Source of the DNA: Acidobacteriota bacterium
Lineage (GTDB): Bacteria; Acidobacteriota; Vicinamibacteria; Vicinamibacterales; CAVVIG01
DNA: 40,037 nt
Assembly: GCA_003222535.1 (NCBI GenBank)
Contig: QHWJ01000231.1
Span: forward strand, 1 to 40,037
Direction of reading: 5' to 3'
This document shows, in pieces, positions 1 through 40,037 of the stretch. Below the pieces are notes generated by a model. The model saw only the letters and a list, made by a program, of their open reading frames with translations. It had not been told where the DNA came from and ran no database searches. The translations under genes were made by a program, and so were the position numbers. The first letter of the stretch is position 1. Every line of letters begins with the position of its first letter.

Positions 1-498
1 CCGGACCTGATTGTCTGGCAGCTTTGGTCCCGCAACCGTCAGGATCGCCCACAGGGTGTGTTCAGCCACGCGACCGCGTTGACGCTGCACGAACTGTCCG
101 ACGCGATGCCGTCGAAGCTGGACATGACTGTCCCGGCAGGCTTCCAGCGGATGGCCGCAATTCCTGGAGTGCTTCGTCTGCATCGTGCCCACCTCGGCGA
201 GCCTGATATCGAAACCATCGACGGCGTTCGCGTCACGACGCCTCTGCGAACGCTCATTGACGTGATCGTCGACGGTGTGATCGCACCGGAAGTGCAACTG
301 CAGGCTGTCGATGAGGCCATCCGGCGCGGCCTCGTCATGCTCCGGCATTTGGAGGCTGCCAAGGTAAGCATCCGGGCTCGACAACGAATCGACAGAGTCC
401 TGAAGCAGGTACACGATGATCGCTCAACGCCAGTACGCGACAGCCGGCGCCCTCCGCGCAGCGCTCGAAGCGCGGCTAAACGAAAAGTCGCGTCGTGA
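1..498 (+). CDS. AbiEi-family type IV antitoxin, C-terminal part (5' end outside window)
   Basis: The frame is open from base 1, so the start lies upstream of the window. The visible part reads ...GVFSHATALTLHELSD..., then a PSKLDMTVPAGFQR stretch and a VTTPLRTLIDVIVDG stretch, which is the pattern of the C-terminal domain of AbiEi-type antitoxins. In that family an N-terminal winged helix binds the promoter and the antitoxin counters the AbiEii nucleotidyltransferase toxin. The toxin gene follows on the same strand but starts 83 nt before this frame closes, a much longer overlap than is usual for such pairs. The last ~25 residues are Arg/Ser/Pro-rich and do not look like family sequence, so the original stop was probably lost through a small frameshift. 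Family assignment is from recognised motifs; activity is unknown. Confidence 0.75.
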   Translation, partial: PDLIVWQLWSRNRQDRPQGVFSHATALTLHELSDAMPSKLDMTVPAGFQRMAAIPGVLRLHRAHLGEPDIETIDGVRVTTPLRTLIDVIVDGVIAPEVQLQAVDEAIRRGLVMLRHLEAAKVSIRARQRIDRVLKQVHDDRSTPVRDSRRPPRSARSAAKRKVAS

Positions 499-1045
499 CG
501 GCGTTGATCTCCAGCGTCTGCGACGGCAAGTCGCCTTCGACCGGCTGCTCGCCCGAATGTTCGACTGCTCGCAGTTAGATCGCGATGGCTGGGTCCTGAA
601 AGGCGGCTACGCGCTCGAAATGCGATTCCACCAGGCGCGATCGACGAAAGACCTCGATCTCACCGTCAGGAGGAACGGACCACGCTCCGACGAGTCGCCC
701 GCGTCTCTTCGGGAGAGGCTTCAGCTCGCGGCCGAAGTACAGCTACCGGACTTCTTCAAGTTCGTTGTCGGTGAGGCGATGGCCGAGCTTAACCAAGCGC
801 CAGAGGGCGGCGCTCGGTTCCCGGTTGATGCCCGCCTCGATGGTCGGACATTTGTGAGATTCCATGTCGCTTTCGTACGCAGGGGTACGCATTCGATTCC
901 GCTGGACGTTCCTCGACCTACGTTGGACTGGGCGAAGCCATTTGCCTCTCTCGCGGCTGAGTGCGGAATCCGCGAGACTGCCAGCACAGCTCACGAACGA
1001 GTTGGAGCTTTCTGGCGAGGGCTGCATGGGAACCTGCGAAGATAG
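416..1045 (+). CDS. AbiEii-type nucleotidyltransferase toxin, probably truncated
   Basis: The product (209 aa) begins MIAQRQYATAGALRAALEAR and carries the core of the AbiEii/DUF1814 nucleotidyltransferase fold: a WVLKGGYALEMRF segment (residues ~60-72), then STKDLDLTVRR with the metal-binding Asp pair (~75-85). Relatives usually run to about 280-300 residues and contain an FAEKLHAYT-like segment and an RVKDLVDL-like segment. Neither is present in this frame. After an ARLDGRTFVRFHV stretch the sequence stops resembling the family, and another frame contains AKIVDLKSYV near 1036-1065, which may be a trace of the missing part. I read this as a toxin gene decayed by one or more frameshifts. ATG at 416 is preceded by a weak AGGT. 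It overlaps the antitoxin by 83 nt. Confidence 0.6.
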   Translation: MIAQRQYATAGALRAALEARLNEKSRRDGVDLQRLRRQVAFDRLLARMFDCSQLDRDGWVLKGGYALEMRFHQARSTKDLDLTVRRNGPRSDESPASLRERLQLAAEVQLPDFFKFVVGEAMAELNQAPEGGARFPVDARLDGRTFVRFHVAFVRRGTHSIPLDVPRPTLDWAKPFASLAAECGIRETASTAHERVGAFWRGLHGNLRR

Positions 1046-1089
1046 TGGACTTGAAGTCTTATGTCGACAGCTCTGAGGAATGCGAGGAG

Positions 1090-4000
1090 CTATCGTTTTG
1101 CGCGTTCGTGACGGCCCGCCGCGATTTCAAGCGAGGGCACCGGAATCGGCACGATTCGCGTGTTGTACTGGTCGCGATCGTGTCGCAGCGCAGGCGTGTC
1201 GGGATAGTGCTCGGGCGGTGCGTACGGATAGCGGGTCATCCCGTGAAACGGCAGCGGTTCCAGCCGCTCGGGCGAAGCCGAGTTGATGTCCATTTCCTTG
1301 CTGAATCCGTCGGCGAACAGCAGAAATGTGCGCTTCGAGCCCGGCGCGGGCGAACCGGACGGCGCCGCGTTGAACGAGAGCGCAATCTCGTCGCCCGGAC
1401 GGGAGACGACGAACCGATCGTCCACGCGCGTGAGGAGCTCCAGCACGTCACCTTCACGCGTGTATCGCCCGAGCATCGTCTTCCACGGCGATTCGGTCGT
1501 GACCCGATCGTATTCGTATGTGGATGGCTGCGTGCCGCCGGGAAGCACCTCGGCCGAAAACCCACGCCACCGCAATTGCGCGCGCACCGGATCCATCCGT
1601 TCGACGCGAACGTCGCCGCTCCGCGCCGGCGTGCCGACGAGAATCTGGTCCCAGTAGATGCGCATGTTGGTGACGAGGCGAATGTCAACTGCACGACGGG
1701 AGCCCCCGCCCTCCGGCCCTGCGGCGTTCGCAAGACGGTTCGCGAGATCGACGACGATTGTTTGCGGACGACCGACCGGCACGCCGACGTCGGTGATCAG
1801 CGTGCGCCAGCGGCCGTCGATGCCTTTCACCTCGAGGCGCGGCGGCTGCAGCGAGCGGCCCGCCTGGTGCGCCGCGACGTTGTCGCTCGAGAAGGCGTAG
1901 TCGGTCCAGCCGGTCAGCAGCAGCACCCTCGGTTCAGTCGACGGCGCAAGCGTCAGCGTCAGCGTGTGCGGTTCGGCGTATCCGCGAAACGGGGCGAGCG
2001 CGAAGTCATCGACGTACTCGCGATCGCGACTGGCGACGCGGTCGGTGACGTCGTGCCCATGTTCGTCGATCGCTCGCGCCGGAGGACGCAGATCGCGGAC
2101 GGCGTAGAGGCGGAACGGCTTGGGCGGGTCGGTCATGCCTTCGTCCGGAAAGATCTCGACGCCGGCCGGATGCGTCACCGCGAGCAGCTCCAGCCGATCG
2201 AAGAACACCGCTTCTTCCAGCTCGTTGGTCACTCGGAGCTCCAGCCGGCCGTCCCTCGGCTTCAGTTGATCGTCACGGATGCGGACGTACTCGTCGGGAT
2301 CGGGCACGTTGCGAACGCCGGGCGACTCCCAGTAACCCATCTCGCCGCCGCCCATGAAATCGGTAACGAACTCGAACCTGTGGCCGTTCCACGCGTAAAG
2401 AAACGGACACGAGGAAGGCTTACGATCGAGCTCGGCGACCGCCAGCGGCGAGGTGACGGTCGTTTCGGCCTGCAGGATACCCGACGGCCACAGCACGCGG
2501 ACGACGTCGGCGCGCGGCCGGTGTCCCAGCCCGAAGAGGGCGTCCGGCGGCGAGACCGCCGGCGTCGCCGCCGACATCTCGAGGCGCTGTCGCAGACTGC
2601 CCGCCCTGAGATCGATCTTCGCGCCGATGCCACCGCGGTTGCTCGCGCGGCCGGTGAGCTTCACGCGCACCGACGGCGTGCGGCTGGCGCCCTGGTTGCG
2701 CCAGACGTCCACACCGCCGGCCGCGCCAGGCGATACGATGTCGATGCCGCCATCGCCATCCACGTCGGCTGAGACGAACGCGCGAGCCGACGCCGCACGC
2801 GAGCCGGATTCACCTCCGCCGGCGAACGCGCGGGACGTCACATCCATCCAGCCGCCGGCGACCTGGCGGAGCAGGCGCGGTCCACGGGCGGACCACGTCA
2901 AGAGGTCCAGCAGACCGTCGTTGTCGTAGTCGACGAACTGTGCCGCGATGGCGTCAGCGGACGCCGGCGGTGCCGGCGCGATCTTGAATCGTCGGTGACC
3001 GTCGCTCAGCGCGAAAACGCCTGGCGCGCCGGCGCGGCCGAAGAAGAAATCAGGAAAGTCGTCTTTGTTGATATCCGCTGCCGCGACGCTCGTCAACCGG
3101 CCCTCGATGCGCAGACCGACGTCCGCGGCCGTGTCGCGGAATGTGCCGTCGCGCAGGTTCTTGAACAACGCCGGCGGCCCTTCGTTCGTCACGACCAGCA
3201 GATCGACCTCGCGGTGGTTGTCGTAATCGGTCGGCACGACCGCGATGCCCCCCGCCGCGCCGGCGATGCCGGATTGCCTGGTGATGTCGGTGAACGTCCG
3301 GTCGCCGTTGTTCCTGACGAGCTGCAGCGGGGCGTTGCCCGCAATGACAAGGTCCAGATCTCCGTCGTGATCGAAATCGACGAACGCCGCCGACGCCGGC
3401 CGTCCCGGGTACGGTGGAAGGCCGGCACCCGCGGTCGCGTTTGAGAATCTGCCGTTCCCGTCGTTGTGATAGAGGACGTTCCCGCCGCTGCGAAGCACCA
3501 GCAGATCGGTACGGCCGTCGTTGTCGTAATCCCCTGCCACCGCGCCGAGGCCGCCCTGCGCCACGTCGGCCGCGAGCCCCGAATCGGTCGTGAAGTCGGT
3601 GAACGCGCCGCGATCGTTTCTGAGCAGCCGGAGTCCGCCCGGCCAGACGACGAGGAGGTCGAGGTCGCCGTCGCCGTCGAAGTCGATCAGCGTGAGCCCA
3701 TCCGCCGCTGCCGCGTCCGGTATCGCCGCGACCGGTTTGGGCTTGAACTCGACATCTGGAACCGCTGGATCGACCAGCTCCAGCTCCGCACCGGTCGACA
3801 CGACGGCTTCGGCGTACCGACCCTGTTCGAGGTAATTCGCGGAGAACACGATGCCGTAACCGCCGGCGCGTACCGCCTCCGAGCGTTGCATCGCCTGCTG
3901 GCCTTCTTCACGCCGGCCGGCGCGCGTCAGCGCCAGGCCGAGGTTGTAGGTCGCCGTGACGCTGTACGGCTCTTCCGCAACCGCGGAGCGGAAGCGGTCG

Positions 4001-4464
4001 ATGGCTTCGGCGTAGCGCTGCCCCTGGAGATCGATCTGTCCCAGGTTGATGAGCGCGCCGACGTCCCGCGCGTCGATCTGCAGGACGCGTGCGAAGGCGG
4101 CCCGCGCCTGCGCCTCGCGTCCTCCTCGCGCGCGCTCGATCAGGCCGAGCAAGTACGGCGGGTGCGGATCGTCGGGCAGCCTCCGGGCGGCCTCGTTCGC
4201 TTCGCGCTCGGCGCCGTCGAGGTCCGGTACGTACAAAAGAGCGATTGCGAGATTGATGCGGGCGATCGCCACCGCTGGATTCGCGCGCAGCGCTCGGCGG
4301 AACGCGTCCGCGGCGCCCATGTAGTCGAACTGCTCGAGCAACGCGACGCCGAGATTGTTGGCGCGATACGCGTTCTCGCGCGCTTGCGAATCCGAAGAGC
4401 ACGTCTGGGAGCTGACGGCCGCAGCCAGCGCGGCGGCGAGCCATGCCACGCGGGAAAGCTTCAC
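1090..4464 (-). CDS. Secreted TPR - FG-GAP/VCBS - ASPIC/UnbV protein (CRTAC1-like) with large extra C-terminal region
   Basis: A 1124-residue exported protein. Residues 1-20 form a signal peptide (start is GTG); a Cys follows the hydrophobic stretch but without a good lipobox. Residues ~33-220 are TPR repeats (for example NNLGVALLEQFDYMGAADAF and YNLGLALTRAGRREEGQQAM). Residues ~250-610 carry repeated FG-GAP/VCBS calcium-binding motifs (DFDGDGDLDLLV, DYDNDGRTDLLVL, DYDNDGLLDLLTW), which build a beta-propeller in integrin-like and CRTAC1 proteins. Residues ~620-680 are an ASPIC/UnbV domain (RGGIGAKIDLRAG, LWPSGILQ). Residues ~680-1124 form a further region starting SCPFLYAWNGHRFEFVTDF that I cannot name. 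It is divergent from the trehalase gene and has a TACTCT hexamer 9 nt before the start. A role in surface glycan binding is inferred from context only. Confidence 0.85.
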   Translation of the reverse strand: MKLSRVAWLAAALAAAVSSQTCSSDSQARENAYRANNLGVALLEQFDYMGAADAFRRALRANPAVAIARINLAIALLYVPDLDGAEREANEAARRLPDDPHPPYLLGLIERARGGREAQARAAFARVLQIDARDVGALINLGQIDLQGQRYAEAIDRFRSAVAEEPYSVTATYNLGLALTRAGRREEGQQAMQRSEAVRAGGYGIVFSANYLEQGRYAEAVVSTGAELELVDPAVPDVEFKPKPVAAIPDAAAADGLTLIDFDGDGDLDLLVVWPGGLRLLRNDRGAFTDFTTDSGLAADVAQGGLGAVAGDYDNDGRTDLLVLRSGGNVLYHNDGNGRFSNATAGAGLPPYPGRPASAAFVDFDHDGDLDLVIAGNAPLQLVRNNGDRTFTDITRQSGIAGAAGGIAVVPTDYDNHREVDLLVVTNEGPPALFKNLRDGTFRDTAADVGLRIEGRLTSVAAADINKDDFPDFFFGRAGAPGVFALSDGHRRFKIAPAPPASADAIAAQFVDYDNDGLLDLLTWSARGPRLLRQVAGGWMDVTSRAFAGGGESGSRAASARAFVSADVDGDGGIDIVSPGAAGGVDVWRNQGASRTPSVRVKLTGRASNRGGIGAKIDLRAGSLRQRLEMSAATPAVSPPDALFGLGHRPRADVVRVLWPSGILQAETTVTSPLAVAELDRKPSSCPFLYAWNGHRFEFVTDFMGGGEMGYWESPGVRNVPDPDEYVRIRDDQLKPRDGRLELRVTNELEEAVFFDRLELLAVTHPAGVEIFPDEGMTDPPKPFRLYAVRDLRPPARAIDEHGHDVTDRVASRDREYVDDFALAPFRGYAEPHTLTLTLAPSTEPRVLLLTGWTDYAFSSDNVAAHQAGRSLQPPRLEVKGIDGRWRTLITDVGVPVGRPQTIVVDLANRLANAAGPEGGGSRRAVDIRLVTNMRIYWDQILVGTPARSGDVRVERMDPVRAQLRWRGFSAEVLPGGTQPSTYEYDRVTTESPWKTMLGRYTREGDVLELLTRVDDRFVVSRPGDEIALSFNAAPSGSPAPGSKRTFLLFADGFSKEMDINSASPERLEPLPFHGMTRYPYAPPEHYPDTPALRHDRDQYNTRIVPIPVPSLEIAAGRHERAKR

Positions 4465-4515
4465 CGGAGTCCAAGAGTATCAGCGATGACGCGACACGTA
4501 AATATCAGGAGCCAG

Positions 4516-6264
4516 ATGCTACACTACGCGCCCGGCGCGTGTCAGATGACCATCCTGACGTACCTGCGGCGCAGTCGAATCGCACGCGTGAAGTCCGGCG
4601 CGGCCTTGACCGGCGCGATCGTGGTCGCGCTGGCGATCTCGCACGCCACGCCGCGCGGCGTGGACGGCCAGACGGCGGCGGCTCCTTCCGCGTCAGGTCC
4701 CTCGGCAAGCCAGATCCGGGCCGTTCGGCAGTACATCAAGCGGACGTGGACCGTGCTGACACGCTCGGCGCGCGATCTGCCGCGCGCCGCGCCGGACCCG
4801 AAAATGCGCCGCGCGCCCGGCGCGTCCTGGCCGGTGTACGTCGCGGCCGATGAGGATCGCGCCGCGATCGCACGAACGCTCGGGGCGGTCCTGACGCCGG
4901 CCGATCTCCAGCACATCGATCTCCGTGTGCTCCCGGCGGATCGCCGGGGGATTTCCGACCACGGCTTGTTGTATTTGCCGCACCCGTACGTCGTGCCCGG
5001 CGGGCGCTTCAACGAGATGTACGGCTGGGACAGCTACTTCATCGGGCGCGGCCTGTTGCGCGACGGCGAGGTCGCGCTCGCTCGTGACATGACGGACAAT
5101 TTCCTGTACGAGATCACCCACTACGGCATGATCCTGAACGCCAACCGGACGTACTTCCTGACGCGCTCGCAGCCGCCGTTTCTGACCGAGATGATCCTCG
5201 GCGTCTACGACAAGACGCGCGATCGCCGCTGGCTGAGCTCGACGTTACCGTCCATTGATCGTTATTACGCATTCTGGACGTCGCCGCCGCATCTGGTCGG
5301 CGCGAACGGGCTCTCGCGCTATTTCGACGTTGGCGCGGGGCCGGCGCCCGAGGTCCTGGCCGACGAACGCGACGCGCAGGGCCGAACGCACTACGACCGG
5401 GTGCGGGATTACTACCGCACGCACGAGATCGCCGACTACGATGTGTCGCGGTTTTACGATCGCGATGCCAACCGGCTCACGGATCTGTTCTACGAAGGCG
5501 ACCGCTCGATGCGCGAGTCCGGGTTCGATCCGTCGAACCGATTCGGGCCGTTCAGCGCCGACATCATCCACTACACCCCTGTGTGCCTGAACGTGCTCTT
5601 GTATCGCATGGAGGACGACGCGGCGCGGATCAATTCGATCGTCGGAAACGCCGCCGCTGCAGAGCTGTGGCAGGCGAGGGCGCGGCAGCGGCGGGAGCGT
5701 ATCGATCGGTTCCTCTGGGATCCTGATGCCGGACTGTACTTCGACTACAACTTCGAGACACGGCACCGCCGCCGGTACGAGTTTGCGACCACGTTCTATC
5801 CGCTGTGGGCCGGCATCGCGTCCCCCGGGCAGGCGCGCCAGGTCGTCTCCAACCTGCCCAGGTTCGAAGCGCCCGGTGGCGTGCTGACCAGCACACAGAC
5901 GACGGGCAGCCAGTGGGACGCGCCGTACGGATGGGCGCCGCTGCAGCTCATGGCGGTCGACGGACTGCGCCGATACGGCTACGACGCCGACGCCGATCGG
6001 CTCGCGCGCAAATTCGTCTCGCTCGTCGCCGACGACTTCGACGCGCATGGAACGATCGTCGAGAAGTACGACGTCCGCCGCCGCTCATCGGACCTCGGCG
6101 CCGGGCTGCGGTTCGGCTACACGTCGAATGAAGCCGGCTTCGGATGGACGAACGCGGCTGTTCTCGATCTGCTCGCCGGACTGAACCGCGTGCAGAGAGG
6201 CGCCGCCAGTGGTCGCGCGTCATCAGACGGAGGTCGGCAGTCGACCGTGGTCGGTCAGCCGTGA
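4516..6264 (+). CDS. Secreted GH37 alpha,alpha-trehalase
   Basis: Hydrolyses trehalose to two glucose molecules, presumably in the periplasm. The product is 582 aa from ATG 4516. Both trehalase signatures are intact: PGGRFNEMYGWDSY at ~161-174 and QWDAPYGWAP at ~466-475. The likely catalytic acid is Asp ~338 in ESGFDPSNRFG (family usual: SGWDFSSR), and the likely catalytic base is Glu ~516 in EKYD. A signal sequence is visible (VKSGAALTGAIVVALAISHA). ATG 4516 has AGGAG four bases upstream; ATG 4546 would give a more ordinary signal-peptide n-region but has no Shine-Dalgarno, so the start is uncertain by ten residues. The gene is divergent from the TPR/FG-GAP/ASPIC gene with about 50 bp between them, so the two probably share a regulatory region. 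Confidence 0.93.
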   Translation: MLHYAPGACQMTILTYLRRSRIARVKSGAALTGAIVVALAISHATPRGVDGQTAAAPSASGPSASQIRAVRQYIKRTWTVLTRSARDLPRAAPDPKMRRAPGASWPVYVAADEDRAAIARTLGAVLTPADLQHIDLRVLPADRRGISDHGLLYLPHPYVVPGGRFNEMYGWDSYFIGRGLLRDGEVALARDMTDNFLYEITHYGMILNANRTYFLTRSQPPFLTEMILGVYDKTRDRRWLSSTLPSIDRYYAFWTSPPHLVGANGLSRYFDVGAGPAPEVLADERDAQGRTHYDRVRDYYRTHEIADYDVSRFYDRDANRLTDLFYEGDRSMRESGFDPSNRFGPFSADIIHYTPVCLNVLLYRMEDDAARINSIVGNAAAAELWQARARQRRERIDRFLWDPDAGLYFDYNFETRHRRRYEFATTFYPLWAGIASPGQARQVVSNLPRFEAPGGVLTSTQTTGSQWDAPYGWAPLQLMAVDGLRRYGYDADADRLARKFVSLVADDFDAHGTIVEKYDVRRRSSDLGAGLRFGYTSNEAGFGWTNAAVLDLLAGLNRVQRGAASGRASSDGGRQSTVVGQP

Positions 6265-6345
6265 CGCGCGCATCAGCGAAGCGGGCGGTGCGACGCTCGC
6301 CGCAGTGCTGAGCGCGTGCACGCGTCACACCTCCGGGCGCCGCCC

Positions 6346-6600
6346 TTAGTACTCGATGTCACAATTACGGCGACGTATTTCGTGACGGCGATCGGTGCCC
6401 TACTTCAGAAATACGACGACATATTTGGCCAGAGAGACACAAAGACACAGAGAAGAACACGCCGCAGGTAGCGCGCTCGACGCGGCGCCGCCGAGCGGCG
6501 GGCGAGGCGTGCCAACCGCAAACGAACGACCACTGGACCGTGGCTCGGTCGTTCGTGTGTACTTAATGGTCCGTCGCTTGATTACGGCGACGCACCGGGG
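6346..6600. repeat. Interspersed repeat copy A, with two 18-bp near-palindromes and a hairpin
   Basis: Gap of 385 bp between the convergent trehalase and receptor genes; no gene seen. From TTAGTAC (6346) to CGAACGACC (6531) it matches 23775-23911 in order and in much of its spacing: TTAGTAC-N10-AATTACG-N-CGACGTA, then ATTTGG, a GAGACAC/GACACAGAG purine-rich run, GCGCTCGACGCGG, and ACCGCAAACGAACGACC. Copy A holds two near-palindromes, AATTACGGCGACGTATTT (6363-6380) and AAATACGACGACATATTT (6409-6426). It also has a perfect 10-bp stem, ACGAACGACC (6522-6531) with GGTCGTTCGT (6547-6556), which could act as a terminator for the converging genes although no T-tract follows. Confidence 0.65.
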
Positions 6601-6649
6601 TCGCCGAGGCGCCCCCGACGCGTCCCTCCCCTGACCTTTTCGCCTGCCG

Positions 6650-9600
6650 TCAGAAGATGTACTTGAACGCGAACTGGAAGTTCCGCATCGGATCGGCGCC
6701 GCCATAGGCGGTCGATGTGATCCGGCCGGCGTTCGGGTTGTCGTTGCCCGGCACGCCGATCTCCGAATCGGGGTTGCCGAGGTTCACGTGGTTGAAGAGG
6801 TTGATCGCCTCGACGCGGAGCTCGATGGCCTGGCCGCTGGCGACGCTGAAGCGCTTGAACAACGACGCGTCGGTTCGCCAGTAGCCCGGTCCGACGAGCG
6901 AGTTCCGCGGCAGGTTGCCGAAGGTCCCCAGCGCCGGCCGTGAAAACGCGGTTCCGGCGGTGCCAATCGGCGTTGCGTTGAACCAGTGATCGCGCGTGCC
7001 GCCGCCCGCCATCGCGTCGCCGACCAGATTCGGACGATTCGGCCCCGTGTCCCGGTCCGTGCCGGCGTCGCGATAGGTCACGTTGAACGGCAGACCACTC
7101 TGAATAATGGTGTTCTGGTTGACCTGCCAGCCGCCAAGCCACCGGCTGCTTCTGAAAATCGGCAGTTCGTAGGTGGTTGCGATCGAGAAGTTGTGCGCGC
7201 GATCCCAGTCCGCGGGTCCGTAGTTCAGGCTCGGATCGAAGAAGAAGTACTCCGGCAAATCCTGCCGCTCCCGCTGCGCCGTGTACTGCGCGTAGATCGA
7301 ATAGCCTCTGGAGAAACGCTTCGTCAGCCTCGTCTGCAGCGCATCGTACCGGTTGTGCGCGCAGTTGCAGTACACCGCGATGTCCTGCGTCCAGCCGTAG
7401 CGGACGAAATACGGCCGGCGAAGATCGCGAGGAACATTCGGGTAGCCGGCAATCGACGCCTGATTGATGTTGATGTCCGGGTTGTCGCCCGCGAATACGC
7501 GCTGACCGTAGTTGCCGACGTAGGCCGCCTCAACTGAGACGTCGTGGGTCAGCTCGCGCTGAACGGTGATGTTGTATGCATCGACGGCGGGCAGATGCTG
7601 CTTGTCGGGCAATGCCCGTTCGGACACACCGTTGGGCACCTGCAGCAGCCCGTTGGTGGGTACGGGCGGAAACACCGGCGCCGGCGGACCTTGCGCGAGG
7701 TTGAATACCGAAGCGAAGTTCGCCGGCGCGACGAGGCTCTGGGCCGACAGAACCGGCAGGTTCTGCGTGACGGTGTGACCGAAGATCGAACCGAACACGC
7801 CAAGGTCGTAACTCCGGCCGTAGCCACCGCGCAGGACCGTCTTCTCGGTCAGCTGGTAGCTGAGGCCGACACGCGGCGCCCAGTTCAGCGCGTTCCTGAC
7901 GCCGCCATTGAGACCGATGCCGCCAACGCCAGCCACCCGAATGAGCGGGGACGGGATGTCGACAGTGCTGCCGTCCACGGTCGCCAGCAGGAAGCCGCCG
8001 TTTTGAGCCGCGTTGACCGTCTGCGGATTGATGATGTCGAGTCGCAGACCGTAGTAGGCCGTCAGCTTCTGCGAGCCACGCCAGGTGTCCTGCACGTAGT
8101 ACGCGCTCCGCCACTGGCGATCGGCCGCGTCTATTGTAGGACTGATATACCGATCGAGCCGGCCGACCTCACCGAGGAGGAACGTCGCGAGGCCCAGTCC
8201 CCCGCCATTGGGACCCTGCGTCTGCTCCGGATAGAAGTGGAGCTCGCCGGACCGATGCCTGTCGCTCGGCACGCGCAGGTTCCAGGCTCGGCGCACATCG
8301 ACGCCGAACTTGACCGTGTGGTTCTGGACGAGGCGGGTGACGTTCGCGACAAACTGCATCTGCTTCTCGTCCTCATTGAGCGGGCAGTTGCAGCGGTTCA
8401 CCCCCAGGCCCGAGCCGAAGTTGAACCCCCGATTGCCTTGCCCGATCGGCCCGCCTCCTTCCGTGCCGACGAAACCGCCGAACAGCCCGGACGTAAAGTT
8501 GTTGTCCAGGTTCAACCCTGGGATCCCGGCGTCCTTCGCGGGCGTCGTGCCGAAGTCGAACGGCAGCACGTCCACCTTGTAGCTGAACCAGCCGAAGCGG
8601 AAGTCGGCCGTGGTGTTGTTGCCGATGGTCCGATCGAATCCGGTTGCAAGACTGTGGTTTTTGACATTCGAGACCCCTCCGAGCGAGACGAGCTCCTGAC
8701 CCCCGCCCGGGCCGAACGCCGTGGGCCCGTTGCGATCGAACCTCGCGAAGCTGTAGCGTCCGAACAGATTGAGCCGCGCATTGATGCGGTCGTCGAGCCG
8801 GACATCGAAGGTATCGTCGTTGAACGGCTCGCTGCCGGCCGCAACGAAATTGTCGCGCGTGCCGTTCTCCGTGCCCGGCCGGTTCGGCAGTGGAATCAGC
8901 TTCAAGATCGCCAGCGCCTGCGGCGACAGCCGGCTGTTCGGAATGACGTTGTTGCCGAACTGTGTCCGCGTCGCGGGCGTGGCGCCGCTCAGGGGATCAA
9001 ACACATTGACGCCGTACGCGCTCAAATCGCCGTTGCGCGCCGCGGCAGTCGGCACCGTGAGCAGCCGCGAGCCTCCGACTTTGCTCCGCAGTCCCTGATA
9101 GTCGCCGAAGAAGAACACCTTGTCCTTCCGGATCGGTCCGCCCAGCGATCCACCAAACTGATTCCGCGTCGTGTCCGGAATGAACTTGCCGGTCAGCGGA
9201 TCGGGCAGCGACTGCGAAAACGGGTTGCGCTCCTGCAGACGATCGTCGAGGTGGAACTCGAACGCGCTGCCGTGCAGAGTGTTCGCGCCCGACTTCGTCT
9301 GTACGGAAACGACGCCGGCGGTCGCCTGTCCGAACTCCGCGTCGTAATTCTGCGACGTGATCTTCGTTTCCTGAATCGCATCGAAATTCGGGTTGATGAC
9401 GATGATGCCGAGAATCGGATCGCGGTTCTCGGTGCCATCGAGCTGGTAACCGGTGCCGCTGAAGTGCTGCCCGTTCACCATCGTCTGCGTCGAGCCCTGC
9501 GGGTTCTCGCTCGCCGCGTGCTGCCACTGAAGCTGCTGGGTGCCGGGCGTCAGCAGGATGAATTTCGTGAAGTTGCGATCGAGGATGGGCAAATCGTTGA

Positions 9601-10057
9601 TCTGCTTCGATTCGAAGGTCGTCGCGACATCGGCGCGATCGGTCTTGAGCAGCGGGCTGAAACCGGCGACCGTCACGTTCTCGCTGACCGACCCGAGGTC
9701 GAGCCTGATGTTCAGTTTCGTCTGCGTGTCGACGTTCACCTTGATGTCGGGAAAGACCGGCGTCCTGAAGCCGGTCAGCTCGGCCTTGACCTCGTACGTG
9801 CCTGGCAACAGGCGTTCCTTGACGTACAAGCCGGACTCGTTCGTGACGATTGTGTCCACGGTCTTGCGCTCTGCGCTCGTGATGGTGACGGTAACGCCGG
9901 GCACCACGGCGCCGGTCGTGTCGGTGATGATGCCGCTGACGCTGCCGTAGACCGCCTGCGCGATCGCTCGCGACGGCGCAAACACCGCCAGGACGAGCGC
10001 GACAGCCAGTGTGTAGTGATGGTGCCGGAACCGAAGGACCTTCGGGCGGGCGATCAT
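6650..10057 (-). CDS. TonB-dependent outer-membrane receptor, Oar-like with carboxypeptidase-regulatory-like N-domain
   Basis: A 1135-residue outer-membrane transporter. A signal peptide (h-region around HYTLAVALVLAVFA, cleavage near AIAQA) is followed at ~35-120 by a carboxypeptidase-regulatory-like/Cna-B-type domain (GSVSGIITDTTGAVVPGVTV, GTYEVKAELTGF). The plug follows at ~125-250 (DLPILDRNFTKFILLTPGTQ), and the rest is a 22-strand-type barrel ending in Phe (AFKYIF), as outer-membrane proteins usually do. This Oar-like receptor type is very common in Acidobacteriota, and the substrate cannot be read from sequence; nearby trehalase, debranching and GH15 enzymes suggest alpha-glucan oligosaccharides. 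The start is well supported: ATG at 10057 has GGAGG five bases upstream, one of the few strong Shine-Dalgarno sites in the window. It is divergent from the glycosidase gene across a gap holding two direct repeats. Confidence 0.93.
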   Translation of the reverse strand: MIARPKVLRFRHHHYTLAVALVLAVFAPSRAIAQAVYGSVSGIITDTTGAVVPGVTVTITSAERKTVDTIVTNESGLYVKERLLPGTYEVKAELTGFRTPVFPDIKVNVDTQTKLNIRLDLGSVSENVTVAGFSPLLKTDRADVATTFESKQINDLPILDRNFTKFILLTPGTQQLQWQHAASENPQGSTQTMVNGQHFSGTGYQLDGTENRDPILGIIVINPNFDAIQETKITSQNYDAEFGQATAGVVSVQTKSGANTLHGSAFEFHLDDRLQERNPFSQSLPDPLTGKFIPDTTRNQFGGSLGGPIRKDKVFFFGDYQGLRSKVGGSRLLTVPTAAARNGDLSAYGVNVFDPLSGATPATRTQFGNNVIPNSRLSPQALAILKLIPLPNRPGTENGTRDNFVAAGSEPFNDDTFDVRLDDRINARLNLFGRYSFARFDRNGPTAFGPGGGQELVSLGGVSNVKNHSLATGFDRTIGNNTTADFRFGWFSYKVDVLPFDFGTTPAKDAGIPGLNLDNNFTSGLFGGFVGTEGGGPIGQGNRGFNFGSGLGVNRCNCPLNEDEKQMQFVANVTRLVQNHTVKFGVDVRRAWNLRVPSDRHRSGELHFYPEQTQGPNGGGLGLATFLLGEVGRLDRYISPTIDAADRQWRSAYYVQDTWRGSQKLTAYYGLRLDIINPQTVNAAQNGGFLLATVDGSTVDIPSPLIRVAGVGGIGLNGGVRNALNWAPRVGLSYQLTEKTVLRGGYGRSYDLGVFGSIFGHTVTQNLPVLSAQSLVAPANFASVFNLAQGPPAPVFPPVPTNGLLQVPNGVSERALPDKQHLPAVDAYNITVQRELTHDVSVEAAYVGNYGQRVFAGDNPDININQASIAGYPNVPRDLRRPYFVRYGWTQDIAVYCNCAHNRYDALQTRLTKRFSRGYSIYAQYTAQRERQDLPEYFFFDPSLNYGPADWDRAHNFSIATTYELPIFRSSRWLGGWQVNQNTIIQSGLPFNVTYRDAGTDRDTGPNRPNLVGDAMAGGGTRDHWFNATPIGTAGTAFSRPALGTFGNLPRNSLVGPGYWRTDASLFKRFSVASGQAIELRVEAINLFNHVNLGNPDSEIGVPGNDNPNAGRITSTAYGGADPMRNFQFAFKYIF

Positions 10058-10061
10058 GTTC

Positions 10062-10066
10062 CCTCC
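10062..10066 (-). promoter_or_regulatory. Strong ribosome binding site of the TonB receptor gene
   Basis: GGAGG on the minus strand, four bases before ATG 10057. It fixes the start and is unusual here because most other genes lack a clear Shine-Dalgarno. Confidence 0.8.
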
Positions 10067-10150
10067 CCAGCTGAAAGCGGCGAGTCCGTTGAGTGGTGGC
10101 CGAGAATCGTAGCGGCGCGCGCGGAATCGTATCGATCGTCCGGTGCAGCG

Positions 10151-10204
10151 TCAAGCCCCCTCGGGTTACGCGCATATGTCAAGCCCCCTCGGGTTACGCG
10201 CATA
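10151..10204. repeat. Two identical 26-bp direct repeats in a divergent promoter region
   Basis: The same 26 bases (beginning TCAAGCCCCC and ending ACGCGCATA) occur at 10151-10176 and 10179-10204, two bases apart (28-bp period). They lie between the divergent TonB receptor (start 10057) and the glycosidase (start about 10270). Tandem sites at such a place could bind a regulator serving both genes. On the minus strand each unit ends in TTGAC, so a -35 element may be included, but no convincing -10 partner was found. They could also be a plain tandem duplication. Confidence 0.7.
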
Positions 10205-10269
10205 AAGAATCTAAATGCGCGTCGGAATTTCCGGAGCCCCGCATCGCATATGAAGACGCCGATCCATAA

Positions 10270-12954
10270 TTGCGAACCTTGATCCGGCTCCGATCCGCCG
10301 TCGCCGGCGTCTGCCTCTGTGGTTTTGTCGCGGTGAGCGCGCAAGACGTCGCGCCGACGGTTCATGTCGCGCGCTTTCCGCTGCGATCCGGAGGTCTGGA
10401 GCTGACGCGGCCGACCCACGCCGGCGCGTTTTTCGACGTTGTCGGCCGCCGCGCCGCGCTGCTCGGGTACGAAAACCGCGCGGCCGAGGCCTGGGTGTAC
10501 CCGCTGCAAGTGCTCGACGAGTTTTCGCTGTCCTTCCGCCTCGAGGGGTACCCCCTCGAAATAGACGGCCGCGACATCATGGCGTCGATCCACGTGCGGC
10601 CGGAAGCGACGACGCTCGTGTATGCGCACGCGGCCTTCACTGCCCGGCAGATCATGTTCGCGCCGCTCGACGAGCCCGGCCTGGCCATCGTGCTCGACGT
10701 TCAGAGCACACTGCCGATCACCGTGACGGCGTCTTTTCGCCCGCGGTTGCGGTTGATGTGGCCCGCCACGTCCATGACGTCCAATATCGGATGGGACGAA
10801 GCCGCTCACGTGTATTACCTGACCGAAGAGACGCGCCGTTATGCGGGGGTCATCGGCTGCCCGTCCGCACGCGACATCTCGGTGATGCCGTACCAGGAGG
10901 AGCCCCGCGATGTGCCACACCGGTTCGTGATCCGGGTCCCACCGGATCGCGAGCGCGAGGTGGTGCCCATCGTGATCGCGGCGAGCCTCGAAGGGCGTGC
11001 GGCGGCGAAGAGCGCGTACGACCGGATTCTGTCGTCCGTCCGCGCGCTGTACGAGCAAACGGCGGATCATTTCGAGCGGCTGGATCGCGACACGCTGACC
11101 GTGACGACGCCGGACGCACGGCTCGATGCCGCGTTCCGCTGGGCGAAAGTCGGAATCGACAAGGGCCTGGCCACGAACCCGCAGCTCGGCATGGGGCTGC
11201 TCGCCGGGTTTCGGACCTCGGGCGACAGCGAACGACCGGGCTTCGCGTGGTTCTTCGGCCGCGATGCGCTCTGGACGACGCTGGCGACGACCTCGGAAGG
11301 CGACTTCACGACAACGCGGACCGCGCTGGAGTTTCTGCGGAAATACCAGCGGCAGGACGGCAAGATTCCGCACGAGATCTCGCAGTCGGCGTCGCTGGTG
11401 CCCTGGTTCGATCAGTATCCGTACGCGTGGGCGAGCGCCGACGCGACGCCGTTGTACGTCGTCGCCCATGCGGACTACTGGCGCGCGAGCGGCGATCGCG
11501 AGTTCATTCGCCAGGCCTGGGATTCGATCGTGAAGGCGTATCGCTTCTCGGCGGCTACCGACAGCGACGGCAACGGACTGATCGAGAATACGAACGTCGG
11601 TCACGGCTGGGTCGAGGGCGGTGCGCTGTATCCCCCGCACGAGGAGATGTATCTGGAAGGGTTGTGGCTCGCGGCGTCCCGTGGCATCGCGGAGCTTGCG
11701 GACCTCCTGCAGGACCCGGCGCTGGCGTCCGGGGCGCGCGCCGCCGCCGAGCGGACGCGCGCGGCGGTCGAGGAGACCTACTGGATGGGCGATCGCGGCT
11801 TCTACGCGTTTGCGACGGCCGAGCCGCGCACGACCGCGCCCGTCGCCGAGCCCGGACCGAATCGCGCGCGCCGGCAGGCGCGACTCGAGACGCTCGGCCG
11901 GGCCAGGCTGATCGATGAGGACACGGTCCTGCCGGCCGTTCCGCTGTGGTTCGACCTGGCGCGCGAAGACCGCGCGCAGTCCGAGATCGATCATCTCGGA
12001 AGCGGATCGATGGCAACCGATTGGGGCTCGCGGATCCTGTCGAATCGCAGCGCGCTGTACGATCCGTTGTCATACCATTACGGATCCGTCTGGCCGCTCT
12101 TTACCGGCTGGACGGCGTCCGCGGCGTACAAACACGGCCGGCCGTCGGTCGGTTTCCAGGCGCTGGCGGCCAATGCGTTGCTGACCTATGCGGGCGCCCT
12201 CGGCGACGTCACGGAGCTCCTTTCCGGCGATTTCGCGACACCGTTCGGACGATCGTCGCATCACCAGATCTGGTCGGAGGCGATGGTGGTGACGCCGATG
12301 GTGCGCGGCCTGCTCGGGATTGAGACGGCCGATGGCGGACGCACGCTCCGGTTTGCGCCCGCGATGCCGGCGACGTGGGATCGTGTGGAGGCGCGGGCGG
12401 TCCGGGCCGGCGCCGCGCAGTACGACGTGACGTTCGAGCGCCGTGCGGGCCGCGCTGTCGCTCGAATCGTCGCGCTGGGCGGCGCCGTCCGGGGTCCCCA
12501 ACGCCTCATCGTCGCGCCCGCGTTCCCGCTCGATGCGCGCGTGCGGCGCGTGACGGTCAACGGCGTGGTCGTCAGGCACGAAAGCTTGCCGATCGGTGAC
12601 GTCCAGCGCGTCACGGTGACGGTCGACGCCGCGGCGCCGACAATCGAGATCGTGTTCAGCGCGGATGAGGGCACGGAAGTGTACGCCGCGCCTCAGCCGA
12701 TTGAGCCGGGTGCCGACAATCGGGGGTTGAGAGTGCTCCGCGCGCGCGCTGACGCGCGCGCGCTTCATCTGACGGTCGAAGGCCGCGGCGGCCGCGCCTA
12801 CCCGATCAGCGTACGGACGCCGCGGCGTCTCGGCACGGCGGAGGACGTAACCGCGCTCGAGCCAGGCGCCGGATTTCAACGGCTCGAGATTCGGTTCGCC
12901 GGCGCGGCGGCGGACTACGTCCGTCGCGAGGTGGTCGTTCCGTTCGTGCGGTGA
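10270..12954 (+). CDS. Secreted glycogen-debranching-like (alpha/alpha)6 glycosidase
   Basis: An 894-residue exported enzyme with a short signal peptide ending near VAVSAQ. The centre carries GFAWFFGRDALWTT (~318-331), LEFLRKYQRQDGKIPHEIS and GLIENTNVGHGWVEGG, the pattern of six-hairpin glycosidases related to amylo-alpha-1,6-glucosidase (glycogen debranching C-domain, GH133/GH63-like). An N-terminal beta-rich domain (~30-270) and a C-terminal beta-sandwich (~700-894) flank it. Substrate is probably an alpha-glucan or branched alpha-glucoside; linkage specificity is not readable. The start is uncertain: only TTG codons (10270 or 10279) are in frame before the signal peptide, and neither has a Shine-Dalgarno. 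It is convergent with the FG-GAP/ASPIC operon, with 17 bp between the stops, and divergent from the TonB receptor. Confidence 0.85.
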   Translation: MRTLIRLRSAVAGVCLCGFVAVSAQDVAPTVHVARFPLRSGGLELTRPTHAGAFFDVVGRRAALLGYENRAAEAWVYPLQVLDEFSLSFRLEGYPLEIDGRDIMASIHVRPEATTLVYAHAAFTARQIMFAPLDEPGLAIVLDVQSTLPITVTASFRPRLRLMWPATSMTSNIGWDEAAHVYYLTEETRRYAGVIGCPSARDISVMPYQEEPRDVPHRFVIRVPPDREREVVPIVIAASLEGRAAAKSAYDRILSSVRALYEQTADHFERLDRDTLTVTTPDARLDAAFRWAKVGIDKGLATNPQLGMGLLAGFRTSGDSERPGFAWFFGRDALWTTLATTSEGDFTTTRTALEFLRKYQRQDGKIPHEISQSASLVPWFDQYPYAWASADATPLYVVAHADYWRASGDREFIRQAWDSIVKAYRFSAATDSDGNGLIENTNVGHGWVEGGALYPPHEEMYLEGLWLAASRGIAELADLLQDPALASGARAAAERTRAAVEETYWMGDRGFYAFATAEPRTTAPVAEPGPNRARRQARLETLGRARLIDEDTVLPAVPLWFDLAREDRAQSEIDHLGSGSMATDWGSRILSNRSALYDPLSYHYGSVWPLFTGWTASAAYKHGRPSVGFQALAANALLTYAGALGDVTELLSGDFATPFGRSSHHQIWSEAMVVTPMVRGLLGIETADGGRTLRFAPAMPATWDRVEARAVRAGAAQYDVTFERRAGRAVARIVALGGAVRGPQRLIVAPAFPLDARVRRVTVNGVVVRHESLPIGDVQRVTVTVDAAAPTIEIVFSADEGTEVYAAPQPIEPGADNRGLRVLRARADARALHLTVEGRGGRAYPISVRTPRRLGTAEDVTALEPGAGFQRLEIRFAGAAADYVRREVVVPFVR

Positions 12955-12971
12955 GCTGGTGCCTGGTCCGA

Positions 12972-14822
12972 TCAGCGACGCGCGTTCGATACGCCCTCTT
13001 TGATCGAGACGACACGTCCAGCCGCGACGCCGGTCAGCGTCTCGACGCGTCCGCTCGGCCAGGTGACTTCGATCTTGTCCGCGAGGGTCGCGGATCCGAG
13101 GCCGAAGTGCAGCCGGAGATCATCGTGTGAGTAGTAGCTGGCCTGGCTGAGGACCGCCTGCGCCTGCGTGCGGCCGGCGGCTGTCACACGCACGGTCGCG
13201 CCGAGCGCCGCCCGATTGGACGTCGTGCCTTCCAGCTTCACCCCAATCCAGCGGTTCGGCCCGGAGTAGCCATTTCTGAGTAGAGATGGCGGCTCGTTCA
13301 TGTTGAAGACGAGGACATCGATGTCGCCGTCGTTGTCGAAGTCGCCGAAGGCGGCGCCGCGGCTCGAATGCGGCCTGGTCGCGCCGGCTCCGCTCGGCCC
13401 GCTCACGTTCTCGAATCGCGCCCCATTCACATTGCGAAAGACGATCCGCGGGCCGCGGTGCGGGTACTGCGCGAGCACCGGCTCGACCTCCGGATAGACA
13501 TTGCCCGTCACATACACCAGATCGGGCCGGCCGTCGTTGTCCAGATCGGGCATTCCGGCGCCCCACTCGACGTAGCGATTCAGCACGCCGAGACCGGCGG
13601 CGAGCGCGATGTCCTCGAACACGCCTTTTCCGAGGCCGCGATACAGCGCGGGGATGTCGTCGGCGAAGTGCGTCTTGAACAGGTCCAGCAGGCCGTCACC
13701 GTTGAAGTCACCGACGGCGAGTCCCATCCCCGCCTGCTGGGTGCCGTTCTCGCTGTACGCGACGCCGCTCTCGACGGCCGTGTCGGTGAACGTCCCGTCG
13801 TGGTTGTTGTGGTACAGAATCGACGCGGTCGAGTCGCACGCGACGTAGATGTCGATCCACCCGTCGCCGTCGAAGTCGGCCGCCGTTGCGGTCATGGCAT
13901 AACGGCCGGTCACGCGGGCGATGCCCGACACCGCGGACACGTCGGTGAACGAGCCGTCGCCGTTGTTGTGAAACAGGAGGTTCGTATCGGTCGGCAGCCC
14001 GCGCGGGCCGCAGTTGACCGGCACACCCTTCCAGACGCAGTTGGGCCCGCTGCCGATTTCCGGCGCCGACGCGAGATCGAACCGGAGATAGTTCGCCACG
14101 AACAGATCGACACGGCCGTCGCGGTCGTAGTCGACGAACGTGCAGCCCGATCCCCATCTGGTTCCACCGGTCGGCAGGCCCGCGCGGGCGGTGACGTCTC
14201 CGAAGCGGCCGTCTCCGAGGTTGTGATAGAGCACGTTCTGCCCGTAGTAGGTCGTGAACAGATCGAGGCGGCCGTCGTTGTCGTAGTCGCCGACGCAGAC
14301 GCTCGATGCCCAGCCGACCGCGCCGAGACCGGCGCGCGCCGTGACATCGGCGAACGTGCCATCGTGGTTGTTGCGGTAGAGATGCGACGTGGGAGTCCGG
14401 CCGGGCGGATGCGTCTGGTTCTCGCGCGCCAGCTCCTTCAACCTCGTGCCGTTCAGCACCAGCGCGTCCAGCCAGCCGTCGTTGTCGTAGTCGAGGAATG
14501 CGACGCCGGCCCCGTTGGTTTCGATGATGAAACGCTTGCGGTCGACGCCGCCGTACATCGACGGCTCGCGCAGCCCGGCACGATCCGCGACGTCGTCGAA
14601 CGTGACGGGCCAATCGGTGGCCGGTCGCTGAGGAGTGGTGGCGGGTGCGACCGACAGCAGGAGCAGCGCGGAGGCAGGCGCGGCCAGCAGCCTGCATCCG
14701 GCGACACGCCACGACGGGACACCGGGAACGCGCGGAACACGCAGCGAGTGGCTCTCGCTGCGGTTTATGCGGGCGCTCGCTCGATCGTGGTCACATGCGC
14801 CAGCCTCTCCCGGCCGGATCAC
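12972..14822 (-). CDS. Secreted FG-GAP/VCBS - ASPIC/UnbV protein (CRTAC1-like)
   Basis: The third gene of a three-gene operon. GTG 14822 overlaps the TGA of the upstream TPR gene (GTGA), so it is translationally coupled. From that start the protein is 616 aa with ~45 residues before the hydrophobic signal core (LLAAPASALLLLSVAPA); an internal GTG would give a normal signal peptide, so the true start may be downstream. Residues ~70-510 hold repeated FG-GAP motifs (DYDNDGWLDALVLNG, DYDNDGRLDLFTTYY, DYDRDGRVDLFVANY, DFNGDGLLDLFKTHF). Residues ~530-600 are ASPIC/UnbV (NRAALGATVRVTAAG, YYSHDDLRLHFGLGS, WPSGRVETL). Its closest relative in the window is the first gene of the same operon. Extracellular location follows from the signal; the ligand is unknown. 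Confidence 0.88.
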   Translation of the reverse strand: MIRPGEAGACDHDRASARINRSESHSLRVPRVPGVPSWRVAGCRLLAAPASALLLLSVAPATTPQRPATDWPVTFDDVADRAGLREPSMYGGVDRKRFIIETNGAGVAFLDYDNDGWLDALVLNGTRLKELARENQTHPPGRTPTSHLYRNNHDGTFADVTARAGLGAVGWASSVCVGDYDNDGRLDLFTTYYGQNVLYHNLGDGRFGDVTARAGLPTGGTRWGSGCTFVDYDRDGRVDLFVANYLRFDLASAPEIGSGPNCVWKGVPVNCGPRGLPTDTNLLFHNNGDGSFTDVSAVSGIARVTGRYAMTATAADFDGDGWIDIYVACDSTASILYHNNHDGTFTDTAVESGVAYSENGTQQAGMGLAVGDFNGDGLLDLFKTHFADDIPALYRGLGKGVFEDIALAAGLGVLNRYVEWGAGMPDLDNDGRPDLVYVTGNVYPEVEPVLAQYPHRGPRIVFRNVNGARFENVSGPSGAGATRPHSSRGAAFGDFDNDGDIDVLVFNMNEPPSLLRNGYSGPNRWIGVKLEGTTSNRAALGATVRVTAAGRTQAQAVLSQASYYSHDDLRLHFGLGSATLADKIEVTWPSGRVETLTGVAAGRVVSIKEGVSNARR

Positions 14823-15862
14823 TTGACATCGCCCTGCAGGCGCTCCGCGATGGCGAACTCACCTTTTGCTTCTTCGGCACGGCCGGCCTGCTGCAGCAGT
14901 TGTGCGAGGAGATAGTGCGCCGACTTGTTGTTCGGGTCGTACTCGATCGCGCGGCGCAGCATTTGCTCCGCGGAGGCGGGCTGGCCGGTCCTGCCGTAGG
15001 CCTTGCCGAGCAGGATGTAGGGGCCGCTGAAGTACGGGTTGATCCAGAGCGACTGCTGGAGCGTGGCGATCGCCGCGTTCCACTCGAGCCGGCGCGAATA
15101 GACATCGCCCATCCGGTACAGCGCCATCGCGTGGGCCGGATTGATGGCGAGCTCTTCCCGCAGCAACTCGATCGCCTCGTCCAGCCGCGATCGGAAGATG
15201 GCAATCTGGGCGAGGACGTAGTGCGCCTCCGGCAGCTTCGGATCGAGACGGATCGCCTGCTTCAGCTCCGCTTCCGCGAGATCCTCGAGCTCCAGCCGAT
15301 TCATCATCTCGCCGGCAAGAAGGTAGGCGGCCGCCGAATCGGGCCTGATCCGAAACGTGCGGGCGAACGACTCGCGCGCTTTCGCCGGCTGTCGCGTCTG
15401 CGCGTACGCCATGCCGAGCGCATAGGCGAGCTTGATATCGTCGGGGAGAAATGGGCGGGTCTCTTCGAGGTACGGAATCGATTCCCTCAGGTGGCCGGCG
15501 AGAAAATGCGCGAGACCGAGAACCTGCACCGCCTCGCGCCGCTCGAGCGAGCCGGGCTCGAGGCGCTGCACGACCGGGGTCAGCGTGTCGATGGCTCTGC
15601 CGGCGTCATTCGCGTGGTAGTACCCGACGCCGAGCAGCTCGGCGACTTGAGGGTCGGCACGATCGTCGAGCGCGCGCAGCGTCTCGATTGCGGCGGCCGG
15701 CTGACCCGAGTCGATCAGCTTCCGTGCGTCGGCAAGCACGGTCGGGGCCGGAACGCTCGGCTGCGGCGGCTGCGGCTCAATCGATTGCGCTGCCGCGACC
15801 GCGGTCCAGATCGCCGCGGCTGCCGCGCACAGCGCGAATCTAGCGGCCCGGTCCCTGTACAC
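14819..15862 (-). CDS. Secreted TPR-repeat protein
   Basis: A 347-residue protein with a signal peptide (RFALCAAAAAIWTAVAAAQS) and about eight TPR repeats across ~35-345 (for example LAYALGMAYAQTRQPAKARE, YVLAQIAIFRSRLDEAIEL, ALYRMGDVYSRRLEWNAAIA, HYLLAQLLQQAGRAEEAKG). TPR arrays mediate protein-protein contacts and no catalytic residues are expected. The GTG start has an AGGAAGG-like Shine-Dalgarno about eight bases upstream and lies inside the end of the preceding FG-GAP/ASPIC gene (23-bp overlap); its stop overlaps the start of the following FG-GAP/ASPIC gene. This tight packing, and the fusion of the same modules in the protein at 1090-4464, suggests that the three products work as one complex. 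Confidence 0.87.
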   Translation of the reverse strand: MYRDRAARFALCAAAAAIWTAVAAAQSIEPQPPQPSVPAPTVLADARKLIDSGQPAAAIETLRALDDRADPQVAELLGVGYYHANDAGRAIDTLTPVVQRLEPGSLERREAVQVLGLAHFLAGHLRESIPYLEETRPFLPDDIKLAYALGMAYAQTRQPAKARESFARTFRIRPDSAAAYLLAGEMMNRLELEDLAEAELKQAIRLDPKLPEAHYVLAQIAIFRSRLDEAIELLREELAINPAHAMALYRMGDVYSRRLEWNAAIATLQQSLWINPYFSGPYILLGKAYGRTGQPASAEQMLRRAIEYDPNNKSAHYLLAQLLQQAGRAEEAKGEFAIAERLQGDVK

Positions 15863-17558
15863 GTCCGCTGCCTTCCTTCAGCGTGTGAAACCGATCGACA
15901 TCGAGATGCTCCCAGCTCTCCTCGAGCCCGTTCGGCCACCGCACGTCGAGACGATCGAGGCGTGCCGCGGAGCCGAGGCCGAAGTGGACGCGAAAATCGT
16001 TCTGCGACAGGTAACTGCCGCCGCCCCGGACTTCCTCCCACTGCTGCGCGCTGCCCACCGCCGCGTGGACCCGCGCGCCGATCGCGTCACGATTCGATCG
16101 CACGCCGGCGAGCTTGACCGTGACCCAGTGATTCGCCGGGTTGCCCTTCAACCGGAAGAGATCCGGCCGGTCGTTGACGTTCGCGATCGCGACGTCGATC
16201 TGCCCGTCGTTGTCGAAGTCTCCGAAGGCCGTGCCGCGCCCCGCCTTCGGGGTCGCCGCCGGCGGTCCGAGCCGCTCCGTCACGTCGGCGAACCGTCCGT
16301 TGCCGAGATTGCGGTAGACGACTTTCCTCTGCTTGTAGGCCGCCTCGGTCTTGAGTTGCGCCACTTCGGGGTAGACGTGGCCGTTGGTGAGGAACAGATC
16401 GAGCCAGCCATCGTTGTCGAGATCGACGAAGCCGGTGCCCCATCCCAGCCATCGCGTATTGATGCCGATTCCCGCCGCAAACGTCCGATCCTGGCAGAAC
16501 CCGTCTCCCGAGTTCGAGTAGAGCGTGGCGGTGTCTCCCGCGAAGTTGGTCTTGAAGACGTCCATCGTGCCGTTGCGATCGTAATCGCCGATCCCGACGC
16601 CCATCCCGGCCTGCGGCTTTCCGTCCTGGCTGTAGGCGCAGCCCGACGCGACGCCGATGTCGGTGAACGTCCCGTCGTGATTGTTGCGGTACAGCGCGCT
16701 CGGATTCGAGTCGTTGGCGACGTACAGATCGACCCAGCCGTCGTTGTCGAAGTCGAGCGTGCTGACGCCGAGGCCGTAGGTCCCGCTCGCGCGGGTGATG
16801 CCGGTCTTGTCGGAGACGTCCTCGAAGGTGCCGTTGCCGCCGTTGTGATACAGGGCATTTCTCCCGCCGGTCAGCCCCGGCGGTCCGCACGCCACCTGGA
16901 TGCCCTTGTAGCGGCACAAGCCGGACCCGGGCGTCGGCGCCGTCGCGAGGTCGAGATCGATGTAGTTGGCGACGAACAGATCGAGGCGGCCGTCGCGGTC
17001 GTAATCGAGGAACGCGCACCCCGTGCCCCAGCGCGTGCGTGTGGTGAGCAGTCCGGCCGCACGCGTGACGTCCTCGAACGCGCCGTTGCCGCGGTTGTGA
17101 TACAGCCTGTTCTGGCCGAAGTAGGTCACGAACAGGTCGTCGTAGCCGTCGCCGTCGTAGTCGCCGACGCACGCGCCCTGTCCCCATCCGCTCGCGGCGA
17201 GGCCAGCTCGCGCGGTCACGTCCTCGAACACCCCGTCGCCCTTGTTGCGGTACAGATGGTTCGTCGGCGCCTTGACAGCGGGGAATCCTTCGAGCGTCGT
17301 GCCGTTCACGAAAAAGAGGTCGAGCCAGCCGTCGTTGTCGATATCGATGAACGCGACGCCGGTGCCGGTGGTCTCGAGCAGGTACTTATTCGATGATTCG
17401 CCGCCAAAGACCGTCACGTGATTGAGACCGGCCTCGCGCGCGACGTTCGTGAACGAGAAGCCCGGCGGCGCCGGCTCCTGGGGGTGCACCACGCAGGGCA
17501 CAGCGAGCGCGGCGACGGCAGGGGCCGTCCAAACGAGGCGTCTCGCCCGCCCGAACAT
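15840..17558 (-). CDS. Secreted FG-GAP/VCBS - ASPIC/UnbV protein (CRTAC1-like), first gene of operon
   Basis: Started at ATG 17558, which gives a 572-residue protein with a good signal peptide (RRLVWTAPAVAALAVPCVVH). The open frame extends to 17846, but that part lies in a repeat element. A TATCAT hexamer sits six bases before the ATG, so the transcript may be near-leaderless. Residues ~30-480 hold FG-GAP/VCBS motifs (DIDNDGWLDLFFVNG, DYDGDGYDDLFVTYF, DYDRDGRLDLFVANY, DYDRNGTMDVFKTNF, DLDNDGWLDLFLTNG). Residues ~500-560 are ASPIC/UnbV (NRDAIGARVHAAVGS, YLSQNDFRVHFGLGS, WPNGLEE). It leads an operon with the TPR gene and a second FG-GAP/ASPIC gene. Function is inferred only from fold and neighbours: an exported, probably calcium-stabilised propeller. 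Confidence 0.88.
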   Translation of the reverse strand: MFGRARRLVWTAPAVAALAVPCVVHPQEPAPPGFSFTNVAREAGLNHVTVFGGESSNKYLLETTGTGVAFIDIDNDGWLDLFFVNGTTLEGFPAVKAPTNHLYRNKGDGVFEDVTARAGLAASGWGQGACVGDYDGDGYDDLFVTYFGQNRLYHNRGNGAFEDVTRAAGLLTTRTRWGTGCAFLDYDRDGRLDLFVANYIDLDLATAPTPGSGLCRYKGIQVACGPPGLTGGRNALYHNGGNGTFEDVSDKTGITRASGTYGLGVSTLDFDNDGWVDLYVANDSNPSALYRNNHDGTFTDIGVASGCAYSQDGKPQAGMGVGIGDYDRNGTMDVFKTNFAGDTATLYSNSGDGFCQDRTFAAGIGINTRWLGWGTGFVDLDNDGWLDLFLTNGHVYPEVAQLKTEAAYKQRKVVYRNLGNGRFADVTERLGPPAATPKAGRGTAFGDFDNDGQIDVAIANVNDRPDLFRLKGNPANHWVTVKLAGVRSNRDAIGARVHAAVGSAQQWEEVRGGGSYLSQNDFRVHFGLGSAARLDRLDVRWPNGLEESWEHLDVDRFHTLKEGSGRVQGPGR

Positions 17559-17571
17559 GTCGGCATGATAG

Positions 17572-17852
17572 CAGCCCGTGGTGAAAGTCTGGCTGCATTC
17601 GACCGGCGATGCATCCCCGCTCCACCCCAACGCGGCTGCCGCGTTGGGGACCCGGGGTGGCTGCGTTGCTCCTCGCTCAAATACTCCCGGTATTGCCACT
17701 CCACCGCGCAGACCACGCGCGGCGGGGGCCCCGGTTTCTCGGTCGTCCGCCTTCGTTCGCGGGACACTCTCGCAGCCGCGAACGTCGGCGAGACCTCGCC
17801 ACCGGGGCGCCTCGCCGGTCTCGGTGCGACGCCAGACTTTCATCACGGGCTG
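17572..17852. repeat. 281-bp element with 22-bp terminal inverted repeats (MITE-like)
   Basis: Both ends carry the same sequence in opposite orientation: the core AGCCCGTGRTGAAAGTCTGG (R = G at left, A at right), at 17573-17592 and 17832-17851, extending one base on each side. A 4-bp TAGC lies next to both ends and could be a target duplication. The inside has a perfect 12-bp palindrome around 17637 and no convincing protein. It fills nearly all of the 366-bp gap between the divergent FG-GAP/ASPIC operon and the symporter gene, beginning 14 bp from the start codon of the former. Open frames of ~90 codons run through it in several frames, as expected for GC-rich palindromic DNA. It could be a non-autonomous transposable element or a large structured repeat. 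Confidence 0.6.
17625..17649. repeat. Perfect 12-bp palindrome inside the MITE-like element
   Basis: CCCCAACGCGGC (17625-17636), one base, GCCGCGTTGGGG (17638-17649). No T-tract follows on either strand, so it is better seen as a structural part of the element than as a terminator. Confidence 0.8.
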
Positions 17853-17924
17853 TTAGCGCATCGCGACCCGCGGCGAATGGCGCCCCGATGATAGACTCTC
17901 GGCCGCGCGAACGGAGCTGCCGCC

Positions 17925-19616
17925 ATGGAACAGGTCACCGGCGTGCTGACGCACAAAAACCTGGAACCGATCGACATCGGGATCATCCTCACCTACTTCA
18001 TCATCGTCTTCGCGATCGGGTTCTATTTTTCGCTCAAGGAGCGGACCTCCGCCGACTATTTCCTCGCGAGCCGCAACGTCGGCTGGTTCGCAATCGGCGC
18101 GTCGTTGTTCGTGTCGAACATCTCGACGGAGCATTTCATCGGCCTGGCCGGGTCCGGCGCCTCGTCGGGTCTTGCGGTGGGCCACTTCGAGTGGCTCGCG
18201 TGTCTGATCGTGCTGCTGCTCGGATGGGTGTTCGTGCCGTTCTACCTGCGGTCGAACGTGTTCACGATGCCCGAGTTCCTGGAGCGCCGGTTCAGCCGCT
18301 CCTGCGCGGTCTACCTTGCCGGCGTCTCCATTCTCGCCTACATCTTCACGAAGATTTCCGTTCACCTCTATGCCGCAGGGATCGTCCTCGAGAGCGTGGT
18401 GGGATGGAACCCGCTGACGGCGGCGTTGATTCTCGTGATCGCGACCGGCGTGTACACGGTCGCCGGAGGGTTGGCCGCGGTCATCTATACCGATCTCGTC
18501 CAGACGCTGATTCTCATCGCGGGGGCGGTGATCCTGACGGTGATCGGTCTGGATCGAACCGGCGGCTTCGCCGGGCTGCGGGCGGCCGTGCCCCAGAGCT
18601 ACTTTCACATGATCAAGCCGCTCGGCGATCCCGACTTCCCATGGACCGGCATCTTCTTCGGCGCGCCGATTCTCGGCATCTGGTACTGGTGCACCGATCA
18701 GGTCATCGTGCAGCGGGTGCTCTCGGCGAGGGATGAGGGACACGCCCGGGCAGGGACGATTTTCGCCGGCTTCCTGAAGATCCTGCCGGTGTTCATCCTC
18801 GTCCTGCCGGGGCTGATTGCGTTCGCGCTCTACCGCGACGCGTTCGTCGTCCGCAATGGCCAGGTGACCAATGGCGACATCGCGTATCCGATGCTCGTCA
18901 TCAACCTGATGCCGGCGGGTCTGGTCGGCGTCATGATCGCGGCGCTCATGGCCGCGTTGATGGGCGCGATGAGCTCCGTGTTCAACTCCGCCTCCACGCT
19001 GGTGACGCTCGACTTCTACAAGAAGATCGCGCCGGACGCGAACGAGCGGCAGCTCGTGAACTTCGGCCGCGCGGCCACCGGCGTCCTCGTGCTGCTCGGA
19101 GTCCTGTGGGTGCCGTTCATCCGGTTGATCAGCTCGCAGCTGTTCATCTATCTCCAGGCGGTGCAGGCCTACATCAGCCCGCCGATTGCCGTCTGCTTCA
19201 TCTTCGGAATCCTCTGGACGCGCGTGAACGGCACCGGCGCCATCACGACGCTGGTGAGCGGCTTCGTGCTCGGATCGGCGCGATTCATGTGCGAAGTGCT
19301 GGACAAATCGCAGCGCTTCGAGTCGCCGGCCATCCGATGGCTGATCGACATGAACTTCCTCCACTACGCGATCCTGATGTTTGTCGTCTGCGCCGCGGTT
19401 CTCATCGTTGTCAGCCTGGCGACGGCGGCGCCGGATCGCGGCACCCTCGCCGGCCTGACATTCGCCACCGTCAACGACAAGATCGAGACGACGAAGGTCG
19501 GTGGCGTGGAGGCGCCGAAGCCCGCGCCGGAGACCGAGACGCAGCACCGGATCAACATCGCGCTCACCGGGGCTCTGGCGCTGACGGTCGTCAGCTTGTG
19601 GATCTACTTCCGGTAG
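17925..19616 (+). CDS. Sodium:solute symporter (SSS family), sugar transporter-like
   Basis: A 563-residue inner-membrane protein with about 14 hydrophobic helices from residue ~18 to the C-terminus. Diagnostic stretches are YFLASRNVGWFAIGASLF, NISTEHFIGLAGSGAS, YTVAGGLAAVIYTDLVQTL and GAPILGIWYWCTDQ, which resemble the SGLT/vSGLT glucose-galactose branch. It probably imports the monosaccharide released by the nearby trehalase, GH15 and debranching enzymes using the sodium gradient. ATG 17925 has GGAG eight bases upstream, and a TAGACT hexamer lies further upstream near 17890. It is followed after five bases by a small unknown gene on the same strand, so the two are surely co-transcribed. Substrate is inferred from family and neighbours. 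Confidence 0.92.
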   Translation: MEQVTGVLTHKNLEPIDIGIILTYFIIVFAIGFYFSLKERTSADYFLASRNVGWFAIGASLFVSNISTEHFIGLAGSGASSGLAVGHFEWLACLIVLLLGWVFVPFYLRSNVFTMPEFLERRFSRSCAVYLAGVSILAYIFTKISVHLYAAGIVLESVVGWNPLTAALILVIATGVYTVAGGLAAVIYTDLVQTLILIAGAVILTVIGLDRTGGFAGLRAAVPQSYFHMIKPLGDPDFPWTGIFFGAPILGIWYWCTDQVIVQRVLSARDEGHARAGTIFAGFLKILPVFILVLPGLIAFALYRDAFVVRNGQVTNGDIAYPMLVINLMPAGLVGVMIAALMAALMGAMSSVFNSASTLVTLDFYKKIAPDANERQLVNFGRAATGVLVLLGVLWVPFIRLISSQLFIYLQAVQAYISPPIAVCFIFGILWTRVNGTGAITTLVSGFVLGSARFMCEVLDKSQRFESPAIRWLIDMNFLHYAILMFVVCAAVLIVVSLATAAPDRGTLAGLTFATVNDKIETTKVGGVEAPKPAPETETQHRINIALTGALALTVVSLWIYFR

Positions 19617-19621
19617 ACGCG

Positions 19622-20200
19622 GTGAGAGCGGCTCCAGCCCCGGCGGCGGCACCGCAGTCGATCCTCGCGCTGCGGGCGCACGTCGAGCGCGAAGAGGCAG
19701 TCGAGGCTTTCACGCACGGCCTCGCCGGAGGCGTGCGTCGGCTGGCGCTCGGTCCGCTGCGCTCCGTGGCCGACATCTACGTGCCGTTTCGCTTGTATCA
19801 GGTGAGCGTCGGCCGCGATCGCAACGAGGAGCGGCTCGTGCTCGGGCTCGATGCGGTCGCCGGCGCGCTCGATCTCTACCGCTTCGACGATGTGCCGCGA
19901 TCCGCCGACCTGGTTCATGTCCGCACGCGCAATCACCTCGGGCCGGTGCTGTCGACGTCCGCAGCCAGCGGCATCCTCACGACGAGAGTGAAACGGATCG
20001 TGTACCAGCGCGTCGGGTTTCTCGCGGCGGCCCCGTTTCGCCTCGACGTGCAGCCGGTCGACCAGATGCTCCACGTTCCGTACTGGGTCGGCTTCGTCGG
20101 TCGAGGCGAGGCCGCCTCGCTCGTCGTCATGGATGCGGTGCGCCGGCAGATCGAGGGCGTGAAGGCGCGCCGGCTGATTGGCGAATGGCTCAGCGGGTAG
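19622..20200 (+). CDS. Unknown protein coupled to the SSS symporter
   Basis: I do not recognise this 192-residue protein. GTG 19622 is the first start after the symporter stop (five bases apart) and begins RAAPAPAAAPQSILALRAHV. It has no signal peptide or membrane helix. Visible features are a YVPFRLYQVSVGR segment (~58-70), VDQMLHVPYWVGFVGRG (~150-166), and a basic C-terminal helix with VMDAVRRQIEGVKARRLI (~172-190). Its 3' end overlaps the oppositely oriented TPR gene by 11 bp. The regular secondary-structure pattern and tight spacing argue that it is a real gene, probably cytoplasmic and linked to the transporter. No function is proposed. Confidence 0.75.
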   Translation: MRAAPAPAAAPQSILALRAHVEREEAVEAFTHGLAGGVRRLALGPLRSVADIYVPFRLYQVSVGRDRNEERLVLGLDAVAGALDLYRFDDVPRSADLVHVRTRNHLGPVLSTSAASGILTTRVKRIVYQRVGFLAAAPFRLDVQPVDQMLHVPYWVGFVGRGEAASLVVMDAVRRQIEGVKARRLIGEWLSG

Positions 20201-21629
20201 TCGTCGCTCTCAGATACGGCGCGAGACGTCTGGCGGTGTCGAATTCCCTGCTTGCCTCGTCCTGGCGGCCGATCCGCCGGAGCGCCAGCGCGAGCTGAAA
20301 GTGCGCCTGCGCGTTGTCGGGCGCGAGACGAATGGCTTCACGGAACTTCGCGATCGCGGCGGCGACGGCCTGCCGCTTGAGCTGGTCCAGTCCGGCATTG
20401 ACCGCAAACACCGACGCCTGCGCATCGGCCTTCAGCTTGTTCAGCCGCTCGGCCTCCATGAACGCGGCCTTTGCGCCCTCGGCGTCGTGCTTCGCCTGGA
20501 GCAGCTGGCCGAGAGTCGTCTGCGCTTCGCCGGACAGCGGGTTGATCCGGATGGTCTCGCGCACCTCGTCGAGCGCGGCCTCGACGCTGCCCTGCTGCTT
20601 CAGGATCGTGGCGAGCATGTAGTGCGCCTCGGCGTAATCGGACCGGCGTGCCATCGCCTCCTTGAAAAGCGGCATCGCTTCCTCCGCGCGTCCGGTCTGC
20701 CACAGCACGACGCCGAGCGTGAACGGCGCCTCAGGGAGCGCGGGATCGAGCCGCATCGCCGTCCCCAGCGCGGTCGCCGCGGCCTCGAAGTCGTCTCGCT
20801 GTTTGAGCGCGAGGCCGAGGTCGTAGAACGCCTCGGCGTTCGCCGGATCGCGTCGCGTGAGCTCGCCGAGCTCGGTGACGGCGGCGTCGAGCTCGCCTCC
20901 CTGCATCAGCGCCGCCCCGAGATTCAGACGCGCCTCGGACAAGTCCGGTGACGCGTTCACGACCGCGCGCAGCGCCCGCACCGCCGCCGCGGCATCGCCT
21001 TTCTGCATGAGCGCGAGCCCGAGGCTGTTGCCGGTATCGGCCAGCGACGGATTCAGCCCGAGCGCCCGCCGGAACTCCGCGATCGCGCCGTCGAGATCGC
21101 CGAGCTCCTGGAGCGCCACGCCCAGTTGGGCGTGCGCCGGGACGAGCTTCGGATCGTGCCGCAGCGCGATTCGGAAGCCGTCAATGGCGGCGGTCAGGTT
21201 GCCTTGCTGCCGCTCGGTCACGGCGAGGTAATAGCGCGCCTCGGCGTGCGCGGGCCGCAGCGTGACGGCTCGCTGAAGCTCCGGCCGGGCGCGATCCAGC
21301 TGCTTGGTCCACCACAGCGTGGCGCCCAGGTGGTAGTGGGCGTCGAAGGATGCGGGCTGGAGCGCGACGGCCTTTTCGAATTCGGCAATCGCCTCCGCGG
21401 TGTGTCCCTGCAGGCCGAGCACGAACCCCAATCGATCGTGCGCCGCGGCGAGATTCGGCGCGCGTTCCAGCGCGGCACGGTACTCCGCCGCTGCCGCGTC
21501 CAGGTTCTGCTGCCGTTCCAACTCGCGGCCAAGCAGATAGTGCGCGCGCGGCGTGCCCGCGTGTGATTGCGCGCCGGCCGGCGCGACGAGGAGCGCCAGC
21601 AAAAGAAGGAGGAGCGGAGCGCGAGTCAC
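20190..21629 (-). CDS. Secreted protein of ~13 TPR repeats
   Basis: A 479-residue protein started at GTG 21629, one base after the TGA of the GH15 gene (TGA-C-GTG), so translation is coupled. The signal peptide is TRAPLLLLLLALLVAPAGA. From ~28 to ~470 the protein is an unbroken array of TPRs, for example HYLLGRELERQQNLDAAAAE, HDRLGFVLGLQGHTAEAIAE, FYDLGLALKQRDDFEAAATA and HFQLALALRRIGRQDEASRE. The open frame extends upstream to 21857, but that would overlap the GH15 coding sequence. The pairing suggests a scaffold or assembly role for the exported GH15 enzyme or its substrate receptor; this is inference. The last 11 bp overlap the opposing small gene. Confidence 0.87.
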   Translation of the reverse strand: MTRAPLLLLLLALLVAPAGAQSHAGTPRAHYLLGRELERQQNLDAAAAEYRAALERAPNLAAAHDRLGFVLGLQGHTAEAIAEFEKAVALQPASFDAHYHLGATLWWTKQLDRARPELQRAVTLRPAHAEARYYLAVTERQQGNLTAAIDGFRIALRHDPKLVPAHAQLGVALQELGDLDGAIAEFRRALGLNPSLADTGNSLGLALMQKGDAAAAVRALRAVVNASPDLSEARLNLGAALMQGGELDAAVTELGELTRRDPANAEAFYDLGLALKQRDDFEAAATALGTAMRLDPALPEAPFTLGVVLWQTGRAEEAMPLFKEAMARRSDYAEAHYMLATILKQQGSVEAALDEVRETIRINPLSGEAQTTLGQLLQAKHDAEGAKAAFMEAERLNKLKADAQASVFAVNAGLDQLKRQAVAAAIAKFREAIRLAPDNAQAHFQLALALRRIGRQDEASREFDTARRLAPYLRATTTR

Positions 21630-21630
21630 G

Positions 21631-23739
21631 TCAGCGGCGGCCGGCGAAATACGCGCGCACGATTTCCGGCGTCTCGATGACGCGCCGCTGCTTGACGCCG
21701 AGCGCCAGCCGGATGAATTGCGCGTGGGTCCACGCCAGCGGTGTCGCCGATCCGGTGCCCTCGCCGAAGCGCAGCTGCGCAGGCAGCGGACTCTCGCGCC
21801 GGTCCCACACCTGCTCGGGCAGCATGCGTCCGGCGTTTGCAAATCGCAGCAGGGCATCGAGCAGCGGCCGCGCGTTGCCGCCGCGCGCCAGCTCGTATTC
21901 GCCGCGCTCGCCGGTCAGCAGTGGCCACAGGCGTCCCACGCCGGTCATGTCAAACCCCCGACCGTTCTCCTTCTCGCCGTACCCATCGTGGTTGTATCGG
22001 TACCATCCAGGACCGTTCGGCGTGTCGACCTTGATCGTCCGGTCGACGACGGCCAACGATGCCGTCACGCGCGGATCGGTGGCCGGCCGAATTCCGAGCC
22101 GGACGAGCTCGAGAAACCCCGCGTCGACGATCGCGCGCTCGTCGTAGGTGCCGCCGCCGTTGTTGATTTCGAGCCGCTCGCCGCTGTCGGGCGCGCCGTG
22201 CTGCGCGACACGCAGGTAGTACGGCTCCCGCGCCAGCGATCCGGTGCGCGTCATCGTCCATCCATCGAGCTGGTTCATCCACGAATCGGCCGTGTTGCGA
22301 TACCGCGACGCGGCGTCGCCGTCTTGATTTCGCTCCGCAATCGCCGCGGCGCAGACGAGTCCGGCGACTTCGGCGGCGATCGTCGACGGCGAATAGCCGG
22401 TCTCCTCCTCCCATCGTTCCTGCGGCGTGGCGGGGCCGTGCGCCACGACGAATTCGGCGGCAGGCCGCACGTGTTCGCGATACGTCTCCGCGTCTGTTCG
22501 ACCGAGCTGCTGCGCCAGGATCAGCGGATAGGACACTTCGTCGAGCTGCAGCGATCCCCAGTACGGCCGGCCATCGAGCCACGAGTTCTGCGGAAACGAT
22601 CCGTCCGGTTTCTGCTGCACGCGGAACAGATAATCGAGCGCCCGCTCGGCGGCGGCGCGATCGCCCATCCCGATGAATGCGGTCGCGGCCTCGTACAGAT
22701 CGCGGGCCCAGACGAGATGGTAGCCGCCGACGTTGCCGTCGCCGGCGTCCACCTCGTGGCCCCACGGAATGGTCATGCTCGCGATGATCGCGCCCCGGAA
22801 CGTCTTGTCTTCGTGCGCGCGGAGGACCATCGCCGACATCGCGTACTCGTCGGCGTACGCCGCGTCGACCGGCTCGAGCCTTGCGACGTACCGACGCCAT
22901 CCGCCGGCGTACGACTGCCACGTCGCGTCCACCGGCTGCGCCAGCGTCGCGCGCGCTTCGGCGAGCGCGCCGTCGAGGCTGGATCCGAACGCGACCGCAA
23001 GCGCGAATTCGAGTGGTGTCCCCGGCGTCGGCTGCCGGATCTCGGCGGCCTCGGCGACGTTGCCATCCACCGCGCGATCGAAGCGCTGGACGAGATGGCC
23101 GCTCGATCGCAGATCCGCCAGGCCGTCGTTGACGCCGACGAAGCCGCAGGTTTTCTCGCCGAAGCCGGTGGAGCTCGCGACGGCCATGATCACCGTGCCC
23201 TGCGCGGCCATGAGCGCGTCCCCGGTCACATCGGCGGTGTCGTGGAAACCACTGTTGTCGACCGCCGGGTCCGCGTACACGTACAGCCTGAGCGGCACTC
23301 CGTTCGGCTCGAAGCGCACACGGATCACGATCGTCTGATGCGCCGGATCGGTGAACGTCTCGCGGATGATGCGGTAGCGGCCGGACCGGCTGCTGTTCGT
23401 CTGGCGAAACGCGAGCACGTCGCGCGCGATCACATCCACGCGATGGTCGGTGTCGACGCTCTCGCGCTCGAAAAACCCCGCGCCGTCAGTGACGACGAGA
23501 TCGAGCATCCGCAGGTTCGCTTTGTCGACGGTCGGGTAATAGGCTTCCGTGAGCACGCCGTCGCCGAGCGTGAACCAGACTTTCGAGATCGGTGCGATCG
23601 CCGTGCCCACGCCCTGTTTGTTGCCGTTCGTCCACGTCGCTCTTTCTCCAGGCGCACCGGTGGCGTACGCCTGCTGCCCTGGCCCGGGCGTCTGCGCGAG
23701 CGCCCAGACGAGCGCAAGGGCGGAGATCGTGCGCGTCAT
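21631..23739 (-). CDS. Secreted GH15 glucodextranase/glucoamylase
   Basis: A 702-residue exported exo-acting alpha-glucosidase releasing glucose from alpha-glucans. A signal peptide (TRTISALALVWALAQT) is followed by the beta-sandwich N-domain of glucodextranase (~22-290; ATWTNGNKQGVGTA, FTLGDGVLTEAYYPTVDKA). Next comes the (alpha/alpha)6 GH15 domain (~300-700; IPWGHEVDAGDGNVGGYHLV, WARDLYEAATAFI). Likely catalytic residues are Glu near 441 in ERWEEETGYSPST (acid) and Glu near 641 in MLPEQVWD (base), both conserved in the family. It leads a two-gene operon with the TPR gene. Upstream lies repeat copy B with an AATTACG/CGTA near-palindrome about 55 bp before the start, where a regulator might bind. 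Confidence 0.93.
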   Translation of the reverse strand: MTRTISALALVWALAQTPGPGQQAYATGAPGERATWTNGNKQGVGTAIAPISKVWFTLGDGVLTEAYYPTVDKANLRMLDLVVTDGAGFFERESVDTDHRVDVIARDVLAFRQTNSSRSGRYRIIRETFTDPAHQTIVIRVRFEPNGVPLRLYVYADPAVDNSGFHDTADVTGDALMAAQGTVIMAVASSTGFGEKTCGFVGVNDGLADLRSSGHLVQRFDRAVDGNVAEAAEIRQPTPGTPLEFALAVAFGSSLDGALAEARATLAQPVDATWQSYAGGWRRYVARLEPVDAAYADEYAMSAMVLRAHEDKTFRGAIIASMTIPWGHEVDAGDGNVGGYHLVWARDLYEAATAFIGMGDRAAAERALDYLFRVQQKPDGSFPQNSWLDGRPYWGSLQLDEVSYPLILAQQLGRTDAETYREHVRPAAEFVVAHGPATPQERWEEETGYSPSTIAAEVAGLVCAAAIAERNQDGDAASRYRNTADSWMNQLDGWTMTRTGSLAREPYYLRVAQHGAPDSGERLEINNGGGTYDERAIVDAGFLELVRLGIRPATDPRVTASLAVVDRTIKVDTPNGPGWYRYNHDGYGEKENGRGFDMTGVGRLWPLLTGERGEYELARGGNARPLLDALLRFANAGRMLPEQVWDRRESPLPAQLRFGEGTGSATPLAWTHAQFIRLALGVKQRRVIETPEIVRAYFAGRR

Positions 23740-23774
23740 CGTTGTCCGGTTCCGATGGGAGACATGCGGTCCAT

Positions 23775-23911
23775 TTAGTACAGCATTTCGTAATTACGCC
23801 GACGTACTGATTTGGACAAGCCACCGAGACACTGAGACACAGAGGCGCTCGACGCGGTCGGCCTGCCCCGCAGGCCGAGCCGTGAGGCGCGCAAACCGCA
23901 AACGAACGACC
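23775..23911. repeat. Interspersed repeat copy B, upstream of the GH15 gene
   Basis: The 256-bp gap between the M56 and GH15 genes holds no gene. It matches copy A (6346-6531) in order: TTAGTAC-N10-AATTACG-N-CGACGTA (23775-23806), ATTTGG, GAGACAC...GACACAGAG, GCGCTCGACGCGG and ACCGCAAACGAACGACC. It also contains a GCCTGCCCCGCAGGC hairpin (CGGCCTGCCCCGCAGGCCG) around 23859-23877. Copy B has one near-palindrome where copy A has two. Confidence 0.65.
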
Positions 23912-23995
23912 GAGCCACTGCCCGCTCCGGCGCCGCCTCAATCGTCGAGCGTCTACGATATACGCCGGGTTCGTCTGAATGTCCATATCGTTGGG

Positions 23996-26599
23996 TCAAT
24001 GAGGGCCCGTGACGGGCCCTCGATCTTCGGTAATCGAGCCGCCGGCCACCCTCTCGCCCTGGCGGAGCCAACGCGGCGTTTCGCCGCGACGGAGCGCCGC
24101 TGCGGCCTGCCGCAAGTCGATTCGCCCGGCGATGTTCGTTTGTGCCATCCGTTCCAGGAAATTGCTCACGGCCTGGCGCTCGCCCCGCGCAACGAGATCA
24201 CGAATGAGATGCCAACGCGACACGACGTCGTCCGCATACGTCAGTTCCTCGGACGCCGGCGCCTCTGCCGCCTGCCTCAAGTAGCCGATGGCCTTGTTCC
24301 TGTCACCGTCGCGAAGAGCCAGCGCGCTCAACGTCATGTTCGCGGCGTAAATCGCCGTGCCGTGATTCGGATGATTCCGGAACTTCGGCGCCAGCTTCAG
24401 TGTGTCTTCCGCGTATCTCCCGGCCTGTGCTCGTGCGAGCTCGAGACGGCCTCGAAGATTAGAGTCGTCCCACCGGGCGATGTCCTCCACGGTCCCGTAT
24501 GCGTTTTGGGCCAGATGGGGGAGTTGTTCGAATCGCTCCAGTTCCGGCAACGCGGCGACGTGAGCGTCAAGCGAAGCTGGCGCTATCCGCCACAGCGGCT
24601 CCCTGTGTTTCAGCTGAGATCGCACGCCGAGGAGCGTGGTGTGCGCCAGAACAGCTTGCGGGTTCATCTGCAGTACTCGCTTGAGGCACGACTCGGCCCA
24701 CGGCGCAGGATCGACGCCCATCCATGGGCGGCTGCCGCGACGAGACAAGAACCACCCGACTGCCGTCAGCAGCATTTCATCGGTCGATTCGCCGAGCTTT
24801 CCTCGAACGAGCGTTGCGTAAGAAGAAAGCGGTTCGGCCACGCTCAGCGTTCGCATGCTGTTCCGGCCGGCCGGCGCCTCGGAGCCAACGAGCACGCTCG
24901 TGTAGAACCGTCCCAGCCGTGCGGCCCACGGACCTTTCGGTTCCAGCGCTCGCGCCCGCAACAGCATCTGCTCCGCCAAGGGTTTGTCGGCCACCTCGAG
25001 AAAGTCGGCAGCGTGTCCAAGCGAAACAGCATTCACGTCCGGTCGAGTTGTTTGCGCGAGCCAACTCGCTTTCGCTTGCGCATACCCAATCGGATCGCCG
25101 GGAAAGAACGGGGCAAGATCCTTCGGGAAGATCCGCGCCTCAAACGCACCGGCGAGGTCCGAATCCGGCTGGTGATCGATCAGCCAGAGGATGTGTGCCC
25201 GCCTCGCCGCGAGAAGCCTGCGGTCGACAACTTTGTTCGCAACGAGAGGGTTGTTTTCGATTCCCACCGCGGTCGAAGAAGACGGACCGTTTTCCCACCC
25301 GACCGCGGGTCTGGTTTCGTACTGCACCCAGTAGCTCGTGAGAAACCGCTGTAACGCGGCAAGGTCTCCCGGATTCTCTCTGACCGCGGCTTCAAGCGAT
25401 TCGACCGGTCCTGGATCCGCGTCCCAGTCGACATTCGCGAAGGACCGCCACTGGTTCCACTCGATCCGTTCGAGCTCGGATCGAAGCGCTCTGTCGCGCT
25501 GTTCAAGGGGGGAATTCTCATGGAACGACGCCGGCGATGGCTGGCAGGCGGCCGCGAGCAGAATCGCGCTCACACAGCTCACAGCGAGGACGCCCTTGCT
25601 GGCTGCAGACGTCTGTTGCGGGACGTCGCCGCTCAGCGTGCGCTCGATTCGCTGCTGCAGCAAACCGCTTCCGTCGATTCCCACACGCAGCCACGAGATC
25701 CGTCCGCGTCGCTGACTGACGGCGCGCGCCATGTCGAGCAGGATCTCCGCATAGGCGGCACGCTCACCGAGCACGGACAGGGCCACGTCGTCACTGGCCT
25801 GCTCGGCGGTCGCGGCGAGCGTGCGCTCGAGCCACCACGACAGGGGATGAAACCACAAAAGGCAGCGATTCAGGTGAGCGAAGAACGCGACGAGCAGATC
25901 GCGCCGGTGGACATGGGCGACTTCGTGCGCGAGCACGGCGCGGAGCTTCTCGCTCGACCAGCGCGTCCACGTCACCGGAAGCAGAATCGTCGGCTTCAGC
26001 ACGCCAACCGTAACCGGCGCGGCGACGACGTGTGACGCACGAATGTCCATGCCTCCCTGGCTTCGCAAGAAGGCCAGGCAATCGCGCTGCGGGCTGACAC
26101 ATTCGCTTGCACGAGCAATTCGCACCGCGCCCCACCACCCCAACAGGAAGCGAATCAGCATCGCTGCGGCCACAACGGCGTACAAGGTGAGCACAGCGTT
26201 CGAGGTGCGAAGTGCGAGCTGCGGAGTGCGAGGTGCGAGGTGGCTGGCTTCGACCGGTGCCGACTCGTCAACACGCACAGGGATTGGATCCGCGGACGAG
26301 GTCCGGTCCGAGTCCGGCGCGGCTTCGATGATGCGAACGGTCCGGGAGAGTCCGGGCGTTCCGATGTCGACGTCCGCTGGAAGCGACGGTACAGCAAGTG
26401 AAAACGGCGGGGCGACGGCGGGCACACAGTACGGCAGCACCGGCATCAAGAGCATCGCGAACAGAACGGCCGTCCACGACGCATGGCGCACGGCGCCGGC
26501 ACGTACCCGGAGAGCGGCAAGCGCACCTGCGACGAGAACGGCGGCGACCGGCGCTCTGATGGAGGTGTCGGCGAGCATGCGGAGGAATGCGCCGCTCAT
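23996..26599 (-). CDS. M56-family (BlaR1-like) membrane metallopeptidase with helical-repeat C-terminal domain
   Basis: An 867-residue membrane protein. Hydrophobic helices lie at ~15-30, ~42-66, ~136-156 and ~334-352. The zinc-peptidase motif HEVAH is at 225-229, with ASDDVAL (268-274) downstream, as in BlaR1/MecR1 and other M56 peptidases that cut BlaI-type repressors. Unlike BlaR1 it has no penicillin-binding sensor domain. The outer part (~360-867) is helical with TPR-like units (FLEVADKPLAEQMLLRARAL, TLSALALRDGDRNKAIGYLR). A Cys in LAAACQPSP follows the last helix. It overlaps blaI by four bases (ATGA). Codons ~119-134 are made of short GTGCGAG-type repeats and look like an absorbed intergenic repeat. 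The signal sensed is unknown. Confidence 0.85.
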   Translation of the reverse strand: MSGAFLRMLADTSIRAPVAAVLVAGALAALRVRAGAVRHASWTAVLFAMLLMPVLPYCVPAVAPPFSLAVPSLPADVDIGTPGLSRTVRIIEAAPDSDRTSSADPIPVRVDESAPVEASHLAPRTPQLALRTSNAVLTLYAVVAAAMLIRFLLGWWGAVRIARASECVSPQRDCLAFLRSQGGMDIRASHVVAAPVTVGVLKPTILLPVTWTRWSSEKLRAVLAHEVAHVHRRDLLVAFFAHLNRCLLWFHPLSWWLERTLAATAEQASDDVALSVLGERAAYAEILLDMARAVSQRRGRISWLRVGIDGSGLLQQRIERTLSGDVPQQTSAASKGVLAVSCVSAILLAAACQPSPASFHENSPLEQRDRALRSELERIEWNQWRSFANVDWDADPGPVESLEAAVRENPGDLAALQRFLTSYWVQYETRPAVGWENGPSSSTAVGIENNPLVANKVVDRRLLAARRAHILWLIDHQPDSDLAGAFEARIFPKDLAPFFPGDPIGYAQAKASWLAQTTRPDVNAVSLGHAADFLEVADKPLAEQMLLRARALEPKGPWAARLGRFYTSVLVGSEAPAGRNSMRTLSVAEPLSSYATLVRGKLGESTDEMLLTAVGWFLSRRGSRPWMGVDPAPWAESCLKRVLQMNPQAVLAHTTLLGVRSQLKHREPLWRIAPASLDAHVAALPELERFEQLPHLAQNAYGTVEDIARWDDSNLRGRLELARAQAGRYAEDTLKLAPKFRNHPNHGTAIYAANMTLSALALRDGDRNKAIGYLRQAAEAPASEELTYADDVVSRWHLIRDLVARGERQAVSNFLERMAQTNIAGRIDLRQAAAALRRGETPRWLRQGERVAGGSITEDRGPVTGPH
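24001..24021 (-). terminator. Strong GC hairpin over the 3' end of the M56 gene
   Basis: GAGGGCCCGT (24001-24010) and ACGGGCCCTC (24012-24021) are exact complements, and the stop codon of the M56 gene is at 23996-23998. The stem encodes the last residues (RGPVTGPH). No T-tract follows, so it is at best a non-canonical terminator or an mRNA 3' stabiliser. Confidence 0.45.
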
Positions 26600-26979
26600 T
26601 TCTGTTTCTTCACCTTTCTCGCAAGCCGATTGATCTCCTGGCGCGAGATCACGTGCTCATCGACCATGCCGACGAGGAATTGCTCCACCGACCCCGAGCA
26701 GAAACGGTCGATGATGTGACGAACGGCGCGGGCCGCAACGCCGCTCGCGGGAATTCGAGCTCGGTACACGAACGTATTCCCCACAACCTGATGACTGAGG
26801 TAGCCGCGCGCTTCCAGACGTCGCAAGAGCGTTCGTACGCTCGAATCCTTGAGCGGGTGCGCGAGCCGGAGCGCCTCTCGCACCTGCTCCGAGGTCGCCG
26901 CTCGCTTCGACCAGATGCAGTTCAAGATGGCCTGCTGGAGCTCGGTGAGAGGCCGCCTGGCTGTGTTACGTGATGTCAC
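26596..26979 (-). CDS. BlaI/MecI/CopY-family transcriptional repressor
   Basis: A 127-residue winged-helix repressor with the BlaI pattern: LTELQQAILNCIW (~11-23), SEQVREALRL, DSSVRTLLRRLEARGYLSH (recognition helix and wing, ~45-63), VYRARIPASG, and a C-terminal dimerisation helix (VEQFLVGMVDEHVISRQEINRLARKV). Such repressors are inactivated when the M56 partner cuts them, and the partner gene follows here with an ATGA overlap. The start is GTG 26979, which lies at the centre of a long palindrome likely to be its own operator. It controls its own operon and may control other sites in the genome. Confidence 0.93.
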   Translation of the reverse strand: MTSRNTARRPLTELQQAILNCIWSKRAATSEQVREALRLAHPLKDSSVRTLLRRLEARGYLSHQVVGNTFVYRARIPASGVAARAVRHIIDRFCSGSVEQFLVGMVDEHVISRQEINRLARKVKKQK

Positions 26980-26996
26980 GTGACGATCTGTAACAC
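26963..26996. promoter_or_regulatory. Palindromic operator overlapping the blaI start codon
   Basis: A 34-bp dyad centred between 26979 and 26980. The outer arms GTGTTAC (26963-26969) and GTAACAC (26990-26996) are exact complements, and the inner palindrome GTCACGTGAC (26975-26984) has the same centre; 12 of 17 pairs match. BlaI-family repressors bind palindromes at their own promoters, so autoregulation is likely. The position over the GTG start suggests direct blocking of initiation. Confidence 0.65.
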
Positions 26997-27062
26997 TTCG
27001 ACGACCGAGAGGGCAAGTGTTTTTCCTGGCGGCGTCCGGGCGCCGAGGAAGCCTGTTTGAGG

Positions 27063-27719
27063 CTAATTCACGCGGCGGGCGCCGAGAAACCGCGGCGACC
27101 AGTAGCTCGAGCTGAGACGTTCCACACGAACGACGCCCGTCGAGCTGGGCGCGTGGACGAACTCATCGCCGCCGATCGCGATGGCGACGTGCGACGGTCC
27201 TGGCTCGGTCGTCGTGAAGAAGACGATGTCACCCGGCGAGAGTTCATCGGGCGTCACTGATTTCCCTACTCGATATTGGTCCTGCACGGCGCGCGGCAAC
27301 GACACGCCGTACTGCGCGAAGACATACCGCGTGAACCCGCTGCAGTCGAAGCCGCCGGGGTCGGCGCCGCCGTTGCGATACGGCGTGCCTCGGAGCGACA
27401 GCGCGGTGCCCACCAGCGCGTAACGGTCGAGGGAGGTCCGCGTCGTGGGGCCGCCAGCCGCTGGACTCGAAGGCGGCTGGGCGGGAGCGGGCGCCGGCTC
27501 CGGCGTGGCGGCGGGCGAGCCTTCAAGCGGCTCATGCGGTGTCGTTGCCGGCATGGGGAACGGCTTCGGGACGGCGCCGGTCGACGCACACGCCACGGAG
27601 CTTGCGGCGAGGGCGAGCGCCCCAAGGACGAGCCACGTCGATTGGCGGAGACGGCCGATCACGGCACGTCTATCGGCGCCAGTGCGCCGGTACCGCAGAG
27701 TTGAGGCGCTAACCGCCAT
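27063..27719 (-). CDS. NlpC/P60-family peptidoglycan endopeptidase, probable lipoprotein
   Basis: A 218-residue exported cysteine peptidase that cuts peptidoglycan stem peptides. From ATG 27719 there is a basic n-region and a hydrophobic core (STWLVLGALALAASSVAC); Cys44 is the possible lipid site, with a weak lipobox. A Pro/Ala-rich linker (~50-92) leads to the NlpC/P60 domain (~97-218): catalytic Cys126 in GGFDCSGFTRYVF, His177 in GPSHVAIAIG, His189 in FVHAPSS. The open frame extends 30 codons further upstream, but that part overlaps the promoter of the divergent HNH gene. No clear Shine-Dalgarno. Downstream (27026-27052) is an imperfect GGCG/CGCC hairpin before blaI. Confidence 0.9.
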   Translation of the reverse strand: MAVSASTLRYRRTGADRRAVIGRLRQSTWLVLGALALAASSVACASTGAVPKPFPMPATTPHEPLEGSPAATPEPAPAPAQPPSSPAAGGPTTRTSLDRYALVGTALSLRGTPYRNGGADPGGFDCSGFTRYVFAQYGVSLPRAVQDQYRVGKSVTPDELSPGDIVFFTTTEPGPSHVAIAIGGDEFVHAPSSTGVVRVERLSSSYWSPRFLGARRVN

Positions 27720-27747
27720 GTTACAAGTGAGTTGCGGCGTCATTCGC

Positions 27748-27776
27748 TTGACACCCCGGCAGGCGTCGGGCAGAAT
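27748..27776 (+). promoter_or_regulatory. Sigma-70-like promoter of the HNH gene
   Basis: TTGACA (27748-27753), 17 bases, CAGAAT (27771-27776). The -35 matches consensus exactly and the -10 in four of six positions. The HNH start codon is 32 bases downstream of the -10. It lies in the gap between the divergent NlpC and HNH genes. Confidence 0.55.
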
Positions 27777-27808
27777 TCTACACGTCAGCGGGGTGCACCG
27801 GATCAGCA

Positions 27809-28342
27809 ATGGAACAGACGCTTCTCCTGAATGCGTCGTACGAGCCTCTCAAAATCGTCCACTGGCAGAAAGCGGTCACGCTTTGGTGCCAGGGGAAGGT
27901 CGAGGTGATTTCGGTCTACGACCGTGAGATCCGTGCAGTTTCGTTCAATTTCAAGCTGCCGTCGGTGATCCGGCTGCTCCGTTATATCAAGATCAAGCGC
28001 CGGTTCGACTACGTGCCGTTCTCGCGTGCGAACATTTACGCGCGGGACGATCACCGGTGCCAGTACTGCGGCGACGGATTTCCGACCAGCGAGCTGACCT
28101 TCGATCACGTCCTGCCGGTCGCCCAGGGCGGCCGGAAGGACTGGGAGAACATCGTCACGTGCTGCGTCACGTGCAATCGCAGGAAAGGCGGGCGCACGCC
28201 TCGTGAAGCGGGGATGCATCTGATGCGGATGCCCAAGCGCCCGGTGTCCGCCCCGGCCATCCGCATCACCGTCGGCCTCAGAAACGCACCCGACAGCTGG
28301 CGCGACTATCTCTACTGGAACGTCGAGCTCGACGATACGTGA
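27809..28342 (+). CDS. HNH endonuclease domain protein
   Basis: A 177-residue protein of the widespread HNH family. The N-terminal part begins MEQTLLLNASYEPLKIVHW with KAVTLWCQGKVEVISVYDR. The nuclease core has a zinc-binding CQYCG (~90-94), the ββα-metal motif DHVLPVAQGG (~107-116) with DWENIVTC, and a second pair CVTCNRRKGG (~128-137). The C-terminal tail contains RDYLYWNVELDD. No signal peptide. Proteins of this type are common single-copy genes in Acidobacteriota and other phyla, often without any restriction or phage context; the biological role is not known. A good promoter lies upstream and a 7-bp-repeat hairpin lies just after the stop. Confidence 0.9.
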   Translation: MEQTLLLNASYEPLKIVHWQKAVTLWCQGKVEVISVYDREIRAVSFNFKLPSVIRLLRYIKIKRRFDYVPFSRANIYARDDHRCQYCGDGFPTSELTFDHVLPVAQGGRKDWENIVTCCVTCNRRKGGRTPREAGMHLMRMPKRPVSAPAIRITVGLRNAPDSWRDYLYWNVELDDT

Positions 28343-28355
28343 AGATCAGGGATCC

Positions 28356-28441
28356 GCTCTCAACTCTCAACTCTCAAGGCTCAAGTCTCAACTCTCACCG
28401 CCGCTGAGCCTTGACACATGAGAGTTGAGAGTTGAGAGTTG
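28356..28441. repeat. CTCTCAA-repeat hairpin
   Basis: The left part (28356-28396) consists of tandem CTCTCAA/CTCAACT units followed by AGGCTCAAG. The right part (28404-28441) is its near complement (TGAGCCTTGACA, then GAGAGTT units). The two arms can form a long imperfect stem. It fills the gap between the HNH gene and the propeller gene and could end transcription from both sides. Confidence 0.8.
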
Positions 28442-28456
28442 GTCTTTGAAACCCGC

Positions 28457-29491
28457 ATGCCTCCCCCTCGTGTAACCGCCATCCATCCGCTCCGTGCGAT
28501 TGAAGGCGGCCGCATCACCATCGAAGGCGCCGGGTTTCCCGTTGACGAGCCGAAACTGCCCGAGGTGCGTGTCGGCGAATCGTCCGCCCGTCTCGTCTAC
28601 CTGTCGCCAACCCGGCTCGTCGCGATCGTCCCCTCGGACCTCGAGGGCGGACGCACGACCGTGCGCGTCGACGGTGCCAGGGTCTTCGACGCTGCGCAGG
28701 GCGGCGCGAGCTCTTCGAAGGGCGGAGGTGCGTTCATCGACATCGCCGCGCCATTTGCCACCGGTCTTCACCAGGTCGATAACCCGGTCTTCGATCGTGA
28801 CGGCAATCTCTATGTGACCTATAGCGGCACGCGCGGCCAGCAGGTGCCGGTGTCGATTTTTCGCGTGCGTCCGAACGGCACGCGCGAGACCTTCTCGTCC
28901 GGCATCGTGAACCCGACGTCGATGGCGATCGATCCCGCGGGCCGGCTGTACGTGTCGAGCCGATTCGAGGGAACCGTGTACCGCGTGGCGTCCGACGGAT
29001 CGACCGAAACTTTTGCCAGCGACCTTGGCGTCGCCTGCGGGCTCGCGTTCGCCGCTGACGGGACGCTGTTTGTCGGCGATCGGTCCGGCACGATTTTCCG
29101 AGTCGATTCGTCGGGACGAGCGAGGACGTTCGCGTCGCTGCCGTCGAGCGTCGCCGCATTTCATCTGGCGGTCGGTCCCGACCGTGCGCTGTACGTCGCC
29201 GGTCCGACGTTGTCGTCCTACGATCCGCTTTACCGCATCGATCCCGACGGCGCCGTCACGACCACGTATTCCGGATTTGGCCGGCCCCAGGGGTTGGCGT
29301 TCGATCCGCAGGGATCGCTGTTCGTCGTGGAGGCGCTGGCCGGATCGAGCGGGTTGTATCGTATTCCGCCCGACGGCGCGCCCGAGCTCGTGCTCACCGG
29401 ACCGGCGCTTGTCGGCGTTGCCTTCGATCGAGATGGCACGCTGGTGGTGTCGTCCAACGAGACGGCGTATCGCCTCTCACCGTCCGGCTGA
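28457..29491 (+). CDS. IPT/TIG - NHL/SMP-30-like six-bladed beta-propeller protein
   Basis: A 344-residue protein. Residues ~5-80 resemble an IPT/TIG immunoglobulin-like domain (RVTAIHPLRAIEGGRITIEG, SPTRLVAIVPSDLEGG). Residues ~95-340 form repeated blades of the gluconolactonase/NHL type (NPVFDRDGNLYVTYSG, TSMAIDPAGRLYVSSRFEGT, CGLAFAADGTLFVGDRSGT, QGLAFDPQGSLFVVEALAG). No signal peptide is visible from ATG 28457, which is odd for such domains; the frame runs back to a TTG at 28439 inside the upstream repeat without adding one. Function is unknown: ligand or lactone binding is possible, but catalytic metal ligands were not identified. The final codons already belong to the downstream 51-52-bp repeat. 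Confidence 0.8.
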   Translation: MPPPRVTAIHPLRAIEGGRITIEGAGFPVDEPKLPEVRVGESSARLVYLSPTRLVAIVPSDLEGGRTTVRVDGARVFDAAQGGASSSKGGGAFIDIAAPFATGLHQVDNPVFDRDGNLYVTYSGTRGQQVPVSIFRVRPNGTRETFSSGIVNPTSMAIDPAGRLYVSSRFEGTVYRVASDGSTETFASDLGVACGLAFAADGTLFVGDRSGTIFRVDSSGRARTFASLPSSVAAFHLAVGPDRALYVAGPTLSSYDPLYRIDPDGAVTTTYSGFGRPQGLAFDPQGSLFVVEALAGSSGLYRIPPDGAPELVLTGPALVGVAFDRDGTLVVSSNETAYRLSPSG

Positions 29492-29601
29492 AGGGGGACA
29501 CTACCGGAGAGAGCGACTCGTTGCACCGGTGCCGTCCGCCTGAAGCGCACACGACCGGAGAGAACGACTCGTCGCACCGGTGGCGTCCGGCTTCAGCCGG
29601 A
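29481..29601. repeat. Tandem 51-52-bp REP-like repeat
   Basis: Units start at 29481, 29533 and 29584 (the last one partial). Each begins CGTCCGSCT followed by GAAG or TCAG, and the first two continue ACCGGAGAGARCGACTCG and GCACCGGTG. The partial third unit makes the palindrome GTCCGGCTTCAGCCGGAC. The first unit overlaps the end of the propeller gene and the last runs into the presumed promoter of the permease. Confidence 0.75.
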
Positions 29602-29606
29602 CCGGA

Positions 29607-29612
29607 TACAAT
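29607..29612 (+). promoter_or_regulatory. -10-like hexamer close to the permease start
   Basis: TACAAT lies ten bases before ATG 29623, and no Shine-Dalgarno is present between. A -35 element is not evident. Suggests a near-leaderless transcript. Confidence 0.4.
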
Positions 29613-29622
29613 CGCGCTCCAT

Positions 29623-31500
29623 ATGTCGCAGCTGTTTCGGCGGAAGCCGATCGCGGCTCTCGTCGAGGACACCAGAGGCGAGCACAGCCTGAAGCGGGCG
29701 CTCGGCGCGGGCGATCTGATCATGCTGGCGATCGGCGCGGTGATCGGCGCCGGCATCTTCGGGGCGATCGGCACCGCGGCGGCTGGACAGATCGGTCCCA
29801 ACGGCGAGGTCATCCGCCAGGGCGCCGGGCCGGCGCTGGTCTTCTCGTTCATCCTCCTTGGCGGCGCGTGCGCGCTGGCGGGGCTCTGTTACGCGGAGCT
29901 CGCCGCGATGATTCCGCAGGCGGGGAGCGCGTACGCGTATTCGTACGCCACGCTCGGCGAGCTGGTCGCGTGGATTATCGGCTGGGACCTGATTCTCGAG
30001 TATGCGGTCGGCAACGTGGCTGTCGCGATCTCGTGGGGCGATTACTTCAACACCCTGCTGCGGGGTTTCAATGTGCAGCTGCCGGTCTGGCTGACCACCG
30101 GCTATCGCACCGCACTCCTCAGCCCGGACCCGCAGACCCACGGCTTGATCGCGTCCGCCCCGCACATCGCCGGGATTCCCGTCCTCGTCCACGTGCCGGC
30201 CTTTTCGATCGTGATGCTGATCACGTGGCTGCTGCTGCGCGGCGCGCGCGAGAGCGCGACGGCCAACAACATCATGGTCACCATCAAGCTGGTGGCGCTG
30301 TCGCTCTTTGTCCTTGTCGGCGCCACGCATCTTCACACCGGGAATTACCACCCGTTCGCGCCGAACGGGTTCACCGGCATCCATCAGGGCGCCGCGATCG
30401 TGTTCTTTGCCTACATCGGCTTCGACGCCATCTCGACCGCGGCCGAGGAGACGGTGAACCCGCAGCGCAACCTGCCCATCGGGATCCTCGGCGGGCTCGC
30501 CGTCTGCACGGTGATCTACGTCATCGTCGGCGGCGTGCTGACGGGCATGGTTCCGTACAAGGAGCTGGCGGTCGCGGATCCGCTCGCGCGCGCGCTCGAG
30601 CTCTCCGGATTCAAGACCGTCGGCTGGTTCGTCGCGCTCGGCGCAGCGGTGTCGATGTCGGCGGTGCTGCTCGTGTTTCAGTACGGCCAGCCGCGCATTT
30701 TCTTCGCCATGGCGCGCGACGGCCTGCTCCCGAAATGGGCCGCCCGCCTCAATCCGATCACGAAGATTCCGGCGACGACGACGATCATCACGGGGATTTT
30801 CGTGGCGGCGTGGGCGCTCGTCGGCGACGCGGCGGAAACCTACGACCTGACCAACATCGGGACGCTGTTCGCCTTCATGCTCGTCAGCATCGGCGTGCTC
30901 GTGCTGCGGTGCATCGAGCCCAGTCGACCTCGACCGTTCAACGTACCGCTGGCAGGTCCGGTCTGTCTGCTGTCCACGCTCGGCTGTGCCTTCATCATGT
31001 ACGGTCTGCCGTCAACCGCCTGGAAGCGGTTTGCCGTGTGGCTCGCCGTAGGACTCGCGACATATTTCATATATGGGATTCGGTATAGCAGGCTGAGGCT
31101 GCTCACAGAGGACGCTGTAAGATCAGATTCGCTCAGTGAACTGTCGCTGCCAAAGTTGCTCTTCTCATGGAGAGGCCGGACATCACTTGAGGGATTCTGG
31201 CTGGGATTGACATTCGCGCTTCTGCTTCCGGCCACGATCATTATCGTACCGCTTCCAGAGCGCTGGGTTCTGGCGATTCCATATGTTCTATTGGTTGTCA
31301 TCGCCGCCGCTGCAAGTATTTGGATATCGCTGGTCGCGCAAGTGAAACGGTGGCACGACAGAAACAAGTCTGCCTGGATGATTCTCGTCAACATCATTCC
31401 GGTGATAGGAATCTCCTGGATGTTGATCGAACTGGGATTCGTCAAAGGCACGATCGGTGCGAACCGATACGGCAAGGATCCCGCGGCAAACGGCGCTTGA
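29623..31500 (+). CDS. APC-superfamily amino-acid permease fused to a C-terminal DUF805 membrane domain
   Basis: A 625-residue inner-membrane protein. Residues ~25-480 are a standard APC/cationic amino-acid transporter-like permease (GDLIMLAIGAVIGAGIFGAI, CYAELAAMIPQAGSAYAY, FFAYIGFDAISTAAEETVNP, TTIITGIFVAAWALVG) with about 12 helices. After YFIYGIRYSRLR and a short linker, residues ~500-625 match a complete DUF805 domain: LLFSWRGRTSLEGFWLG at its start, VKRWHDRNKSAWMILVNIIP in the middle and GTIGANRYGKDPAANGA at the end. DUF805 is normally a separate small membrane protein. From about 31060 the DNA is visibly less GC-rich, with more ATA, AGA/AGG and CTT codons than the permease part, which suggests that the tail was acquired later. 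Substrate is probably an amino acid. Confidence 0.9.
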   Translation: MSQLFRRKPIAALVEDTRGEHSLKRALGAGDLIMLAIGAVIGAGIFGAIGTAAAGQIGPNGEVIRQGAGPALVFSFILLGGACALAGLCYAELAAMIPQAGSAYAYSYATLGELVAWIIGWDLILEYAVGNVAVAISWGDYFNTLLRGFNVQLPVWLTTGYRTALLSPDPQTHGLIASAPHIAGIPVLVHVPAFSIVMLITWLLLRGARESATANNIMVTIKLVALSLFVLVGATHLHTGNYHPFAPNGFTGIHQGAAIVFFAYIGFDAISTAAEETVNPQRNLPIGILGGLAVCTVIYVIVGGVLTGMVPYKELAVADPLARALELSGFKTVGWFVALGAAVSMSAVLLVFQYGQPRIFFAMARDGLLPKWAARLNPITKIPATTTIITGIFVAAWALVGDAAETYDLTNIGTLFAFMLVSIGVLVLRCIEPSRPRPFNVPLAGPVCLLSTLGCAFIMYGLPSTAWKRFAVWLAVGLATYFIYGIRYSRLRLLTEDAVRSDSLSELSLPKLLFSWRGRTSLEGFWLGLTFALLLPATIIIVPLPERWVLAIPYVLLVVIAAAASIWISLVAQVKRWHDRNKSAWMILVNIIPVIGISWMLIELGFVKGTIGANRYGKDPAANGA

Positions 31501-31522
31501 GGAGTCCACGTGTCCACGACGT

Positions 31523-31591
31523 ACAACGCAGAAAACGCGGAACTCGCAGAGAGGAATTCTGGCTCTGCGGTTTCAGCGGGTTCTGCGTTGT
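31523..31591. repeat. Imperfect 29-bp inverted repeat of the CGCAGA type
   Basis: ACAACGCAGAA (31523-31533) is the exact complement of TTCTGCGTTGT (31581-31591). Inside them the arms continue to CGCAGAG and CTCTGCG with a few mismatches. It lies 22 bp after the permease stop and may act as its terminator. Confidence 0.75.
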
Positions 31592-31657
31592 TCGTCCTGA
31601 GCTGAGATATGCAGCCGCTGAATGGCGCCAGCAAGCGTGACATGTTCACGGCATTGG

Positions 31658-31737
31658 AACGCGAAGCCCGCGAAGCACGCATCCCTCGACAGGCTCGGAT
31701 GAAGCTAAAGATCTGTCTGCTTTGCGGGCTTCGCGTT
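31658..31737. repeat. 20-bp inverted repeat before the CoA-transferase gene
   Basis: AACGCGAAGCCCGCGAAGCA (31658-31677) and the complement of 31718-31737 differ at one position. The loop contains CTCGACAGGCTCGG, close to the core of the 24-bp units found inside the next gene. The right arm ends 20 bp before the start codon. Confidence 0.75.
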
Positions 31738-31756
31738 GATCGTCGCCGGCGCTGCC

Positions 31757-32962
31757 ATGCGACCGCTTGACGGCGTGCGTGTGCTCGACGTGACGCGCCT
31801 TCTCCCCGGCTCGTACGCGACGCTCCTCCTGGCGGACCTCGGCGCCGACGTCGTCAAGGTCGAGGACCCGCGCGGCGGCGACGGGATGAGGACGCTGCCG
31901 CTCGCGGACGGCCGAAACGTCTACTTCGAGCTCCTCAACCGCAACAAGCGCAGCGTCACCCTCGACTTGAGATCGCCGGATGCGGCCGCCGTCCTCGATG
32001 CGCTCTGCGCGCACGCCGACGTGATCGTCGACAGCTTTCGTCCGTCCACGGCTCGCCGGCTCCGCGTCGATCCCGCGGTGCTTCGCGCGCGGCATCCCCA
32101 TCTCGTCTGCGCCTCGATCAGCGGCTTCGGTCAGAGCGGGCCGTACGCCGAGCGCGCCGCGCACGACATCAACTACCAGGCGCTTGCCGGATTGCTGTTC
32201 GCTCGTGGGTCGACCCGTTCGACAAGCTCAGGGCAGGCCCATTCGGCAGGCTCAGGGCAGGCCCGTTCGACAGGCTCAGGGCAGGCGGGCTCAACACGAG
32301 CGAAAAAGGATGCCCTCGCCCCGAGCGCGTCGAAGGGCGAGCCTCGGATGCCGGGTCCGCTCGTGGGGGACATCGGCGCCGCGACGCAGACGGCAATCGG
32401 TGTCCTCGCGGCTCTTCTGCTGCGGGCGCGAACGGGCGGGGGCAGCGTCGTCGATGTGTCGATTCACGAGGCCGCGATGGCCTGGTCGATGTTTCCGTCC
32501 ACGCCCGATCTCGAGAACGCCTGCTATGCCATGTACGAGACGGCGGACGGCCACTGGCTTGCGCTCGGGGCGCTCGAGCCAAAGTTCTGGATCGGCTTCT
32601 GCGAGCGCATCGGACGGCCCGACCTCGCGCCGCTTCAGCACGCGCCGGACGAAGAGCGGGCGCGGGTGTTGCGCGACGTGCGTGAGGTGATGCGCGGCCG
32701 CACGCGAGACCAGTGGCTGGCGCACTTCGCAGACGCTGACGTCTGTCTCACGCCGATCAACACACTGGCTGAGGCGCTCGCCGATCCGCATGTCGCCGCG
32801 CGAGGTGTCGTATCGCGCGACCGAGGAACGATACACATCACGCCGCCGCACGCCGAGGTACGACCCGCCCCCGCGCTGGGTGCCGACACCGATGAGGTTC
32901 TCGATGCCGCAGGAATCGGCGTGTCCGAGCGCTCGCGTCTGCGTGCTGCCGGCGTTATCTGA
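31757..32962 (+). CDS. CaiB/BaiF family III CoA transferase, alpha-methylacyl-CoA racemase-like, with in-frame repeat insertion
   Basis: A 401-residue cytoplasmic enzyme acting on acyl-CoA thioesters. The N-terminus is typical (GVRVLDVTRLLPGSYATLLLADLGADVVKVE). Later come NRNKRSVTLDLR and ISGFGQSGPYAERAAHDINY, where Asp137 in HDINY corresponds to the catalytic Asp of alpha-methylacyl-CoA racemases; the racemase branch is therefore more likely than formyl- or carnitine-CoA transferase. Codons ~148-197 (GSTRSTSSGQA...) are foreign to the family: they are three 24-bp repeats plus flanking repeat DNA, inserted in frame between ALAGLL and PGPLVGDIG. The enzyme may still fold, with a 50-residue low-complexity loop. 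ATG 31757 is chosen because homology begins at MRPLDGV; a TTG at 31736 is also in frame. Confidence 0.88.
   Translation: MRPLDGVRVLDVTRLLPGSYATLLLADLGADVVKVEDPRGGDGMRTLPLADGRNVYFELLNRNKRSVTLDLRSPDAAAVLDALCAHADVIVDSFRPSTARRLRVDPAVLRARHPHLVCASISGFGQSGPYAERAAHDINYQALAGLLFARGSTRSTSSGQAHSAGSGQARSTGSGQAGSTRAKKDALAPSASKGEPRMPGPLVGDIGAATQTAIGVLAALLLRARTGGGSVVDVSIHEAAMAWSMFPSTPDLENACYAMYETADGHWLALGALEPKFWIGFCERIGRPDLAPLQHAPDEERARVLRDVREVMRGRTRDQWLAHFADADVCLTPINTLAEALADPHVAARGVVSRDRGTIHITPPHAEVRPAPALGADTDEVLDAAGIGVSERSRLRAAGVI
32214..32285 (+). repeat. Three 24-bp tandem repeats within the CoA-transferase gene
   Basis: Units at 32214-32237, 32238-32261 and 32262-32285, each CCCRTTCGRCARGCTCAGGG followed by CAGG. 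The reverse complement has the core CCTGAGCYTGYCGAA, an interspersed repeat type seen in many bacterial genomes. As 24 is divisible by three, the reading frame is kept and each unit gives eight residues (RSTSSGQA-like). Confidence 0.9.
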
Positions 32963-33010
32963 CCAGGGACGTTCGGAGCGCGAAGGCTTCAGCTGCGGTG
33001 ATCGCCGTGG

Positions 33011-33832
33011 TTATCGTTTCGCCGCCGACGCGAGCACCGCCGGCATCGGGATCACGAACCCGCCTTCCTGCGCATGTGCCTCGACCCCGCGGCGCACGGC
33101 TGCGCGAATCGAGGCAAGCGCGCTCGGCGTCTGCGCGCGCAAGACCGCAGCGGTTCGCACGCCGCCGCGCGAGAGCGCGTCGAACACCGCATCGGCCGAT
33201 TGTAGGCGCCACGTCAACGCCAGTTGCCGGACATCGACGTCGGTGAACCCGGCTTGTTCCAACGTTCGACGCGTCTCGTCAGGCGCGCTGAAGCGGAAGA
33301 ACGGCGGACCTTCCGGCAGCCGTACATCGGTTGTTCCGAATTCCTCGATCGCGCGCAGGGCCATGCCGAACCCGACGGCCTGGTCGGGGCCCGCCCAGAC
33401 CGTGAACGCGTACCGTCCACCCGCGCGCAGGACACGATGCGCTTCCGCGAGCGCGGTATCGGGCCGCGCGAGATGCAGCAGTCCGAAGTTCATCACCACG
33501 GCGTCGAACGACGCGACGTCGAACGGCAACGCTTCGGCGTCGCCTGCGCGGAAGGTGATTGCCGGATGCCGTCGGCGCGCTTCCTCGATCATCGCCGCAG
33601 AGAAGTCGAGGCCGACGACCTCGGCGCCGCGTGCCGCGGCCGCGCCGGCGATGAATCCCGGACCGGTCGCGACGTCGAGAAGTCTCGCGCCGGCCGCCGC
33701 TCGGACGGCGTCGAGCAGCGCGTCGGCGGTCTGCACGGTCACGGATCCGAACGCGTCGCCATAGTGTTCGGCCGCGCGCTCCCAGCCCGCCTGCTCGAAG
33801 TCGTGGAACGCGGATGGATCGATCGTCGTCAT
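33011..33832 (-). CDS. Class I SAM-dependent methyltransferase
   Basis: A 273-residue cytoplasmic methyltransferase of the Methyltransf_11/25 type. Motif I is RLLDVATGPGFIAGAAAARG (~50-69), with GLDFSAAMIEEARRR (motif II), FRAGDAEALPFDVASFDAVV (motif III) and GLLHLARPDTALAEAHRVLR next. The N-terminal MTTIDPSAFHDFEQAGWERA is shared with the broken paralogue at 34494-34658. ATG 33832 lies ten bases after the vapC stop, so the gene probably belongs to the vapBC transcript. The frame extends ten codons upstream into vapC. The substrate is unknown. Confidence 0.88.
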   Translation of the reverse strand: MTTIDPSAFHDFEQAGWERAAEHYGDAFGSVTVQTADALLDAVRAAAGARLLDVATGPGFIAGAAAARGAEVVGLDFSAAMIEEARRRHPAITFRAGDAEALPFDVASFDAVVMNFGLLHLARPDTALAEAHRVLRAGGRYAFTVWAGPDQAVGFGMALRAIEEFGTTDVRLPEGPPFFRFSAPDETRRTLEQAGFTDVDVRQLALTWRLQSADAVFDALSRGGVRTAAVLRAQTPSALASIRAAVRRGVEAHAQEGGFVIPMPAVLASAAKR

Positions 33833-33842
33833 TGAGGCGCGC

Positions 33843-34229
33843 TCACCAGATGCGCGTGACACCGTACCTGTCGAAGACGCGCTCGTCGCTCACGAGCGCC
33901 AGATCCTCGAGCTGTGCCTGAGCGATCAGCATCCGATCGAAGGGATCGCGGTGGTCACCGGGCAGTCGCCCGGCGCGCTGAGCGTGGAGGATGGTGATAT
34001 CCAGCGTGGAGAACCCCTGGCCGGCCACGCAGCCGGCCACGTCGGCGGCCACGTCGATCGCTCCCGGCAGTTTGCCCAGACGCGCCTTGGTGGCGATCTC
34101 CCACGCCGACGCCGCGCTGACGATGATGCTGTTGATCTCGGCACCGATGGCCGCGCGCGCCTTTCGCGACAGGCGGCGATCTCCGTCCAGCCACCAGAGC
34201 AGGGCGTGGGTGTCCAGCAGGAGCCGCAC
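33843..34229 (-). CDS. vapC: VapC-type PIN-domain ribonuclease toxin
   Basis: A 128-residue PIN-domain toxin that would cut RNA when not bound by its antitoxin. The acidic metal-binding residues are present: Asp6 (LLLDTH), Glu44 (SAWEIATKARLGKL), Asp98 (DPFDRMLIAQAQ) and Asp115 (VSDERVFDRYG). GTG 34229 is one base after the antitoxin TGA (TGA-C-GTG), the usual coupling of such pairs; the open frame continues upstream but only through the antitoxin gene. All key residues are intact and length is normal, so the system is probably functional. Confidence 0.92.
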   Translation of the reverse strand: MRLLLDTHALLWWLDGDRRLSRKARAAIGAEINSIIVSAASAWEIATKARLGKLPGAIDVAADVAGCVAGQGFSTLDITILHAQRAGRLPGDHRDPFDRMLIAQAQLEDLALVSDERVFDRYGVTRIW

Positions 34230-34230
34230 G

Positions 34231-34464
34231 TCACTCCCAGCGATCGAGCTCTTCAGGCGGCAGCGGCTCGAAGAAGGCGCGGGTGACCGTCGCACGTCCT
34301 CGCATCGAGCCGAACCGCCGCCGCGGCGGTGTCGCGTCGACCCGCGTCAGCCGCACGACGGGCGTCTTGCCGCGCGCGATGATCACTTCGTCGCCGGCCT
34401 CCGCGCGCTCGACCAGCTTCGAAAGGTTGGTTTTGGCCGCGTGAATCGTGTGGATCTTCTTCAC
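34231..34464 (-). CDS. vapB: Phd/YefM-type (VapB) antitoxin
   Basis: A 77-residue antitoxin. The N-terminal half (MKKIHTIHAAKTNLSKLVER, then GDEVIIARGKTPVVRL) is the DNA-binding and dimerising Phd/YefM fold; the C-terminal half (residues ~50-77, with FFEPLPPEELDRWE) is the expected toxin-binding tail. GTG 34464 is eight bases after a TAAGAT -10 element, with no Shine-Dalgarno, so the mRNA is probably leaderless. The promoter contains a palindrome that this protein, alone or with VapC, probably binds. Confidence 0.92.
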   Translation of the reverse strand: MKKIHTIHAAKTNLSKLVERAEAGDEVIIARGKTPVVRLTRVDATPPRRRFGSMRGRATVTRAFFEPLPPEELDRWE

Positions 34465-34472
34465 CAGGGAGC

Positions 34473-34501
34473 ATCTTAGCTAATTCAAGTTAGCTAAGCA
34501 A
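34473..34501 (-). promoter_or_regulatory. vapBC promoter with internal palindromic operator
   Basis: On the minus strand TTGCTT (34501-34496), 17 bases, TAAGAT (34478-34473). The perfect palindrome CTTAGCTAA / TTAGCTAAG (34475-34483 and 34490-34498, 6-bp loop) overlaps both hexamers and the spacer, so a bound repressor would block polymerase. The vapB start codon is eight bases beyond the -10. Confidence 0.75.
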
Positions 34502-34658
34502 GACGGCCCCGCGGCGTTCGCGTCACGCATCGAGCGGCGCATCGATCGTCCGCCGACAGATTGCCGAAGGCCTCGGCGTCGCGTGCCGCCGCGCGCTCCA
34601 AGCCGGCCTGCTCGACGTCGTGAAAGGCTGTCGGATCGATCCGCTCGGCCGCGCTCAC
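34494..34658 (-). pseudogene. Broken N-terminal fragment of a methyltransferase paralogue
   Basis: On the minus strand from GTG 34658 the frame reads VSAAERIDPTAFHDVEQAG and then LERAAARDAEAFGNLSAD. It aligns without gaps to the N-terminus of the intact methyltransferase (TIDPSAFHDFEQAGWERAA, then ..GDAFGS). Similarity ends after about 35 residues and the frame stops at TAG 34494-34496, inside the vapBC operator. Many codons differ at silent positions, so this is an old paralogue rather than a fresh duplicate. The remainder of the gap to the Uma2 gene (34659-34762) shows no gene. Confidence 0.7.
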
Positions 34659-34762
34659 GATTGGCGTCCATTTTGCCAGAGCTCAGTCGACACCGCGAAC
34701 ATGAGGCTGAAATGGCAGACCCTGCACACCTCCCGCGCGAAGACGATGGTAGGATTTGCGAC

Positions 34763-35320
34763 ATGGGAACGAGGCGCGAAGCGACCATCGAGGATCTCTA
34801 CAACGTCGCTGAAGACGGCAAGGCGGAGATCGTCAACGGCGAGGTGGTCGTGATGGGACCGGTCGGAGACGCCCACGGCCACGCTTCGTTGGAAGTCGTT
34901 GTGAGCCTGCGTGAATACGCGAAGCGCACGAAGGGCGGCCGCGCGATTCCCGACCCGGTGGCGTTCGTCGTCAATCTGCCGCATCGCCGATCATTCTGCC
35001 CTGACGCCGCGTTTCACGTCGGCCCGTCGTTCGGTCGAAAATTCATTGAGGGCGCCCCTGTTTTTGCCGTTGAAGTACGCAGCGATGGGGATTACGGTGC
35101 CGCTGCCGAACGGAGGCTGGCCGCCAAGCGAGCGGACTATTTCGCCGCCGGCACGCTGGTGGTCTGGGATGTCGACGTGCTGCGCGACGGGCTTGTGAGC
35201 GTCTACCGTGCAGCGGATCCGCTGACGCCGGCCGTCTATCGCCGCGGCGAACACGCCGAAGCGGAGCCGGCGGTGCCGGGCTGGTCGATGGCCGTCGACG
35301 ATCTGTTCCTCACCGCATGA
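34763..35320 (+). CDS. Uma2-family (DUF820) PD-(D/E)XK nuclease-like protein
   Basis: A 185-residue protein of the Uma2/DUF820 family, which has a restriction-endonuclease-like fold. Recognisable parts are ATIEDLYNVAEDGKAEIVNG (~7-26), GDAHGHASLEVVVSL, the PDAAFHVG segment (~77-84, Asp), APVFAVEVRSDGDYG (~95-109, Glu-X-Arg in the catalytic strand), and AAKRADYFAAGTLVVWDVD. The EXK lysine is replaced by Arg, so activity is doubtful. ATG 34763 is preceded by TAGGAT seven bases upstream; AGGA within it could also serve as a Shine-Dalgarno. The cellular role of this family is unknown. Confidence 0.87.
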   Translation: MGTRREATIEDLYNVAEDGKAEIVNGEVVVMGPVGDAHGHASLEVVVSLREYAKRTKGGRAIPDPVAFVVNLPHRRSFCPDAAFHVGPSFGRKFIEGAPVFAVEVRSDGDYGAAAERRLAAKRADYFAAGTLVVWDVDVLRDGLVSVYRAADPLTPAVYRRGEHAEAEPAVPGWSMAVDDLFLTA

Positions 35321-35467
35321 GATCGGCGCCGGGCGAATGGCCCGGTGACGGCGATGGGGCAGCCGGGCGTCGCGACGATTTCGTGCGGCCCGAGGGGTGA
35401 GCCTGAACTCGGAGGCATCTGGAGGCCGGCGCATTGTACGGTCCCCGTGCTACGATCGAGGATCGTC

Positions 35468-38275
35468 ATGGCGCACGATTGGATCGCTGTACGCGGCGCG
35501 CGCGTCCACAACCTCAAGAACATCGACGTCGACATCCCGCGTCACAAGCTCGTGGTCATCACGGGCCTGTCCGGATCGGGGAAGTCCTCGCTCGCCTTCG
35601 ACACGATCTACGCGGAAGGCCAGCGCCGCTACGTCGAGTCGCTGTCGGCCTACGCACGCCAGTTTCTCGAGCAGATGGAGAAGCCGGACGTCGATCTGAT
35701 CGAAGGCCTCTCGCCCGCGATCTCGATCGAGCAGAAGACCACGGGGTCCAACCCGCGATCCACGGTCGGCACCGTGACGGAAATCTACGACTATCTGCGT
35801 CTGTTGTTCGCCAACATCGGCGTGCCGCATTGTCCGAGCTGCGGCAAGGAAATCTCCAGCCAGTCGCTCGAGCGCATCGTCGACATGGTGATGCTGTATC
35901 CGCAGGACGAGCGCATCAACGTGCTCGCGCCCATCGTGCGCGGACGCAAAGGCGAGTTCAAGAAAGAGCTCGCGTCGTTGCGCACGCGCGGGTACACGAA
36001 GGCGCGGATCGACGGGCTGTTCCGGTCGCTCGAAGAGGACATCAAGCTCGATCGGCGCCGGAATCACACGATCGAGGTGGTGGTCGACCGCGTCATCGTC
36101 CGGGGCGGCGTCGAGCGCCGGCTCACCGAATCGGTCGACGTCGCCCTCAATCTCGCCGACGACATCGTCGTCGTCAACACCTACGAAGGCGGCGATCGGC
36201 TCTTCTCGCGCCGGCTGGCCTGCGTCGACTGCGGGCTGAGCATGCCGGAGATGACGCCGCGGGCGTTCTCGTTCAACTCGCCTCACGGCGCCTGTCCGGA
36301 TTGCCAGGGGCTCGGCGCCATGGTCGATTTCGATCCGCAACGCGTCGTCCCCGACGAAACCAAATCGCTCGCGGACGGCGCGATCGCGCCGTGGGCGCGA
36401 GGGGACCGCAAGCTCGTGCGGGACGCCCTGCAGGCGCTGTCGCGCGACTTCGGCATCGATCTCGCCGTGCCGTTCTCGCGCCTGCCGAGAAAATCGAGGG
36501 AAGTGCTGCTGTTCGGGGCCGGGAAGGGCTTCGAAGGGCTCCTGCCGAACCTGCGGCGCCGGTACGACGAGGGAAGCTGGGCGGAGCAGTCGGAGCTGGA
36601 GCCGTACCGGTCGCTGCGCCCCTGCCCGACCTGCCGGGGACAGCGGCTCAAGCAACAGAGCCTGTCGGTGAAGGTGAAGGCCCGCACGATCTCGGATTAC
36701 GTCAACCTGCCGATTGACGAGGCGGTCGACGTGTTCGACGAGCTGGAGCTCACCGACCGCGAGGCGATCATCGCGGAACGCATCCTGAAGGAGATTCAGG
36801 AGCGGCTGCGGTTTCTGAAGGATGTCGGCGTCGGGTACCTCACCCTCGGACGCGGTGCGGCCACGCTGTCGGGCGGTGAGGGGCAGCGCATCCGGCTGGC
36901 GACGCAGATCGGCGCGAACCTCACCGGCGTGCTGTACGTCCTCGACGAGCCGTCCATCGGTCTGCACCAGCGGGACAACCGGAAGCTGCTCGGCACGCTG
37001 TCGCGCCTTCGCGATCTCGGCAACACCGTCATCGTCGTCGAGCACGACGAAGAGACGATCCGTGTGGCCGATTACGTCATCGACCTCGGACCGGGCGCCG
37101 GCGACCTCGGCGGCCATGTGATTTTCCAGGGCACGCCGGAGCAATTGGTGGACGGGGCGGGCAGCGCGGAGGGGTCGCTGACGGGCGCGTATCTCACGGG
37201 AGCGCGCTCGATTCCGACGCCGGCGAGCCGGCGTCCCGCGATGAGGGGCGAGCTCGTCATCCGCGGCGCGCGCGCCAACAACCTGAAGAACATCGACGTC
37301 ACGATCCCGCTGGGCATGCTGACCTCGGTGACCGGCGTCAGCGGATCGGGAAAATCGACGCTCGTCAACGACATCCTCTATCGATCGCTCGCACGGACGC
37401 TCTACAAGGCCGCCGACGAGCCCGGCGCCCACGATCGAATCGAAGGCATCGAGCTCATCGACAAGGTCATCGAGATCGATCAGTCGCCGATTGGGCGAAC
37501 GCCGCGATCGAATCCGGCCACCTACACCGCCCTGTTCACGTTCATCCGCGATCTGTTCGCGATGATGCCCGAGGCGAAGGCGCGCGGGTTCAAACCGGGA
37601 CGCTTCTCGTTCAACGTCAAGGGCGGTCGCTGCGAGGCGTGCCAGGGTGACGGCGTGATCGCGATCGAGATGCACTTTCTGCCCGACGTCTACGTGACCT
37701 GCGAGCAGTGCAAGGGCCGCCGCTACAATCGCGAGACGCTCGAGATCAAGTATCGCGGCAAGTCGATTGCCGACGTCCTCGATCTCACGGTCGACCATGC
37801 GGTGCCGCTGCTCGAGAACCTCCCGGCGATTGCCAACAAGCTGCGCACGCTCCAGGACGTCGGGCTCGGCTACATCGAGCTCGGACAGTCGGCGACGACG
37901 CTGTCGGGCGGCGAAGCCCAGCGCGTGAAGCTGTCCAAGGAGCTCTCGAAGCGCGGGACCGGCCGCACGCTGTACATCCTCGACGAGCCGACCACCGGGC
38001 TGCACTTCGAGGACACGCGCAAGCTGCTCGACGTGCTCACCAAGCTCGTCGATCAGGGCAATACGATCGTCGTGATCGAGCACAATCTGGACGTGATCAA
38101 GTCCGCCGACTATGTCATCGATCTGGGGCCGGAAGGCGGCGCCGGCGGCGGCCGCATCATTGCGGCGGGGACGCCCGAAGAGGTGGCTCGACGCGAACAG
38201 TCGGCGACGGGACGCTTCCTGGCGGACCTGTTCTCTCACGGGCGGGAACGGCCCATCCGGTCCGTGGCTGGCTGA
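35468..38275 (+). CDS. uvrA: UvrABC excinuclease subunit A
   Basis: A 935-residue ABC-type ATPase that finds DNA damage for nucleotide excision repair and loads UvrB. Two Walker A motifs (GLSGSGKSS ~35-43 and GVSGSGKST near 625), two ABC signatures ([15 protein letters not shown] and [15 protein letters not shown]), and both structural zinc modules are intact (CVDCG...CPDC near 254-281 and CEACQGDG...CEQC near 722-748). The length is normal. ATG 35468 has AGGA six bases upstream, and a TACGAT hexamer 11 bases upstream. The upstream gap (35321-35467) shows nothing else definite. Confidence 0.98.
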
Positions 38276-38280
38276 TCGGG

Positions 38281-38333
38281 TGTGGTAGAATTGCCACAAC
38301 TTTGGCTCGAACTGCTGTGGTGCCGGTACCACA
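38281..38333. promoter_or_regulatory. Two 18-bp palindromes between uvrA and lpxC
   Basis: TGTGGTAGAATTGCCACA (38281-38298) and TGTGGTGCCGGTACCACA (38316-38333) share the half-sites TGTGG and CCACA, with starts 35 bp apart. A third TGTGGT occurs at 38365. A TAAGAT -10-like hexamer is at 38393-38398, so they may be operators upstream of an lpxC promoter, or two short hairpins ending uvrA transcription. Confidence 0.45.
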
Positions 38334-38486
38334 AAAGTGAAATCGCCACGGCCTCATCGCATCGTGTGGTTCGTCTCTAAGTTGCTGTTAAATAAGATTA
38401 TTCCAGCTGTGCTCGACGCGTCCGTTCGACGGGCATCTTCTTTGCTCAGTTGGCTGTGACGTCCCCCCTTTTTGACTGAGAGGCTA

Positions 38487-39401
38487 ATGGACGCACAGCG
38501 CACAATACGTCGGCAGATTTCCTGCGTCGGAATCGGTCTTCACTCCGGCAACAAGGTCAACCTCACGCTCAAGCCCGCGCCAACGGATTTCGGTATTCGT
38601 TTTCGCCGCACCGATCTGGGCGATCACGAAGTACCGGCCACTGTGCAGAACCTGGCCGGGATCCAACTGGCGACCGGGCTGGCGAGCAACGAGGTGTCGG
38701 TCGAGACGGTCGAGCATCTGCTCGCCGCGCTCGTGAGCGCCGGGATCGACAACGTCATCGTCGAGTTGAACTCGCCCGAGGTGCCGATCATGGACGGCAG
38801 CGCGGCGCCGTTCGTCTATCTCATTCACGAAGCGGGCGTGAAACGGCTGCAGACGCCCCGGAAGTATCTGAAAATCATCCGGCCGATTGCGATCTCGCGC
38901 GGCGACAAGCGGATTGCGTTGTATCCGTCCGATCATTTCAAGGTGACCTACAGCATCAGCTACGATCATCCGCTGCTGCGCCACCAGTCGCGCACGCTGC
39001 GCATCACCGAAGAGTCGTTCGTCGAGGAAGTCGCACCCGCGCGGACGTTCACGTTCCTGAAAGACGTCGAGATGCTGCGTCAGAACGGCCTGGCGCTCGG
39101 TGGCTCGCTGGAGAACGCCATCGTCCTCGGCGAGACCGGCGTTCTCAACAACGCGCTCCGTTTCGAGGACGAGTTCGTCCGCCACAAGATCCTCGACGCC
39201 ATCGGCGATCTTGCGCTGGTCGGCTATCCGGTCGTCGGCCACCTCGTGGCCCACCGCGCCGGCCACGCACTGCACACTGAGTTCGCGGCGAAGATTCTCG
39301 AAGAGACGCTGGCCTGGCGGCTCATCTCGGCGCCGGTCGATCCGGCCACGTTGCCGATGGTCGTCCAGGTCAAGGGCACCGCTCCCCGTCTCGCGAATTG
39401 A
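38487..39401 (+). CDS. lpxC: UDP-3-O-acyl-N-acetylglucosamine deacetylase
   Basis: A 304-residue zinc enzyme performing the committed step of lipid A synthesis in the cytoplasm, which shows that the organism makes lipopolysaccharide. Family motifs are intact: SCVGIGLHSG near the N-terminus, VETVEHLLAAL (zinc-binding His), PIMDGSAAPFV, TFTFLKDVE, HKILDAIGDLALVG (zinc-binding His and Asp), and HRAGHALHTEFA (catalytic His). ATG 38487 has GAGAGG three bases before it and homology starts at once (QRTIRRQISC). The 211-bp upstream gap holds two palindromes and a possible -10. Confidence 0.97.
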   Translation: MDAQRTIRRQISCVGIGLHSGNKVNLTLKPAPTDFGIRFRRTDLGDHEVPATVQNLAGIQLATGLASNEVSVETVEHLLAALVSAGIDNVIVELNSPEVPIMDGSAAPFVYLIHEAGVKRLQTPRKYLKIIRPIAISRGDKRIALYPSDHFKVTYSISYDHPLLRHQSRTLRITEESFVEEVAPARTFTFLKDVEMLRQNGLALGGSLENAIVLGETGVLNNALRFEDEFVRHKILDAIGDLALVGYPVVGHLVAHRAGHALHTEFAAKILEETLAWRLISAPVDPATLPMVVQVKGTAPRLAN

Positions 39402-39896
39402 CGCTCCCGCGTCCCGAACGGATCCGGCCGGCCGCCGCACCGCCTTCGAAAATGCGTCCTTCCCGGCCCGCATTCTTGTCTCTCGGCAGGTCGACGGCAA
39501 TGTGGGACGCGTCATCGATTTCCTCAGAAGAGTTGGTGGAGGCGGCGGGGTCGAACGCGAAATCGGCGCGATCGTGAACCGATTGATGGCGCGCGCTTTC
39601 TGGGGTTGACGCGTTCTTTCGGTGGCAGTTGCCGCCGCTCGCTGACTTCACCGACGTCCTCGAGAAACACCAGAAAATCAACCCCGTTCTTGAAGGGATC
39701 GTGGAGACGCCGCCGTGGCAGAAATATCCACGCGAGTTCAGCTCGAAAACTGCAGGTACGTTTCGTCGACGAAGAACAGGTAGATCTCGCCGGATCGCTT
39801 CCGCCACACCGATAGCGTCGGGCAATTCCGGAGCGGCTGCGGGCTATCAATTATGACGCCCACGTCTTTAGCCTCCCTGATGTGCAGAGCTGTTGG
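39402..39896. other. Gene-poor stretch after lpxC
   Basis: No confident gene. Short frames exist on both strands. One plus-strand frame (39587-39856) contains LADFTDVLEKHQKINPVLEG and TPPWQKYPRE but is preceded by a stop and ends in an Arg-rich, non-protein-like tail. A minus-strand frame (39738-39920) ends KRSGEIYLFFVDETYLQFSS, which looks protein-like, and could be a small gene divergent from the PIN gene or a gene remnant. The area probably holds decayed coding sequence. Confidence 0.4.
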
Positions 39897-39928
39897 CATA
39901 TCGCGGTTATGATATTGCATACGATATG
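39897..39928. promoter_or_regulatory. Inverted repeat before the PIN gene
   Basis: CATATCG (39897-39903) and CGATATG (39922-39928) are exact complements 18 bases apart in an AT-rich patch with TATGAT hexamers at 39908 and 39925. It lies just before the PIN-domain start and could be its operator. Confidence 0.4.
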
Positions 39929-39936
39929 ATCTCTAT

Positions 39937-40037
39937 GTGCTTGGACGCACTGTTCTCGATACGGATGTCCTTGTCGCCGCTGTCCGCAGTGACCGTGGTG
40001 CGTCGCGAGTACTCCTGACGGCGGCACTGGAGCGGAG
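39937..40037 (+). CDS. PIN-domain toxin, N-terminus only (runs off the window)
   Basis: From GTG 39937 the frame is open to the window end and reads LGRTVLDTDVLVAAVRSDRG then ASRVLLTAALER. This matches the start of the 'putative toxin-antitoxin system toxin component, PIN family' proteins, whose first beta strand carries the metal-binding Asp in VLDTNVLV (here VLDTDVLV). The antitoxin is not visible upstream on the same strand, so it may lie downstream, outside the window, or be missing. Confidence 0.7.
   Translation, partial: MLGRTVLDTDVLVAAVRSDRGASRVLLTAALER

Follow-up and report, generated by a model that had tools for sequence, protein, structure and literature searches.

DUF805 is a widespread domain whose role is unknown and which usually forms a small, separate membrane protein, an example of which is presumably YhaH of Escherichia coli. 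In the window, by which we mean the whole 40,037-nucleotide stretch of DNA analyzed here (contig QHWJ01000231.1, from an Acidobacteriota bacterium of the class Vicinamibacteria), an amino-acid permease gene runs on into such a domain, and the locus raises the question of how the two came to be joined and whether their union bears on transport. On balance we favor the reading, which we regard as somewhat probable, that in this lineage DUF805 was added to the C-terminus of a native CAT/GkApcT-type permease, where it serves as a tethered accessory and stabilizes or tunes the transporter. To find the domain naturally fused to a transporter, one relative of which has both a solved structure and an uptake assay, offers a concrete handle on DUF805; the fusion matters only if it is expressed and kept, and a single case is a lead that says little yet on the role of the domain.

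One reading frame for a permease and a DUF805 domain

The gene is a single uninterrupted frame of 625 codons from 29623 to 31500, with no stop codon between its permease and DUF805 parts (Table 1). Pfam places AA_permease_2 (PF13520) at residues 31-460 (E 8e-48, 163.8 bits against a cut-off of 27), AA_permease_C at residues 439-489 and DUF805 (PF05656) at residues 514-618 (E 7.5e-19, 68.7 bits in a search with the whole protein). Searched alone, the tail scores 73.5 bits, where the gathering cut-off of PF05656 is 25.7 bits, and the match starts at profile position 2 (whole protein) or 1 and runs to 111 of 111, which is practically the full length. The DUF805 motifs quoted in the first-pass annotation are present and all residues invariant in the family (GR, W, RxHD, P, N, G) are kept: when nine DUF805 domains are aligned, nine columns do not vary, and the tail matches every one of them. 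The full-length profile match, the complete set of invariant residues and three hydrophobic stretches are features that the tail shares with DUF805 proteins such as YhaH and its relatives; it differs from them in that they are usually small, free-standing proteins, whereas here the domain is fused in frame as the C-terminal part of a permease.

The first-pass annotation was also right that the permease ends near residue 480 and gives way to DUF805, as the permeases of related genomes stop at positions corresponding to residues 492-503 of the fusion protein and carry no tail. At this point the fusion protein reads YFIYGIRYSRLR, where the relatives have YFxYGxxHSxLR and a few more residues, and it goes on into DUF805 across a linker of about 18 residues. 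The permease-DUF805 fusion is present in the sequence as described, far above chance, and as a joining of two known families it is probably real, a new architecture built from parts already known. Separate translation of DUF805 from an internal start was considered and rejected, as the first possible start in the linker frame is a TTG at 31156 that lacks a clear ribosome site.

Table 1. Features of the fusion gene and of the DNA that follows it, in window coordinates
Feature	Coordinates	Strand	Evidence
Fusion gene, CAT-like APC amino-acid permease + DUF805, 625 aa	29623..31500	+	Single open frame, Pfam matches
Permease part, residues 1-492, 12-TM APC/CAT type	29623..31098	+	Pfam, phmmer, orthologue ends, predicted fold
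End of the permease, residues 430-492 (TM11-12), changing fast; onset of the codon shift	30910..31098	+	
Linker, residues 493-510, without in-frame ATG or GTG	31099..31152	+	
DUF805 domain (Pfam match residues 514-618) and short C-terminal end	31153..31497	+	Pfam, invariants, hydrophobic stretches
DNA that matches none of the permease/CoA-transferase junctions of the relatives	31058..31749	.	
Palindromic repeat, 37-nt arms, tens of genome copies	31515..31599	.	
Second palindromic repeat, 20-nt arms, several genome copies	31658..31737	.	

The whole permease part (residues 3-494) aligns with GkApcT (PDB 5oqt, 6f34; phmmer E 3.6e-127), a proton-coupled permease of the CAT family in which Glu115, Lys191 and Asp237 matter for transport (PMC5803215). 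These residues align with E126, K222 and D268 of the fusion permease, each of which is invariant among 30 aligned sequences. Because these coupling residues are kept, the permease most likely still works, and the natural expectation from its sequence is an amino-acid importer that is probably proton-coupled. The gene was not assigned to BcaP, as it scores 503 bits against a cut-off of 690 for that equivalog (NF053761). The AlphaFold model is of high confidence to about residue 490; past residue 500, where the alignment holds no related tails, pLDDT is mostly below 60. Among solved structures no convincing match was found for the tail.

Gene order and distribution of the fusion

The fusion gene occupies the native position of its permease. 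The order HNH endonuclease, IPT/NHL protein, permease, CoA-transferase III and methyltransferase is common to the window and to relatives of the same family, in which the CoA-transferase follows almost directly after the permease. The window has about 650 extra bases between these two genes, which hold the coding sequence for DUF805 and a pair of palindromic repeats, and the gap between the loss and the return of DNA similarity measures about 690 bases in the window against 45 in one relative (L151).

Several minor features of this DNA may be recorded. The two palindromes belong to different families of intergenic repeats that lie side by side, and other palindrome-like sequences were seen by eye at the same junction in some relatives. 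The CoA-transferase III gene 3' of the fusion contains an in-frame stretch with three 24-base units at 32214-32286 (CCCGTTCGACAGGCTCAGGGCAGG), pieces related to which are present elsewhere in the genome; in this gene the DNA similarity to relatives stops at about 32184-32204 and, in those cases in which it returns nearby, does so at about 32341-32350. The orthologous permease of one related genome (G063; L154:6065-7437) seems to be divided between two frames around residues 383-417, either by a sequence error or because the gene is broken. Elsewhere in the window (23999-27000, minus strand), as judged by eye, a HEVAH-bearing membrane peptidase resembling M56/BlaR1 adjoins a BlaI-like regulator and has a long C-terminal extension.

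The DUF805 tail is absent from the nearest permeases of the genome_contigs collection (80 loci) and from the permease orthologues in the 26 other genomes of the family. The same fusion, which the first-pass annotation had proposed to look for in other Vicinamibacteria, did not turn up a second time in the 193 genomes of the class, and neither another permease-DUF805 fusion nor a donor was found in these, in a phylum sample of 396 genomes, in genome_contigs or in the plasmid collection, where the best matches to plasmid permeases do not reach into the tail. A viral origin of the tail was rejected, the viral scan having found no relative of it and the phages having given one partial match. A literature search returned no description of a DUF805 fusion, its sole match (PMC9427106) being a paper whose main text does not mention DUF805. 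The fusion is known from one genome only, a draft assembly of 450 contigs, and is probably a local acquisition, so far unique. DUF805 is uncommon in the class, where 13 of 193 genomes rise above the family cut-off, and the host's one other DUF805 gene (C319) is free-standing and 34% identical to the tail. CAT-family paralogues at two loci (L171 and L172) resemble the fusion in being APC permeases with added C-terminal hydrophobic segments, but by eye these segments are unlike DUF805.

Composition and rate of change along the gene

The first-pass annotation had held that the DNA becomes less GC-rich from about 31060 and uses codons rare in the first part, and that the tail accordingly looks newer than the permease. 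The shift exists, but its onset is at about 30900-30910, near residue 430 and thus inside the permease, some 190 bases ahead of the end of that part. The codon score is 0.71 for residues 1-424, 0.04 for 425-491 and -0.23 for 492-625, and none of the 402 background segments taken from the window scores as low as the last of these; GC3 falls over the same three parts from 0.91 to 0.70 and 0.62. Since the low-GC stretch includes TM11-12, which still group with the permeases of the family, the age of the tail cannot be read from composition alone. That the tail is newer holds up on other grounds, namely the absence of DUF805 from all orthologues and the position of the extra bases, which by synteny lie exactly there; low GC and rare codons fail as its mark, starting as they do in apparently native permease sequence.

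Divergence changes at nearly the same place. Residues 1-426 place among the family's own permeases (the nearest at 88% identity), and only from about residue 425 onward is the fusion permease clearly more divergent from its relatives than these are from one another. With invariant columns defined on the eleven nearest relatives of the permease, the fusion permease departs from 4 of 37 such columns in residues 427-492, against 2 of 283 earlier (Fisher p 0.002); each relative breaks none or one in this stretch, and none shows the pattern of the window. In trees, the end branch measures 0.062 for the first 426 residues and 0.49-0.62 for residues 427-492, about eightfold longer. The latter nevertheless look like native permease sequence, as they fall in the same 12-row clade of family permeases (support 96/90).

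The faster change of residues 430-492 and the loss of their codon bias would also be expected if a stop codon had been lost beside an inserted DUF805 gene by neutral read-through, leaving the tail as a passenger without effect and the end of the permease to drift, and the equally low composition of the tail and its restriction to one genome are in keeping with this. We consider such an origin rather unlikely, as damage would be expected in a passenger that has been in place for so long, whereas the DUF805 invariants, the full length and the open frame have been kept beside a much-changed permease end, although this argument is a mild one. A different account of the same boundary is that the residues from about 430 onward arrived together with DUF805 as one piece from a fused donor, by recombination inside the permease gene. 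Codon use and divergence do shift quite abruptly near residue 430, which is 60 residues short of the end of the permease part, and the clade test does not reject a tree in which residues 427-492 lie outside the family (p 0.446, on 66 columns); even so we find this account improbable, for the best tree groups the stretch with permeases of the same family, none of the searches named above (class, phylum sample, genome_contigs, plasmids) found a fused donor, and intergenic repeats of the host genome follow the tail directly. Least credible of all, and in our judgment very improbable, is an artefact of the draft assembly, either a consensus error that masks a stop codon separating two neighboring genes (stops in the other two frames do lie close to the expected permease end, by eye) or a join of two contigs, because both flanks stand in the ancestral gene order, to which a chimeric contig would not return, the frame is correct on both sides with SRLR at the permease end matching the relatives, and the DUF805 part has no ATG or GTG start in frame, as expected of a true fusion.

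How the fused domain may have arisen and act

The reading that we favor, the gain of DUF805 by a native permease as a tethered accessory, can be set out as a sequence of events. Some 650 bases with DUF805 coding sequence would have entered the junction between the permease and CoA-transferase III genes, after which the loss of the permease stop and of the DUF805 start would have produced one protein with 12 plus 3 (or 4) membrane segments, which we infer to be made as a single polypeptide in the cell. Transport would proceed as in GkApcT, with DUF805 sitting beside the transport core, to which it is tethered, and there stabilizing the permease or tuning its activity. The rapid change of the last two permease helices may reflect accommodation of DUF805 or relaxed constraint, and could equally mean decay.

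The structure of GkApcT offers a possible parallel. Its TM11 and TM12 wrap around one side of the protein; MgtS, a small membrane protein, packs on TM5, and substrate uptake was lower in protein made without MgtS (PMC5803215). By analogy, DUF805, attached as it is behind TM12, could have an accessory role like that of MgtS. GkApcT differs from the fusion protein, however, in having 12 TM only and no DUF805, and its MgtS is a separate protein with a single TM.

The first-pass annotation had gone further, holding that the fusion ties DUF805 to amino-acid transport. This link is weak, as it comes from a single case and DUF805 has other partners in the Acidobacteriota. The nearest DUF805 domain that was found (L010, 41% identity) forms the N-terminus of a FAD_binding_4 protein from a different genome of the class and shares ELGxxKGTxGxNxYGxDP with the tail, and GYF_2 or polyketide-cyclase-like domains accompany DUF805 in other proteins of the Acidobacteriota. 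DUF805 looks like a promiscuous membrane module, and its union with such various partners makes a functional link drawn from any single fusion less secure. A bolder proposal, to which we give little credence, is that DUF805 is a general accessory module for membrane and redox proteins, captured here as a regulator of the permease, with TM11-12 reshaped for docking; if this were true, the function of DUF805 would become testable by transport assay. Studies of E. coli do not explain the domain either, YhaH being needed by some phages (PMC12548472) and having had little effect in a screen for pyruvate uptake (PMC5847655).

The fusions of DUF805 with FAD_binding_4 resemble the permease case in that the domain is joined to another protein, and differ from it in that DUF805 is N-terminal, on a flavin oxidase, and no permease is involved. 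They lie at L010:1297-2997 (plus strand), in the class of the window, and at L102:1-1824 (minus strand), in the phylum but outside the class. This architecture is thus recurrent and perhaps more informative on DUF805 than the permease fusion.
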